Shown here in pieces: positions 1 to 52,802 of a stretch of DNA of 52,802 bases (position 1 is its first letter; every line of letters starts with the position of its first letter). This DNA comes from an uncultured Clostridia bacterium (GTDB taxonomy: Bacteria; Bacillota; Clostridia; Oscillospirales; UBA644). Under the pieces are notes generated by a model, which worked only from the letters and a program-made list of their open reading frames with translations, did no database searches and had not been told where the DNA came from. The stretch covers positions 1 to 52,802 of the forward strand of contig CAOJUB010000012.1 in assembly GCA_948443805.1 (NCBI GenBank), read 5' to 3'. The position numbers were made by a program, and so were the translations under genes.

Positions 1-46
1 GAACGGGTTCCCGATAAAAAACAAAGATAGTAAAAGGAGGCCTATG

Positions 47-499
47 ATGAAAAAAGGAATACTCATTTCTTCGCTGGTTCTTCTGCTCCTTATCATCGCC
101 GGATTGCTGATTTATCCCTTTTTCGTTACCCGCAATTTGGAAGACGTTATAGGCGTCCGGCTGGAAAAAATAACCAAAATAGAGATCAAAAAAGCCTGGG
201 AAGAAACCTCCTATTTTACCGACAAAGCAACAAAACCGGAATTTTTCCAGGAATACATCGACTATTACAAAACCATCGCCCTGATTCAAATCTGGGATGA
301 AAGCAAGGCGACCTATCGGTATGTCAGGGAGGGGATTCCCGGCGATACCGACGAGGTGAATCCAAAGCGCATGGAAACCGTCACCCTCTATGAAGGAAAC
401 CGGAAGGCAGCGACCTTCTCGTTTGTTCCGTGGGGATATCTGGTAAGAATAGGAAACCGAAGTTACCGAGCAAACATCTGCATTCAAGCCAAGGCTTAA
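47..499 (+). CDS. Small membrane-anchored protein, tandem paralog 1 of 4
   Basis: Function not recognised. The protein has about 150 residues: MKK, then one hydrophobic segment (about residues 5-27) that could be a signal peptide or membrane anchor, then a charged extracytoplasmic domain. There is no lipobox cysteine. Just after the anchor it has DVIGVRLEKITKIEI, the most diverged copy of a motif shared by the next three genes (GYxPxQVxKI). The ATG at 47 is preferred over the one at 44 because GGAGG (36-40) lies 6 nt upstream of it but only 3 nt upstream of 44. It is the first complete gene of a four-gene cluster ending at the terminator at 2256. The cluster may begin upstream of the window. 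The coding call is firm; no function is proposed. Confidence 0.75.
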   Translation: MKKGILISSLVLLLLIIAGLLIYPFFVTRNLEDVIGVRLEKITKIEIKKAWEETSYFTDKATKPEFFQEYIDYYKTIALIQIWDESKATYRYVREGIPGDTDEVNPKRMETVTLYEGNRKAATFSFVPWGYLVRIGNRSYRANICIQAKA

Positions 500-553
500 A
501 TGATGACAAACACCGGTTCAGAACATAAAAAAGCGCAATCAACGGAGGCCGTC

Positions 554-1087
554 ATGAGAAAAAAAATTTCATTCCTGCTATTCGCCATAGGATTTATTCT
601 TCTTTTTACCGGCGTTGTCATGATCGGTATTACGGAAATGAATCCTGCCAAAAAACCGGTGGCGGTAACAGCGAAACCGATTACCAAACTGCTTCCGCGT
701 GAAGAAAGCGAGCTGGAAAAAGAGCGGGAATTTCTCAAAGGTTCACTTCCCTTTGCACAGGTAATGCGCTATCAGCCCGAACAGGTAACAAAAATTCTGG
801 TAAAAAACGGTTCCAACGGCATTGAAAACGAGGTGACGGAACCGGCGGCCATTCAGGAGATTCTGTCGCTTTTCCGGGAAGTTGACGTGACCGATCTCCG
901 GTATGAATTTATTGACGGATGTAACATCCTTCTGTGCTTTTATTATGAAGGCAATGAAGACCCGGTCTGCGGATTTACCGTTCATCAGAACATCGCCCGG
1001 AGCGGCGACCTTCGCTTGATTTTGAATAAAAGCGTCACCAGTTCGGATATTTACCGGATTCTGAGAAAATACGCCATCACCAAATAA
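554..1087 (+). CDS. Small membrane-anchored protein, tandem paralog 2 of 4
   Basis: About 177 residues with an N-terminal hydrophobic anchor (MRKKISFLLFAIGF onwards), a linker rich in Lys/Glu, then the shared motif RYQPEQVTKILVKNG and, about 20 residues later, a second shared motif, EILSLFRE. The frame is open from an ATG at 500, but GGAGG at 544-548 and the hydrophobic start place initiation at 554. No enzyme motif, lipobox or metal-site pattern is visible. The second motif has clear counterparts in the next two genes (AFLSLFDG, EFLSLFRD), which is the main evidence that these are paralogs. Function unknown; likely exported to the cell surface. Confidence 0.78.
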   Translation: MRKKISFLLFAIGFILLFTGVVMIGITEMNPAKKPVAVTAKPITKLLPREESELEKEREFLKGSLPFAQVMRYQPEQVTKILVKNGSNGIENEVTEPAAIQEILSLFREVDVTDLRYEFIDGCNILLCFYYEGNEDPVCGFTVHQNIARSGDLRLILNKSVTSSDIYRILRKYAITK

Positions 1088-1113
1088 CCGTTACAAAGAC
1101 AGGAGGGGCATCC

Positions 1114-1596
1114 ATGAAAAAAAGGAATCTCTTGCTGATTACCAGCATTGCCGTTCTGCTGTTGGCGGCGGGAATCGGCATTTTCATCGGAACACAGGCG
1201 AAAAAAGACGGCGTTTCCGATGTGTTGGGGTACAACCCGGCGCAGATTACGAAAATTGAATTTGCCGTCGGACATAACGACAGCAAAACGGAAATAAGCG
1301 ACCCGAACGACAGGGAGGCCTTTCTTTCTCTGTTCGACGGCGTTTCGGCAAAGGAGACAGACGCTCCTTCCCTGAATGTCCGAACCGGCGCAGGCATTAC
1401 CTTTTATCTGTACGATAAAAAGGAAAGGCAAACTGCTGTATTTAGGCTGCTTTCCGAAGACTGTGCATCGGAAAATTCGGAAAAAGTCCGGTGGTTTCAG
1501 CTGGAACCGGCAATCGAGACCGAAAAGCTGAATGCAATTCTGGAAACCTACCGTTTTCCCGACCCGATCTCCAATGAAGAGGGGGAAGATTCATGA
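1114..1596 (+). CDS. Small membrane-anchored protein, tandem paralog 3 of 4
   Basis: 160 residues. MKKRN is followed by a hydrophobic helix (about residues 6-27), then LGYNPAQITKIEFAVG and AFLSLFDGV, the two family motifs. The rest is predicted to be a compact beta-rich extracytoplasmic domain. AGGAGGGG lies 8-10 nt before the ATG. The last codons overlap the start of paralog 4 (ATGA, 1593-1596), so the two are translationally coupled. No known domain recognised. Confidence 0.8.
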   Translation: MKKRNLLLITSIAVLLLAAGIGIFIGTQAKKDGVSDVLGYNPAQITKIEFAVGHNDSKTEISDPNDREAFLSLFDGVSAKETDAPSLNVRTGAGITFYLYDKKERQTAVFRLLSEDCASENSEKVRWFQLEPAIETEKLNAILETYRFPDPISNEEGEDS

Positions 1597-2099
1597 AACC
1601 GGCAAAAATTATTTTGATATCCGTTATTTCAACTTTATTTGTTGTCTCAGCCGCGGCTTTCATTGTTTTCACCGTTTGGAATACCCCGAAATCGATGGAA
1701 CAAACGCTTGGATACAAACCGAACCAAGTAGCAAAAATTGTCTTTTTCAACGGAGAGTCCGGATTAAGCGCGGAAACAGAAAATCCGGAGGAAATCAAAG
1801 AATTTCTGTCGCTGTTTCGTGACAAGAACTTAACAAGAAAGGAATCGCCCTTCCGCCCGTCAGAATCCGGTGACGGATCCCGCTTTAACGTACAGCTATA
1901 CAACGCAGCAGGAAAAGTCATTTCCAGTTTTCAATGCTTTGATAACGAAATCTGGGACGATAAGAAGGATCAAATCTACATCATGAGCAACAGCCTGCCG
2001 GAAGGAGCTCTTGATTCGTGGAAAGAAAGAACTCACATCTCTCAGGAAGACCGAGCCAGAATCGAAGAAGAACGATACGGGACGCCGACTCCGGAATAA
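1593..2099 (+). CDS. Small membrane-anchored protein, tandem paralog 4 of 4
   Basis: 168 residues with an N-terminal hydrophobic segment (about 7-27), the shared motif LGYKPNQVAKIVFFNG and the second motif EFLSLFRDKNL, then an acidic C-terminus ending GTPTPE. It overlaps paralog 3 by 4 nt. It is the last gene of the cluster, followed after about 150 bp by the intrinsic terminator at 2256. Function unknown. The conserved VxKI and LSLF blocks at the same spacing in paralogs 2-4 suggest repeated duplication of one ancestral gene. Confidence 0.8.
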   Translation: MKPAKIILISVISTLFVVSAAAFIVFTVWNTPKSMEQTLGYKPNQVAKIVFFNGESGLSAETENPEEIKEFLSLFRDKNLTRKESPFRPSESGDGSRFNVQLYNAAGKVISSFQCFDNEIWDDKKDQIYIMSNSLPEGALDSWKERTHISQEDRARIEEERYGTPTPE

Positions 2100-2255
2100 T
2101 CGGAAACGGTATTCCGTGTTATATGATTTTACTCTTCACGATACAAGAAATAAACTCGGAAACCCAGCCGAAGACAGCGGTTTTAGAACAGATTCACCAA
2201 CCGTTTCTGACCCCGTTTACGCCGGAAGAGCTGGCATTGCCTCAATAAAAACGGG

Positions 2256-2281
2256 CCGCCCCTGAAAAGGGGCGGATTTTT
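2256..2281 (+). terminator. Intrinsic terminator of the four-paralog cluster
   Basis: A perfect 7-bp GC stem (CCGCCCC / GGGGCGG) with a 6-nt loop, followed by ATTTTT. It separates the paralog cluster from the secA promoter. Confidence 0.85.
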
Positions 2282-2307
2282 ACAAGAAAACTGTCACGAA
2301 AAAGAAC

Positions 2308-2336
2308 TTGTTTTTTTTCGCGATTTATGCTATACT
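2308..2336 (+). promoter_or_regulatory. Sigma-A promoter of secA
   Basis: TTGTTT at 2308-2313, a 17-bp spacer, and TATACT at 2331-2336. This is about 95 bp upstream of the secA start and directly after the preceding terminator. Confidence 0.75.
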
Positions 2337-2433
2337 AATACAGTATATAATTTGACACAAAAAAAGAAATAGCAGGACGAAGGAAAGAAAGCCCTTCCGT
2401 TCTAATGCCGAATACAACGAGAGGATGAAACCG

Positions 2434-5169
2434 ATGGGATTTTTTGAAAAGATTTTCGGAACTTACAGCAGCCGTGAGCTGAAAAAAATAGCGCCGATTG
2501 TCGATAAAATTTCCGCTTTGGAGGAAGAATATAAAACGCTCACCGACGAGCAGCTGAAAGCGAAAACGCCGGAATTTAAAGAACGCCTGAAAAACGGCGA
2601 AACGCTGGACGATCTGCTGCCGGAAGCCTTTGCCACCGTGCGGGAAGCAGCCGGAAGGGTTCTTGGCATGCGCCATTTTGAATGCCAGCTGACCGGCGGC
2701 GTCATTCTGCACCAGGGCAGGATTGCGGAAATGAAGACCGGCGAAGGAAAAACCATGGTGGCCACGCTGCCGACTTATCTGAACGCGCTGACCGGAAAAG
2801 GCGTTCATATTGTTACCGTGAACGATTATCTGGCCAAACGTGACAGCGAGTGGATGGGAAAAATTCATCAATTTCTCGGCCTTTCGGTCGGGCTGGTGGT
2901 TCACGGCCAGACGCAGGAAGAAAAACGGGCGGCCTATCTTGCCGATGTCACTTATGGAACCAACAATGAATTCGGTTTCGACTATCTGCGGGATAATATG
3001 GTACAGTACCGCGAACAGATGGTTCAGCGGCCTCTCGCCTTTGCCATTGTCGATGAAGTTGACTCGATCCTGATCGATGAAGCAAGAACGCCGCTGATTA
3101 TTTCGGGCAGAGGAGAAAAATCAGACGAAATGTACGGCCGAGCCAATGCGTTTGTCCGGAAACTCCGCCCGCTGGTGCTGAAAGAAATGGAAGCCAAAGA
3201 AGACTATACCGACGCCGATGCCGATTATATTGTTGATGAAAAGAACAAAACCGTTGTTCTCACGGCAAAAGGCGAAGAAAAAGCAGAGCGGGAATTTTCG
3301 GTTGACAACCTTGCCGACTATGAAAACGTGGAATTGCAGCATTATATCAATCAGGCAATCCGGGCGCACGGCATTATGCACCGGGATGTTGATTATGTGG
3401 TAAAAGACGGCGAAGTCATTATTATCGACGAATTCACCGGACGAATGATGTTCGGCCGGCGCTTTTCCAACGGGCTGCATCAGGCCATTGAAGCCAAAGA
3501 AGGACTGGACGTTAAAAACGAAAACAAAACGCTGGCAACAATCACCTTCCAGAATTATTTCCGTCTGTATGAAAAACTTTCGGGCATGACCGGAACCGCC
3601 CTGACCGAAGAAGGGGAATTCCGGGAAATCTATGCGCTGGACGTTATTGAAGTTCCCACCAACAAGCCGATGATCCGAAAAGATTTCAATGATCTTATTT
3701 ATAAAACACAGGCCGGGAAATATGCCTGCGTGATTGAAAAAATCAAAGAGTGCCATCAAAAAGGGCAGCCGGTGCTTGTCGGTACGATTACCATTGAAAA
3801 ATCGGAATATTTAAGCGAATTGCTTAAACGCAACGGGATTCCGCATAAAGTTCTGAATGCAAAACATCACGAAAAAGAGGCTGCGATTGTGGCCCAGGCA
3901 GGAAAATTCGGCGCAGTAACCATAGCCACCAACATGGCCGGGCGCGGAACCGATATTATTTTGGGCGGTAACGCTGAGTTTATGGCCAAAAACGATATGG
4001 AAAAAGAAGGGTTCTCACCGGAACTGCTGGTTGAATGCACCGGGCATGCCGACACTTCCGACCCGGAAATTCTTGCGGCCAGAGCGCGTTTTTCGGAATT
4101 GAACGAGAAATACAAAGCACAGGTTGCCGAAGAAGCCATTCGGGTGAAAGAAGCGGGCGGTCTTTGCATTATCGGAACCGAACGCCATGAAAGCCGCCGA
4201 ATCGACAACCAGCTTCGGGGACGTGCCGGCCGTCAGGGAGACGTGGGCGAAAGCGTATTTTATCTGTCGCTAGAAGACGACCTGATGCGCCTTTTCGGCG
4301 GAGAACGGGTTGCAGCCATCGCCGACCGGCTGAATCTTCCGGAGGATCAGCCGATTGAAGCCGGTATTATTTCCGGACAGATTGAAAACGCGCAGCAAAA
4401 AATCGAATCGTCGAACTTTGCCCGCCGGAAACGCGTGCTGGAATATGACGACGTCATTAACCAGCAGCGGGAAATCATCTATAAACAGCGGCGGCAGGTG
4501 CTTGACGGCGACGACCTGAAACCGACCATTGAAAAAATGATTACCGATGTGATTACCGAAGCGTTTGAACGCTTTGTCGCCACCCCTGAACCGGAGGGCT
4601 GGGATCTGGATTCCCTGCGCGGTATGTTCCGCGGCTATTTCCTGACCGACAGCGATCTGCGGTACGAGGGAGAAGACGTTAACACAATCCGCCGGGAGAC
4701 CGTTCTGGAAGAGTTGAAAGAAAAAGCTTTTGCCGCTTATAAAGAAAGCGAAGAAGCCAATACGCCGGAAAAAATGCGGGAAATCGAACGGGTTATCATG
4801 CTGCAGGCGGTAGACACCAACTGGATGGATCACATCGACGCTATGGACGATCTCCGTCAGGGCGTTTCGCTTCAGGCCTACGGGCAGCGGGATCCGGTTA
4901 TCGAATACAAACGCGAAAGCGGAGAAATTTTTGACGGAATGATCGAAAATATTAAAGAAGAAGTCGCAAAAAAAGTGATGGTCGTCCGTCTGAAAAGCGA
5001 AGAACAGATTCGCCGGGAACAGCAGGCGCGGATTCTGGAAGCGGCTCTTGCCGGCGCGGAAGGGAAAAAGAAACCGGTAGTTACGGCAAAATCACAAAAA
5101 GTTGGAAGAAACGATCCCTGTCCTTGTGGAAGCGGAAAAAAATATAAACACTGCTGCGGAAAACAGTAA
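2434..5169 (+). CDS. secA: SecA preprotein translocase ATPase
   Basis: The ATPase motor that pushes unfolded preproteins through the SecYEG channel, cycling between cytosol and membrane. The 911-residue length fits the family. Visible elements in order: the N-terminal [15 protein letters not shown] segment, Walker [10 protein letters not shown] near residue 100, the DEAD-like [15 protein letters not shown] motif, the second RecA fold with [10 protein letters not shown] and GRAGRQGD, the helical scaffold, and a C-terminal SEC-C zinc motif ([13 protein letters not shown]) used for SecB or phospholipid contact. The ATG at 2434 is chosen because GAGG (2421-2424) lies 9 nt upstream of it but directly abuts the alternative ATG at 2425. 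Monocistronic: own promoter upstream and a terminator directly after the stop. Confidence 0.98.
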
Positions 5170-5177
5170 AAAAAGAG

Positions 5178-5208
5178 CCCGGGAATGCGAAAACACTCCC
5201 GGGTTTTT
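5178..5208. terminator. Bidirectional terminator between secA and queF
   Basis: A 7-bp stem, CCCGGGA / TCCCGGG (5178-5184 and 5197-5203), with a T-run on the + side (TTTTT) and an A-run on the other side that reads CTCTTTTTTT on the - strand. It serves both convergent genes. Confidence 0.85.
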
Positions 5209-5243
5209 CTATTTCTTCTCATTTTTAACACAGAAATCCGGCG

Positions 5244-5741
5244 TTACCGGTTATCCACTTTTTCCGGATACATATCATGCGTAAACAACCTGTCTTCGGC
5301 GACTTTTTCCCATTTTGTCCCCGGTTTGCCGTAATTGGCGTAAGGATCGATGGAAATTCCGCCGCGGGGCGTGAATTTTCCCCAGACCTCAATATATTTC
5401 GGATCCATCAGGCGGATCAGGTCTTTCATAATAATATTGACGCAGTCTTCATGAAAATCGCCGTGGTTCCGAAAACTGTAAAGATACAGCTTCAACGATT
5501 TGCTTTCTACCATCTTTACCGAAGGAACATAGGAAATCGTGATCGTTGCAAAATCCGGCTGCCCGGTTTTCGGACAAAGACTGGTAAATTCCGGGCAATT
5601 GAATTTAACGAAATAATCGTTCTGCACATGCTTATTTTCAAAGGTTTCCAACACTTCCGGCGCGTAATCATCCGGATATTCGGTACCTGCCGAACCGAGT
5701 CGGGTCACGCCTGAAAGTTCTGCTTGTGTTCTTCCTGCCAT
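5244..5741 (-). CDS. queF: QueF, NADPH-dependent 7-cyano-7-deazaguanine (preQ0) reductase
   Basis: Reduces the nitrile of preQ0 to the amine preQ1 in queuosine synthesis. The 165-residue size matches the short, single-domain (YkvM-like) class. Visible motifs: the catalytic Cys in [11 protein letters not shown] near residue 55, and the QueF signature [16 protein letters not shown] followed by HEDCVN. GGAG lies 8 nt before the ATG. It is the second gene after queT, 75 bp apart, behind a preQ1-type riboswitch. No queC, queD or queE is in the window, so whether the cell makes or imports preQ0 cannot be decided here. Confidence 0.96.
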
Positions 5742-5816
5742 ATTTGTCTCCGTTCCGCCGCGAAAACGCGGCTTCTATTTTTACCACAAAACCGCCGAAA
5801 AAATCCCTTTCTGCGG

Positions 5817-6344
5817 TCAGATTTCGTTCAGAAAACCCATTCTTTTCCATACCGGTTCGGCCGCCGCAGCCAGAAGGACGCCGAAAATTCCGGCTACCGC
5901 CTGCCCGATACAAAGATTCAGCGCCAGCGCCCAATACCCCATCCCAAGCGCAGGAGCAAGCCAAAGGGGAACCAAAAGCCCAGGAATCAGGGTAACAGGG
6001 AAAAACAAAAGCGCTTTATTCATCCTTCCCGGAATCCGCTGGATCAGCGCAGCGCAGCCCGTCGTCAGCACGCCGGCGGCAAATCCGCCCAGGATATCAA
6101 ACAACCCGAAACTGCCCATCAACAGGTTGGACAACGCATTGGCCAACCCCATCGGCAAGATGAGAAACGGGAAAAAATATCCGAACGCATACAAAGAAGT
6201 GGCAATTCGAATTTGATAAGCGCCGAAAGCAAACGACTGCGTACAGTACATCACCGCGCAGAACAAGGCCATAAACATCGCGGAAACCGCCAGCCGGCGA
6301 ACGGGCGAAAGTGTTTTTCTGTCAGTATTCTGTTCTTTTTTCAT
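5817..6344 (-). CDS. queT: QueT-family queuosine precursor transporter (ECF S-component)
   Basis: An integral membrane protein of about 175 residues with five or six hydrophobic segments, a predicted substrate-binding subunit of an energy-coupling-factor importer for preQ0, preQ1 or queuine. The family signature region FMALFCAVMYCTQSFAFGAYQ and the IRIATSLYAF stretch are recognisable. Initiation is placed at the ATG at 6344 (MKKEQNTDRK), with AGGAAGGA upstream; the longer frame would need a TTG. It is first in a queT-queF operon with its own promoter and a leader containing a preQ1-I-like aptamer and a terminator, so expression should drop when precursor is plentiful. Confidence 0.88.
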   Translation of the reverse strand: MKKEQNTDRKTLSPVRRLAVSAMFMALFCAVMYCTQSFAFGAYQIRIATSLYAFGYFFPFLILPMGLANALSNLLMGSFGLFDILGGFAAGVLTTGCAALIQRIPGRMNKALLFFPVTLIPGLLVPLWLAPALGMGYWALALNLCIGQAVAGIFGVLLAAAAEPVWKRMGFLNEI

Positions 6345-6400
6345 TATTGCATCATATCCTTCCTGATCTCCGGACAGCAAACAAAAAGACAGAAAACCGC

Positions 6401-6428
6401 AAAAAACCGCCGAAGATGACCTCGGCGG
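6401..6428 (-). terminator. Riboswitch-controlled terminator in the queT leader
   Basis: On the - strand, CCGCCGA pairs with TCGGCGG, followed by TTTTTT. It lies 39 nt downstream of the preQ1-I-like aptamer and before queT, so it is the likely expression platform. Confidence 0.8.
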
Positions 6429-6467
6429 AAAGAAACGACCGCACCGCGTAAATGCGCTGCGAAAAAT

Positions 6468-6507
6468 CCGTAGTTTTGTTTCAAGACAGGATGGTCACGA
6501 ACTGTCC
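6468..6507 (-). promoter_or_regulatory. preQ1-I-like riboswitch aptamer upstream of queT-queF
   Basis: Read on the - strand: GACAG stem, an 11-nt loop (TTCGTGACCAT), the CTGTC strand, then an A-rich tail TTGAAACAAAACTACGG. This is the compact H-type pseudoknot plan of class I preQ1 riboswitches: one 5-bp stem, a C-containing loop and an A-rich tail. The tail closely resembles that of the Thermoanaerobacter aptamer as I remember it. Position between a sigma-A promoter and a terminator, in front of queuosine genes, supports the call. The class assignment is by eye. Confidence 0.78.
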
Positions 6508-6543
6508 GATTCAATTTCAGTTCCCAAGAACTTTTCCATTTAC

Positions 6544-6572
6544 AGTATAACGGTTTTTTCTCCGTTTGTCAA
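6544..6572 (-). promoter_or_regulatory. Sigma-A promoter of queT-queF
   Basis: On the - strand TTGACA (6567-6572), a 17-bp spacer, and TATACT (6544-6549). The -35 box overlaps the ispF stop codon, so the promoter is embedded in the end of the upstream gene. Confidence 0.88.
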
Positions 6573-7084
6573 GCATTTTTTTCGACAATTTTCGAAATCT
6601 TTTCTCCGGGAAGAATTTTCTCGATCAAACAAACCGCCTGAGCGGAGATGCCTTCGCCGCTTCCGGTAAAACCAAGACCTTCCTCGGTTTTTGCCTTAAT
6701 ATTCACGCAATCCGGATCAACCAAAAGAACCTCGGCGATCCGTTTTCTCATCGCTTCGATATACGGCGCCAATTTCGGCCGCTGCGCCACAACAACAGAA
6801 TCAATATTGATAACCCGATATCCCGCCTTCTTCAGAAGAACGGCCGTCTCGCCCAAAAGAACCGTGCTGTCAATATCCCGGTACGCTTCTTCTCCATCGG
6901 GGAAATGCCGCCCAATATCCCCCGCGCCTATCGCGCCGATCAGCGCGTCGATCACCGCATGAATCAGCACATCGGCGTCGGAATGGCCGAGAAGGCCTTT
7001 TTCATACGGTATTTTCACTCCGCCGAGAATCAAAGGCCGTTCCGGGACGAGACGATGAACGTCATACCCATTTCCGATTCGCAC
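6569..7084 (-). CDS. ispF: IspF, 2-C-methyl-D-erythritol 2,4-cyclodiphosphate synthase
   Basis: Forms the cyclodiphosphate MEcPP in the MEP (non-mevalonate) isoprenoid pathway. Visible: the metal-binding GYDVHRL near the N-terminus, [16 protein letters not shown] with the second metal His, DIGRHFPD, and the C-terminal [14 protein letters not shown]. The length of 171 residues is slightly above the usual 155-165. A GTG at 7084 is chosen because it gives [11 protein letters not shown], the usual family start, with GAGGGA about 10 nt upstream; a GTG at 7093 lies too close to that site. No ispD is next to it. It sits behind the rpsR terminator, without an obvious promoter of its own. Confidence 0.95.
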
Positions 7085-7151
7085 AAAAATCACTTCCCTC
7101 TGCCGCAGCCAGCGGCGGTGTTTTTTTTCGAATAGTTTCCCGCAGACAAAG

Positions 7152-7175
7152 AAAAAAGGGGGAAACTCCCCCTTT
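7152..7175 (-). terminator. Terminator of the rpsF-ssb-rpsR operon
   Basis: On the - strand AAAGGGGGA pairs with TCCCCCTTT around a 3-nt loop, continuing into TTTTTTC. It lies just after the rpsR stop. Confidence 0.85.
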
Positions 7176-7185
7176 CCATTCTTTT

Positions 7186-7527
7186 TTAGTCGGACGTATA
7201 CGGCAGAAGAGCAATCTGTCTGGCTCTCTTAATCGCTTCGGTCAGTTCTCTCTGATGCATAGCGCAGGTAGCCGTAACACGGCGGGGAAGAATTTTCCCT
7301 CTTTCGCTGAGGAACTTTCTGAGTTTCGCCGGATCTTTATAATCAATCACTGCGTTTTTGTCGGCGCAGAACTGGCAAACTCTTTTTCTGGGTCTTCTTT
7401 TATTATAACCGCCGTTGTTTTCTCTTTCCCTTACCGGAGCGGCAGCGCGCTCAGCAGGCTGTTCCGCCGCAGCGGGAGCAGCGGCTTCGGGCTGTACGGC
7501 CTGAGCAACTGTGTTTTCGTTTTCCAT
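7186..7527 (-). CDS. rpsR: 30S ribosomal protein S18
   Basis: Small-subunit ribosomal protein that binds 16S rRNA as a heterodimer with S6. The core (about residues 43-113) carries [10 protein letters not shown], then [16 protein letters not shown], consistent with the zinc-binding (C+) form. Unusually, the first 40 or so residues are a low-complexity Ala/Glu/Pro-rich extension ([18 protein letters not shown]) absent from short S18 proteins. AAAGGAG lies 10 nt before the ATG. Third gene in rpsF-ssb-rpsR, the classic arrangement. Confidence 0.97.
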
Positions 7528-7565
7528 GGATCATAATCTCCTTTCGTAAATTCACACGACCGTTT

Positions 7566-8030
7566 TTAAAAAGGAAGGTCGTCCTCCATCCCCTTGATAT
7601 CGGTGAAATAATCGCTGTCCGGGACATTCGAAAGAGCCTCGCCGCCGTCATGATCGGCAGGCGCGGGTCTCGCCGCGGCATTCGCGGCCGCGTCTTTTTT
7701 GGATTCGCCGAACGAAACCTCGTTGACAATTACCTTCGCAGAGCGACGGTTCTGCCCGGTCGCTTCGTCTTTCCAGACATCGATCTGCAGACTTCCGAAA
7801 ACGATGATCACCGAGCCTTTTCTGAAATATCTCTGAACATGTTCGGCGGTTTTGTTAAAGCATACGCAATCGATAAAGTCGGCGGTCGGCCGGTCTCCGC
7901 TGTCGTTTTTCGAGCGGTTCGGGCGATTTACCGCAACGGTAAAGCGCAGAACCGGGACATTATTTCTTGACATCTGCATTTCCGGGTCGGCCGTCAGCCG
8001 TCCCATCAGAATAATCTTATTGATATTCAT
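7566..8030 (-). CDS. ssb: Single-stranded DNA-binding protein
   Basis: Binds and protects single-stranded DNA during replication and repair, and recruits partners through its C-terminal tip. The N-terminal OB fold (about residues 1-110) begins MNINKIILMGRLTADPE and includes FIDCVCFNKTAEH. A flexible linker is followed by an acidic tip ending EDDLPF, the partner-binding motif. The 154-residue length is standard. Lies between rpsF and rpsR, as in many Firmicutes. Confidence 0.97.
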   Translation of the reverse strand: MNINKIILMGRLTADPEMQMSRNNVPVLRFTVAVNRPNRSKNDSGDRPTADFIDCVCFNKTAEHVQRYFRKGSVIIVFGSLQIDVWKDEATGQNRRSAKVIVNEVSFGESKKDAAANAAARPAPADHDGGEALSNVPDSDYFTDIKGMEDDLPF

Positions 8031-8079
8031 CCTTCACACCTCGTTTTCCGGATCGTTTGAATTCCACTTGCTTAAGGTT

Positions 8080-8370
8080 TTACTTTCTGATGACGATAGA
8101 ACGCAGAACGCCGTCGGTAATATTATACACACGGCTCAACTCCAAAGGCAGAGTTGCGGGGGCTTCAAAAGAAATCAGAACATAGTACCCTTCGGTCTCA
8201 TAATTAATCGGGTAAGCAAGTCTTCTTTTTCCCCATACGTCAACAGTTTCGACCGATCCTTCGTTTGCTTCGATCAGCGATTTGAACTTTTCGGTCGTCG
8301 CGGTAAGCGCTTCGTCGTCAAACTTTTTCGTGCTGAGGACGAACACTGTCTCATATTTGTTTTTCATCAT
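8080..8370 (-). CDS. rpsF: 30S ribosomal protein S6
   Basis: S18 partner on the 30S platform. 96 residues from the ATG at 8370; AAGGAGG lies 8 nt upstream, better than the GTG at 8379, which would overlap that site. Recognisable: NKYETVFVLS, then VDVWGKRRLAYPI and EGYYVLISFEA, the family core. First gene of the operon, downstream of a sigma-A promoter and a hairpin of the type bound by the S6:S18 complex. Confidence 0.97.
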   Translation of the reverse strand: MMKNKYETVFVLSTKKFDDEALTATTEKFKSLIEANEGSVETVDVWGKRRLAYPINYETEGYYVLISFEAPATLPLELSRVYNITDGVLRSIVIRK

Positions 8371-8396
8371 GCGATACACCTCCTTCTGGACTTATG

Positions 8397-8422
8397 GTCC
8401 GCCGGCGAGCCGCCTGACGGAC
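8397..8422 (-). promoter_or_regulatory. Candidate S6:S18 autoregulatory leader hairpin
   Basis: In the rpsF leader, on the - strand, GTCCG pairs with CGGAC and encloses a GC-rich inner region with GCCGG. S6:S18 feedback motifs in rpsF leaders carry a CCG-containing bulged hairpin, and this has that look. The match to the consensus was judged by eye. Confidence 0.5.
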
Positions 8423-8467
8423 AAGGATCAACTGTACTTCTTTGACCGCATACAGTGACACGGTATC

Positions 8468-8496
8468 ATTATACACCGAACAAGCCGGTTTGTCAA
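8468..8496 (-). promoter_or_regulatory. Sigma-A promoter of rpsF-ssb-rpsR
   Basis: On the - strand TTGACA (8491-8496), a 17-bp spacer, and a perfect TATAAT (8468-8473), as expected for a strongly expressed ribosomal protein operon. Confidence 0.92.
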
Positions 8497-8567
8497 GACT
8501 TTTTGCCAAACCGGGGAAAATTTACGAAAAAAGTTAAAATATAGCGGCTTTTCCCTTCCCGAATGCC

Positions 8568-8596
8568 TTAATTTTATTACAATTATATTTTATAAT
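8568..8596 (+). promoter_or_regulatory. Possible promoter of the ychF gene train
   Basis: A TATAAT (8591-8596) in a very AT-rich stretch about 58 bp before ychF. The matching -35 (TTAATT, 8568-8573) is poor, so only the -10 is convincing. The region is divergent from rpsF and is the only plausible promoter region for the + strand genes that follow. Confidence 0.4.
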
Positions 8597-8653
8597 ATAT
8601 TTTATATTTTAGATGAAGTGAAGGTCCTCACGGACAAGGAAAGGAAGTTTTGG

Positions 8654-9742
8654 ATGAAATTAGGAATCGTCGGCCTGCCCAACGTAGGAAAAAGCACGCT
8701 TTTCAACGCCATTACCAACACCCGGGCGGAAGCGGCAAACTACCCCTTCTGCACGATTGAGCCGAATGTCGGCGTCGTTCCCGTTCCGGACGAGCGGGTG
8801 GATGCGCTGGCAAAACTGTATGATACCGAAAAGATTACCCATGCGGTGGTGGAATTCGTTGATATTGCCGGGCTGGTCAAAGGCGCCTCGCAGGGGGAAG
8901 GGCTGGGGAATAAATTTCTCTCGCATATCCGGGAAGTAGACGCGATCGTTCATGTCGTCCGCTGCTTCGGCGGCACCGAAATCGTACATGTAGAAGGAAG
9001 CGTCGATCCTGTCCGCGATATAGAAATCATCAACGCAGAATTAATCCTTGCCGACTTGGAAACGGTGGAAAAAAGGATTGACAAAGCAAAAAAAGCAGCG
9101 AAAGCCGATAAAAAAGCAGAAAAAGAAGTCCTGCTGTTCGAACGGGTCAAAACCGAACTGGAAAAGGAAATCTGCATCCGCCGGATGGAATTCACACCGG
9201 AAGAACGGCAAACCGTCTCTTCGGCAAATTTCCTGACGGGGAAGCCGGTTATTTACGCAGCCAATATGAGCGAAGACGAATTCGGTGAAGAAAATCCGAT
9301 GCTGCAAACAGTGAAGACCTACGCCGCAGCCGAAGGCTCCGAAGTGCTGCCGATCTGCGCCAGAATGGAAGAAGAACTTTCCGAATTGGAATCGGAAGAA
9401 GAAAAACAAATATTTCTTGAGGAACTCGGCCTGAAAGAAAGCGGCCTTGCCCGTCTGATCAAAGCGTCCTATTCGCTGCTGGGGCTAATCAGCTATCTGA
9501 CCGCCGGGAAACCGGAAGTCCGCGCCTGGACCATCACCCGGGGAACCAAAGCGCCCCAGGCGGCGGGGAAAATTCATTCGGACTTTGAACGGGGCTTTAT
9601 CCGCGCGGAAGTCATCTCCTACCCGGATCTGACGGCCTGCGGCTCGCTGACTGCGGCGAAAGAAAAGGGGCTGGTCAGAAGCGAGGGCAAAGAATATGTA
9701 ATGAAAGACGGCGATGTGGTTCTTTTCCGGTTCAACGTATAA
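8654..9742 (+). CDS. ychF: YchF/OLA1-type P-loop NTPase
   Basis: Ribosome-associated P-loop NTPase of the Obg superfamily that prefers ATP to GTP. 362 residues, the normal size. Visible: GLPNVGKST (P-loop) near residue 9, [12 protein letters not shown] (switch II with a hydrophobic residue in place of the catalytic Gln), AANMSEDEF in place of the NKxD guanine-specificity motif, a coiled-coil insert rich in Lys/Ala, and a C-terminal TGS domain ([20 protein letters not shown]). The ATG at 8654 has AAGGAAG upstream and gives [14 protein letters not shown]; the GTG at 8618 would add an unconserved tail. It heads a long run of + strand genes. Confidence 0.96.
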
Positions 9743-9787
9743 AAACATTTATTTTGATATTTGATAAATTCATGGAGGTTTCAGAAT

Positions 9788-11716
9788 ATGGGATACAATA
9801 TCGCACAAAAATTAATCAAAAGCCATCTGGTTTCGGGGAATATGATCCCGGGAGAGGAAATATCCATCCGCATCGACCAGACCCTGACGCAGGACGCAAC
9901 GGGAACGATGGCCTACTTACAGTTTGAAGCAATGGGAATCGACCGGGTCAAAACCGAACTTTCCCTTTCGTATATCGATCACAACACCCTGCAGTCCGGA
10001 TTTGAAAATGCCGACGATCACCGCTATATCCAGAGCGTCTGCAAAAAGCACGGCGTATATTTTTCCAAACCCGGCAACGGAATCTGTCATCAGGTTCATC
10101 TGGAACGGTTCGGGATTCCGGGCAAAAGCCTTGTCGGAAGCGATTCGCACACCCCGACCGGCGGCGGAATCGGCATGCTGGCTATCGGGGTCGGCGGCCT
10201 TGACGTTGCGGTCGCTATGGGCGGCGGCGCGTTTTACCTGAACATGCCCCGCGTCATCAACGTCAATCTCTCCGGAAAACTGCAGCCGATGGTCTCGGCC
10301 AAAGACGTAATTCTGAAAGTGCTGGAAATTCTCTCAGTCAAAGGAGGCGTCGGCGCGATCATCGAATATGGAGGCGAAGGCGTAGAATCCCTCTCGGTTC
10401 CGGAACGGGCGACCATTACCAATATGGGAGCGGAGCTCGGCGCGACCACCAGCATTTTTCCTTCCGATGAAAAAACCCGACAATTCCTGAAAGCGCAGGG
10501 CAGAGAACAGGACTACACCCCAATCGCTGCCGATCCTGATGCAAAATATGACCAGGTGATCCACATTGATCTTTCCAAACTGGAACCGCTTGCCGCCTGC
10601 CCCCACAGCCCGGACAACATCAAAAAAATCACCGACCTGAAAGGGCAGAAAATCGACCAGGTCTGTATCGGTTCCTGCACGAATTCTTCCTATTCCGATA
10701 TGATGAAAGTCGCAGCTATTCTCCGCGGCAGAACGATCGCTGAAAATGTCTCGCTTGCCATAGCGCCCGGCTCCCGGCAGGTATTCAACATGCTGGCCGA
10801 AAACGGTGCATTAGCCGACATTGTCGCGGCCGGCGCCCGTGTTCTGGAATGTGCCTGCGGCCCCTGCATCGGCATGGGACAATCGCCGAACAGCAACGGC
10901 GTTTCCCTGCGGACCTTCAACCGGAACTTTGAAGGCCGGAGCGGAACCAAAGACGGCCAGGTTTATTTAGTCTCGCCCGAAACAGCCGCAGCCAGCGCAC
11001 TGGCCGGCGTATTCACCGATCCGAGAGACTGCAAAGACCGCGCGGTAGAGGTTGCCATTCCCACCAGCTTTAAAATCAACGATAATCTGATTATTCCGCC
11101 CGCCCCCGAAGGCAATCAGGTCGAAGTTCTCCGGGGACCGAATATCAAACCGTTCCCGATTAATACCGCCCTTCCCGAAACCATAGAGAAAAAAGCGGTT
11201 CTGAAAGTCGGCGACAATATCACCACCGATCACATCATGCCCGCCGGCGCAAAAATTCTGCCCTACCGTTCCAACATCCCGCACCTTTCCCAGTTCTGTT
11301 TTGCTGTCTGCGACGAAAAATTTGCAGAACGCGCAAAAGAATGGAACGGTGGATTTATCATCGGCGGCAGCAACTACGGGCAGGGATCCAGCCGGGAACA
11401 CGCAGCGCTGGTGCCGCTGTATCTTGGCGTCAAAGCGGTCATTGTCAAATCCTTTGCGCGGATTCATAAAGCCAACCTGATCAATTCGGGCATTCTTCCA
11501 CTGACCTTTGAAAACGAAACAGATTATGAAAAAATCGATCTCGGAGACGAACTGGCTTTAGAAGGAATCCGGGAAAAAATAATGAACGGCGAAAAAGTTA
11601 CGCTGAAAAACAAAACCAAAGGAATGGAAATTCCGCTGGTTTCGGATTTCTCCGACCGCCAGAAAGCCCTGCTTGCCGCAGGCGGCCTGTTGAACTATAC
11701 AGCGGGGAAAAAATAA
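9788..11716 (+). CDS. acn: Aconitate hydratase
   Basis: [4Fe-4S] enzyme that interconverts citrate and isocitrate. 642 residues, shorter than the roughly 900-residue AcnA and AcnB and of the length of the mitochondrial-like or Aquifex-type form. Cluster cysteines are visible in GSCTNSS and in CACGPCIGMG. GSDSHTPTGGG and GGSNYGQGSSREHAAL are substrate-site motifs. GGAGG lies 9 nt before the ATG at 9788. No citrate synthase or isocitrate dehydrogenase is adjacent. The next gene is the redox sensor Rex, which fits a carbon/redox context but does not prove joint regulation. Confidence 0.95.
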   Translation: MGYNIAQKLIKSHLVSGNMIPGEEISIRIDQTLTQDATGTMAYLQFEAMGIDRVKTELSLSYIDHNTLQSGFENADDHRYIQSVCKKHGVYFSKPGNGICHQVHLERFGIPGKSLVGSDSHTPTGGGIGMLAIGVGGLDVAVAMGGGAFYLNMPRVINVNLSGKLQPMVSAKDVILKVLEILSVKGGVGAIIEYGGEGVESLSVPERATITNMGAELGATTSIFPSDEKTRQFLKAQGREQDYTPIAADPDAKYDQVIHIDLSKLEPLAACPHSPDNIKKITDLKGQKIDQVCIGSCTNSSYSDMMKVAAILRGRTIAENVSLAIAPGSRQVFNMLAENGALADIVAAGARVLECACGPCIGMGQSPNSNGVSLRTFNRNFEGRSGTKDGQVYLVSPETAAASALAGVFTDPRDCKDRAVEVAIPTSFKINDNLIIPPAPEGNQVEVLRGPNIKPFPINTALPETIEKKAVLKVGDNITTDHIMPAGAKILPYRSNIPHLSQFCFAVCDEKFAERAKEWNGGFIIGGSNYGQGSSREHAALVPLYLGVKAVIVKSFARIHKANLINSGILPLTFENETDYEKIDLGDELALEGIREKIMNGEKVTLKNKTKGMEIPLVSDFSDRQKALLAAGGLLNYTAGKK

Positions 11717-11749
11717 ACAAAACCGGAAAACCAACAAAGGAGGATAACG

Positions 11750-12400
11750 ATGAAAGAAGAAAAAAAAGTTTCCGTTCCGGTCATCCGGAGACTGCCGCGC
11801 TATCTGCGTCATCTCAAAGAAGCAGCGGCAAACGGAATCCGCCGGATATCCTCCAAAGAAATCGGCAGAAAACTGGGCGCGACCGATTCTCAGGTTCGGC
11901 AGGATCTGAATAATTTCGGCGGTTTCGGGCAGCAGGGATACGGATATGATACCGAGACCCTCTCGGAGAATATCGGCCATATTCTCTGCACCGACCGGAA
12001 TTTCACCGCAATCCTCGTTGGCGCCGGAAGCCTCGGAACAGCGCTGGCAAAACATATGGGATTTGAACGGTACGGCGTGACGCTTCTGGCGCTCTTTGAC
12101 AACAACCCGGAAGTCATCGGCTCCAAAATTTCACGTTTTACCGTCCGTCCGGTATCGGAAATAACCGATTTCTGCCGGAAAAACAACCCGGATATCGCGG
12201 TGCTCACACTGCCCGGAGACGCCGTGGACCGTTCGGTTGAAATACTGGAATCTATGCGGATCAAAGGCTTCTGGAACTTTACCGGACGGGAACTGAACAT
12301 CCCAGGCGTTGCCATTGAAAACGTGCATTTGGAAGACAGCTTGATGATGCTGACCTATGCGGTCGGAAATCCGCTGGCGCATAAAAAAGAAACAAAATAA
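11750..12400 (+). CDS. rex: Redox-sensing transcriptional repressor Rex
   Basis: Dimeric repressor that senses the NADH/NAD+ ratio and controls fermentation genes. 216 residues: an N-terminal winged-helix domain (about 1-80) with RRLPRYLRHL and KEIGRKLGATDSQVRQDL, then a Rossmann domain with GAGSLG at 91-96. AAAGGAGG precedes the ATG at good spacing. The gene is 33 bp downstream of aconitase, within the long run of + strand genes. I found no clear Rex operator (TTGTGAAA-type palindrome) in the window. Confidence 0.96.
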   Translation: MKEEKKVSVPVIRRLPRYLRHLKEAAANGIRRISSKEIGRKLGATDSQVRQDLNNFGGFGQQGYGYDTETLSENIGHILCTDRNFTAILVGAGSLGTALAKHMGFERYGVTLLALFDNNPEVIGSKISRFTVRPVSEITDFCRKNNPDIAVLTLPGDAVDRSVEILESMRIKGFWNFTGRELNIPGVAIENVHLEDSLMMLTYAVGNPLAHKKETK

Positions 12401-12424
12401 AAAACGCCGGAAAGGATGGCGGCA

Positions 12425-12868
12425 ATGGGAAAACTGATTGCACAGAACAAAAAAGCCTATTTCGACTATTTTGTCGAAGAAAAATACGAGGCCGGCCTCT
12501 CCCTTTCGGGAACAGAGGTCAAATCCCTGCGGATGGGAAGAGCGAACCTCAAGGACAGTTACTGTCATATTGAAAAAGGCGAGATTTTCGCGGAAGGGCT
12601 GCACATTTCTCCGTATGAAAAGGGAAATATCTTCAACAAAGATCCGATGCGTCCCAAAAAGCTGCTAATGCACAAAAAAGAAATTCTTCGCCTCTTCGGG
12701 CTGGTCAAGCAGGACGGGTATGCCCTGATTCCGCTGTCGCTCTATTTTAAGGGGCCGAGGGTCAAGCTGGAGCTGGGGCTCTGCAAAGGAAAAAAACAGT
12801 ATGACAAACGCCAAACAATCGCAAAACGGGACAGCGACCGGGAAATCCGCCGCAGAATGATGAACTGA
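12425..12868 (+). CDS. smpB: SsrA-binding protein SmpB
   Basis: Partner of tmRNA in rescue of stalled ribosomes. 147 residues. Recognisable: [13 protein letters not shown] at the start, [16 protein letters not shown], the [10 protein letters not shown] strand, and a basic C-terminal tail ([17 protein letters not shown]) that reads the empty decoding site. The ATG at 12425 has GAAAGGA 8 nt upstream and gives the usual MGKL-type start; the ATG at 12416 overlaps that site. No tmRNA gene was seen in the window. Confidence 0.96.
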
Positions 12869-12907
12869 CCGGTGTTGTCCACGATTCACAAAGAAAGGAA
12901 GCCGCTG

Positions 12908-13381
12908 ATGATTATTCTCGGAGTAGATCCCGGCATTGCAACCGTCGGATACGGCCTTGTCAATTATGAAAAAAATAAATTTACTGCTTCCGACTACGGT
13001 GCGATCATAACCCCTGCCCATACCCCGATGGAGGACCGATTGGAACAGGTCTATGACGAGTTGAAAAAGCTGATCGACTATTACAGACCGGAGGCGATGG
13101 CGGTAGAAGAACTTTTTTTCAACACCAACTCCAAAACGGCAATCCATGTCGCCCAGGCCAGAGGGGTTATCCTCTTGGCGGGGATCAAAGCGGGAATCAA
13201 ACCGGCGGAATACACGCCGCTTCAGGTAAAGCAGGCGGTAACCGGCTATGGCAGAGCGGAAAAACAACAGGTGATGTCGATGGTAAAAATGCTTTTGAAT
13301 CTAGAAAAGATTCCGCGCCCCGATGATGCGGCGGACGGACTCGCTTTAGCCATCTGCCACGCCCACACCATGCGTTTTTAA
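12908..13381 (+). CDS. ruvC: RuvC Holliday junction resolvase
   Basis: Dimeric endonuclease that cuts four-way junctions at the end of recombinational repair. 157 residues. The acidic catalytic residues are visible: GVDPG (Asp near residue 7), AVEELFF (Glu) and PDDAADGLALA (two Asp). The basic KQAVTGYGRAEKQQV segment contacts DNA. The ATG at 12908 has AAAGGAAG upstream; the TTG at 12872 is unlikely. Followed 41 bp later by ruvA, so the whole resolvasome RuvC-RuvA-RuvB is encoded in order. Confidence 0.96.
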   Translation: MIILGVDPGIATVGYGLVNYEKNKFTASDYGAIITPAHTPMEDRLEQVYDELKKLIDYYRPEAMAVEELFFNTNSKTAIHVAQARGVILLAGIKAGIKPAEYTPLQVKQAVTGYGRAEKQQVMSMVKMLLNLEKIPRPDDAADGLALAICHAHTMRF

Positions 13382-13422
13382 TTTTTGGGCTGTGCCCTGA
13401 AACCGGACAGGAGGAGAAACAA

Positions 13423-14019
13423 ATGTATTATTATCTGGAGGGGAAACTGGCGTTCTGCGATCTCTCACTTGCGGTTATCGACTGCGGCGGCGTTGGGTAT
13501 AAATGTTTCATCACCCGAAACACCTACCGTTCGATCAACGGGAAAAACACCGTTAAATTGTATACCTACCTGAACGTCAAAGAAGACGCATTGGATCTTT
13601 ACGGTTTTTCCGAAGAACAGGAACAGCAGTTTTTCGTGCTGCTTCTGACCATTAGCGGCGTTGGGCCGAAAGCCGCGCTTTCACTGCTTTCCGAATTTCT
13701 CCCGGAAGAATTTGCCGCCTGCGTCATGGCGGGAGACTCTAAAACGCTGACCCGCGCCGCCGGTGTCGGCGCCAAAATGGCGCAGCGCATTTGCCTGGAA
13801 CTCAAAGACCGAATGTCAAAAATGTCGGTCTCCGCATCGGAAATTTCGGAAATCGGTTCTCCCGCCGCGGACAACGATGTGCTATCCGAAAGCGTTCTGG
13901 TTCTCGTCAGCCTCGGATATTCCCGCGCCGATGCTTCACAGGCGCTGAAAAAATGTTCGGCGGATAACACGCAGGACCTGGTTCGGCAGGCGCTGAGGCT
14001 GCTGAGCCAGCATTTGTAA
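13423..14019 (+). CDS. ruvA: Holliday junction branch migration protein RuvA
   Basis: Tetrameric junction-binding protein that loads the RuvB motor. 198 residues: an N-terminal OB domain starting MYYYLEGKLAF, helix-hairpin-helix motifs (TISGVGPKAAL, then AAGVGAKMAQRI), a flexible linker, and a C-terminal three-helix domain (VSLGYSRADASQAL) that contacts RuvB. AGGAGG lies close upstream. Middle gene of ruvC-ruvA-ruvB. Confidence 0.97.
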   Translation: MYYYLEGKLAFCDLSLAVIDCGGVGYKCFITRNTYRSINGKNTVKLYTYLNVKEDALDLYGFSEEQEQQFFVLLLTISGVGPKAALSLLSEFLPEEFAACVMAGDSKTLTRAAGVGAKMAQRICLELKDRMSKMSVSASEISEIGSPAADNDVLSESVLVLVSLGYSRADASQALKKCSADNTQDLVRQALRLLSQHL

Positions 14020-14054
14020 AAGCCGTCTGACAAGACAGAAAGGAACGCAAACGC

Positions 14055-15113
14055 ATGGAACAAGAAAACAGTTTCGGCGGACAGGGGCTGGATTTTGACG
14101 AACGCCTGTTATCGGCGCGAACGCTGAAAAGCGAAGACGATAACGAATTTTCTCTCCGCCCAAAAACAATTGAAGAATATGTCGGGCAGGAAAAAGCGAA
14201 AGAAAACCTCCGGATCTATATTCAGGCGGCAAAAAAAAGGAACGACTCGCTTGACCACGTTCTGCTGTACGGTCCGCCGGGGCTCGGAAAAACAACGCTG
14301 GCAAATATCATCGCCGCAGAAATGGGCGTATCGATCCGGATTACCAGCGGCCCGGCATTGGAAAAAACAGGCGATATCGTCGCGCTACTAACCAACCTGC
14401 AGGACGGAGATATTCTTTTCATCGATGAAATCCACCGCCTTTCCCGAACGGTAGAAGAAATTCTCTATCCGGCCATGGAGGATTATGAATTCGATATGAT
14501 TCTCGGAAAAGGCCCTTCGGCCAGATCGATTCGTTTTGATCTGCCGAAATTTACTTTAATCGGCGCGACGACGCGTTCCGGGCAGCTGGCCTCCCCGTTC
14601 CGGGACCGTTTCGGCGTTCTGCTCCGACTGGAACTGTATACAGAAAGAGAACTGGCGCAAATCGTCTCCCGTTCCGCCGGCATTTTATCGATCCCGATTA
14701 CCGAAGACGGCGCTGCGGAAATCGCCTCCCGCTCCAGGGGAACGCCGAGAATCGCCAACCGTCTGCTCCGCCGCGTACGCGATTTTGCCCAGGTACTCGG
14801 AGACGGTGAGATCACCAAACCGATTGCCGATGAAGCGCTTTCCCGGCAGGAAATCGACCGGCTGGGGCTTGACGCCGTTGACCGGCGGATGCTTGAAGCC
14901 ATCATCCGGAGTTTCCGGGGCGGCCCGGTCGGGCTGGAAACGCTTGCCGCCCTGATCGGAGAAGAATCGGTGACGATTGAAGATGTCTATGAACCCTATT
15001 TGATGCAGCTCGGATTTCTGGCAAGAACACCAAGGGGTCGTATCGCGACCCCGGCTGCTTACCAGCATCTGGGAATTCCCTGTCCGCAACCGGAGAACGG
15101 AGGTTTGTTCTGA
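14055..15113 (+). CDS. ruvB: Holliday junction branch migration ATPase RuvB
   Basis: Hexameric AAA+ motor that drives branch migration with RuvA. 352 residues: [18 protein letters not shown] before the AAA+ core, Walker [13 protein letters not shown], Walker [11 protein letters not shown], sensor 1 LIGATTRSG, arginine finger region SPFRDRFGV, and the C-terminal winged helix with [13 protein letters not shown]. An N-terminal extension of about 30 residues precedes the conserved region. The downstream aminotransferase starts 1 nt after its stop region. Confidence 0.98.
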
Positions 15114-15114
15114 T

Positions 15115-16296
15115 ATGCAATTTTCTGATAAAATCGCGCCGCTGAAGCCCTCGGCGATCCGCGAAATATTTAAAGTTCTCGGCGATCCGTCAATTATTTC
15201 TCTTGCCGGCGGAAATCCCGCCCCGGAAACCTTTCCGGTAAAAGAATTCCAAACCCTCTCGGCAAAACTTTTTGAAGAAAACGGAAAAAATGCGCTGCAG
15301 TACGGTCTTACCGAAGGCTATCTTCCGCTGCGAAAAAAAATAACGGAAAGACTGAAAGAGAAACTCGGAATCGGCAGGGATTTTGATGAAACAATCGTAG
15401 TCACTGGCGGCCAGCAGGGAGTCGACTTAACCTGCAAAATCCTCTGCAACGAAGGCGACGTTGTTCTCTGCGAAGACCCTTCGTTTATCGGAGCGCTGAA
15501 TGCTTTCCGTTCCTATAACACCCGATTGGTCGGCATTCCGGTCGACGACTGCGGCATGCAGATAGACAAATTGGAACAGGCGCTGAAAAAAGAAAAAAAG
15601 GCGAAACTGATTTATACCATTCCCACCTTCCAGAATCCGACCGGCGTCTGCATGTCTCTGGAAAGAAGAAAAGCTCTTTACGCGCTGGCAAAAAAATACG
15701 GCGTTATTATTATAGAAGACAATCCTTACGGAGAACTCCGTTTTCACGGAGAAGAAATTCCGACCATCAAAAGCATGGATGAAGACGGAATCGTTGTTTA
15801 CTGCGGATCTTTTTCAAAAATTCTCTCTCCCGGCATGCGGATTGGCTTTCTCTGCGCACAGAAAGAAATTGTTTCGAAAATCATCGTTGCGAAACAAGTC
15901 AACGACGTGCATACCAATCTGTTTTTTCAAATGCTCACCGACGCTTATATGGAAACCTACGACCTTGACGGACATATCCGGGAGATCCGGGAACTGTACC
16001 GTAAAAAATGCGCCGCAATGCAGGCTGCAGCAAAACAGTACCTGCCGGCAAATGTTTCGGTAACCAGCCCCGAAGGCGGGATTTTTCTCTGGTGCCGGAT
16101 GCCGGAGACCGTTGATTCACAGAAATTTGCCAACCGGCTGCTCCGGCGGAATGTTGCGGTCGTTCCGGGAATGGCGTTTTCTCCCGACGATGCGCCCTCA
16201 AACGGAATGCGCCTGAATTATTCCATGCCGACGGAAGAACAGATCGACAGGGCAATCCAGCAGATCGGCGAAGAACTGAGAGAAATTTTATTCTAA
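15115..16296 (+). CDS. PLP-dependent aminotransferase, class I/II (2-aminoadipate/MocR-type fold)
   Basis: Fold-type I pyridoxal-phosphate enzyme, 393 residues. The N-terminal segment SLAGGNPAPETFP is typical of the LysN/alpha-aminoadipate aminotransferase-like group. GGQQGVDL lies near the phosphate site, NPTGVCM and EDNPYGELRF hold cofactor contacts, and the Schiff-base lysine is in YCGSFSKILSPGMRIGF. The substrate cannot be read from sequence. It begins 1 nt after the ruvB stop codon, so translation is probably coupled, but no functional link with RuvB is known to me. Confidence 0.9.
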   Translation: MQFSDKIAPLKPSAIREIFKVLGDPSIISLAGGNPAPETFPVKEFQTLSAKLFEENGKNALQYGLTEGYLPLRKKITERLKEKLGIGRDFDETIVVTGGQQGVDLTCKILCNEGDVVLCEDPSFIGALNAFRSYNTRLVGIPVDDCGMQIDKLEQALKKEKKAKLIYTIPTFQNPTGVCMSLERRKALYALAKKYGVIIIEDNPYGELRFHGEEIPTIKSMDEDGIVVYCGSFSKILSPGMRIGFLCAQKEIVSKIIVAKQVNDVHTNLFFQMLTDAYMETYDLDGHIREIRELYRKKCAAMQAAAKQYLPANVSVTSPEGGIFLWCRMPETVDSQKFANRLLRRNVAVVPGMAFSPDDAPSNGMRLNYSMPTEEQIDRAIQQIGEELREILF

Positions 16297-16342
16297 AAAA
16301 GCGGAACCCCAAATCCGCAGAAAGAAAGGCTGAATTTACACC

Positions 16343-17341
16343 ATGGAAGAACCAAAAAAGAGAATTTTAAGCGGCATTAAACCGACCGGAACGTTAAATC
16401 TCGGCGGCTATCTCGGCGCGGCAAAAAACTGGGTCGCCCTGCAGAATGAGTTTGACTGCTTTTATTTTATCGCCGATTTGCACGCGATTACAATCCGAAT
16501 CAATCCCGCCCAGCTCCGTAAACAAGCCAAAGAGCTTTACGCATTATATATCGCCTGCGGACTGGATCCGGAAAAAAACACCATTTTTTTCCAAAGCCAT
16601 GTTCATCAGCATGCTGAGCTGGCCTGGGTTCTCGACTGTTACACGATGTTCGGCGAACTTTCCCGGATGACGCAGTTTAAAGACAAATCGGCAAAAAACG
16701 CCGACAATATCAACGCGGGGCTGTTCACCTACCCTTCGCTGATGGCGGCGGATATCCTGCTCTATCAGGCCGATCTGGTTCCGGTCGGCGAAGACCAGAC
16801 GCAGCACGTAGAAATCTGCCGGGATATTGCAAACCGTTTCAATAACCTTTACGGCGAAGTATTCCGGCTGCCCGAAGGTTATGTACCCAAAGTCGGCGCG
16901 CGGATCAAATCGCTGGTAAACCCGATGCAGAAAATGTCGAAAAGCGAACAGGATCCCAACGGAACCGTCAATCTGCTCGACCGGAGAGACGATGTTATCC
17001 GGAAATTCAAAAAGGCCGTAACCGACAGCGGCAGTGAAATCCTCTATACCGAAGACAAACCCGGAATCAAGAACCTGATGACCATCTATTCTGCCGTCAA
17101 CGGGAAGACCTTTGAAGAAATTGAGCGGGAATTTGACGGAAAAGGATACGGAGACTTTAAGCTCGCCGTGGGAGAATCGGTTGCCGATCTTCTCAGCGGA
17201 ATCCAGGAAAAATATACGCAGATATCCGAAGATAAAACATATCTGGAAAACCTGTGGAGAGGCTCGGCGGAGAAAGCATCCTACATCGCAAACAAAACGC
17301 TGCGCAAGGTTTATAAGAAAATCGGTTTTGTCGAAAAATAA
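16343..17341 (+). CDS. trpS: Tryptophanyl-tRNA synthetase
   Basis: Class I synthetase that charges tRNA-Trp. 332 residues, the usual bacterial size. The HIGH-type element is in SGIKPTGTLNLGGYLGA (as NLGG), the KMSKS loop is intact (MQKMSKSEQDP), and VPVGEDQTQHVE is the substrate-binding segment. Start ATG with AAAGAAAGG upstream. A tRNA-Trp(CCA) gene is elsewhere in this window at 50945. No T-box leader is visible; the gene sits inside the long gene run 46 bp after the aminotransferase. Confidence 0.97.
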   Translation: MEEPKKRILSGIKPTGTLNLGGYLGAAKNWVALQNEFDCFYFIADLHAITIRINPAQLRKQAKELYALYIACGLDPEKNTIFFQSHVHQHAELAWVLDCYTMFGELSRMTQFKDKSAKNADNINAGLFTYPSLMAADILLYQADLVPVGEDQTQHVEICRDIANRFNNLYGEVFRLPEGYVPKVGARIKSLVNPMQKMSKSEQDPNGTVNLLDRRDDVIRKFKKAVTDSGSEILYTEDKPGIKNLMTIYSAVNGKTFEEIEREFDGKGYGDFKLAVGESVADLLSGIQEKYTQISEDKTYLENLWRGSAEKASYIANKTLRKVYKKIGFVEK

Positions 17342-17407
17342 ACAAAAAAACAGGCGACTGTGCAAAAACAAGACGGCCGCACTATACAGAAGCAGAAGGG
17401 GATCACT

Positions 17408-17884
17408 ATGAACGATTCGGCATTCCAGATACGCAGACCCCGTAAAAAAAACATCCTCCGCATCGCCGCGTTTTCCGCAGGCGAAATAGCCGCGGCAGTT
17501 CTCTTTCATTTCTTTTATCTTCCGGCGCCGGAAACACAGAATAAAAAGCTGTTTGCAGCCGTTCTTTTCTGCGCTTTTCTGATCTTTTCTCTTTTCGCAA
17601 CCGCTTTTATTGCCGACGGATTCCGGAATCTTTTCGGAAAAGCGGCGGTCATCATCACCGCAGCGGAGCTTTGGATCAGCGGATTTCCAAAAAAAATTCC
17701 GCTTCATGCAATCGAAGCCATGGAGATTATCAACCGAAAGAAAGAATTTCTCATCCTGTCTTTCGGCGGTCAGACGGCAGAAATACCGGACGGATTATGC
17801 GAACTGCCGCTATTCACGGTACGGGAAGCAATCCGGAACCGGATTGACGACCTTCCGGAAAACCAACAGAAAAATTCAGCCTGA
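17408..17884 (+). CDS. Small membrane protein with two transmembrane segments
   Basis: 158 residues, function not recognised. A basic N-terminus (RRPRKKN) is followed by two hydrophobic segments (about residues 17-37 and 45-70), then a soluble C-terminal half with a pattern like a membrane-associated PH-like (YdbT or DUF-type) beta domain: LWISGFPKKIPLHAIEAMEI. The ATG at 17408 has AAGGGG upstream. It lies between trpS and addA in the long gene run, in the place where addB often precedes addA, but it has no similarity to AddB. Confidence 0.7.
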   Translation: MNDSAFQIRRPRKKNILRIAAFSAGEIAAAVLFHFFYLPAPETQNKKLFAAVLFCAFLIFSLFATAFIADGFRNLFGKAAVIITAAELWISGFPKKIPLHAIEAMEIINRKKEFLILSFGGQTAEIPDGLCELPLFTVREAIRNRIDDLPENQQKNSA

Positions 17885-17914
17885 TAAAAACAACCACAAT
17901 CGGAGGAAAACGCG

Positions 17915-20900
17915 ATGGCGGAAACCAAATGGACCGAACAACAGCGCCGGGCAATCGAATCCCGAAACAACGGTATTTTGGTCAACGCGGCGGCGGGATC
18001 CGGAAAGACTGCGGTTCTCAGCCGCAGAGTCGCGGCGCTGATCGAAGAAGGAAAAAGCATCGAACGGTTGCTGATCGTCACCTTTACGCGCGCGGCGGCG
18101 GCCGAAATGCGTCAGCGGATCGAATCCGTGCTTTCCGAGCGGTATGAACAAACCGGAGACCGGCGGCTGCTGGAGCAAAAACTGCTTGCCGACACAGCAA
18201 AAATCTGTACCATCGACAGTTTTTTCAACAGTCTCCTGAAAGAAAATTTCCAAAGAGCAGATATCCCGCCCGATTTTACGACGCTTGACGCGGCGGAAGA
18301 AGACGCGATCACCGCCGAATGCCTGGAAGAACTGATCGAAGAACAATACGAATCCTTTCTGCCGGAATTCCGGACAGCCGTTTCTTTTTTCGGCGGAGAA
18401 GGAAACGACGACGCGCTGAAAACCGCACTCAAAAACCTGTATGCTTTTCTCTCTTCTCTGCCTGCGCCGGAAAAATGGAGCAAAAAACAGGAACAGCAAG
18501 CGGCAGACCCGCTATTTTGGAAAGAGGAAGCCTGCGCTTACGCAGAAGAAGTTCTCGGGGAAATCAATTCGGTCTACCGAAAGCTTCTGGCTTCCGGCCA
18601 GCTGCCAGCAAAAAAACTTCCGCTGGTGGAAAGAGAAGCCGCGTTTTTAAAAAACACTGTATTGCTGGCGCAAAAAAAAGACTGGGACGGCCTATCCGCC
18701 GAAGTGAATCATTTTTCTTTCGACCGCCTAAGCAAGGTCGCTGAACCTGCCGAGGAATGGATCACCTTCAAAGCCTACCGCAATCTGCTCAAAGAATTTC
18801 TGAAAAAAGAAACCAATTCGTTCGGAGAGGCCTTTCTGATTTCGGAAAAAGAAATCGAAGCCGAAGCCAAAGAAACGGCAAAAGGCGTAAGAGCGCTTGT
18901 TTCGCTGACCCAGAAGCTCGCCGAAAAAATCACGGCGGAATACCGGAAAAGAAACCGCTATTCCTTTAATGAAATTGCCCGCATGGCAAAAAATCTACTG
19001 ATAGAGGATTTTGATCCCAAAACCGGAGATTATCTCCCATCCTCGCTCGGCCGGGAGATTTCGGAAAATTTTGACGAGGTTCTCATCGACGAATATCAAG
19101 ACGTCAACGACTTGCAGGATCTATTGTTCCGGGTCATTGGAAAAAACGGCGCCAACCTCTTTGTAGTCGGAGATGTAAAACAAAGCATTTACGGTTTCCG
19201 CCTGTCAAACCCGAAAAACTTTATCCGCAAAAAAAAGGAACTCCATGAAATCGACCTGAACCGGAATTTCAGAAGCCGCCCCGGAATTCTGGCCTTTTCA
19301 AATTATATTTTTTCTCATCTTTTCAACCCTACGGTGACGGAAATCGTTTATGACGAAAGCGAAAAACTGATCAGCGGCCTTCCGGGAGAAAAAAAACCGG
19401 AAGAAGTGGAAATTCATCTGCTTGAACAGGCCGATACAGAAAAACAGGCGCTTTTCTGTGCGGAAAAAATCAAAAAAATGATTGCCGAAGGATACCGGAT
19501 CACCGACAAAGAAACCAAGGAAGAACGGCCGGTTACCCTCTCCGATTTCGCCATCCTTTTACGGGCACGGAAACCGACTGAAACTTTCATGGATGTTTTT
19601 GCAGAAAAAGGGATTCCCCTCGTTTCTCCGGAAAAACCGAATTTCTGGAAAATGCCGGAAGTTCAGACAGTTCTTGCCATGCTGCGGATTATCAATAACC
19701 CCTACGATGATTCTGCGGTTTTCAGCGTGATTTTTTCTGAAATGTTCGCCTTTACCGCCGATGAAATCGCCCTGCTCAGGCAAGGAGAAAACGCAAAAGA
19801 GACGCCGCTCTTCGAACAGATCGAAGAAAAATCCGACCGCGACGCAAAATGCGCCGATTTTACGAGACTGCTGCGTCATTTGGGAATCATGGCCCGGAAT
19901 CTTCCGGTCTATAAACTGATCTGGCAGATTTTGATCCGAACCGAATATCTCGACAAAGTATCGTTTCTGCCGATGGGAGAAAACAAAAGGGAAAACCTTC
20001 TTTCCCTCTACGCTTTCGCCCGTGCCCACCCGGCTGCCGATACCCTGCTGAAATTTCTGAAACTGGCCAAACTATCCTCGGAATCCGCCAAAGATTCCGA
20101 GAAAAAAGAAATGACCGGACAAGCTGTTCGGATTATGACAATGCACGCTTCAAAGGGATTAGAATTTCCGGTTTGCCTGCTGCCGCTTCTGGAAAAAGCC
20201 TCGGTAAGCGACAGCGATCCGGTTGTCATCAGTGAAAAATTCGGCCCTGGTCTGCGGCTTCGGGATGAAGCGATGACCTATCAGGTGAACACCCTGCAAA
20301 GAAAACTGATCGAAGCCGAAACAAAAAAGAAAAACGCCGCTGAAGAACTGCGTCTTCTCTATGTGGCGCTGACCCGCCCCCGCGACCGGCTGATTCTGGT
20401 TGCGTCTCCCACGCAAACACTGCTGAAGACGCTGGAAGAAAAAGGAATGCTCTATACCGAAAACGAAAGAAAAAGTGCGTTGGCTCTTTCCCGAGACAAC
20501 AGCCTGCTTTCGTTTCTTCTTCCGGTTATCGCACGGCATACCTGCGCCGGAGAAATCGCCTCCGACTGCGGCCGGCCGTTTGTATCGGACGCGGTTTTTT
20601 CGGTGTTCTGTCAGAAGGAGGAAGACGATTCGAACGATACTGCTGCTCAAAAGCCCTCTGAAATCCCGTTCCGGCTGACCGAAAAAGAGATCAGAGAACG
20701 CTTTGGCTTTACCTATCCGAGCCCGCTAACCGGCATTCCCGCAAAAGTTTCGGTTACGGAACTTTCAAAAGGCTATGTTCCGGATCCCGATAGTGTGCTT
20801 CTGATCCCGCAGGAGGGAACAAGAAAGCCCAATTTCATGCAGGAAAGAAAACTTTCCGGCGCGGAAAAGGGGACGGCAATTCATACGTTTCTGCGTTTCG

Positions 20901-21361
20901 CCGATTTTTCAAAGAATTACGAAGAGGAAATCACCCGCCTTCAGACCGATGATTTTCTTTCGGAAGAACAGGCCGAGGCGCTCAGCCGTTCTCAACTTGC
21001 CGCCTTTTTCCAGGGAGAAGTCCCCAAAATGATCGCGGCTTCAAAAAAAACACTGCGGGAAGAAGGTTTTGTTGTTCGGATTCCCGCATCGTTTTATCCC
21101 TCCGCCCCGAAAAATGCCGCCGGTGAAATCCTGATGCAGGGCGCTATAGACCTGCTCTGCTTTACGGAGGAGGGACTCGTGATCGTGGATTATAAAACCG
21201 ACCGGCTGCCGGAAGAAAAACTACTGCGAAAATACCAGAAACAAATTGAACTCTACTGCTATGCTGCGGAAAAAATGTACGGGAAAAAAGTAAGCAACGC
21301 ATTTTTATGGTCTTTCACTTCCGGAAAACTGATTCCGGTCAAAAAAAAGAACGATTCCTGA
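17915..21361 (+). CDS. addA: AddA, helicase-nuclease subunit
   Basis: UvrD-type 3'-5' helicase fused to a C-terminal RecB-family nuclease; processes double-strand breaks to Chi-regulated 3' tails for RecA. 1148 residues. In order: TEQQRRAI (Q motif), NAAAGSGKTAVL (Walker A, near residue 25), FTRAAAAEMRQRI, VLIDEYQDVNDLQD (Walker B), GDVKQSIYGFR, TMHASKGLEFPVC, YVALTRPRDRL, then the nuclease motifs GAIDLL, VIVDYKTDR and KQIELYCYA. All motifs appear intact. GGAGG lies upstream. No addB is adjacent, which is unusual because addB and addA are normally neighbours. Confidence 0.95.
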   Translation: MAETKWTEQQRRAIESRNNGILVNAAAGSGKTAVLSRRVAALIEEGKSIERLLIVTFTRAAAAEMRQRIESVLSERYEQTGDRRLLEQKLLADTAKICTIDSFFNSLLKENFQRADIPPDFTTLDAAEEDAITAECLEELIEEQYESFLPEFRTAVSFFGGEGNDDALKTALKNLYAFLSSLPAPEKWSKKQEQQAADPLFWKEEACAYAEEVLGEINSVYRKLLASGQLPAKKLPLVEREAAFLKNTVLLAQKKDWDGLSAEVNHFSFDRLSKVAEPAEEWITFKAYRNLLKEFLKKETNSFGEAFLISEKEIEAEAKETAKGVRALVSLTQKLAEKITAEYRKRNRYSFNEIARMAKNLLIEDFDPKTGDYLPSSLGREISENFDEVLIDEYQDVNDLQDLLFRVIGKNGANLFVVGDVKQSIYGFRLSNPKNFIRKKKELHEIDLNRNFRSRPGILAFSNYIFSHLFNPTVTEIVYDESEKLISGLPGEKKPEEVEIHLLEQADTEKQALFCAEKIKKMIAEGYRITDKETKEERPVTLSDFAILLRARKPTETFMDVFAEKGIPLVSPEKPNFWKMPEVQTVLAMLRIINNPYDDSAVFSVIFSEMFAFTADEIALLRQGENAKETPLFEQIEEKSDRDAKCADFTRLLRHLGIMARNLPVYKLIWQILIRTEYLDKVSFLPMGENKRENLLSLYAFARAHPAADTLLKFLKLAKLSSESAKDSEKKEMTGQAVRIMTMHASKGLEFPVCLLPLLEKASVSDSDPVVISEKFGPGLRLRDEAMTYQVNTLQRKLIEAETKKKNAAEELRLLYVALTRPRDRLILVASPTQTLLKTLEEKGMLYTENERKSALALSRDNSLLSFLLPVIARHTCAGEIASDCGRPFVSDAVFSVFCQKEEDDSNDTAAQKPSEIPFRLTEKEIRERFGFTYPSPLTGIPAKVSVTELSKGYVPDPDSVLLIPQEGTRKPNFMQERKLSGAEKGTAIHTFLRFADFSKNYEEEITRLQTDDFLSEEQAEALSRSQLAAFFQGEVPKMIAASKKTLREEGFVVRIPASFYPSAPKNAAGEILMQGAIDLLCFTEEGLVIVDYKTDRLPEEKLLRKYQKQIELYCYAAEKMYGKKVSNAFLWSFTSGKLIPVKKKNDS

Positions 21362-21411
21362 TTCTTTCCGCCATATTAATACTGCTGAAAAAAAGAAAGG
21401 TTGATTATGAT

Positions 21412-22971
21412 ATGAAAATTCTATCCTGTGTTTTTGAAATCGAACCGGCGTCGCCTTTGAAAAACGCCGAGAAAATGATTGCTATATGCAAAGAAAAAGA
21501 CGCGGAACTCTGCCTGTTTCCCGCCTATGCTCTGACCGGCATATCCTGCGGCAATCTGCTTTCCTACAAACCGTTTATTGCCCAGTTGGACGAAGCGGTC
21601 GACCGGCTCTGCGCTTATACGGAAGAAAGCGGAAAAGTGATTGTAACCGCAACCCAGCGGCACGGAAATATCGTGATTTATGATGGGGATATCAATAACA
21701 AGGGCACCTTCACCTATCAGGGGAAAACCATTGTTGTTTCAAAAAACGCGGATGAAAAAGCGGATATCGTGCTGATTCCGACGGCAATGCCGGGCTACCC
21801 CTGCATCAAAAACGACCTGAGCGAATTCTGCGCCGCCGCTTCCAAGAAGCACGGCTGTTGTGTTGCCGTAGCCAACTGCGGTTACGGCGAGAGCTCCGCA
21901 GACAATGTTTTCAAAGGCGTTGCGGGAATTTTCAGAAACGGCGTGATTACCTCCTTTTTCGCGCAGGACAAGCCGGAAACCATCATGGCGCTTGCCGATG
22001 ATGAAAAAGGCGAAGGAATTATTTATGCGCGACCCAAACGCCCGGCGGATAAAATTCCGTATTACGGAAACAACACGCCCGCCCTATATCTTGACGAACT
22101 GCTGCTTCTGCAGAAGCAGGCGCTGTATACCCGAATGAAAAACTGCGGCCTGCAAAAAGTAGCGGTCAATGTTTCCGGGGGCGCCGATTCAACGCTGGCA
22201 CTGATTGTTGCCGCCGAAACCGTAAAAATGATGGAACTTCCGCCGGAACATGTCATCGGCCTGTCCCTTCCCTGTTTCGGAACTTCCCAGAGAACCAATA
22301 CCAATGCAAACAGCCTGATGGAAGCGCTCGGGGTTGCTAAAAAAGAAATCGATATTCAGGAGGCGGTTGCCCTTCACCTGAAACAGATTGGGCATTCCGG
22401 AGAAGAAGACGTCACCTATGAAAACGCACAGGCCAGAGAACGCACACAGATACTTTTAGATGTCTGCAATCAGGAGCATGCGCTCGCACTCGGAACCGGC
22501 GACCTCTCGGAAGCGGCGCTTGGGTTCTGCACCTTCGGCGGCGACACCCTCTGCCATTACAATGTCAACGCAACCATACCGAAAACGCTGGTAAAAGCCG
22601 CAATTCTCAACTATGCGGAAAAGCAGGAAAACGATGCGCTGAAAAAGGTACTGACCGATATTGTCGATACGCCGATCAGCCCGGAACTGAAAAAAGACCA
22701 GAAAACCGAAGATATCGTCGGCCCCTATATCCTGACCGACTTTATCCTTTACTATTTTGCAAAACATCATTTCGGTCCGGAAGATATCCGGAACTATATG
22801 CTCGCAACCTTTGACGAATATACCGATGAGGAAATCGACCGGTCGATTCAGACCTTTTTCACCCGGTTCAAAAACAACCAGTTTAAACGTTCCTCCGCCT
22901 GCGAGGGCGCCAACCTTCTTGGTTTGACGCTCCCCTATTTCCCGGCCGATGCCGTACCGGATTTTCTCTGA
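21412..22971 (+). CDS. nadE: NAD(+) synthetase with a degenerate nitrilase-like N-domain
   Basis: Makes NAD from deamido-NAD and ATP. The C-terminal synthetase domain is intact: PP-loop VSGGADST at about 254-261, ALGTGDLSEAALGFCTFGGD, and HYNVNATIPKTLVK. The N-terminal 230 residues align in plan with the nitrilase-type glutaminase of long NadE proteins, but the catalytic Glu of FPELSLTG is Ala here (FPAYALTG, A38), the segment holding the catalytic Lys is missing, and the Cys segment (ICEDLW-type) reads VVSKN. The protein is 519 residues instead of about 640. I infer it may use free ammonia. Initiation at the ATG at 21412; the longer frame overlaps addA. Confidence 0.92.
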   Translation: MKILSCVFEIEPASPLKNAEKMIAICKEKDAELCLFPAYALTGISCGNLLSYKPFIAQLDEAVDRLCAYTEESGKVIVTATQRHGNIVIYDGDINNKGTFTYQGKTIVVSKNADEKADIVLIPTAMPGYPCIKNDLSEFCAAASKKHGCCVAVANCGYGESSADNVFKGVAGIFRNGVITSFFAQDKPETIMALADDEKGEGIIYARPKRPADKIPYYGNNTPALYLDELLLLQKQALYTRMKNCGLQKVAVNVSGGADSTLALIVAAETVKMMELPPEHVIGLSLPCFGTSQRTNTNANSLMEALGVAKKEIDIQEAVALHLKQIGHSGEEDVTYENAQARERTQILLDVCNQEHALALGTGDLSEAALGFCTFGGDTLCHYNVNATIPKTLVKAAILNYAEKQENDALKKVLTDIVDTPISPELKKDQKTEDIVGPYILTDFILYYFAKHHFGPEDIRNYMLATFDEYTDEEIDRSIQTFFTRFKNNQFKRSSACEGANLLGLTLPYFPADAVPDFL

Positions 22972-23033
22972 TCCCCCCGACACGAATTTTTCGATTATAG
23001 TAAGCCGCAGAACGCGGCGGAATGGAGATTGAA

Positions 23034-25232
23034 ATGCGTCTTTGCGGAAATGTGACGGCCATGATTTATCAAAACGCCGACACCGGTTATACCGTTCTGA
23101 AAATAGACTGTGACGACGAAGAGGAAGAACTCTGCGCCGTTGGCATTATGCCGCTTGTCACCGAAGGGGAAACCGTAGAACTGGAAGGGGATTTCATGAT
23201 CCATAAAACCTACGGCCGCCAATTCGTTATTTCCTCCTTTAGCGGAAAACTGCCGGAAAAAGAAACGGCGATTTTCCATTACCTGAGCTCCGGAATCATC
23301 CGCGGCGTCGGGCCGAAAATCGCCCGGATGATTTTAGACCGGTTCGGCCCCGATTCCCTGTATATCATGGAAAATGAACCGGAACGGCTTACCGAAATCC
23401 GCGGAATTTCACCCGAAAAAGCCAAAAAAATGCAGGAAAGCCTGAAAGAAACGCAGGGAATCAAGGAAATCCTGATGTTTTTACAACAATATTCCATCAC
23501 GTCTTCCCTTGCGTTTAAAATTTATAAACACTGGGGCATGCGCTCCTGCGATATTATCCGGAAAAATCCGTACCGGCTCTGTGAAATTGCAGGCATCTCT
23601 TTTGAAAAAGCCGATGATATCGCTTCGCAGATGGAACTCTCTCCGGGCAGCACCGAGCGGATACAAGCCGGTATGCTTTATATTTTAAACCATAACATGA
23701 ACAACGGAGGCCATACCTTTCTGCCGAAAGAAAAACTTTTTTCGGTCTGCCGCAGCATGCTTGATCCCGAAGAAAGCGCATTGCAAAGCGCTTACGACAC
23801 GCTGATTGAAAACAGAAGCCTGGTCTACCGTCCGAAAATCAGCAATACCGACGGCGTTTATCTGCGCTGGGTTTACGAGTGCGAAGAAAATATCGCCAGA
23901 AGAATCTGCCTTTCGGCGATGATGAAACGGAACTATCCCGGCAATTTCGAAAAAGACATTGCGCAAATCGAAAAGGATCTCGGCCTGCATTTCGCCGAAA
24001 ATCAGAAAGAAGCCATCCGGGAAGCGTACCTTAATCATTTCATGGTGCTTACCGGAGGCCCGGGAACGGGAAAAACAACAACGCTCAACGGGATCATCCG
24101 CCTTTTTGAACAAAACGGAATCTCCTTTGCCATTGCCGCCCCGACAGGCCGCGCGGCAAAACGGGTCACCGAACTTTCCGGCAAAGAAGCGAAAACCATT
24201 CACCGGCTGCTGGAATATTCCGCAGAAGGAGACGAATGGGTCTTTGTCCGCTGCGCTGCCAATCCGCTTAAGTGCGATGCCGTAATTGTAGACGAAGCTT
24301 CGATGGTCGATCCTTCGCTTTTTGACCGGCTGCTCAACGCACTGCCGGCAACCTCTTCGGTTCTTCTGGTCGGGGATGCAAACCAATTGCCATCGGTCGG
24401 CGCAGGAAGCCTTCTCAAAGACATTATCGCCAGTTCCGCAGCAAAGACTGTGGAGCTCAACGAAATTTTCCGTCAAGCGAAAGAAAGCCTGATTATTACC
24501 AACGCACACCGGATTATCCGGGGCGAAATGCCGGAACTTGCCGACCGGAAAAGGGACTTCTTTTTTCTTCCCGCCTACTCTCCCGACGCCGTCTGCCGAA
24601 CGGTAGGAGAATTGCTGGAAAAACGGCTGCCGAAGGCGTACGGCTATGACCCGAAAACGGAAATCCAGGTGCTTTGCCCTTCCAGAAAAGGAATGACCGG
24701 AAGCGGAAACCTGAATGTCGGCCTGCAGAGGCTGCTGAACCCGGAAACCGAAAACAAACGGCAGCTGGAATACCGCGGCGGCGTTTTCCGGGAGGGAGAC
24801 AAGGTCATGCAGATAAAAAACAATTACGATGTAGAATATGAAGGCGCAGACGGAAAACCGGAAAAGGGGATTTTCAACGGAGATATCGGAATCATCGAAC
24901 GGGTATATGAAAAAGAGCTGTGTCTGGCCGTTCTTTTCGACGACAAACGGGTTATTTATCCCCGGGAAATGCTTGACGAACTGGAGCCGGCCTATGCCGT
25001 TACCGTTCATAAAAGCCAGGGAAGCGAATGGCCGGCGGTCATTCTTCCGTTATTTGACTGCCCCGATATGCTGTCCACAAGAAATCTTCTTTACACGGCG
25101 GTTACCCGCGCGCGGAAACAGCTGATTCTTGTAGGAAGCGAGAAAAAAATAGCACAGATGGTACAGAATAATATCTCCAATAAACGATACAGCGGGCTGA
25201 AATTTCTTCTGAAAGAGTATACCGGGCAATGA
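23034..25232 (+). CDS. recD2: RecD2 5'-3' DNA helicase
   Basis: SF1B helicase of the RecD2/TraA type, active without RecBC, linked to replication-fork repair. 732 residues: an N-terminal OB-like region (GNVTAMIYQNADTGYTVLKI), helix-hairpin-helix repeats (GVGPKIARMI, then IRGISPEKAKK), then Walker A TGGPGTGKTTTL, APTGRAAKRVTEL, Walker B VIVDEASMVD, GDANQLPSVGAG, and VHKSQGSEWPAV. The ATG at 23034 has GGAG 6 nt upstream; an ATG at 23022 is an alternative that adds four residues. It overlaps comF by 4 nt, so the two are coupled. Confidence 0.95.
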   Translation: MRLCGNVTAMIYQNADTGYTVLKIDCDDEEEELCAVGIMPLVTEGETVELEGDFMIHKTYGRQFVISSFSGKLPEKETAIFHYLSSGIIRGVGPKIARMILDRFGPDSLYIMENEPERLTEIRGISPEKAKKMQESLKETQGIKEILMFLQQYSITSSLAFKIYKHWGMRSCDIIRKNPYRLCEIAGISFEKADDIASQMELSPGSTERIQAGMLYILNHNMNNGGHTFLPKEKLFSVCRSMLDPEESALQSAYDTLIENRSLVYRPKISNTDGVYLRWVYECEENIARRICLSAMMKRNYPGNFEKDIAQIEKDLGLHFAENQKEAIREAYLNHFMVLTGGPGTGKTTTLNGIIRLFEQNGISFAIAAPTGRAAKRVTELSGKEAKTIHRLLEYSAEGDEWVFVRCAANPLKCDAVIVDEASMVDPSLFDRLLNALPATSSVLLVGDANQLPSVGAGSLLKDIIASSAAKTVELNEIFRQAKESLIITNAHRIIRGEMPELADRKRDFFFLPAYSPDAVCRTVGELLEKRLPKAYGYDPKTEIQVLCPSRKGMTGSGNLNVGLQRLLNPETENKRQLEYRGGVFREGDKVMQIKNNYDVEYEGADGKPEKGIFNGDIGIIERVYEKELCLAVLFDDKRVIYPREMLDELEPAYAVTVHKSQGSEWPAVILPLFDCPDMLSTRNLLYTAVTRARKQLILVGSEKKIAQMVQNNISNKRYSGLKFLLKEYTGQ

Positions 25233-25993
25233 AAAAGAAAGAGCCGCCGTTTCTCCGGCTTCTGTTATTTCTCCGGCCGTTTCTTTTCGGAAAATACTGT
25301 CCCTGCTGCGGCGAACTGCTCCGCGTATTCAGCGATGATATTTTTTGTACTGACTGTTCCGAAACGCTGGAACGCAAGAAAATCACACTGCCGGAAGAAG
25401 AACTGAAATTTCCACCCTATTTTCTTTCTCTGTATCATTACGAAGGAGCGGTGAGAAAAGCCATTCTGGCCTTCAAGTTCCGCAACGAAAAACACATCGG
25501 CCTCTTTTTCGCCGATAAAATGGCAGAAGCTTTTCTTCGTTTCCCGGAAGCGAAACCGGATTTCGTCTGCGGTGTTCCGGCCTATTCTCTCCGGGACGGA
25601 AGGCGTTACAATCCGCCGGACATTCTGGCTGAAAGAATCGCGTTCCGCATCAATGTTCCCTACCGGGAAACCCTGCTGAAGAAAAAGAAAAATATCCGCT
25701 CGCAGACGAAAACCAAAAATCGGAGAGAAAGACTTCAAAATCCGAACGGCGCATATATTTTTAATCCAGAGGAAGACTCTGTCCGGGGAAAAACGATTCT
25801 GCTTGTTGATGATATCATCACAACCGGAGCGACGCTTCGGGAATGTGCAAATGAACTCTACCGTGCCGGCGCGGAAACGGTTTACCGCCTGACCATCGCA
25901 AAAACTTCGCTTTTCGCAGCGAAACGGCTGATCCCCTCGGAAAAGAACCGGCAACGCTATCGTTTCAAAAGAAAAGTGAAAAACCGCCGCTGA
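25229..25993 (+). CDS. comF: ComF family amidophosphoribosyltransferase-like protein
   Basis: Phosphoribosyltransferase-fold protein of the late-competence ComFC family; members help DNA uptake or recombination, with an unproven reaction. 254 residues: an N-terminal zinc finger (CPCCG then CTDC), LSLYHYEGAVRKAILAFKF, the arginine-rich RSQTKTKNRRERLQN segment, and the PRPP-binding loop LLVDDIITTGAT. Overlaps the recD2 stop (ATGA). Last gene of the long + strand run; its stop codon lies inside the terminator stem. Confidence 0.93.
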   Translation: MKKKEPPFLRLLLFLRPFLFGKYCPCCGELLRVFSDDIFCTDCSETLERKKITLPEEELKFPPYFLSLYHYEGAVRKAILAFKFRNEKHIGLFFADKMAEAFLRFPEAKPDFVCGVPAYSLRDGRRYNPPDILAERIAFRINVPYRETLLKKKKNIRSQTKTKNRRERLQNPNGAYIFNPEEDSVRGKTILLVDDIITTGATLRECANELYRAGAETVYRLTIAKTSLFAAKRLIPSEKNRQRYRFKRKVKNRR

Positions 25994-26013
25994 GAAATCA
26001 GCAGCGGTCTTTT
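25982..26013 (+). terminator. Terminator at the end of the ychF-comF gene train
   Basis: ACCGCCGCTGA pairs with TCAGCAGCGGT (one mismatch) around a GAAA loop, followed by CTTTTT. The comF stop codon is part of the stem. Confidence 0.85.
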
Positions 26014-26099
26014 TCTTTATTATAATACATATTTCACACCGGAAAACAGCGGTTACACAAAACGGATATTCAACCGAACAGTTACAACACATTTTTTAT

Positions 26100-26119
26100 A
26101 AGAACGGCAAGCCGTTCTT
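26100..26119. terminator. Perfect hairpin between comF and ruvX, weak terminator candidate
   Basis: AAGAACGGC and GCCGTTCTT form a perfect 9-bp stem with a 2-nt AA spacer. The + side continues TACCTGTTTTT and the - side ATAAAAAATG, so neither strand has a clean T-run. It is the only structure after the ruvX stop. Confidence 0.4.
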
Positions 26120-26128
26120 TACCTGTTT

Positions 26129-26548
26129 TTACCCGACGGCCGGATCGGAATCGATATAGCTTTGCAGCAATACGGCGGCGGCCGCCGCATCGATCAATTT
26201 CCGCTGTTTTTTCGCTGAAATATTGTTTTCATGCAGCTTCTGCGCCGCAATCACCGTCGTATAAGCCTCGTTGAGCAACAAAACTTCAGCAGACGTACGT
26301 TTCCGGAGAAATTCGGCAAAGGAACGGGCTTTCTCTGTCATTTCGCTCTCTTTTCCGTCGGTTCGGAGCGGAAGGCCAACAAGGACTTTTTCTACCTGTT
26401 CGGCTTCGATGATTTCCAGAACCCGCTTCGTCAGCGGCGTTCGTCCCATTGCCTCTAAAACGCAAAACGGAGAAGCCAGAATTTCATTTTTATCGCAAAG
26501 CGCAATGCCGGTTCGGGCCAACCCCAAATCTATCGCCATGATTCTCAT
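26129..26548 (-). CDS. ruvX: RuvX/YqgF family RNase H-fold nuclease
   Basis: Putative Holliday junction resolvase or pre-16S rRNA processing nuclease. 139 residues, normal size. The first catalytic Asp is in MAIDLGLARTGIA, VGLPLRTDGKES is conserved, and the last Asp is in LIDAAAAAVLLQSYID. The middle motif, usually DERLTT or DERWTT, here reads NEAYTT: the Glu and TT are kept but Asp and Arg are replaced. The gene starts 12 bp after the HAD phosphatase and ends the dnaG-sigA run. Confidence 0.92.
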   Translation of the reverse strand: MRIMAIDLGLARTGIALCDKNEILASPFCVLEAMGRTPLTKRVLEIIEAEQVEKVLVGLPLRTDGKESEMTEKARSFAEFLRKRTSAEVLLLNEAYTTVIAAQKLHENNISAKKQRKLIDAAAAAVLLQSYIDSDPAVG

Positions 26549-26560
26549 ACTGTCACCTGC

Positions 26561-27334
26561 TTAATCGGGAATTTCAAAAACGCCCTCTAAGATATGCATC
26601 GGACGATAGGGGAACATCTCGATGCCCTCCCGGTCGGTAACGCCCGAAAGAACCAGCACCGTATCGACCGATGTTTCAATACCGGCGATAATATCGGTAT
26701 CCATCCGGTCGCCGATAATCGCGGCGTCTTCGGTAGAAACGCCAAGCCGCTTTACGCCGTGCTTCATCATCAGCGGGTTTGGTTTTCCTATGTAATATGC
26801 CTGTTTGCCGGTGGCAAGCTCAATCGGCGCGACAAGCGCTTTAGTCGCCGGCAAGATTCCGGATTCTCCCGGTCCGGTCAGGTCCGGGTTGGTTCCGATC
26901 AGTTTTGCGCCGCCGAGAACCAGCCGGACCGCACGGACAATTTTATCGTAACTATAGGAAGAGGTTTCGCCCACAACAACATAATCCGGATTGATATCAT
27001 TCATGGAAAATCCGGCATCGTAAATCGCATTAATCAATCCTGCCTCTCCGATAACATAAGCGCTGCCGGCCAGTTTCTGGCTTTTCAGAAACGAAGCCGT
27101 CGCCATGGCGCTGGTATAGAAATGATCCTCCGAAATATCCAGCCCCAGCCGTGCTAGTTTCTGGGAAAGCTCACGGGGAGAACGCTCGCTGCTGTTGGTC
27201 AGAAACAGAAATTTTTTATCGTTGGCATACAGCCAGTCGACAAACTCCTTGACCCCCTGAAGCAGATGATTGCCGTGATAGATCACGCCGTCCATATCGC
27301 ATAGAAAACCTTTTTTACTTCTGAGTGCGTCCAT
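26561..27334 (-). CDS. HAD superfamily phosphatase, NagD-like (class IIA)
   Basis: Haloacid dehalogenase-fold phosphatase of the NagD/PGP/AraL group, 257 residues. Motif I is FLCDMDGVIYHG (nucleophile and acid/base Asp), motif II FLTNSSERS, the C2 cap contains GTNPD, motif III YYIGKPNPLM (Lys), and motif IV IIGDRMDTDI. Substrate (a sugar phosphate, nucleotide or 4-nitrophenyl-like phosphate) cannot be told. GAAGGGA lies before the ATG. Between sigA and ruvX, probably co-transcribed. Confidence 0.9.
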   Translation of the reverse strand: MDALRSKKGFLCDMDGVIYHGNHLLQGVKEFVDWLYANDKKFLFLTNSSERSPRELSQKLARLGLDISEDHFYTSAMATASFLKSQKLAGSAYVIGEAGLINAIYDAGFSMNDINPDYVVVGETSSYSYDKIVRAVRLVLGGAKLIGTNPDLTGPGESGILPATKALVAPIELATGKQAYYIGKPNPLMMKHGVKRLGVSTEDAAIIGDRMDTDIIAGIETSVDTVLVLSGVTDREGIEMFPYRPMHILEGVFEIPD

Positions 27335-27418
27335 ATGATGATCCCTTCTTTCTTTGAATTTTCTCTTTCTTTGATTTTCTTTTTCACAAAATTATCTTTT
27401 TCGCGGTCTGCCGCCGGT

Positions 27419-28528
27419 TTATTCCAGAAAATCCTTCAGCCGCTTGCTCCGGTTCGGATGACGGAGTTTCCGAAGCGCTTTGGCTTCAATCTGCCGGATT
27501 CGTTCCCGGGTCACGCGGAATTCCCTGCCGACCTCTTCCAAAGTTCTGGTCCGGCCGTCGTCCAGGCCGAAACGCAGCCGAAGAACGCGGGCTTCCCGGT
27601 CGGAAAGGGTTTTGAGAACTTCATTAAGCTCTTCCTTTAAAAGCATTTGCGAAGCAACGTCCTGCGGCGCGGGAATATCGTCGTCGGCAATAAAATCACC
27701 GAGATGGCTGTCTTCCTCTTCGCCGACCGGCGCTTCAAAAGATACCGGTTCCTGCGCAACCTTAATAATCTCCCGGACCTTATCAATCGGCATTTGGAGC
27801 TCCGCCGCCAATTCATCGACCTGCGGCTGTCTTCCCAATTCCTGCATCAACGCCTTTTCGGCTTTTGAAAGCCGGTTGATCGTTTCCACCATATGAACGG
27901 GGATACGAATGGTTCTTGCCTGATCGGCGATCGCCCGGGTGATGGCCTGACGAATCCACCAGGTCGCGTAGGTGGAGAATTTATATCCCTTATCAGGGTC
28001 GAATTTTTCAACGGCTTTAATCAAACCCAGGTTTCCCTCCTGAATCAGATCCAAAAACAAAAGCCCCCGGCCGACATACCGCTTGGCAATACTGACGACC
28101 AACCGCAGATTCGCCTCGTTTAAAATCCGTTTCGCCTCCTGATCCCCCTGACCGATCCGTTTTGCCAGCGAGGTTTCTTCTTCAGAAGTCAGCAACGGCA
28201 CACGGCCGATTTCATACAGATACACCTTGACCGGGTCATCAATGATAATCCCTTCCGACTGCAACAACGCTTCGATGTCCTCGGGATCGGTCGGCAGATC
28301 CTCCACTTCCTGCTCGATATCGGCAATCTCGCTCAGCGCAGCTTCGTTGAACGATTCCTCCAGATCGACGCCGTTGGCGCTGAGGTCTTCATAAAATAAA
28401 CTTTTCTGGTTGGGCGTCAGTTCCAGCTTGTCCAGAACATCGCCGACTTCCCGGTAGGTCAAAGAGCCTTTGGCCTTTCCCTTTTCCAACAACTCCCGAA
28501 GAGCCGCCTTTTTCTCATTAATATCCAT
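27419..28528 (-). CDS. sigA: Primary sigma factor SigA (RpoD)
   Basis: Housekeeping sigma factor; recognises the TTGACA/TATAAT promoters that recur in this window. 369 residues. A short region 1.1 ([17 protein letters not shown]) is followed by region 1.2-2 ([49 protein letters not shown]), region 3, and region 4 with the helix-turn-helix [19 protein letters not shown]. Initiation at the ATG at 28528 with AGGGGG 9 nt upstream; an ATG at 28549 is also possible. Its start overlaps the dnaG stop, the usual dnaG-sigA arrangement. Confidence 0.97.
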
Positions 28529-30347
28529 TCCTGTTTCCCCCTGATTCATGATGATCCTTTTTTTTCTTTTTTAAATCGTTTATCAGCAATTCAAATGTCT
28601 CGTCGCTGTTGTCAAAGGTATTTTTCTGCGCTTTTTTCTTTTTTTCCTCTTTGATTACCGAAATCGACTGTAAAATCCGGACGTTTTCAGCTGAAATTTC
28701 TCGTGCATCCCGTAAAAGCGATGTCATTTTTGACATTTCCTTTTCGTCAATCTTCTGTGACAGCGTCATGATCGGCTCCAGCCCGGGACTTTCCTGAATC
28801 CCGGAACAAAGCGAAAGAAACATCCGGCGGTTAAAATCGGTTACAAAATCTTCCGCCCCCAGATTCTCTAAAATAAACGGCAGCTTTTCCGGAAAACGAA
28901 GAAGCACCGACAGAACCGCCTCTTCATTCTTTGCCGCGCGAAGGTTCTGCGAATACTCGGCGTTCAAATTATTCGGATCTTCCCGGATCGCGGTTTTGAT
29001 TTTCCGCTCTTCTTTCCGTTTCGCCGCATAGCGAACCCGTTTTTGGTATTCCCGAATTTCCGCGTAAATATTTTCCGGACTGACAGAAAACTTTTCCGCC
29101 GTACTTTTGACGAAAATCTCCTGCTCCACACTGTTTGCAATCCCCGCAAGAACCGGAATACATTCCTTCATACATTCCGCCTTTTCGGTGGGGACTTCTA
29201 TATTATATTTCCCGGCGATCTCTTCTATGCGGTATTCCACACTGTCGGAAGAACGTTCCAGCATCCGGCGGAACGCATCGCGACCCTCGGTTTTCAGAAT
29301 TTCATCCGGATCCTTGCCGCCGTGCAGCGATAAAACCCGGACCTTGATCCCCGCCGCAGGAAGAATGGAAAGCGCTTTGTTGGTCGCCCGTTTCCCCGCT
29401 TCGTCATTATCATAGCAGGTCACCGCCTTTTCCCGGTACCGCTTCATCAAATCCGCCTGCTCTTTGGTCAGCGCCGTTCCAAGGCAGGCCACCGCGTTTG
29501 AAAATCCTGCCTGATGCAGAGACAGCACGTCCATATAGCCTTCACACAAGATAAAAAAATCTTCTGACGAAGCCTTGGCAAAATTCATCGCATATAAATT
29601 GGAACCTTTGGAAAAGACAAGGGTTTCCGCCGTGTTCATATATTTGCTCGGCTCTTTCGGATCCAGCGCCCGGCCACCGAAAGCGATGATATTGCCGCGC
29701 AAATCAAAAATCGGAAACATCAGGCGATTCCGGAATTTATCATAGGTATGCGGCTTGTCCTGGCTGTCCCGGGATTTATATGAAGCCGTAACCAGCCCAG
29801 AATCTCGGATTTCATCCTCGGTATATCCCTGAAAAAGAAGATGCTTTTTCAGGCTGTCCCAACTGTCGGGCGCATATCCCAACCCAAAACGGACAGCCGA
29901 CTGCGGCGTAATCTGCCGTTTTTTCATATACTCTCTCGCAGCCGCGCCCTGCGGCCCCTGCAGACAATCAAAGAAAAAACGAGCCGCCGTCTTGTTCATT
30001 TCTAAAATCCGCTTCCTCAGAAGCGAAAGGCGGTTATCATATTCTCCGGCCTGCGGCACTTTCATCCCCGCCTGCTCCGCCAGCAGCGAAACCGCGTCCA
30101 CATAGGAAAGATTTTCTTTCTGCTGGATAAAATTGATCACATCGCCGCCGATATGGCAGCCGAAGCAATAAAAATACTGCTCCGCGGTATTAATATGAAA
30201 CGAAGGCGTTTTCTCATTATGAAACGGACAAAGGCCCACGAAATTCGATCCCCGCTGTTTCAGATCCACATAGCGGGAAATGACCTTTTCAATATCGCAG
30301 CGTTTCCGAAGCTCCGCAAGAAAATCATCGCTGAACCGATACGCCAT
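28518..30347 (-). CDS. dnaG: DNA primase DnaG
   Basis: Makes RNA primers at the replication fork. 609 residues: an N-terminal zinc finger ([11 protein letters not shown] then YCFGC), the catalytic core with [14 protein letters not shown], a TOPRIM domain ([21 protein letters not shown]), and a helicase-binding C-terminal region ending in a Lys-rich tail. The ATG at 30347 ([10 protein letters not shown]) has AGGAGAGG upstream; the longer frame is not supported. First gene of a - strand run, divergent from tRNA-Leu. I see no clear promoter in the 160 bp before it. Confidence 0.97.
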
Positions 30348-30510
30348 ACCTCTCTCCTTTCCGGACGGCCGCTGCCGGAAAAACACCAAGCAGCCTTTCC
30401 TTTTTATCTTTCTATATAACCATTACGCAAACTTTTTTTATTTTCCTTTCTTCCGGAAAAGAATTTGGAAATCAGAATCAAATAATTCAAAATATTTTCA
30501 CATAATCCTC

Positions 30511-30539
30511 TTGCAAATTGTTTTTGCATGTGCTATAAT
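30511..30539 (+). promoter_or_regulatory. Sigma-A promoter of tRNA-Leu
   Basis: TTGCAA (30511-30516), a 17-bp spacer, and a perfect TATAAT (30534-30539), about 100 bp upstream of the tRNA. Confidence 0.82.
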
Positions 30540-30640
30540 ATAAAAGCAATTTGAAAAAGCTTTCATCGCGGCCCGTTTTATTTAGGTGAAACCGGTTGAT
30601 TGCATGATTTTTCCAAATTCATGCAGGAAAGTTTATATTT

Positions 30641-30727
30641 GCGGGTATGGCGGAATCGGCAGACGCGCTAGATTCAGGTTCTAGTCGGAGCAATCCGGTG
30701 GAGGTTCAAGTCCTCTTACCCGCACCA
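30641..30727 (+). tRNA. tRNA-Leu, anticodon CAG
   Basis: An 87-nt class II tRNA with the encoded CCA end. Acceptor GCGGGTA pairs with TACCCGC, the anticodon stem is CTAGA/TCTAG around TTCAGGT, giving anticodon CAG (reads CUG). A long variable arm (CGGAGCAATCCGG) confirms a type II tRNA. Confidence 0.97.
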
Positions 30728-30734
30728 TGAAAAA

Positions 30735-30760
30735 GGCCGCTTTTTTAAGCGGTCTTTTTT
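30735..30760 (+). terminator. Terminator of tRNA-Leu
   Basis: GGCCGCTT pairs with AAGCGGTC around TTTT, followed by TTTTTT. Confidence 0.88.
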
Positions 30761-30838
30761 CTGCAAAAAAGCAAAGAAAAAGTACCGGTGATGGATGCCG
30801 GCCGCTTTATCAGCAATAAAAAATAAAGGAGACGAATT

Positions 30839-31393
30839 ATGGAAAACGTACAGACAGTGCCTGCACAGGCAGCAGAACAGACAACCTCAATCAATGCACC
30901 GAGTCTTCATTCGGCAGTTTGTCCGCATTGCCAGAAGAATGATTTTGTCGTGCTGGGAACAAAAGGCGCGAAAGGCGCGGCCATCGGCGTAGGAATGGCT
31001 TTCGGCGCGATCGGGAATCTGGTTGCCGATTCCATGAACAAAGACGATGCCACCATCAAACCTCTGCGCTGCCAATGCAACGCCTGCCGGAAAAAATTTG
31101 AAATTCTCCCTCTCAAAGCAACCCCTGAAGAAATTCTGGAAACGCCCTGCACGGTAAACTTTACACGGCTTTCCAGCTTCGTCGGCATGGCAGTCGCACA
31201 GCATGTCTGGCTCAACGGCGTAAAAGTCGGAACGGTAGGAAACGGAAAATCGATATCCTTCCCCGTCCATACCAAATACAATACCCTGTTTGTCACCGAC
31301 CAATACGGCGTTGCTTTCAAAGGGAACTACAAATTTGAAGCGGTCAGCGGCGGAACGGTTGACGTCCGTTTCAAGAAAAAATTTTTACAGTAA
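30839..31393 (+). CDS. Zinc-ribbon protein with a C-terminal beta domain
   Basis: 184 residues, no family recognised. Residues 1-25 are a polar Ala/Thr/Gln-rich lead. CPHC near residue 28 and CQCNAC near residue 79 look like the two halves of a zinc ribbon, split by a Gly/Ala hydrophobic stretch (GAKGAAIGVGMAFGAIG) that could insert in or lie on a membrane. The C-terminal half (VWLNGVKVGTVGNGKSISF) resembles small beta domains of the PEGA or DUF2846 type, with a repeated hydrophobic-Gly pattern. AAAGGAGA is well placed. Stands alone on + after the tRNA. Function unknown. Confidence 0.75.
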   Translation: MENVQTVPAQAAEQTTSINAPSLHSAVCPHCQKNDFVVLGTKGAKGAAIGVGMAFGAIGNLVADSMNKDDATIKPLRCQCNACRKKFEILPLKATPEEILETPCTVNFTRLSSFVGMAVAQHVWLNGVKVGTVGNGKSISFPVHTKYNTLFVTDQYGVAFKGNYKFEAVSGGTVDVRFKKKFLQ

Positions 31394-31493
31394 CAACAAA
31401 AGGCACGAAAAAAATCAAATATCTCATGTAAACATCAGATATCCAGTCAGAAACACCTGAAATGATATGCTGAAGTGCAGGATAAGGGATTTT

Positions 31494-31528
31494 AAACAGG
31501 TGGTTAGAAGTTAACTGACCACCTGTTT
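31494..31528 (+). terminator. Long hairpin after the zinc-ribbon gene
   Basis: AAACAGGTGGT and ACCACCTGTTT form a perfect 11-bp stem around a 13-nt loop, followed by ATTATAA and no strong T-run. It may terminate the gene ending at 31393 or belong to the hairpin-rich noncoding stretch. Confidence 0.5.
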
Positions 31529-31529
31529 A

Positions 31530-31838
31530 TTATAATTCTCTAATTTATATAGAATGTTTTAATGTGTTTTGAAGTGGCTGCCGTTTGTGCAGAGGAGCTT
31601 TTTCGTCTAAATGCATTCACTGGGCCGGTATGGGGATACCGGATATCTGTATAATATCCATTACCCGATAAACCCCGAAAACTTTCATGGGAAATCCCAC
31701 GATTGGATTGCAACATTACAAAAGAAAAGAGATATGGGCGAATATTAAACCGCTTGGGAATTATATCCCAGTTTAACGCCCTTGCGGACACCGTCCGGAA
31801 ATAATATGGCAGATTCCCGGCTTTCTGAAAAAAATAAC
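31530..31838. other. Noncoding hairpin-rich region between the zinc-ribbon and MATE genes
   Basis: No convincing gene in 309 bp. Several perfect palindromes stand out: CCGGTAT/ATACCGG at 31625-31642; a three-step nested stem at 31736-31781 (GGGCG, TAAAC and TGGGA pairing with TCCCA, GTTTA and CGCCC); and CGGAC/GTCCG just after it. The terminator at 31841 closes the region. A structured RNA or a small repeat element is possible. I recognise no known RNA family here. Confidence 0.45.
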
Positions 31839-31840
31839 AA

Positions 31841-31875
31841 AACGGGGCAGCAATCAAAACGCTGTCCCGTTTTTT
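31841..31875. terminator. Bidirectional terminator downstream of the MATE gene
   Basis: AACGGGGCAGC pairs with GCTGTCCCGTT (one G-T pair) around a 9-nt loop, with TTTT following on + and TTGTTATTTTTTT on -. It terminates the - strand MATE gene and possibly a + transcript across 31530-31838. Confidence 0.82.
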
Positions 31876-31925
31876 CTCTTTGTTAAATTTCATCTATTTT
31901 TACCGGCGCTGAATTCTCCTTATCG

Positions 31926-33278
31926 TCAGCTCGGATTCTTCTGTTTTTCACCCTGCTTTTGATTCCATACGCCCGTCCGGAAAAAAAGAAGCGAAAGAAT
32001 CGCGGCAACAATCCAACCAACCGGCCAGGCAGACCAGATTCCGGCCGTACCGAAAAATCCGGAAAGAATTTTTGCCAAAATCACCCGGAGAAACAAATCG
32101 GCAAAAGTACCGATCATAAATCGGGTCATCATCCCCGCCCCCCGAAGAATTCCGTCGGCGACAAGCTTTGCGGCAAGAACAAAATAAAACGGAGAAATAA
32201 TCCGAAGAAACAAAACGCCGGTTTGAAGCGCCTCCCCTTCGGCGCGGTTCAGAAAAAGAAGAACCAGCGGTTTCCCCGCAAAGAAATATAGAAGCGCAAT
32301 CGGCAGCGTAATCAAAAAAATCAATTTCAGGCCGGCCCAGAAACCGCGCCGGATCCGTTCCGGCTTTTTCGCGCCGAGATTCTGCGCCGTGTAATTGGAA
32401 ATCCCGTTGCCAAGCGTGGTAAAAGAAGTCGTAACCAGATTATTCAGTTTCACGGCGGCGGAATAGCCCGCCATCACACCGGAACCGAAGGTATTGATTA
32501 CCCCCTGGATCAAGATATTGCCCACCGAAATAAAGCTCTGCTGCAAAATACTCGGAACAGCGACAATTGCAATCTTTCCCAACAGCGAAAACGAAAAATA
32601 CGCCGGTTTTTCTCCCGGAGCGACCTTTGACAGCCGGCGGAACAGGACAAACAGCGCAGCCAGACAACTAACGCCCTGGCAAAGAAAGGTGGCCCAGGCA
32701 ACGCCGGCAACGCCCATTTGGAATGCGGTGACAAAAAGAATATCCATACCGATATTGGAAACCGAAGAAATTGCCAGGAAAACAAACGGCGTTTTCGAAT
32801 CTCCCATTGCCGAAAAAATTCCGGTAGCAACGTTATAATAGAAAACAAACGGAAGCCCGAGGACATAAATATCCAGATACAGCGCCGAATCGGCAAAGAC
32901 ATTTTCCGGGGTATGAATCAGTTCCAGAAGCCGGCCGCCGAGCAGCCCGCCGGTGGTCATCAGCAGCAGACAAAGTCCGCCGCAGGCAATCAGCGTGGTA
33001 TATACAGCGGTTTTCATCTCCCGAAACCGCTTTGCGCCAAAAAGATTTGAAACAACGACTGAACAGCCGATGTTGCAGCCAAAGGCAAACGCAAGAAAAA
33101 TCAAAGTGATTTCATAGCTGTTGCCCACAGCCGCCAGTGCGTTTTCCCCGATCCACTTCCCGGCGACAAAACTGTCGGCGATATTATACAGCTGCTGAAA
33201 AAGTACGCTGCCGAACAGCGGCAGACAAAACTGCCAAAGCACCCGTTCCGGATTTCCGGAAGTCAAATCCCGATTCAT
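31926..33278 (-). CDS. MATE family efflux transporter
   Basis: Cation-coupled multidrug/toxin exporter of the NorM/DinF superfamily in the cytoplasmic membrane. 450 residues and about 12 hydrophobic helices in two pseudo-symmetric halves. Recognisable: the N-terminal LTSGNPERVLWQFCLPLFGS, LYNIADSFVAGKWIGENALAAVG, and AAVKLNNLVTTSFTTLGNGISNYTAQNLGA in the second half. Substrate unknown. AGAGGAAA lies before the ATG. It has its own promoter (33422-33450) and an unusual 5' leader of about 135 nt made of five consecutive hairpins. Confidence 0.93.
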   Translation of the reverse strand: MNRDLTSGNPERVLWQFCLPLFGSVLFQQLYNIADSFVAGKWIGENALAAVGNSYEITLIFLAFAFGCNIGCSVVVSNLFGAKRFREMKTAVYTTLIACGGLCLLLMTTGGLLGGRLLELIHTPENVFADSALYLDIYVLGLPFVFYYNVATGIFSAMGDSKTPFVFLAISSVSNIGMDILFVTAFQMGVAGVAWATFLCQGVSCLAALFVLFRRLSKVAPGEKPAYFSFSLLGKIAIVAVPSILQQSFISVGNILIQGVINTFGSGVMAGYSAAVKLNNLVTTSFTTLGNGISNYTAQNLGAKKPERIRRGFWAGLKLIFLITLPIALLYFFAGKPLVLLFLNRAEGEALQTGVLFLRIISPFYFVLAAKLVADGILRGAGMMTRFMIGTFADLFLRVILAKILSGFFGTAGIWSAWPVGWIVAAILSLLFFRTGVWNQKQGEKQKNPS

Positions 33279-33310
33279 TTTTTCCTCTTCTTTCTTCTTA
33301 TATCATGGAG

Positions 33311-33413
33311 CAAAAAGACTTGCTTGCAAGGGCATTTTTGCGATGTGATTCAATATCGCAGCCGTGCTCTGCACGGAGTGGCAAAGCCACAAAGTCTTGC
33401 TATGCAAGGCTTT
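33311..33413 (-). repeat. Array of five consecutive short hairpins in the MATE gene leader
   Basis: In + coordinates: GCAAAAA...TTTTTGC enclosing CTTG...CAAG (33311-33341); GCGAT...ATCGC; CCGTGC-TCT-GCACGG; GTGGC-AAA-GCCAC; and AAAGTCTTGC-TAT-GCAAGGCTTT. The last three have 3-nt loops and near-perfect stems and follow each other almost without gaps. The whole array lies in the predicted 5' untranslated leader of the MATE gene. It may be a cis-regulatory RNA or a palindromic repeat element. Confidence 0.7.
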
Positions 33414-33421
33414 CTGCGTAT

Positions 33422-33450
33422 ATTATACCACATTTTTCCTCATATGTAAA
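33422..33450 (-). promoter_or_regulatory. Sigma-A promoter of the MATE gene
   Basis: On the - strand TTTACA (33445-33450), a 17-bp spacer, and a perfect TATAAT (33422-33427). A transcript from here would begin just before the hairpin array. Confidence 0.75.
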
Positions 33451-33593
33451 ATATCAAAAACATATATTGATATCATGTAAGCAGCATATCGCGTTCTTCC
33501 ATAAAGCGCAGAATTCTCCGGTTTTTGCACCGTTTCAGCCCGATTTCGATAGGATGCCAAAACAAAAAACCAAAAAAATTCATTCTTTTTTCA

Positions 33594-33622
33594 TTGACAC
33601 AGAAGAAAAACTGCGCTATAAT
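33594..33622 (+). promoter_or_regulatory. Sigma-A promoter of the marR-ABC exporter operon
   Basis: Perfect TTGACA (33594-33599), a 17-bp spacer, and perfect TATAAT (33617-33622). Followed directly by a palindromic operator. Confidence 0.93.
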
Positions 33623-33623
33623 T

Positions 33624-33634
33624 TAACCAGGTTA
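33624..33634. promoter_or_regulatory. MarR operator copy 1 (TAACCAGGTTA)
   Basis: Perfect 11-bp palindrome TAACC-A-GGTTA, starting 2 bp after the -10 box and covering the expected transcription start. The identical sequence recurs at 34151 in front of the ABC exporter genes. This fits autorepression by the MarR protein encoded next. Confidence 0.8.
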
Positions 33635-33663
33635 GATAATTTCAGACCAAAGGGATGACCAAG

Positions 33664-34098
33664 ATGGCAACGGAAAAACAGATTGACGAAATTTTGGCAC
33701 GGCTAAAAGAAATCCATCCGGCAAGAACCTTTAAAGAGGTCGATGAAATCAATGCCGGGATCGGCGCGGTTCTCTGCCTTCTTTACGAATCCTCCGGCCT
33801 TCTCACTGCCGGAAAAATCAGCGATTTTATGAAGGTCAGCACTGCAAGAGTAACCGTCCTGCTAAAAAAAATGACGGCCAAGGGTCTGATTACCAGAGAA
33901 AATGATGCGGCCGATTCCCGGATTACAATCGTCCGCCTTTCCGCTTCCGGAAAAGCCATGATCGACAAGATCAACCGGGAAATGAGGAAAAAAACCGAAA
34001 AAGTGATTGATACCATCGGCATGGATAAAATGAGGGAATTTATTTCTCTTTCCGAGCAAATCCAGTCCATCATGGGAAAACCGGAGAAAAAATTTTGA
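33664..34098 (+). CDS. MarR family transcriptional repressor
   Basis: 144-residue winged-helix regulator. GKISDFMKVSTARVTVLLKK is the recognition helix region, GLITRENDAADSRITIVRLS the wing with the DxR element, and long helices at both ends form the dimer interface. The ATG at 33664 has AAAGGG 9 nt upstream; an ATG at 33655 overlaps that site. Its position between two copies of TAACCAGGTTA, and before two ABC half-exporters, indicates an exporter operon induced when a ligand releases this repressor. Ligand unknown. Confidence 0.92.
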   Translation: MATEKQIDEILARLKEIHPARTFKEVDEINAGIGAVLCLLYESSGLLTAGKISDFMKVSTARVTVLLKKMTAKGLITRENDAADSRITIVRLSASGKAMIDKINREMRKKTEKVIDTIGMDKMREFISLSEQIQSIMGKPEKKF

Positions 34099-34107
34099 TA
34101 TTTCAGG

Positions 34108-34134
34108 AAAAAGCAGACACCACCGCTGCTTTTT
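34108..34134 (+). terminator. Intercistronic terminator between marR and the ABC genes
   Basis: AAAAAGCAG pairs with CTGCTTTTT around an 8-9 nt loop, ending in a T-run (CTTTTTCTTTT). It would limit read-through from marR into the exporter genes. Confidence 0.7.
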
Positions 34135-34150
34135 CTTTTCCTCTATTACC

Positions 34151-34161
34151 TAACCAGGTTA
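34151..34161. promoter_or_regulatory. MarR operator copy 2 (TAACCAGGTTA)
   Basis: Identical to the palindrome at 33624, 36 bp before the start of the first ABC gene. A promoter with it is not obvious. Confidence 0.75.
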
Positions 34162-34196
34162 ACAATTTATGAACAATTTGTAAAGGAGTCTGAACA

Positions 34197-35957
34197 ATGC
34201 TGAAACTTTTCAAAAACTTTCAAAAACAGGAATGGCTTCTGGCCGTTGTTTCGATTGCATTGATCGTAACACAGGTATGGCTTGATCTGACAATGCCTGA
34301 TTACATGTATGAAATAACCACGCTGGTGCAGACCGAAGGCAGCGAAATGGGCGAAATACTGCTTGCCGGAGGAAAAATGCTGCTCTGCGCACTGGGCAGT
34401 CTGTGCGCTTCCGCCGTTACCGCCATCTGCGCGGCAAGGATTGCATCCAATTTCGGCGCGGCGCTGCGCAGCCGGCTATTCCGGAAAGTACAGTCGTTTT
34501 CTATGGAAGAAATCGGCCGTTTTTCAACTGCAAGCCTGATTACCCGTTCAACAAACGATGTTACACAGGTACAGATGCTCATTGTAATGGGGCTTCAAAT
34601 GCTGATTAAAGCGCCGATTATGGCCGTGTGGGCGATCTGCAAAATTTCCGGAAAAGAATGGCAGTGGACGCTTTCAACAGCCGCGGCCGTTGCCTTTCTG
34701 CTTCTGGTTGTCGGCGTCTGCGTCCTGCTGGCCATGCCAAAATTCAAAAAACTGCAAAAACTGACCGACGATATCAACCGGGTAACCCGGGAAAACCTGA
34801 ACGGGCTGCGTGTTGTACGCGCCTATAACGCAGAATCCTATCAGGAGGAAAAATTTAACCGGGCAAACGCTGCGCTGACCGGAACACATCTGTTCGCCAT
34901 GCGGACCATGTCGTTTTTAATGCCCAGTATTCAGCTTGTTATGAGCGGCCTGTCTCTTGCCGTCTACTGGATCGGCGCTATCTTGATTAATGAAACAGGG
35001 CTAACGGAAAAAATCGCGCTGTTTTCCGATATGATGGTCTTTTCCCAATATGCGGTGCAGGTTGTCATGTCGTTTATGATGCTGGTTATGATCTTTATTA
35101 TGCTGCCCCGCGCCTCGGTTTCCGCCAAACGAATTGGAGAAGTGCTGGAAACAACGCCCGCTATCTGCAACGGTTCCCGCACAGAGGGACAGCCGGGAAA
35201 AACAGGGACGGTTGAATTCCGCAACGTCTCGTTCCGTTATCCGGATGCGGAAGAAAACGTCCTCAATCATATCACGTTCACCGCAGAAAAAGGCGAAACC
35301 GTTGCCCTGATCGGCTCAACCGGATGCGGCAAAAGCACGGTTGTCAATCTTATTCCCCGCTTTTATGATGCAACCGAAGGAGAAATTCTGATTGACGGCG
35401 TAAATATCCGGGAATATGACCAGCACGCGCTTCGGAATAAAATCGGCTATGTTTCACAAAAGGCAATTCTTTTCAAGGGAACCATCCGCTCCAACATCGC
35501 ATACGGAGACAACGGAACCGACCATACAGCGCTGGAAGCGCAGGTAGAAGACGCGGTGGCAACCGCGAAAGCGGAAGAATTTGTCAAACAGATCGGCAAC
35601 ACCTACGACGGCTATGTGGCGCAGGGAGGTTCCAATTTTTCCGGCGGACAGAAACAGCGTCTTTCCATCGCCCGCGCCATTGCCAGAAAACCGGAAATTT
35701 TTATTTTCGATGATTCGTTTTCCGCGCTGGATTATAAAACCGACCGCGAACTAAGGGCAACGCTGGATCAAAAATGCGCAGACGCCACCCGCTTTATTGT
35801 TGCCCAGCGTATCGGCACAATCCGCGACGCCGATAAAATCATCGTACTGGACGAAGGACAAATCGTCGGTATGGGAAAACACGAACACCTTATGCAGACC
35901 TGCAGCGTTTACCAGCAGATCGCCCTGTCACAACTTTCAAAGGAGGAACTTGCCTGA
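34197..35957 (+). CDS. ABC exporter half-transporter with a degenerate catalytic site
   Basis: 586 residues: an N-terminal six-helix permease domain (about 1-320), then an ATPase domain with Walker A GSTGCGKST, signature NFSGGQKQRLS, and Walker B IFIFDDSFSALD. The Walker B catalytic Glu is Asp, as in the degenerate-site partner of heterodimeric type IV exporters such as BmrC/BmrD and TM287/288. AAAGGAG precedes the ATG. The stop overlaps the start of the second half-transporter. Likely exports drugs, lipids or peptides under control of the MarR repressor; the substrate is not readable. Confidence 0.93.
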   Translation: MLKLFKNFQKQEWLLAVVSIALIVTQVWLDLTMPDYMYEITTLVQTEGSEMGEILLAGGKMLLCALGSLCASAVTAICAARIASNFGAALRSRLFRKVQSFSMEEIGRFSTASLITRSTNDVTQVQMLIVMGLQMLIKAPIMAVWAICKISGKEWQWTLSTAAAVAFLLLVVGVCVLLAMPKFKKLQKLTDDINRVTRENLNGLRVVRAYNAESYQEEKFNRANAALTGTHLFAMRTMSFLMPSIQLVMSGLSLAVYWIGAILINETGLTEKIALFSDMMVFSQYAVQVVMSFMMLVMIFIMLPRASVSAKRIGEVLETTPAICNGSRTEGQPGKTGTVEFRNVSFRYPDAEENVLNHITFTAEKGETVALIGSTGCGKSTVVNLIPRFYDATEGEILIDGVNIREYDQHALRNKIGYVSQKAILFKGTIRSNIAYGDNGTDHTALEAQVEDAVATAKAEEFVKQIGNTYDGYVAQGGSNFSGGQKQRLSIARAIARKPEIFIFDDSFSALDYKTDRELRATLDQKCADATRFIVAQRIGTIRDADKIIVLDEGQIVGMGKHEHLMQTCSVYQQIALSQLSKEELA

Positions 35958-37795
35958 TGAAAAATCAAGATTACGAACCGCAGAACACCCATCGGCCGGC
36001 AGGAGGGCCTCCCGGAGGCCGCCGCGCACATAGCGGCGAAAAAGCAAAAGACCTGATCGGAACCTGGAAAAAGCTTCTCCGCTACTGTAAAAAATACGGC
36101 GCGGCTCTGGCAATTGCCATTCTCTGCGCTATCGCCGGCACCGTGCTGACGCTGATCGGACCGGATAAACTCTCGGAAATGACAGAACTGATTACACAGG
36201 GAATCATGAAGGGGATCGATATGAACGCCGTGGCAACAATCGGCATAACGCTGGTCTGCTTTTACGCCGCCGGGTATCTTCTCTCCGCCGTGCAGGGCTG
36301 GATCATGGCGACCGTCACCCAGCGGGTTTCTGAAAAAATGCGGGCGGATATTTCCGGGAAAATCAACCGGCTGCCGATGTGGTACTATAACCGGACGACC
36401 ACGGGCGATGTCCTTTCCCGCATAACAAACGACGTTGATACCATCGGACAGTCCCTGAACCAAAGTATCGGAAATCTGGTAACATCGGTCATCCTTTTTG
36501 CCGGCAGTTTTATCATGATGCTGAAAACAAACGGGATTCTTACCGCCACGGCGGTTCTTTCCAGCCTGCTTGGTTTCATGCTGATGTTCGCCATCATGGG
36601 CAGAAGCCAGAAATATTTCAGCCGTCAGCAAAAACATCTGGGGAAACTCAACGGACATATCGAAGAGATTTATGCCGGTCATACCGTTGTAAAGGCCTAT
36701 AACGGAGAAGCCGACGCCATAACAGCCTTTGACGAAAGAAACGAAAAGCTGCGGGACAGCGGTTTTAAAGCCCAATGCCTTTCCGGTATGATGATGCCGA
36801 TTATGAATTTTATCGGAAACCTTGGTTATGTCGCGGTTTGCGTTGTCGGAAGCGCATTGGCGCTGAACGGCACCATTCATTTCGGCGTTATCGTTGCCTT
36901 TACCATGTATGTCCGTTACTTTACCCAGCCGCTCTCCCAGATTGCACAGGCAATGCAGGCTCTCCAGTCCGCCGCCGCGGCCGGAGAACGCGTATTTGAA
37001 TTTCTCGAGGCTGAGGAAATGACAGATGAAAGCGGAAAAACCGCCGTTCTGGAAAACAGACAGGGAAAAGTAGAATTCCGCCATGTTCAATTCGGCTATG
37101 AAGATTCCGACCAAACGATTATCCACGACTTCTCCGCCGTAGCCGAACCCGGACAGAAAATTGCAATCGTCGGGCCGACTGGCGCAGGGAAAACCACCAT
37201 GGTGAATCTGCTCATGCGCTTTCACGAAATTCAGGGCGGCGAAATCCTGATCGACGGCGTTTCCACCAAAGCCCTGACAAGAGAAACCGTACACGCCCAG
37301 TTCTGCATGGTCTTGCAGGACACCTGGCTGTTCGAAGGAACCGTCCGGGAAAACCTGGTCTATTGCGCGGAAGGAATTGATGACGAGAAAATGAAACAAG
37401 CCTGCAAAGCCGTCGGGCTGGATCATTTCATCCGGACACTGCCCAAAGGATATGACACAGTGCTCAATGACCAGATTAACCTGTCTCAGGGGCAAAAACA
37501 GCAGCTGACAATCGCACGGGCCATGATTGCAGATAAACCCATGCTGATCCTCGATGAAGCCACCAGTTCGGTCGACACAAGAACCGAGCAGCAAATCCAA
37601 AAAGCCATGGATCAGCTCATGCAGGGACGAACGTCCTTCGTCATCGCGCACCGGTTATCCACGATCAAAAACGCAGACCTGATTCTGGTCATGAAAAACG
37701 GCGATATTATCGAAAGCGGCACACATGAACAGCTGCTGCAAAAAAACGGATTCTACGCCGAATTATACAACAGCCAGTTTGATCCCGCCGCCTAA
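35957..37795 (+). CDS. ABC exporter half-transporter, catalytic partner
   Basis: 612 residues. A hydrophilic Pro/Gly-rich N-terminal tail of about 35 residues (PAGGPPGGRRAHSGEK), six membrane helices, then an ATPase domain: Walker A GPTGAGKTT (about 403), signature NLSQGQKQQLT (changed from LSGGQ), and Walker B LILDEATSSVD with the catalytic Glu. The altered signature and the Asp in the partner would together form one degenerate site, leaving one working site, as expected of a heterodimer. The start overlaps the previous stop (TGATG). Confidence 0.94.
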   Translation: MKNQDYEPQNTHRPAGGPPGGRRAHSGEKAKDLIGTWKKLLRYCKKYGAALAIAILCAIAGTVLTLIGPDKLSEMTELITQGIMKGIDMNAVATIGITLVCFYAAGYLLSAVQGWIMATVTQRVSEKMRADISGKINRLPMWYYNRTTTGDVLSRITNDVDTIGQSLNQSIGNLVTSVILFAGSFIMMLKTNGILTATAVLSSLLGFMLMFAIMGRSQKYFSRQQKHLGKLNGHIEEIYAGHTVVKAYNGEADAITAFDERNEKLRDSGFKAQCLSGMMMPIMNFIGNLGYVAVCVVGSALALNGTIHFGVIVAFTMYVRYFTQPLSQIAQAMQALQSAAAAGERVFEFLEAEEMTDESGKTAVLENRQGKVEFRHVQFGYEDSDQTIIHDFSAVAEPGQKIAIVGPTGAGKTTMVNLLMRFHEIQGGEILIDGVSTKALTRETVHAQFCMVLQDTWLFEGTVRENLVYCAEGIDDEKMKQACKAVGLDHFIRTLPKGYDTVLNDQINLSQGQKQQLTIARAMIADKPMLILDEATSSVDTRTEQQIQKAMDQLMQGRTSFVIAHRLSTIKNADLILVMKNGDIIESGTHEQLLQKNGFYAELYNSQFDPAA

Positions 37796-37946
37796 GAAAA
37801 AAACGTATTTTTCTTTTTTATTTTACATTTTAGTCATTCTCTCCCCTGTATTTTCATCAGTAACGTTGATTTTATCTTCCTTTATTATCGGTTACAATAT
37901 AAGGTAGCAATATACCCTATTTATTTTCGATTGAGGAGGAAACAAA

Positions 37947-38285
37947 ATGAACGAAAAAGAAATTATCGGAAGACAACTGCAGCAATACCGGGAAGAAAAA
38001 TGTTTCACCCAAGGATTGGTAGCCGAAAAATCCTGTATTTCCATCAACTATCTCTCCAGCATTGAACGGGGAATTTCTTTTCCAAGAATCGAGATACTAC
38101 TACGTCTTTTTGAAACGCTGAAAGCTCCGCCGGACGGGGTTTTCCAAGGGGTTTTGTCTTATCTGACGCCCCGCCAGGAGGCCGAAATTTCCGCCGAACT
38201 CAACCTGCTTTTGCCGCAGGAAAAAAAGAAAATCCTCGAGGTGATGAAACTGATGATTCAGCAATGCAGGCAAAACAGGATGTAA
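37947..38285 (+). CDS. XRE family helix-turn-helix regulator
   Basis: 112 residues. Residues 8-62 form a Cro/C1-type helix-turn-helix (GRQLQQYREEKCFTQGLVAE, then INYLSSIERG and FPRIEILLRL). The C-terminal half is helical and charged, probably for dimerisation. AGGAGG is placed well before the ATG. It lies alone between the ABC exporter and a SLOG-family gene, with its own terminator. No target can be named. Confidence 0.88.
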   Translation: MNEKEIIGRQLQQYREEKCFTQGLVAEKSCISINYLSSIERGISFPRIEILLRLFETLKAPPDGVFQGVLSYLTPRQEAEISAELNLLLPQEKKKILEVMKLMIQQCRQNRM

Positions 38286-38308
38286 CGGAAAATTCCCTTT
38301 AAATTTTC

Positions 38309-38339
38309 AAAAACTGCGGATTTTTTCCGCAGTTTTTTT
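38309..38339 (+). terminator. Terminator of the XRE regulator gene
   Basis: AAAACTGCGG pairs with CCGCAGTTTT around a T-rich loop, followed by further T residues. Confidence 0.88.
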
Positions 38340-38554
38340 CTTATCAGACAATTTTCGACAAAATTTTTTCATTTAAAACAGTATAATATGTATAAGCGAT
38401 ATACTTTCTGTAAAAAGAGCAACCACAACTTTCTGTGCAGAACGGCCCTACCGTCCAATTTTTCACCCTCCTCATCCCACCTGCCCGTTTTCTCCGGAAA
38501 CAGAGTCGGAACAGAAGCAATCGCCCCACCGAACCAAACGGAAGGAAGATTGGC

Positions 38555-39064
38555 ATGAAACAAAACAAAATTTGCTGCTTTACCGGACACCGTCCGCAAA
38601 AACTGCCCTTCGGCGCAAACGAAAACGATCCCCGTTGCCTCCGCCTCAAAAACAGGCTCCGTCATGAAATTGAACGGCAGATTATGAAAAATTCCGTTGC
38701 GCATTTCATCACCGGGATGGCTATCGGAACCGACATGTATGCCGCAGAACTGGTGCTTGAACTGAAAAAACAGTATCCTCAAATCACGCTCGAAGCCGCG
38801 ATTCCCTGCCGTTCCCAAGCCTGCAAATGGTCGGAACCGCTTCGGATCCGATACCGGGATATTCTCTCTCTCTGCGATAAACAGACCCTTCTTCAGGACG
38901 CCTATACCGCTGACTGCATGCAGAACAGAAACCGCTATATGGTCGATTGTTCCGACATCATCATCGCTGTATGGGACGGCAAACCAAGCGGTACGGGAAA
39001 AACGGTACGGTACGCCGAAGAATGCGGAAAAAATATCATTATTTTAAACCCGCGCGAAGAATAG
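38555..39064 (+). CDS. SLOG family protein (DUF1273/YpsA-like)
   Basis: 169 residues of a Rossmann-like nucleotide-binding fold. CFTGHRPQKLPFG near the N-terminus and ITGMAIGTDMYAAE (the GxxxGxD-type loop) are signatures of the YpsA branch of the SLOG superfamily, which bind nucleotides or ADP-ribose-like ligands. The ATG at 38555 has AACGGAAGGAAG upstream. Function unknown: YpsA homologs affect cell division and stress in Bacillus, and SLOG proteins elsewhere act as sensors or nucleotide-processing enzymes. Convergent with degV, 12 bp apart. Confidence 0.85.
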   Translation: MKQNKICCFTGHRPQKLPFGANENDPRCLRLKNRLRHEIERQIMKNSVAHFITGMAIGTDMYAAELVLELKKQYPQITLEAAIPCRSQACKWSEPLRIRYRDILSLCDKQTLLQDAYTADCMQNRNRYMVDCSDIIIAVWDGKPSGTGKTVRYAEECGKNIIILNPREE

Positions 39065-39076
39065 CCGCGCTTCCGC

Positions 39077-39937
39077 CTACCGGCGTTCCGTTTCCGCCTT
39101 CTCTGCCGAAACATATACCACCCCGGCGGCGCGGGGACCGATGTGCGTTCCGATCGCCGCGCCGACCTGCAGCCGGCGGTCTACCGAAATCCCGGCGTTT
39201 TTCAGCCTTGCTTCCAGTTCTTCACAGTTTTCAGCGCCGTAAGACCAGAGAGAATAAAAAGGAAACGCAGGATCTGCCGGGCATGCCTGAATCTGCCGCG
39301 TAACGCTGTGCAACGCACGCGTCATGCCGAAACACTTTTCCGCCACCGCAACTTTACCCGCCCGGTCAAGCCGCAGCAGAGGCTTGATGTTTGCAATTTT
39401 CCCCAAAGCCGCCTCAGTCTTGCTTAACCGGCCGCCCCGGTAAAGATATTCCAGTGTGTCGACAAGAAAAAAAATGGTCAGGCGGTTCCGGAGCGCTTCA
39501 AGCTCCCGGACGATTTCCTGCGCGCTCCGTTCCTGTAAACGAAGCGCACAAGCCCGGTCGGCCAAAAACCGGATTGCGCCCGATGCGGAAAGAGAATCGA
39601 CCAGATAAATTCCCTCATATCCGGAAAGTTCTTTGGCCAGAAGGGCGTTCTGATAAGTACCGCTCAGGCTGGAAGAAATCAGAATACAAATCATTTCGTC
39701 CTTTTTTTGCCGAGCATCCTCAAAAATTTCCAAAAAAGCGCTGACCGATGGCTGTGAAGTTTTCGGAAAAATCTTCCCCTGTGTCAGCATACGGTAAAAA
39801 TCATCACGAAACAAGTCTTTTCCGTCATAATAATTGGCTTCGCCGAAAGCAATTTGAAGCGAAACAAACTCAATCTGCTGTTCTTTCATTTCTGAAGGCA
39901 GATAATCCGCCCCCGTATCCACAAGAATCCGTATCAT
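39077..39937 (-). CDS. DegV family fatty acid-binding protein
   Basis: 286 residues. DegV proteins bind fatty acids and in Gram-positive bacteria deliver exogenous ones to a kinase (the FakB role). Visible: VDTGADYLPSE at the start, SSSLSGTYQNA (Ser loop), FLVDTLEYLYRGGRLSK, and GTHIGPRAAGVVYV. It follows the second MarR gene on the - strand, 69 bp away, probably under the same promoter. A second, divergent DegV gene lies at 49058. Confidence 0.92.
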   Translation of the reverse strand: MIRILVDTGADYLPSEMKEQQIEFVSLQIAFGEANYYDGKDLFRDDFYRMLTQGKIFPKTSQPSVSAFLEIFEDARQKKDEMICILISSSLSGTYQNALLAKELSGYEGIYLVDSLSASGAIRFLADRACALRLQERSAQEIVRELEALRNRLTIFFLVDTLEYLYRGGRLSKTEAALGKIANIKPLLRLDRAGKVAVAEKCFGMTRALHSVTRQIQACPADPAFPFYSLWSYGAENCEELEARLKNAGISVDRRLQVGAAIGTHIGPRAAGVVYVSAEKAETERR

Positions 39938-40006
39938 AAAAACTCCCTTCTGCTGCCGGTAAAAACGGCCGGCAGGTTTCCGTCACAATCCGGGCAAAGA
40001 CCGGGT

Positions 40007-40435
40007 TCAGAACAAAATTTCATCGGCGGCCGACGAAACCGATTCCAGACAATCAATCAGTGTTTCGGTTTTTTCCCCGCCGAATTTTTCAATCACCGCA
40101 TCCACCAGTTTAAGAATCCGGGCATGTTCTTTTTCATACGCTTCGCGGCCGGCTGCCGTCAGCGACAGATCAATCCGCCGTTTATCCGCCGAAGAACGCC
40201 GGCGCTCAAGCATCCCCTTTTCTTCCAGAGAATGCAGCGTCCGGTTCATCTGCGATTTGAACATTTTTGTTTTTTCACACAATTCGGTCGCCGTCATCCG
40301 GCATTCCCCGGCCTTCACCAAAAGACTGCAAATCAGCGCTTCATTATACGGCATATCGGAAACAACCCGCTCATTGCAGACAATAACCGACAGCCGGAGC
40401 CATGCAGACAACAATCTTTCATTGTTTTTTGCCAC
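40007..40435 (-). CDS. MarR family transcriptional regulator (second)
   Basis: 142 residues from a GTG at 40435 (VAKNNERLLSAW), with AAGGATGGG upstream; the longer frame covers the promoter and operator and is not credible. The winged helix is recognisable: TATELCEKTKMFKSQMNRTL, then LERRRSSADKRRIDLSLTAAG with the DxR wing. It is preceded by its own promoter and a perfect inverted repeat over the start point, so it is probably autoregulated. It precedes degV. Unlike the first MarR, no exporter follows. Confidence 0.88.
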   Translation of the reverse strand: MAKNNERLLSAWLRLSVIVCNERVVSDMPYNEALICSLLVKAGECRMTATELCEKTKMFKSQMNRTLHSLEEKGMLERRRSSADKRRIDLSLTAAGREAYEKEHARILKLVDAVIEKFGGEKTETLIDCLESVSSAADEILF

Positions 40436-40460
40436 GCTTATCCCATCCTTTTTCACAACG

Positions 40461-40489
40461 GAAAATAGTAAACAAAGTGAACTATTTTC
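40461..40489. promoter_or_regulatory. Operator of the second MarR gene
   Basis: GAAAATAGT (40461-40469) and ACTATTTTC (40481-40489) form a perfect 9-bp inverted repeat with an 11-bp centre, directly downstream of the -10 box and over the expected start of transcription. Confidence 0.8.
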
Positions 40490-40493
40490 CCTT

Positions 40494-40522
40494 ATCTTAT
40501 CATATCCATACCGCATTGTCAA
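40494..40522 (-). promoter_or_regulatory. Sigma-A promoter of the second marR-degV operon
   Basis: On the - strand TTGACA (40517-40522), a 17-bp spacer, and TAAGAT (40494-40499). Confidence 0.85.
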
Positions 40523-40559
40523 GCCGACGGAGAAAAATGTTACAAAAATGTTTTGAAAG

Positions 40560-40593
40560 AAACCGGACGCCGCATTATGCCAACGTCCGGTTT
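40560..40593 (-). terminator. Hairpin at the end of the feo operon
   Basis: AAACCGGACG pairs with CGTCCGGTTT, 10 bp, followed on the - strand by CTTTC. The T-run is short, so termination may be partial. Confidence 0.6.
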
Positions 40594-40623
40594 CTATAAA
40601 ACAATAATATTTTGTCTGCCCTT

Positions 40624-40800
40624 TCAATCCTTCTCTTTATGGCAGATCCCGGCCGACGGACAACCCGAACAGCCGCAGCCGCAGGAAGTTTTTCCCTGCT
40701 TTTTCGCCCGAAGCAGAGAAAGAATCACGGCGCAGACAACTGCGGCAAGAACCAGACAAATAACAATCGTAGCCAAATTGGAAACAATCCAGGAAAACAT
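40624..40800 (-). CDS. FeoB-associated Cys-rich membrane protein
   Basis: A 58-residue protein. An N-terminal membrane helix (residues 5-30, IVSNLATIVICLVLAAVV) is followed by a basic patch and a cysteine-rich tail (SCGCGCSGCPSAGIC, six Cys). This plan and the position directly after feoB match the FeoB-associated Cys-rich membrane protein family, which is proposed to help iron uptake. AAGGGA lies just before the ATG. 44 bp downstream of feoB, last gene of the feo operon. Confidence 0.88.
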   Translation of the reverse strand: MFSWIVSNLATIVICLVLAAVVCAVILSLLRAKKQGKTSCGCGCSGCPSAGICHKEKD

Positions 40801-40844
40801 ATCGATCCCTTCTTTCTTCTTTCGGAAAATATCCCGGAAAACCG

Positions 40845-43250
40845 TTAAACGTTAGAAAGTTTGCCCTGTTTCACCGGCGTTTTTGCTTCCCGATAGGGCC
40901 GGAACAGAAGAAACGCCAGCCCCGCAAGAAGAAGAACCGCCGCCAGCATGCCGATCCAATTTCCGTTGCCGCTGAACAAACTGCCGAATTGATAAACAAT
41001 CAAAGAAATCACATAGGCAAAACCGCACTGATACGCAATGGCAAACCAGGTCCATTTCGCGCTGTTCATTTCTCTGCGGATCGCACCGATCGCCGCAAAA
41101 CAAGGCGCACAGAGCAGATTGAAAATCAGGAACGAATAAGCGGCAAGCGGCCCCATACCGCCGAAATCCAGAACGCCGAAAACCCCAACGATTTCTTCTT
41201 TGGCAACAAGCCCCATAACCGTGGCGACAGCCGCTTTGATGTTGCCGAAACCGAGCGGAGAAAAAATCCAGCAGACAGCGCCGCCCAAAAGGCCGAGCAG
41301 ACTATTTTCCAGTTCCATTTCCGCATCAAACAAAAACGCACCGTCAGAAAAACCGAAATGAGATCCCGCCCAGATAACAAGCGAAGACAGCAGAATAATG
41401 GTTCCCGCTTTTTTGATAAACGACCAGCCGCGTTCCCACATAGAACGCATGATATTGCTGAAAGTCGGCCAGTGATATGCCGGAAGTTCCATAACGAAAG
41501 GTGCGGGATCACCGGCGAACATTTTTGTCTTTTTCAGAATAATGCCGGAAAGAATCACCGCTGTCGCGCCGATAAAATAAGCGCTCGGGGCAACCCACCA
41601 TGCGCCCCCGAACAGCGCGGTGGCAATCAACGCAATAATCGGAAGCTTCGCACCGCAGGGAATAAAGGTCGTTGTCATAATCGTCATTTTGCGGTCTCGG
41701 TCATTCTCGATCGTCCGGGAAGCCATGATACCGGGAACACCGCAGCCGGTGCCGATCAGCATCGGGATAAAGGATTTTCCAGAAAGACCGAATTTCCGGA
41801 AAATCCGGTCCATAACAAAGGCGATCCGGGCCATATATCCGCAGGCCTCCAGAAAAGCCAGAAAAATAAACAGCACAAACATCTGCGGGACAAATCCCAG
41901 AACCGCGCCCACGCCGCCGACAATTCCGTCAAGCAGCAGGCTGTTCAGCCATTCGGGCGTGTTGACCGCCGTCAGGCCTTTTTCCACAAGAACCGGAATT
42001 CCGGGAACCCATACGCCGAATTCGGAAGTATCCGGCGCGCCGTCCATGGCCGCATCATAGGCTTCGGCAAGGCCGTAACCCGCATCTTCAAGCGCATCGG
42101 CATACAGGCCGTAATTTTCGTCAAAAGCGCCAAAATCTTCTTCCTTTATCGCTTCGAGCAGATCGCCTGCCCCGACGACGCCGGCGTCGGCAGCCTCCGA
42201 AACAGTCTGAACAAAATCATCCGTCCAGAGATTTTCTTTTGCATAATCGGTTATCGCCTCTGTGTAATCAGCAGAACCGATTCCGAACAAATGCCATCCG
42301 TCTCCGAACAGGCCGTCGTTCGTATAGTCGGTAACCCAGCCGCCGACCGTAGATACGGAGATAAAATATACCAAGAACATAATCACCGCAAAAATCGGCA
42401 GCGCAAGAAAACGGTTGGTGACAATCCGGTCGATTTTATCCGAAGCCGACAGCTTTCCCGCATTTTTTTTCTTATAACACCTTTTGATGATTGATGCAAT
42501 ATAAATATACCGCTCATTGGTAATAATGCTTTCGGAGTCGTCGTCCATCTCCTCCTCAGCCGCCTTGATATCCTTTTCGATATGTTCCAGAACGGCAGGT
42601 TCCAGCGACAGCTGCTCGAGAACCTTGGCATCCCGTTCAAACAGTTTCACAGCATACCAGCGCTGCTGTTCTTCCGGCAGATTATGCACGGTTACTTCCT
42701 CAATATGCGCCAGCGCATGTTCGACCGAGCCGGAAAAACTGTGCTGCGGAACGGTTTTTGTCTGCGCAGCGGCGGCAACGGCGACTTCGGCGGCTTCGGT
42801 GATTCCGGTTCCCTTCAGGGCGGAAATTTCTACCACACGGCACCCGATTGCCCGGGACAACTCTTCAATATTGATTTGATCTCCGTTTTTCTTGACCACA
42901 TCCATCATATTGACGGCAACGACAACCGGGATTCCCAATTCGGTCAACTGCGTGGTCAGATATAGATTCCGCTCCAGATTCGTTCCGTCGATAATATTTA
43001 GAATCGCATCGGGACGTTCGGTAATCAGATAATTTCTGGCAACGACCTCCTCCAGCGTATAAGGCGAAAGAGAGTAGATTCCCGGAAGGTCCATGATAAT
43101 CACATCGGTATGTTTTTTCAGCTTTCCCTCTTTTTTTTCTACTGTAACACCCGGCCAGTTGCCGACAAACTGGTTCGATCCGGTCAGCGCGTTGAACAGC
43201 GTTGTTTTTCCGCAATTCGGATTGCCCGCAAGGGCAATTTTTATTTCCAT
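40845..43250 (-). CDS. feoB: FeoB ferrous iron transporter
   Basis: Fe(2+) uptake across the cytoplasmic membrane. 801 residues, larger than the usual 650-780. An N-terminal G domain has GNPNCGKTT (G1), VTVEKK (switch I), MDLPGIYSL (G3) and VVAVNMMDV (G4), then a helical linker and gate-domain membrane segments (LGFVPQMFVLFIFLAFLEA, GTGCGVPGIMASR, IPCGAKLPII). Between the first and second membrane helices (about residues 312-405) there is a long acidic insert rich in Asp, Glu and Ala. The ATG at 43250 is chosen; a TTG at 43259 would also be in frame. Downstream of two feoA genes. Confidence 0.96.
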   Translation of the reverse strand: MEIKIALAGNPNCGKTTLFNALTGSNQFVGNWPGVTVEKKEGKLKKHTDVIIMDLPGIYSLSPYTLEEVVARNYLITERPDAILNIIDGTNLERNLYLTTQLTELGIPVVVAVNMMDVVKKNGDQINIEELSRAIGCRVVEISALKGTGITEAAEVAVAAAAQTKTVPQHSFSGSVEHALAHIEEVTVHNLPEEQQRWYAVKLFERDAKVLEQLSLEPAVLEHIEKDIKAAEEEMDDDSESIITNERYIYIASIIKRCYKKKNAGKLSASDKIDRIVTNRFLALPIFAVIMFLVYFISVSTVGGWVTDYTNDGLFGDGWHLFGIGSADYTEAITDYAKENLWTDDFVQTVSEAADAGVVGAGDLLEAIKEEDFGAFDENYGLYADALEDAGYGLAEAYDAAMDGAPDTSEFGVWVPGIPVLVEKGLTAVNTPEWLNSLLLDGIVGGVGAVLGFVPQMFVLFIFLAFLEACGYMARIAFVMDRIFRKFGLSGKSFIPMLIGTGCGVPGIMASRTIENDRDRKMTIMTTTFIPCGAKLPIIALIATALFGGAWWVAPSAYFIGATAVILSGIILKKTKMFAGDPAPFVMELPAYHWPTFSNIMRSMWERGWSFIKKAGTIILLSSLVIWAGSHFGFSDGAFLFDAEMELENSLLGLLGGAVCWIFSPLGFGNIKAAVATVMGLVAKEEIVGVFGVLDFGGMGPLAAYSFLIFNLLCAPCFAAIGAIRREMNSAKWTWFAIAYQCGFAYVISLIVYQFGSLFSGNGNWIGMLAAVLLLAGLAFLLFRPYREAKTPVKQGKLSNV

Positions 43251-43356
43251 AGATTCCAATCCTTTCCTTTTATTGATTAGCCAAAACTAACTACAACCGC
43301 GAAAAAGACCGCCGGGAACGGAAATTGTTTTTCTCCGAACCGGCGCCCGCCGTTTT

Positions 43357-43578
43357 TTACTCGACCTCGATCATTTCCGCATCGGCTTTTCGGAGCGAAA
43401 GTTCATATCCCCGGACAGTGATCTCAATCGGATCGCCCAGGGGAGCAACCTTGCGGACATGAACCTGCACGCCTTTGGTGATCCCCATATCCATAATACG
43501 GCGCTTTACTGCGCCTTCGCCGTGAAGTTTCACCACCGTAACGTCCTGCCCGATTTTCGCCTGCTTCAACGTATTCAT
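43357..43578 (-). CDS. feoA: FeoA domain protein (downstream copy)
   Basis: 73-residue SH3-like FeoA, thought to act on the FeoB G domain. LHGEGAVKRRIMDMGITKG is the family core and LGDPIEITVRGYELSLRKADA the beta barrel. AAGGGG lies before the ATG. Between the other feoA and feoB, about 100 bp from each. Confidence 0.92.
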   Translation of the reverse strand: MNTLKQAKIGQDVTVVKLHGEGAVKRRIMDMGITKGVQVHVRKVAPLGDPIEITVRGYELSLRKADAEMIEVE

Positions 43579-43679
43579 TGTTTTCCCACCCCTTCTTCTG
43601 AAAAATAATTGATCTTATCACACTGTTTTCCGGAAAATTCCCCCGGAAAACGAATCGCGTTACTTTTTATAAATCCGGT

Positions 43680-43889
43680 TCAAATCAGAATCTTGCTTGC
43701 CATTTCCTTACTGATTGCAACCCGGGAATCTTTGACGTTGACAATCAGATTCCCTCCGATCGTTGAAACAACGGAAACAATCCCGCCCGTTACAAAACCG
43801 AGATTTTCCAAATGTTGCTTGACCTGAGGATTACCGCCGATTTTTTTTATAATATTATCTTCGCCGACAGTGGCAAACGTTAACGGCAT
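43680..43889 (-). CDS. feoA: FeoA domain protein (upstream copy)
   Basis: 69-residue FeoA-type SH3-like protein, more diverged: VKQHLENLGFVTGG followed by GGNLIVNVKDSRVAISKEMA. First gene after the regulated promoter. Two FeoA proteins before FeoB are common in Clostridia. Confidence 0.9.
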   Translation of the reverse strand: MPLTFATVGEDNIIKKIGGNPQVKQHLENLGFVTGGIVSVVSTIGGNLIVNVKDSRVAISKEMASKILI

Positions 43890-43940
43890 TCAAACACCTT
43901 CTTCCCCAAAACGGATCCGTCCGAAAATGAAAACAAACCG

Positions 43941-43956
43941 GTTAGACAATTCTAAC
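43941..43956. promoter_or_regulatory. Operator 1 of the feo promoter (GTTAG-N6-CTAAC)
   Basis: GTTAG, 6 bp, CTAAC: a perfect palindromic half-site pair downstream of the -10 box. Paired with the second copy at 43966, centres 25 bp apart. The format resembles DtxR/IdeR-type iron boxes. Confidence 0.78.
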
Positions 43957-43963
43957 CAAATAC

Positions 43964-43992
43964 ATGTTAGCACCATCTAACCGTTTTGTCAA
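43964..43992 (-). promoter_or_regulatory. Sigma-A promoter of the feoA-feoA-feoB operon
   Basis: On the - strand TTGACA (43987-43992), a 17-bp spacer, and TAACAT (43964-43969). The spacer is almost entirely operator 2. Confidence 0.85.
43966..43981. promoter_or_regulatory. Operator 2 of the feo promoter (GTTAG-N6-CTAAC)
   Basis: Second GTTAG-N6-CTAAC palindrome, lying between the -35 and -10 boxes. A protein bound here would block polymerase directly. Confidence 0.78.
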
Positions 43993-44075
43993 GAGCCGGA
44001 CAAAAGATTTTGCAAAAAAATCATATTTCATTCTCCCACAGCGCACTTTAAAGCAAGAATCAGCCAACGGATTCT

Positions 44076-44108
44076 AAAAAAAGAACAGACGGCTTTGCCG
44101 TCTGTTCT
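44076..44108 (-). terminator. Terminator of the small membrane protein gene
   Basis: On the - strand AGAACAGACGG pairs with CCGTCTGTTCT around a 5-nt loop, followed by TTTTTT. Confidence 0.9.
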
Positions 44109-44120
44109 GTAAAAACAATT

Positions 44121-44450
44121 CTATTTTCTTTTCACCGAAACATAGCGGGAATGCTTCCGTCCGTGCGCCAATGAAAAACACAGATAAAAGACCGAAACCA
44201 GAACCAAAAACAGCGCAGCCACAGAGCCAAGCACGCCAACGGCGACCGCAAAGGGATTTTTCTTCTTTTTGGCAGGCACCGGCGGCTGTTTTTTCGGCAG
44301 CAGTTTTTTTAATCCGGTTTTCATGTTTTTCCCGGTATTTACCGCAAGCTTTTCAATTTCATCCAGTTTTTTTCTTATTTTTACCTTGGCGGCAAAGGCC
44401 GAAACTTTATCGGTAATCCAATTCTTCCATGCAGTGAATACAGCAATCAT
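44121..44450 (-). CDS. Small single-pass membrane protein, function unknown
   Basis: 109 residues: a basic, helical N-terminal part (about 1-65, with KVKIRKKLDEIEKLAV), one membrane helix (about 68-92, VAVGVLGSVAALFLVLVSVF), and a short Arg/Lys-rich tail. No family recognised. AAGGAAGGA lies before the ATG. It has its own promoter and terminator. Confidence 0.72.
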   Translation of the reverse strand: MIAVFTAWKNWITDKVSAFAAKVKIRKKLDEIEKLAVNTGKNMKTGLKKLLPKKQPPVPAKKKKNPFAVAVGVLGSVAALFLVLVSVFYLCFSLAHGRKHSRYVSVKRK

Positions 44451-44551
44451 GACGATTCGTCCTTCCTTCTTTTATAACCGGTTTTCCCCGTTTATTTTTC
44501 TTTTTTACAGACGCAGCCGGGGTACCGAAAGATGTGTGTCGGTATGGTTAT

Positions 44552-44580
44552 AGCATAACACAAACCGCTTTTTTTGTCAA
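44552..44580 (-). promoter_or_regulatory. Promoter of the small membrane protein gene
   Basis: On the - strand TTGACA (44575-44580), a 17-bp spacer, and TATGCT (44552-44557). Confidence 0.82.
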
Positions 44581-44641
44581 GTCCGTCCCCGGAAAACAAT
44601 TGAAATTAACAGAATTTTCATACAATCACCGGCATACCCCC

Positions 44642-44670
44642 TTGACTTATTTTGACGATTTGTGTATAAT
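44642..44670 (+). promoter_or_regulatory. Sigma-A promoter of the dnaD-dnaI operon
   Basis: TTGACT (44642-44647), a 17-bp spacer, and a perfect TATAAT (44665-44670). Confidence 0.88.
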
Positions 44671-44843
44671 AAAATAAAAGTAACATTGACTTTATACCCC
44701 TTGCAAAGAAAGAAAAGGGCAGTGTCTTCCGGAGCCATTCCGGCACGGCAGCTTTTTCCTCGGCATGCGGGCTTTTTGTTTTTTTACCGTGTTTGATTTT
44801 AAATATGCAGCATCGCCGAAAACGGCGGGAATTGAGAGCTTTT
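44671..44843 (+). promoter_or_regulatory. Long 5' leader of the dnaD-dnaI operon
   Basis: About 170 nt between the promoter and the dnaD start. It contains a CCCTT/AAGGG stem, a CCGGA-GCCAT-TCCGG hairpin, two GC-rich CGGCA segments and a long T-run (TTTTTGTTTTTTT) ending before the gene. An attenuator is possible. No known RNA family was recognised. Confidence 0.4.
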
Positions 44844-45806
44844 ATGGAAAATACCGTTATATTTGAAGGAAACGAAACATTTCAGGTTCCCTGTGCGGTC
44901 GTAGACCATCATTTGCAGAAAGCGCCGGAAGGAGCGTTAAAATTACTGCTCTTTCTTCTCCGGAACGGAACCCGAGCGTTTCTGCTGGAAGACCTTAAAA
45001 CCGCGCTTGCCCTTTCGGAGGAAGAGATTGAAAAATATTTCTCCTTCTGGATCAAAGCCGGCGTGCTGTTCCGTGCCGGCGGGCGGTATTATCTGGAACG
45101 GCCGAAGGTTTCCACTTCGGACGTTATGCGGTATTCTGCCGACAGCGTCTCCCAACGGATGCAGAATGACGACGGCCTGAAATTCCTTTATGAAAAAGCA
45201 GAGGAAGTATTGAAAAAGCCTCTGACGGCCGAAGATTCCTCACTGATTCTTTCTCTTACCGACTGGATCGGCCTTCCGGCCGAAGCCGCCCTCCTTCTTA
45301 TTGAATATTACGGAAGCGAGGGAAAAAGTCTGCGCGCGATCCACAAAATCGCCGTTGAATGGATCGAAAAAGGAATTACTTCCTATGAACTTGCCGAACA
45401 GGAGATCGAGCAAGCGAATCTCCGCAAACAGGCGTCCGCCAAAATTGCAAAACTGCTCGGAATCAGCGGACGCGCCCTGACTGCCGCGGAAAAACGGCTT
45501 TTTGACAAATGGAAAGACCTTGATCTGTCACTGATTGCGGAAGCCTACGAACGCAGCGTGCAAAATACCGGAAAATACGCGTATAATTATATGGATAAAA
45601 TTCTTGACGCCTGGGTCGGCGCAGGATACCGCACCGCGGAAGACGTTGCGACCTCTGAAGAAAAGCCGAAAACCGCCGGAAAACAAAAAAACCGCCGGAA
45701 AACTGCAAAGAAAGTCACTATCGATAAAGACGCAGTATCGTCGATCGAATGGGAGATTCTCAGCCATGCAGGCAACGGATCTTCCGGTTCGCCGGACGCT
45801 TCATAA
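44844..45806 (+). CDS. DnaD domain protein (replication initiation)
   Basis: 320 residues, a DnaD/DnaB-type primosome protein that helps load the replicative helicase with DnaI. The N-terminal winged helix is about residues 1-110, and two DnaD-like C-terminal blocks follow, containing LTDWIGLPAEAALLLIEYY, ELAEQEIEQ and YAYNYMDKILDAWVGAGY. A Lys/Arg-rich tail (GKQKNRRKTAKKV) precedes the end. The ATG at 44844 has GAGAG at 7 nt; the longer frame from 44793 is not needed. Followed by the helicase loader, the usual pairing. Confidence 0.88.
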   Translation: MENTVIFEGNETFQVPCAVVDHHLQKAPEGALKLLLFLLRNGTRAFLLEDLKTALALSEEEIEKYFSFWIKAGVLFRAGGRYYLERPKVSTSDVMRYSADSVSQRMQNDDGLKFLYEKAEEVLKKPLTAEDSSLILSLTDWIGLPAEAALLLIEYYGSEGKSLRAIHKIAVEWIEKGITSYELAEQEIEQANLRKQASAKIAKLLGISGRALTAAEKRLFDKWKDLDLSLIAEAYERSVQNTGKYAYNYMDKILDAWVGAGYRTAEDVATSEEKPKTAGKQKNRRKTAKKVTIDKDAVSSIEWEILSHAGNGSSGSPDAS

Positions 45807-45879
45807 TGCCAGTATATGCTGACCAGAACAAAAAAGCGACAGAAAAGTAAGACCTTCAACCAGAAAGGAACTCTTCTTT

Positions 45880-46866
45880 ATGAGTCTGAGAAAAAAATGT
45901 ATCACAGCGGTGAATAAAACCTTTGAAAAAAGGCGGCAGCAAAATGCAGCAGAAGAAACCAGACGAAAAGAAGAGGTGCTGGCCAAAATTCCGCAGATGG
46001 CAGCGCTGGAACAGGAAATGGAAGCAAATATGTCTGCGTTTATGACCTTTGCCTTTGAAGAAAACGAAAAAGGGAACGAAAAAAAATTCCGCGCCTTCAA
46101 AGAAAAAGCCATGCTTCTGCAGGGACAGCGGATCGAGCTGCTTTACGAAGCGGGGTTTCCGACCGATTATCTGGAAAAGGTTTACACCTGCGCCGCATGC
46201 AAGGATACCGGCGCGCTGGACGAGGGGCTTTGCCGTTGTTACAAGAAGGAAATCTCTCTGGAATATCTGCGCCTTTCCGGACTGGAACGTATCTTGAAAA
46301 AGCAGTCTTTTTCCGATTTTGACTTGAATTATTATGCCAAGGAAGGCCGTCCTTCTCCCTACCAGAAAATGGAATACCTGAAAAAATACTGCGAACAATA
46401 TGTCGCCAATTTTGCCTCAGGCGGAAAGAATCTTCTCTTCTACGGAAACCCGGGGTGCGGAAAATCCTTTTTATCGGCAGCCATCGGAAAAGCGCTGATT
46501 GAAGAAGGCTATTTCGTCCTGTACTCTCCGGTTCAGGAAATCGTTACGGCTTTTGAAGCCGAACGGTTCGGCAAGGGCGGCGATCATATCACCACGGCCG
46601 ATTACACCGACTGCGACCTGCTTATTTTAGATGATTTAGGCACCGAATTTCAGACCTCTTTTTCCGACACGACGCTGTATAATCTGATCAACGCCCGCCT
46701 GAACCGCGGCAAACCGTTTATCATCTCTACCAATCTGAATCTGGAAGAAATTGAAGAAGCCTATCATGAACGGCTGGTTTCCCGGATGATTTATGAATCG
46801 GACGCCTTTGGTTTTCCGGATGTGGATATCCGGCTAGCAAAAAAAAAGGCAAAAAGCCAACAATAA
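45880..46866 (+). CDS. dnaI: DnaI/DnaC-type helicase loader ATPase
   Basis: Delivers the replicative helicase to the origin with DnaD-type proteins. 328 residues: a helical N-terminal part (1-100), a zinc finger (CAACKDTG with CRC), then an AAA+ domain with Walker A FYGNPGCGKSFL, Walker B LLILDDLG, sensor STNLNLEEIEEAY and the arginine SRMIYES. The 73-bp gap to dnaD has no terminator. The next gene begins 27 bp later, so the transcript continues into the DUF4091 gene. Confidence 0.93.
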   Translation: MSLRKKCITAVNKTFEKRRQQNAAEETRRKEEVLAKIPQMAALEQEMEANMSAFMTFAFEENEKGNEKKFRAFKEKAMLLQGQRIELLYEAGFPTDYLEKVYTCAACKDTGALDEGLCRCYKKEISLEYLRLSGLERILKKQSFSDFDLNYYAKEGRPSPYQKMEYLKKYCEQYVANFASGGKNLLFYGNPGCGKSFLSAAIGKALIEEGYFVLYSPVQEIVTAFEAERFGKGGDHITTADYTDCDLLILDDLGTEFQTSFSDTTLYNLINARLNRGKPFIISTNLNLEEIEEAYHERLVSRMIYESDAFGFPDVDIRLAKKKAKSQQ

Positions 46867-46893
46867 AACGTTTTTCCGAAAGGAAGCAGAACC

Positions 46894-48546
46894 GTGACTC
46901 TTGAAATAAAAACAATCTCATCCCTGCATAAAGTTTACCATGACCAAGCGCCCAACGGCGGCGAACAAACTGGGGCAACCATGCTCCAAAACGAAATCTA
47001 TTCATATCAGATCGCCGTATGCAGCCATGCGGAATCCGACGACGGGCTGAACGGCGGCCGGCTAAACGCACAGGTTTTTCTTTCTTCACCGGCGGCAGAC
47101 AGCGTCACCCTGCGGCGGGTCGGGCATGTGCCCTCTCAGCTGCCCGCCTACAAAGACTGTGATGAAAATGTAGAAAGAACCAGAGCCGGGCTTTTTCCCG
47201 ATCCGCTTTTTGAACTGGACGGCAGCGGCCTTTACGGAGCGGAAGAACAATGGCACGCCCTTTGGATCACCATCGATTCCAACAGGCTGGCTCCCGGGGT
47301 TTATCCGATCGAAATCACCATAGAAAACGGAATCGGCGACGGAAAAAAAAGCCAGACCTCGCATTTTGAAATCACTGTTCTGCCTGCGCAGCCGGAAAAG
47401 CAACAGCTGATTTACACCAACTGGTTTCATGCCGACTGCCTGTATACCCACTACGGCGTTGCTCCGTTTTCCGAAGAACATTGGCGGATTATCGGTAATT
47501 TTATGAAATGCGCGGCTTCGCGGGGAATGAACATGATCCTTACGCCGCTTTTCACACCGCCGCTGGACACCGCCGTCGGCGGAGAGCGCCCGGATATTCA
47601 GCTGATCGGCGTGGAGAAAACAGAAGACGGATACCGGTTTGATTTTTCGCTTCTTGCACGGTGGATTACCCTTGCCCAAGCCTCCGGCATCTCTTATTTT
47701 GAAATGTCGCACCTCTTTACGCAGTGGGGCGCCGGCCACGCGCCGAAAATCATCGTCGGCGGAGAAAAATATTTCGGCTGGCAGACCGATGCGGCTTCGG
47801 AAGAATACCGGGACTTTCTGCGGCAGTTTCTGACCGGACTCGACCGATTCCTGACGGAAAACGGGCTCTGCAAAAACGTATACTTCCATATTTCGGACGA
47901 ACCGGCTTTAGAACACCTGGAAGCGTATTCCAAAGCCAGCGGAATCGTCCGCGAAATTCTCGGAGACAAATATCCGATCATTGACGCGCTTTCCAATTAC
48001 GATTTTTATCAGACAGGGCTCGTCACAACGCCGGTTCCCTCCACCGATCATTTTCAGACTTTTTACGACAATGGCGTAAAAGGCGATCTGTGGACCTATT
48101 ACTGCTGCGGACAGTATAAAAAAGTGGCGAACCGATTTTTTTCCATGCCCTCCGCAAGAAACCGGATTCTCGGCGTACAGCTTTATAAATATAATATCAA
48201 GGGATTTTTACAGTGGGGGTACAATTTCTGGTATTCCCAGTTCTCCCTTTCGGAAATCGATCCCTACCTAACGACCGATTCCGGCGGGGCGTTCCCCTCA
48301 GGAGATCCCTTCACCGTCTATCCTGGGAAAGGAGGAAGTGCAATCGCCTCGCTGCGGACCGAAATTTTTTACGAGGCTATTCAGGATATGAACGCGCTCA
48401 ACGCGCTGGAGAAAAAAATTGGCAGAGAAAAAACGCTGGCAGTACTCGAAGCCGGCATCCCCCCGGTCACGATGGAAGAATATCCAACGGATCCGGCGTG
48501 GATCATAAAGAAACGAGAAGAAATAAACCGCCTTCTGGCGGAATAA
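46894..48546 (+). CDS. DUF4091 domain protein (putative glycoside hydrolase-like)
   Basis: 550 residues beginning with GTG (AAAGGAAG upstream). The N-terminal beta domain (about 1-165) is followed by a TIM-barrel-like part: YTNWFHADCLYTHYGV, SRGMNMILTPLFTPP, SHLFTQWGAGHAPKI, FHISDEPALEHL and DLWTYYCCGQYKK, a set I recognise from DUF4091 proteins. The Asp-Glu pair in HISDEP is the candidate catalytic acid pair of a retaining glycosidase fold, an inference. No signal peptide, so a cytoplasmic sugar-related role is likely. Next gene is a YhcH-family protein. Confidence 0.85.
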   Translation: MTLEIKTISSLHKVYHDQAPNGGEQTGATMLQNEIYSYQIAVCSHAESDDGLNGGRLNAQVFLSSPAADSVTLRRVGHVPSQLPAYKDCDENVERTRAGLFPDPLFELDGSGLYGAEEQWHALWITIDSNRLAPGVYPIEITIENGIGDGKKSQTSHFEITVLPAQPEKQQLIYTNWFHADCLYTHYGVAPFSEEHWRIIGNFMKCAASRGMNMILTPLFTPPLDTAVGGERPDIQLIGVEKTEDGYRFDFSLLARWITLAQASGISYFEMSHLFTQWGAGHAPKIIVGGEKYFGWQTDAASEEYRDFLRQFLTGLDRFLTENGLCKNVYFHISDEPALEHLEAYSKASGIVREILGDKYPIIDALSNYDFYQTGLVTTPVPSTDHFQTFYDNGVKGDLWTYYCCGQYKKVANRFFSMPSARNRILGVQLYKYNIKGFLQWGYNFWYSQFSLSEIDPYLTTDSGGAFPSGDPFTVYPGKGGSAIASLRTEIFYEAIQDMNALNALEKKIGREKTLAVLEAGIPPVTMEEYPTDPAWIIKKREEINRLLAE

Positions 48547-48593
48547 TATGTACCGTCGCCATATAGGCGCGGACAGGAATATAGGTACAGACA

Positions 48594-49061
48594 ATGATTT
48601 TTGACAGACTTGACAATATTGACCGCTATCTCGGGATCAGCGAAGCGTTTGACAGGGCGATTTCACTGATTAAAACCACCGATTTCACTAAAGCGTCCGA
48701 GGGAAAAACCGAGGTTTCCGATGACGTTTATTTCACCAAGGCATCCATTACCACCTCGGACATCACCGATTCATTTTTTGAAGTACATAAAAAATACGCC
48801 GATATTTTCATTCCGCTTACCGGAAGAGAAATCGTTAAAATTTCTTCGCCCGAAGGGATGAACCGGTTGGCCGAATATCAGGAAGAAGCGGATTATTACG
48901 CCGTCGGCGGAAAAACCGAACTTTCCCTTGAAAATACGCCCAAGACCTTCTGCGTCTGTTTTCCGGAGGAAGCGCATAATTCTGCGGGAAACGTGAACGG
49001 AGAAACGATTACATTTGAAAAAATCGTGGTTAAAGTCCGTATGCAGGAGGGAACCGTATGA
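48594..49061 (+). CDS. YhcH/YjgK/YiaL family protein (DUF386)
   Basis: 155 residues of a cupin-like fold. The family is linked to sugar metabolism, for example near sialic acid and beta-galactoside genes; reaction unclear. Visible: FEVHKKYADIFIPLTG with the metal His, DYYAVGG, and the C-terminal FPEEAHNSAG with a second His. An AGGTAC ribosome site is weak, and translation is possibly coupled to the upstream gene. It overlaps degV by 4 nt. Together with DUF4091 this suggests a small sugar-related unit. Confidence 0.88.
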   Translation: MIFDRLDNIDRYLGISEAFDRAISLIKTTDFTKASEGKTEVSDDVYFTKASITTSDITDSFFEVHKKYADIFIPLTGREIVKISSPEGMNRLAEYQEEADYYAVGGKTELSLENTPKTFCVCFPEEAHNSAGNVNGETITFEKIVVKVRMQEGTV

Positions 49062-49927
49062 AAAAAATAGCCGTATGCACCGACTCTAACAGCGGTTTCT
49101 CGCCGGAAGAGGCGAAAGCGGCGGGCGTCTATGTGCTTCCCATGCCCTTTTATATCAACAATGAATTGTATTTTCAGGATATCGACCTGACAATTGACGA
49201 TTTTTACCAGCGTCTCAGCGACAATGAGGATATCAAGACCTCCATGCCTCTGACCGGCGATCTTCTGGCCTTCTGGGATAAAATTCTGGAAGAATATGAA
49301 GAACTGGTCTATATTCCCATGTCCTCCGGCTTATCCTCCTCCTGCGCGGCGGCGGAAAGTTTCGCGCCGGAATACGGAGGAAGAGTCCACGTCGTGGATA
49401 ACCGCAGAATTTCCGCCAGTCTGAAACAATCGGTGTTCGACGCACTTGATCTCGCACAGCAGGGCAAAACCGGCGAAGAAATCAAAGCTGAACTGGAAGC
49501 CGCTGCTTCCGACGGGATGATCTATATCACCATGGATTCGCTGCACTATTTGAAAAAAGGCGGAAGGCTCACTCCGGCCGTCGCGGCAATCGGCACGCTG
49601 CTGAACATCAAACCGGTTCTGTTAATCGACGGCGCAAAACTCGACGTCTATAAAAAAGTACGGGGAAAAGCTGCGGCAAAAGACGTGATGATCCAGGCCG
49701 TAAAAGATACCATCGCAACCAAATTCAAAGGCCTGTCCCCGGAAAAAGATTTGCTGCTCTACGGCGTTTATTCGCAGTATAACGAAGAAGCAAAAGAATG
49801 GAACGCCCGGCTCCAGCAGGAATTTCCGGGAATCCCCTTTGCCCATGAGCCCCTTTCTCTGAGCATCGCCTGCCATATCGGCCCAGGTGCGGTAGCGGTC
49901 GTTGTTCTGAAGCGGTTCGGCCGCTGA
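49058..49927 (+). CDS. DegV family fatty acid-binding protein (second)
   Basis: 289 residues, the same family as the gene at 39077 but divergent. Visible: VCTDSNSGFSPEEA, the Ser-loop SSGLSSSCAAAESF, TMDSLHYLKKGGRLTPAV and CHIGPGAVAVVV. It overlaps the YhcH-family gene (GTATGA), so coupled translation is expected. Last gene of the dnaD operon before a strong terminator. Likely binds fatty acid. Confidence 0.93.
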   Translation: MKKIAVCTDSNSGFSPEEAKAAGVYVLPMPFYINNELYFQDIDLTIDDFYQRLSDNEDIKTSMPLTGDLLAFWDKILEEYEELVYIPMSSGLSSSCAAAESFAPEYGGRVHVVDNRRISASLKQSVFDALDLAQQGKTGEEIKAELEAAASDGMIYITMDSLHYLKKGGRLTPAVAAIGTLLNIKPVLLIDGAKLDVYKKVRGKAAAKDVMIQAVKDTIATKFKGLSPEKDLLLYGVYSQYNEEAKEWNARLQQEFPGIPFAHEPLSLSIACHIGPGAVAVVVLKRFGR

Positions 49928-49949
49928 AACAGGCTGTAGAGAGCCTTAC

Positions 49950-49988
49950 GCCCGCCGGAAAGAAATGATTCTCGGCGGGCCATTTTTA
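49950..49988 (+). terminator. Terminator at the end of the dnaD-degV operon
   Basis: GCCCGCCG pairs with CGGCGGGC around a 15-nt loop, followed by CATTTTTAT. Confidence 0.85.
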
Positions 49989-50056
49989 TAAACGGTTCAG
50001 CAGTCAGCGAAGAAAAACATTCACCAAACCCCGATCTAAAAAAAGGAGGCAGGAAG

Positions 50057-50404
50057 ATGCCGTTTACCGAAATCTGTATCTATCAGGTCAAACCCCAGAA
50101 AACGGAAGAGTTCGAAAAAATCATGCAGGAAGCAAAAAACTTTTTAGAAAAACAAGAAGGAATGCTTCTGCTCCGCCTGATAAAAAGAGGGCACCGTATC
50201 GACATGGCGCAAATAAAAGAAGGACTTCCCCCACTGGAAATCACCCGTATCGTAAAAAGCGTTAAATATGTGCTTTATTGGGAATTTGATACAAAAGAAA
50301 ATTACGGAACAGCGCAAAAAAACCTATATAACAGTTATTGGAAAGCCATCGAAAAATGCCTGATCGCGCCCCACGACAAGTATTTAGGAGAACGGTTATG
50401 GTAA
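50057..50404 (+). CDS. Small ABM/Dabb-like dimeric alpha-beta barrel protein
   Basis: 115 residues with the ferredoxin-like pattern of antibiotic biosynthesis monooxygenase or stress-responsive Dabb proteins: PFTEICIYQVKPQKTEEF at the start, then a helix and VKYVLYWEFDTKENYG. AAAAGGAGG is well placed. The substrate cannot be told. Stands alone between a terminator and a tRNA region. Confidence 0.75.
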   Translation: MPFTEICIYQVKPQKTEEFEKIMQEAKNFLEKQEGMLLLRLIKRGHRIDMAQIKEGLPPLEITRIVKSVKYVLYWEFDTKENYGTAQKNLYNSYWKAIEKCLIAPHDKYLGERLW

Positions 50405-50616
50405 GAACCCACGCAATAAAAACGAGAGAATATATTTAGGCGATGAACCCGGTTTTGCTTTTCCGTTCAGAAAAAAACCTTCGGAAAGATACGGAAAAAC
50501 GAACCGCGCCTTGTTCCCAGCGCCCTTTTTATAGGCACAGATTTTCTCTTGTTTGCCTTGTCTTCAGCTGTGTCTCCGGAAAAAACATAATTTTTTGTAA
50601 CATACCATATTGGGTC
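50405..50616. other. Noncoding stretch before the tRNA-Ala promoter
   Basis: 212 bp with no credible gene and no clear terminator after the ABM-like gene. Nothing recognised. Confidence 0.6.
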
Positions 50617-50645
50617 TTGACTTTTTTCTGTTTTCATGGTAGAAT
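50617..50645 (+). promoter_or_regulatory. Sigma-A promoter of the tRNA-Ala/tRNA-Trp cluster
   Basis: TTGACT (50617-50622), a 17-bp spacer, and TAGAAT (50640-50645). Confidence 0.82.
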
Positions 50646-50653
50646 AAAGAACA
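50633..50653 (+). repeat. Direct repeat copy 1 containing the tRNA promoter -10 box
   Basis: TTCATGGTAGAATAAAGAACA, 19 of 21 identical to the copy at 50735. It carries the TAGAAT -10 box. The 80 bp between the copies hold a TTCGGCT/AGCCGAA hairpin and GCGC-GTT-GCGC. Confidence 0.8.
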
Positions 50654-50734
50654 GCAAGCTGCTCTTAGGAAAAACATCTTTCGGCTATCCAGCCGAACAG
50701 CGCGTTGCGCCGCCGGTGTTTTTCTGGTGCGAAA

Positions 50735-50755
50735 TTCATAGTAGAATAAAGAGCA
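50735..50755 (+). repeat. Direct repeat copy 2
   Basis: TTCATAGTAGAATAAAGAGCA. It also contains TAGAAT, about 55 bp before tRNA-Ala, and might be a second start site, although a -35 box is poor here. Confidence 0.75.
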
Positions 50756-50801
50756 CAAACCGCAGAAATGTTCCTGAAAAAGGCATTATGCAACCAGATT
50801 C

Positions 50802-50877
50802 GGGGTATTAGCGCAGTTGGGAGCGCACAACACTGGCAGTGTTGGGGTCAGGGGTTCAAGTCCCCTATACTCCACCA
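50802..50877 (+). tRNA. tRNA-Ala, anticodon GGC
   Basis: 76-nt tRNA with encoded CCA. The acceptor GGGGTAT pairs with ATACTCC, giving the G3-U70 pair that identifies alanine tRNA. The anticodon stem is CAACA/TGTTG around CTGGCAG (GGC). Confidence 0.96.
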
Positions 50878-50944
50878 GAACCGTCTGCGAAAAGGAACTT
50901 TCCTTTTCGCAGCGGAATGATCCAAACAACCGAATACAAAATAT

Positions 50945-51020
50945 AGGGGTATAGCTCAGCCGGTAGAGCAGCGGTCTCCAAAACCGCGTGTCGAGGGTTC
51001 GATTCCTTCTGCCCCTGCCA
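50945..51020 (+). tRNA. tRNA-Trp, anticodon CCA
   Basis: 76-nt tRNA with encoded CCA. Acceptor AGGGGTA pairs with TGCCCCT, D arm GCTC...GAGC, anticodon stem GCGGT/ACCGC around CTCCAAA (CCA), T loop TTCGATT. Its 3' end lies at the border of the AT-rich region. Confidence 0.97.
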
Positions 51021-51021
51021 A

Positions 51022-51073
51022 AGCAAAAGCCCCCTGAAATCCGCATATTACGGTATTCCAGGGGGCTTTTGCT
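51022..51073 (+). terminator. Strong terminator after the tRNA cluster
   Basis: AGCAAAAGCCCCCTG pairs perfectly with CAGGGGGCTTTTGCT (15 bp). The loop holds a further small stem. Confidence 0.85.
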
Positions 51074-51137
51074 ATAGATAAAAATAAAAGTGGCACTTTC
51101 GATTTTTTCATAATTGTTACGATTTTTTAAGATTGAT

Positions 51138-51160
51138 AGTAGTCAAAAGAGTAGTCAAAA
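51138..51160. repeat. Tandem AGTAGTCAAAA repeats, possible recombination site
   Basis: AGTAGTCAAAA occurs at 51138-51148 and 51150-51160, one base apart. The position just after a tRNA and before AT-rich accessory genes suggests an integrase arm or core site. No integrase is within the window. Confidence 0.5.
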
Positions 51161-51190
51161 AAAGAACTCTTCTAAAGAATAACTTAATGC

Positions 51191-51219
51191 TTGACATTAT
51201 AAAAATTATATAATATAAT
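51191..51219 (+). promoter_or_regulatory. Promoter of the Panacea-membrane protein pair
   Basis: Perfect TTGACA (51191-51196), a 17-bp AT-rich spacer, and TATAAT (51214-51219). Confidence 0.9.
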
Positions 51220-51247
51220 AATAGTAGTAAAGAAAGAGGTGAGCTGT

Positions 51248-51679
51248 ATGTATTCGGCATTAGACATAGCAAAATATATTATTGATTATTCTTACGACCG
51301 AAATAATTCTGTCAGCAATTTAAGATTACAGAAAATTTTATATTTTGTACAGGCCGAATTTCTTGTAGCTACCGGGCATCCATGTTTCGAAGAAACAATT
51401 CAGGCATGGGAATACGGTCCCGTCGTACCAGAAGTCTACCGCGAATATAAAATATTTGGGTCTTCCTCTATTTTTTCTGAAGGAAGGGGAGACAAATTTT
51501 ATTTTATCCGCAATGCAGACAAAGAAATGATTGAAGATGTCGTGCAAACTTGTGAGGGATACTCTACTGTAGAACTTGTAGATCTTACACATAAGCAAGA
51601 TCCCTGGCTTAATGTTCACACAAAACCTTGTAAGGATATAACAAATGATTCTATAAAAAAATTTTTTACTGAAGAATAA
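51248..51679 (+). CDS. Panacea (DUF4065/SocA-like) antitoxin-type protein
   Basis: 143 residues matching the Panacea domain: SALDIAKYIIDYS, NLRLQKILYFVQAEFL, ATGHPCFEETIQAWEYGPVV and EVYREYKIFGS are the family blocks. Panacea proteins are known as antitoxins that neutralise many unrelated toxins and as the ClpXP adaptor SocA. The ATG at 51248 has GAGGTG upstream; a GTG at 51239 would add three residues. It starts 29 bp after a perfect promoter and stops 3 bp before a membrane protein gene, an antitoxin-first toxin-antitoxin layout. Codons and bases are clearly AT-richer than in the rest of the window. Confidence 0.9.
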   Translation: MYSALDIAKYIIDYSYDRNNSVSNLRLQKILYFVQAEFLVATGHPCFEETIQAWEYGPVVPEVYREYKIFGSSSIFSEGRGDKFYFIRNADKEMIEDVVQTCEGYSTVELVDLTHKQDPWLNVHTKPCKDITNDSIKKFFTEE

Positions 51680-51682
51680 GTT

Positions 51683-52612
51683 ATGAAAGCAGATATAAAC
51701 AAACAAAACAAACAAACCCAAAAGGCAAAAGAGAAAAGAACATTAGATTCCCTCAGTCCTATGGAAAGAGGGATGAAAGATCTTTTAAAAGAAGTTTTTA
51801 AACCGAACAAAGAATTTGATGAAAAAAAATTCTTTCAAATAGTAACGGATTATGTAAATAATTATGACCGTCTTTTATATTCCGAACTATCTTCCCGATG
51901 TTTTAATTTAAATCCGGCTCAGATAGAAAGTATTCAGATGAATATCTCATCTGCCGTAGAATATGCTTATAGCAGCAAAATTCAAGATGACGGAAAGAAA
52001 GAATTAGTTCAAAGAACGAAACGAAGTATTTTAAAGCTATACGATCATTTCAACCTGGCAACAGCACAAAGAGAATTAGCTAGGACAGACGATTCTATCG
52101 TAAACATAGTAGATAAAAAAGTTTCGCCATTCAAAGAAGAATTAATGAAAGATATGTCGTCGCAGCTTATTACTTTAGTCGGAATTTTTACCGCTATCGC
52201 TTTTGTTGTATTCGGAGGAATCACATCTTTATCAAGCGTTTTTTCATCAATCAACAATACGCCGGTTTCTAAAATTATAATGTTGGCTCTTTTGTGGGGA
52301 ATTTCAATTTCAAATTGTATTTATGTTCTTCTCTATTGTATTGGAATCCTTACCAAAAACAAATCTTCTATCCTATTTGGCGAAGGAAAAATTCCTTTAT
52401 GGTCAAACCTTATCTTGATTACCTTATTTCTATTAAGCGCATGGTTTTATTATATAAGCAGCAGGAATATAGATCAATGGTTTGTTCAATTCCGTGAAAA
52501 CTATCAAATATTTATCTCGATATTCGGATTTATTTTCATTCTTGGATTGTCTTTTCTCGCTGGATTTTTTATCAGAAAAAGAACAAAGAAAAAGACCTCT
52601 ACTCGCGATTAA
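51683..52612 (+). CDS. Four-helix membrane protein, candidate toxin paired with Panacea
   Basis: 309 residues, no family recognised. The first 160 residues are soluble, charged and mostly helical, with a Lys-rich start (KQNKQTQKAKEK). Four membrane helices follow at about 162-184, 198-222, 241-260 and 275-297, and the protein ends in a basic tail (RKRTKKKTSTRD). It begins 3 bp after the Panacea stop with no separate promoter, so the two are co-transcribed. By analogy with membrane-targeting toxins paired with Panacea antitoxins, it may disrupt the membrane when unneutralised; this is an inference. It shares the AT-rich composition of its partner. Confidence 0.82.
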   Translation: MKADINKQNKQTQKAKEKRTLDSLSPMERGMKDLLKEVFKPNKEFDEKKFFQIVTDYVNNYDRLLYSELSSRCFNLNPAQIESIQMNISSAVEYAYSSKIQDDGKKELVQRTKRSILKLYDHFNLATAQRELARTDDSIVNIVDKKVSPFKEELMKDMSSQLITLVGIFTAIAFVVFGGITSLSSVFSSINNTPVSKIIMLALLWGISISNCIYVLLYCIGILTKNKSSILFGEGKIPLWSNLILITLFLLSAWFYYISSRNIDQWFVQFRENYQIFISIFGFIFILGLSFLAGFFIRKRTKKKTSTRD

Positions 52613-52632
52613 TTTCGCGAATAGAGGTCTTT
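52591..52632. terminator. Long bidirectional terminator after the membrane protein gene
   Basis: AAAGACCTCTA pairs with TAGAGGTCTTT and an inner TCGCGA pairs with TCGCGA, about 17 bp in all with one mismatch. A T-run (TTTCTTTTT) follows on +. The stop codon of the membrane protein lies in the loop. Confidence 0.85.
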
Positions 52633-52683
52633 CTTTTTCAGGAAAATATTTTTAACGATCCGTTATATGTAATTTCTGTCCCA

Positions 52684-52802
52684 TCATTCATCCTCATCCG
52701 CCGTCTGAATCTCCGGCAGTCCGGCGATACTGGTCAGCAGTGACAGAACCCCGGCCAGCAGGGCGGCCGAACACACAACGCCCCAGTTCACTTCACTCAG
52801 CA
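52684..52802 (-). CDS. Phage holin, C-terminal part (runs off the window end)
   Basis: Only the last 39 codons are present, from the window edge to a TGA at 52684. The sequence has LSEVNWGVVCSAALLAGVLS followed by LLTSIAGLPEIQ and an acidic tail ending DEDE. This closely resembles the C-terminus of small phage holins of the r1t type, which make membrane holes for endolysin release. No endolysin follows; only about 50 bp lie between it and the terminator. It supports an integrated phage or element extending past the window. The 5' part is not visible. Confidence 0.65.
   Translation of the reverse strand, partial: LSEVNWGVVCSAALLAGVLSLLTSIAGLPEIQTADEDE

Follow-up and report, generated by a model that had tools for sequence, protein, structure and literature searches.

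A fused NAD synthetase with a degenerate glutaminase domain in a family of uncultured Clostridia, probably ammonia-dependent and retaining a role for its dead domain

The window analysed here, i.e. the whole stretch of 52,802 nucleotides of contig CAOJUB010000012.1 (assembly GCA_948443805.1, an uncultured Clostridia bacterium of the order Oscillospirales), carries a gene for a two-domain NAD synthetase (NadE) of 519 amino acids, placed between two genes on the same strand. The features discussed below are as follows:

17915..21361, + strand: upstream gene, which we take from its sequence to be addA; a homologue lies upstream in loci L066, L069 and L076
21412..22971, + strand: two-domain NadE of 519 aa whose glutaminase domain is dead by sequence (ORF 21412-22968 plus stop)
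21412..22077, + strand: N-domain, residues 1-222, a shrunken nitrilase fold without the triad (from alignment and structure model)
21523..21525, + strand: codon of Ala38, which replaces the catalytic Glu (from alignment)
22078..22968, + strand: synthetase domain and C-terminal part, residues 223-519 (PF02540 at residues 237-493)
22174..22191, + strand: PP-loop SGGADS, residues 255-260 (from sequence)
22492..22512, + strand: GTGDLSE motif (residues 361-367), conserved in the window protein, altered in two doubly dead orthologues
23022..25232, + strand: downstream gene, presumably recD2 from its sequence, also downstream in L076 (genome G002)

In L070 and L075 the neighbours are mnmG-trmB-ispF, and because no neighbour is common to all family members the conserved neighbourhood was rejected as a functional clue. 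An addB-sized gene is absent directly upstream of the addA-like gene (window 17360-21361), a place where L066 and L076 have ORFs of 734 and 600 aa. Elsewhere in the window, four consecutive small predicted membrane or lipoproteins of 151, 195, 160 and 168 aa (44-2099) share a GYxPxQ(I/V)TKI-like motif and look like a tandem paralogue set, and two proteins encoded on opposite strands (39077-39937 and 49058-49927) are DegV-like, to judge from their sequences.

The synthetase half of the protein matches PF02540 (NAD synthase) with 101.6 bits against a cut-off of 21 (E 4.9e-29) and keeps, together with the PP-loop, 77 of 98 synthetase positions, here defined as those with an invariance of at least 95% across 103 intact-triad proteins. 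The N-domain reaches 12 bits for CN_hydrolase (PF00795), below the cut-off of 23.2, and the score of the protein against the equivalog NF002730 is 370.9 bits, below the cut-off of 473. The genome to which the window belongs (1.81 Mb, 35 contigs, 98.85% complete) has a canonical NadE of 652 aa with a complete triad (FPEL / VPKT / EICEDLW). This gene is on another contig. The window gene is thus a second, divergent NadE there and is not obviously needed for NAD in that organism. In pairwise alignment with the canonical protein, FPEL is replaced by FPAY, with Ala38 in place of the catalytic Glu; the region of the Lys falls in a gap of about 37 columns; the Cys is missing at the EICEDLW position; and the window protein is 133 aa shorter. 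A preliminary description, made from the sequence of the locus, had named these same changes, along with a shortfall of about 120 residues and an intact PP-loop, and the alignment bears it out. Its view that the glutaminase is dead also holds as far as the absence of the Glu-Lys-Cys triad can tell. Four cysteines of the protein (C67, C131, C140 and C149) are conserved or nearly conserved.

The window protein is not a synthetase domain alone, having about 200 additional N-terminal residues that adopt a nitrilase fold in an AlphaFold2 model of the whole protein (18 sequences, pLDDT 85.7, pTM 0.87). Residues 1-199 of the model superpose on the nitrilase-superfamily amidase 5jqn (Z 21.2, 191 residues, 2.2 A), the whole model on the fused NadE 3ilv (Z 30.5, 461 residues, 2.7 A) and its synthetase fold on 2e18 (Z 29.3, 243 residues, 1.8 A). 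Against 6ofc_C the Z score is 34.5 over 483 residues with an overall rmsd of 20 A, presumably because the two domains are differently placed. Searches with Foldseek and VIA gave solely NadE and nitrilase relatives among the matches listed.

The gene product would descend from a fused glutamine-type NadE. It shares with the fused glutamine-dependent enzyme of the M. tuberculosis type (PDB 3dla, 6ofc; NF002730) the domain order, the nitrilase fold and the PP-loop synthetase, but it lacks the Glu-Lys-Cys triad and falls below the NF002730 cut-off. The single-domain ammonia-dependent NAD synthetase (type N in PMC3376133) has the same synthetase fold and the same expected reaction, from deamido-NAD, ammonia and ATP, whereas the window protein retains an entire additional nitrilase-fold domain of about 200 residues. 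A likeness in kind is offered by human carbamoyl phosphate synthetase I, an amidotransferase described in PMC4655335 as having a glutaminase-like domain inactivated by a Cys to Ser change and as taking ammonia from its surroundings; its glutaminase domain is however unrelated, with a Cys-His-Glu triad, and the window protein is not a member of that group. PMC3376133 groups all fused NadE as one glutamine-using type and is free of the words 'inactive' and 'truncated', and a literature search confined to open-licence PMC papers found no dead-glutaminase NadE described in the titles and abstract openings listed.

Among 20 genomes of the family, the short-form NadE is full-length in 18, a contig-edge fragment in one and absent from one that is 61% complete. 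All 18 full-length orthologues have the Ala at the Glu position and the same deletions in the alignment, so that an isolated odd protein, chance or an assembly error can be ruled out, and the loss is indeed common to close relatives, a point that the preliminary description had left to be checked. The idea of the N-domain as a family of free-standing proteins was rejected. In 391 genomes of the class, a search for it gave the window and two NadE fragments only; in 394 genomes of the order, its profile matched 18 members of the family with E-values no higher than 1e-99 and everything else at 3.6e-14 or worse, nearly all in frames of NadE length.

The PP-loop is kept in 16 of the 18. These PP-intact members keep 72-77 of the 98 synthetase positions, compared with 80-98 in every intact-triad protein, which indicates that the synthetase site of the family has drifted. 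In addition to the short form, G000 (the window's genome) has the canonical NadE, and G001 and G005 have a single-domain NadE; in G001 the latter (G001:C15:137348-138843) adjoins a CN_hydrolase gene, so that this genome combines the clustered two-subunit arrangement with the dead-glutaminase form. The other 13 have no other NadE-level match among the matches listed, and five of them (G007, G008, G009, G011 and G013) are at least 90% complete. A nadD gene scores above cut-off in 19 of the 20 family genomes. G007, G009, G011 and G013 (each at least 90% complete) gave no PF00795 match, and neither did G006, G014 and G017 (81-83% complete); in all seven the short form is the only NadE found among the matches listed.

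Short-form and canonical NadE coexist in G000, G002 and G003. The canonical genes of these three genomes do not form one clade (p-AU 3e-5), which suggests that they were acquired separately. Contamination as their origin was rejected, as each contig agrees in tetranucleotide composition with its own genome (mean r 0.92, 0.96 and 0.90, respectively; the G002 contig has just 4,057 bases).

The survey of the order used 100 long-NadE loci outside the family (L080-L179), the best 100 listed by similarity to the window protein; before counting we removed two extra frames, L146_2 (366 aa) and L082_2, which is partial and adjoins an assembly gap. The triad is broken in 24 of the 100, a count that is no population rate since the loci were taken in order of their similarity to the window protein. 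For the same reason it is not comparable as a frequency with the phylum control, in which two of 25 long NadE from outside the order were broken (27 fetched, two of the same order left out). In 17 of the 24 (L103, L109, L117, L145 and 13 others) the Glu is retained and the nucleophile is gone, replaced by Gly in 16, four of which come from one genus, and by Ala in one; two of the 17 have lost the Lys too. Gly at this position perhaps relieves a strained backbone. In the alignment of the careful tree, L082, L086 and L088 have Cys in the nucleophile column but lack Glu and Lys, and the count of proteins with 'no Cys' thus differs from that of proteins with the 'triad broken'.

On the synthetase-domain tree the nucleophile label changes 14 times (bootstrap range 12-15), with at least seven changes forced by well supported branches; L113 (intact) and L117 (broken) lie within one genus. 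A quick tree had 122 rows and omitted L116, and a careful tree had 90 rows, excluding both doubly dead orthologues, L079, L080, three rows with long branches and any near-duplicates. Six proteins from other families, likewise with broken triads (L082, L085, L086, L088, L116 and L153), form one group with the window's family (support 100/99), a clade that spans four families of the order, and the loss in the window's lineage is thus probably older than the family. Outside the order, long NadE with broken triads were seen in L079, L224 and L225 (G718, G836 and G452), possibly as separate losses. L082 (G328, contig C6) has a tandem pair of broken-triad NadE, one at an assembly gap, and an intact NadE also occurs in that genome. 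In 20 of 25 broken-triad genomes (the 24 of the order and G718, of another order) no second match above the TIGR00552 cut-off was found, and 17 of these 20 are at least 90% complete.

The two remaining full-length family members, from G002 and G003, appear doubly dead. Their PP-loops read GDNSES and PCRPEA, their GTGDLSE motifs GILPLSE and GWESLTS, and they keep 33 and 31 of the 98 synthetase positions compared with 72-77 in the other members; neither has a Pfam match above cut-off. Both frames are nevertheless open (473 aa in G002 and 449 aa in G003), and the N-domain and C-terminal part are retained together. The N-domains have mean identities of 46.8% and 47.7% to the other members, against 48.1% for the window, and the catalytic cores 29.8% and 29.3%, where 42 and 70 positions are gaps. 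The genes occupy the places of their relatives, G002 having the order addA-gene-recD2-comF as in the window and G003 mnmG-trmB-ispF-gene as in L070. A single shared loss of the synthetase site was rejected (p-AU 0.0005; the two are not sisters). The evidence comes from two lineages with one metagenome-assembled genome each.

Omega, estimated for seven close pairs among the PP-intact members, was 0.03-0.24 over residues 1-222 and 0.04-0.12 over the remainder. The dead N-domain is constrained, in most pairs about as strongly as the synthetase half. The preliminary description had regarded the N-domain as a passive structural remnant, and this part of it did not stand: with purifying selection of this strength, and with persistence in two lineages that have lost the synthetase site, the domain would not be a passive relic. 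We favour the reading, to which we give a probability of about 0.7 on sequence grounds, that the protein makes NAD from ammonia and that its dead glutaminase domain holds a separate, non-catalytic role. The N-domain, having lost the triad and two active-site loops, would carry out no glutamine hydrolysis, and the kept synthetase site would amidate deamido-NAD using free ammonia, given that this is the only NadE in most relatives (among the matches listed) and that an intact nadD is present in the genome. Free ammonia, which the preliminary description had already proposed, is likely the simplest donor where a nitrilase-type glutaminase is absent, as the short form is the sole NadE found in 13 of 16 genomes, four of them (at least 90% complete) lacking a nitrilase-family gene. 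The dead domain most likely has a separate function, for instance in the binding of a partner or of some small molecule, although no partner or ligand was found. A stronger form of this idea, that the domain is a pseudoenzyme with an NAD-independent function of its own and that two lineages independently let the synthetase die with the protein still under selection, is tentative and in our estimate falls somewhat short of an even chance.

Purifying selection on the N-domain would be expected as well if the protein were a plain ammonia-dependent NadE, the N-domain merely a structural or oligomerisation scaffold and both doubly dead copies on their way out. Such a scaffold would agree with the joint retention of the N-domain and C-terminal part in those copies, with the contact between a C-terminal loop and the glutaminase domain in solved fused NadE (PMC3376133), and with the canonical NadE found elsewhere in both genomes. 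We nonetheless consider it unlikely, since the scaffold of a dead site should decay too, and here the core has fallen to about 30% identity with the N-domain ordinary and the frame open; when the window gene was evolved neutrally in simulation, none of 500 runs was stop-free at a mean identity of 65% or less.

Two further explanations involve a second protein. The short form might join the canonical NadE in mixed oligomers, as a subunit or regulator of it, given that both genes are present in G000, G002 and G003 and that fused NadE of this type is octameric according to PMC6946656. This is improbable in our view, for 13 of the 16 PP-intact genomes have no other NadE among the matches listed, and a partner whose genes in the three genomes are not one clade would have to be acquired separately each time. 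Least probable of all is that glutamine is used with the help of a glutaminase supplied in trans by a second subunit, the arrangement of the two-subunit Thermus NadE. Type C and type R arrangements do exist (PMC3376133) and a nitrilase gene does adjoin the single-domain NadE of G001, but the seven sole-NadE family genomes without a PF00795 match make a trans-acting nitrilase very doubtful, and the N-domain would itself fill the place that such a subunit needs.

The preferred reading, an ammonia-dependent enzyme with a retained non-catalytic domain, bears on how these genes are annotated, since annotation by length or domain labels any two-domain NadE as glutamine-dependent. In one order of Clostridia, fused NadE whose triad is broken occur commonly and often represent the sole NadE, and hence many genomes probably have the wrong nitrogen donor assigned to their NAD synthesis. 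Having recurred, the Cys-to-Gly loss supplies natural replicates for studying the circumstances and causes of glutaminase loss, and the doubly dead copies may offer a case of a pseudoenzyme that has outlived both its activities.

Follow-up and report, generated by a model that had tools for sequence, protein, structure and literature searches.

The structured 5′ leader of a putative MATE-type exporter gene in an uncultured Clostridia bacterium is probably a member of a family of mobile palindromic elements, non-coding, non-autonomous and about 125 to 150 bp long, that use promoter −10 boxes as insertion sites. For the family, location, orientation, the existence of promoters without the element, dispersal and compensated DNA palindromes are established. 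The likelihoods that we attach to this explanation and to the four alternatives considered below cover overlapping readings.

In the window, by which we mean the whole 52,802-nt stretch of DNA analysed, the leader has to be read on the minus strand, where it runs from 33450 to 33279 and precedes the gene at 31926 to 33278 (minus strand, ORF listing). We take the 450-aa product to be a MATE-type exporter, an assignment made by an earlier, sequence-only reading. In this direction the order is TTTACA (33450–33445), a 17-nt spacer, TATAAT (33427–33422), a folded stretch reaching to about 33297, CCATGATATAA, an RBS-like AGAGG just upstream of the gene, and the ATG at 33278. The promoter that had been proposed ahead of the start codon, TTTACA-17-TATAAT, therefore agrees with the sequence, and its coordinates are now located on the minus strand. 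The −35 box (33445 to 33450) is host sequence outside the element, which starts directly 3′ of an extended −10 box (TGGTATAAT, with TATAAT at 33422 to 33427); the covariance-model match covers 33297–33427. Folds and covariation in 100 sequences define a cloverleaf half at 33345 to 33421, in which an outer stem formed by ATACGCAG (33421–33414) and CTGCGATAT (from 33361) encloses hairpin A (33413–33391), hairpin B (33390–33378) and hairpin C (33376–33362), each with a 3-nt loop, and is followed by ATTGAATCAC. Next comes the right-end hairpin GCAAAAATGCCCTTGCAAGCAAGTCTTTTTGC (33310 to 33341), the best-conserved block of the family, with a bulged YC that is CC in the MATE copy. The 3′ terminus, CCATGATATAA (33297 to 33308), carries a second −10-like hexamer, TATAA(T), and was placed from the sequence and the covariance-model boundary. 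The earlier count of five stems, three of them with 3-nt loops, is right for the minus-strand fold; the description "five consecutive hairpins" needs amending, as three hairpins sit inside the outer stem and the long bulged hairpin comes after it. The minus-strand fold has an energy of −50.4 kcal/mol (z −3.5), matched by 0 of 200 dinucleotide shuffles, and the plus strand forms an equally good or better fold (z −4.8), as palindromic DNA should.

A sequence search placed the 131-nt stretch at 15 sites in the 1.81-Mb host genome, and a covariance model based on 30 relatives recovered 14 copies there. Aligned to one orientation, the copies start where TGGTATAAT or a variant of it ends and lie upstream of unrelated genes, including pyrH (UMP kinase), LysR, NUDIX, MATE, parA, nrdR and minD-like genes, named by reading their sequences; a common function was sought among these downstream genes and none was preferred. 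The host genome also has a second family of −10-bounded elements, designated module X, with 65 matches. Together the two families form 44 arrays, in which modules meet at TATAAT-like hexamers. Two module-X copies lie in the window: one at 26019 to 26121 on the minus strand and one at 50637 to 50749 on the plus strand, upstream of the tRNA genes at 50802–51017, the latter with TGGTAGAAT at its left end, TTGACT 17 nt before that, and AGTAGAAT at its right end. In another genome, one locus (L347, G234:C40:19300-19800) holds two different TATAAT-bounded elements in tandem, one of them of the family described here, and at a further locus (L343, G323:C200:14600-15700) another, unrelated hairpin element is bounded by TATAAT.

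The family extends well beyond the host. It is present in four order-level relatives, and an exact-pattern scan with the right-end hairpin matched at least 116 contigs, nearly all from Clostridia MAGs and many with titles that point to gut or rumen. The source genomes searched with the covariance model were all positive (27 of 27, with 1–16 copies each). In a class-wide sample the element occurred in 14 of 146 other Clostridia genomes, a patchy spread. The right-end hairpin had no match in plasmid and phage collections, and among viral sequences one contig matched it. At four loci (L217, L177, L180 and L111) a variant carries TTTGTCGGCGT ahead of the same hairpin, with a right end such as CCTGGAATCAA replacing TATAAT; this variant also occurs in a contig labelled as a Spirochaetaceae MAG. 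Parasporobacterium paucivorans DSM 15970 (L198, ~7433) has the right-end hairpin only, within a different repeat and without the −10-bounded left half.

Nearly every complete copy starts immediately 3′ of a −10 hexamer, with a −35 box outside the element and usually 17 nt upstream. Among 78 non-tandem copies from many genomes, 53 have a −35 box, called where a hexamer 16–18 nt ahead of the left TATAAT agrees with TTGACA in four or more of its six positions, and in 43 the distance is exactly 17. The same call was made at 22% of 541 other TATAAT sites in these loci and at 12% of random positions. At TGNTATAAT control sites the figure was 51% (p 0.03 vs elements), and since TGNTATAAT by itself accounts for much of the −35 signal, it may be the sequence rather than the promoter that is recognised. 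In the host genome, 34 of 40 arrays have a −35 box compared with 18 of 137 controls. The −35 sequences and all sequence upstream vary between copies, and the −35 region is therefore host sequence. On the other side, 62 of 86 copies are followed within 250 nt by a same-strand start codon that has an RBS-like motif; for 78 of the 86, the sequence at hand ran on for at least 400 nt. A second TATAAT-like hexamer closes the element at its 3′ end, and tandem and mixed arrays are joined at TATAAT. Pairs of TGNTATAAT 60–400 bp apart are more frequent on the same strand (74) than on opposite strands (29) in 0.92 Mb, sequence that was mostly selected for core content and hence reveals additional families and gives no frequency estimate. 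Of the 74 same-strand pairs, 65 hold the core, and six of the nine others are strongly structured.

Orthologous promoters with and without the element allowed a comparison of filled and empty sites, which rests on copies other than the MATE leader and on a set without a genome of that copy's genus. In Ruminococcus-like relatives the parA promoter has TTTACA-16-TGNTATAAT behind a parS-like box, TGTTTCACGTGAAACA. It is filled directly after TATAAT in three genomes (L259, L291, L299), by three different subfamilies, and is without this element in about 20 relatives, most of those in which the promoter was recovered. Since orthologous parA promoters lack the element, the promoter came first. Two leaders within these relatives (L295, the G092 parA leader, and L275, the G112 parA leader) seemingly contain inserts of another kind, rich in hairpins and with ends resembling TATAAT. 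Three sibling species of one genus, with a genome each, share a promoter that holds this element in G234 and G206 and, in G323, an unrelated, hairpin-rich insert of 322 nt (fold z −6.7, ends TATGGTATAAT); in all three, the host leader picks up directly after TATAAT. The −10 landing site is thus common to several unrelated hairpin elements.

In 100 aligned copies, standard pairs fill 94.8% of paired cells (77.4 when shuffled), two-sided changes number 484 (126 when shuffled), and the covariation score is 0.382, compared with 0.112 for shuffled alignments and at most 0.08 for slid versions. A mismatch search over all possible stems gave shuffled-sequence levels only, and we used a count on the aligned stems instead. 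There the mismatches, counted over related copies and not as independent events, are strand-symmetric (G-T 36, A-C 52), with G-T 2 vs A-C 22 in the right hairpin alone; tRNA acceptor stems at the same loci served as a control and gave G-T 13, A-C 0. Constraint on a sense-strand RNA should skew mismatches in the opposite way. Given this symmetry, the covariation is better read as the product of DNA palindromes, maintained by template switching or hairpin-dependent movement, than as selection on an mRNA fold. Loop inversions between orthologues, such as AGA/TCT, fit template switching.

These data bear on the strongest alternative, which is that the element is a host-useful leader module: transcripts would start inside a stem, 5′-end-dependent decay would be blocked, and copies would have spread by raising expression. 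The position of the copies at the 5′ end, in transcript orientation, is as this explanation would have it, and stems are retained in some orthologous copies, including the diverged pair L346/L354, which could reflect host use. We nevertheless consider it unlikely, as the stems show no G-U excess, unlike the tRNA control, empty parA sites are common, no downstream function is preferred, and palindromes can also be kept perfect by template switching at the DNA level.

The ends of the element speak to how it inserts. The left hexamer is TATAAT in nearly all copies. Right hexamers are less uniform: in 27 of 72 the sequence is other than TATAAT, and in each of these it is unlike that of the left partner. 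The right end CCTGGTARAAT is the signature of a subfamily, and a comparison of the terminal 12 nt found no terminal inverted repeats (identity 0.24–0.39 vs 0.26–0.33 when shuffled). For these reasons the right TATAAT looks to be borne by the element rather than duplicated. The same three observations weigh against an ordinary MITE with terminal inverted repeats, moved by a DDE transposase and duplicating TATAAT as its target, which we rate as slightly less likely still than a leader module. In its favour, TATAAT-like hexamers flank both sides, and the base before the hexamer agrees weakly between left and right (44 vs 36 expected). In some module-X copies, by our own reading of the arrays, left and right hexamers also agree, which would suit target duplication.

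In one class of copies, compared by eye and with exceptions, the bases ahead of the right hairpin correspond to those ahead of the right TATAAT (TCA/TGA, CCA/TGG, ACA/TGT). Such matches recall the guide/cleavage-site pairing at IS200/IS605 ends, a likeness that is suggested only. The Y1 transposase domain (Y1_Tnp, PF01797) is missing from the host genome and from 21 of the 30 carriers searched. In the nine other carriers, Y1 genes lie at terminators, none beside the element core and none with the element's ends, and no autonomous relative sharing these ends was found at the Y1 loci. We therefore rejected a Y1 transposase acting in cis or from the same genome, being mostly absent and never adjacent, as the mover. 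Nor did we see strain polymorphism of the kind that recent transposition would leave. Both points count against the mobile-element reading. At L309-L313 and L318, IS200-type transposase genes lie just past terminator-like T-runs whose ends read TTTGTATA or much the same, so that their target seems to be linked to terminators.

An enzyme-free origin, in which replication slips or switches template from one TGGTATAAT repeat or hairpin to another, would suit the tandem arrays that meet at TATAAT and the loop inversions, which are typical of template switching in palindromes. This account seems improbable to us since it leaves unexplained how copies reached dozens of unlinked promoters and why they are so sparse across the class. 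A cis-regulatory RNA, whether riboswitch or not, that serves MATE and further genes would be in line with covarying structure lying after the promoter and ahead of the start codon, but is highly improbable given the unrelated downstream genes, tandem arrays, empty sites and strand-symmetric mismatches (36 vs 52, against 13 vs 0 in the tRNA control), and given that Rfam returned nothing above the gathering score at the MATE-leader site in the window and chance-level hits only at five element loci. The sequence-only reading had hinted that MATE genes might be under a new class of riboswitch, which the same evidence and the stems without G-U excess disfavour; its alternative of an inserted palindromic repeat element has held up, with 15 host-genome copies and, for other copies, orthologous promoters found empty. 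Two of the checks that it proposed gave positive results, the search for copies elsewhere in the host genome, ahead of unrelated genes, favouring a repeat element and the search for covarying stems in other genomes finding strong covariation. The −10 box as an insertion point had gone unseen.

For the mobile element that we favour, we propose that it is inserted at (TGN)TATAAT by a putative recombinase, which may recognise hairpins and act on a single strand, as in IS200/IS605 elements. Insertion at this site would spare the −35/−10 pair, so that the target gene would still be transcribed and would gain a structured 5′ leader. Insertion would presumably be near-neutral for the host, and an effect on the mRNA such as 5′ end protection, if any, would be secondary. 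More tentatively, and with less than even confidence, we hypothesize that the several unrelated hairpin families make up a class of mobile DNA that attaches at the −10 box and is spread over Clostridia by a putative recombinase, with promoters serving as safe landing sites and mRNA 5′ ends being rewritten. Attachment at the −10 box would perhaps exploit the non-template strand, which is single-stranded in the open complex. Usual insertions harm promoters or supply their own; landing right after the −10 box changes the leader only and leaves the gene on, and would thus be tolerated. If confirmed, this would give mobile DNA a new rule of target choice, would account for many unusual leaders of gut Clostridia whose folds could pass for riboswitches, and would provide a genome-wide promoter marker in unculturable organisms.

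Among known systems, miniature elements of the IS200/IS605 group have subterminal bulged hairpins and insert in a specific orientation 3′ of a short target, without terminal inverted repeats or target duplication. The family described here shares the subterminal imperfect bulged hairpin and the one-orientation insertion 3′ of a fixed short target; unlike elements derived from IS200/IS605, no Y1 partner or autonomous relative was found for it in the host genome and 30 carriers. BOX elements of Streptococcus (boxA/boxB/boxC) are likewise small, modular, hairpin-forming interspersed repeats of a low-GC Gram-positive host, with a variable number of modules and no transposase of their own, and are considered parasitic (PMC3049150); this likeness is one of architecture only, with no sequence comparison behind it. 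BOX elements are enriched between convergent genes (PMC3049150), whereas the present elements occur in Clostridia directly 3′ of a promoter −10 box, in transcript orientation, with TATAAT at each junction. Imperfect palindromes, a conserved unpaired flank and wide dispersal are shared with REP/REPIN sequences with their RAYT (Y1) and with GTAG- and CGTC-tagged palindromes (PMC3733652), and CGTC repeats also lack a transposase (PMC3733652). REP-type repeats are single hairpins of 20–40 bp, mainly from Proteobacteria, and "Firmicutes" is absent from the text of that survey (PMC3733652); they have no reported −10 target, and in the present case Y1 is mostly absent. Correia repeats (CREE/NEMIS) of Neisseria (PMC10969869, PMC2229807) are, like our elements, small repeats at promoters, one of them just downstream of the mtrCDE promoter (PMC10969869). 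Correia repeats have terminal inverted repeats with TA ends, duplicate their target and bring along their own promoters, whereas the present family has no terminal inverted repeats and lands at a promoter of the host. Among the open-access papers that we searched, none described a −10-fixed landing site common to unrelated families in Clostridia. Small palindromic repeats are already known as a kind from BOX, REP and Correia; the −10-box landing site would be the new part.
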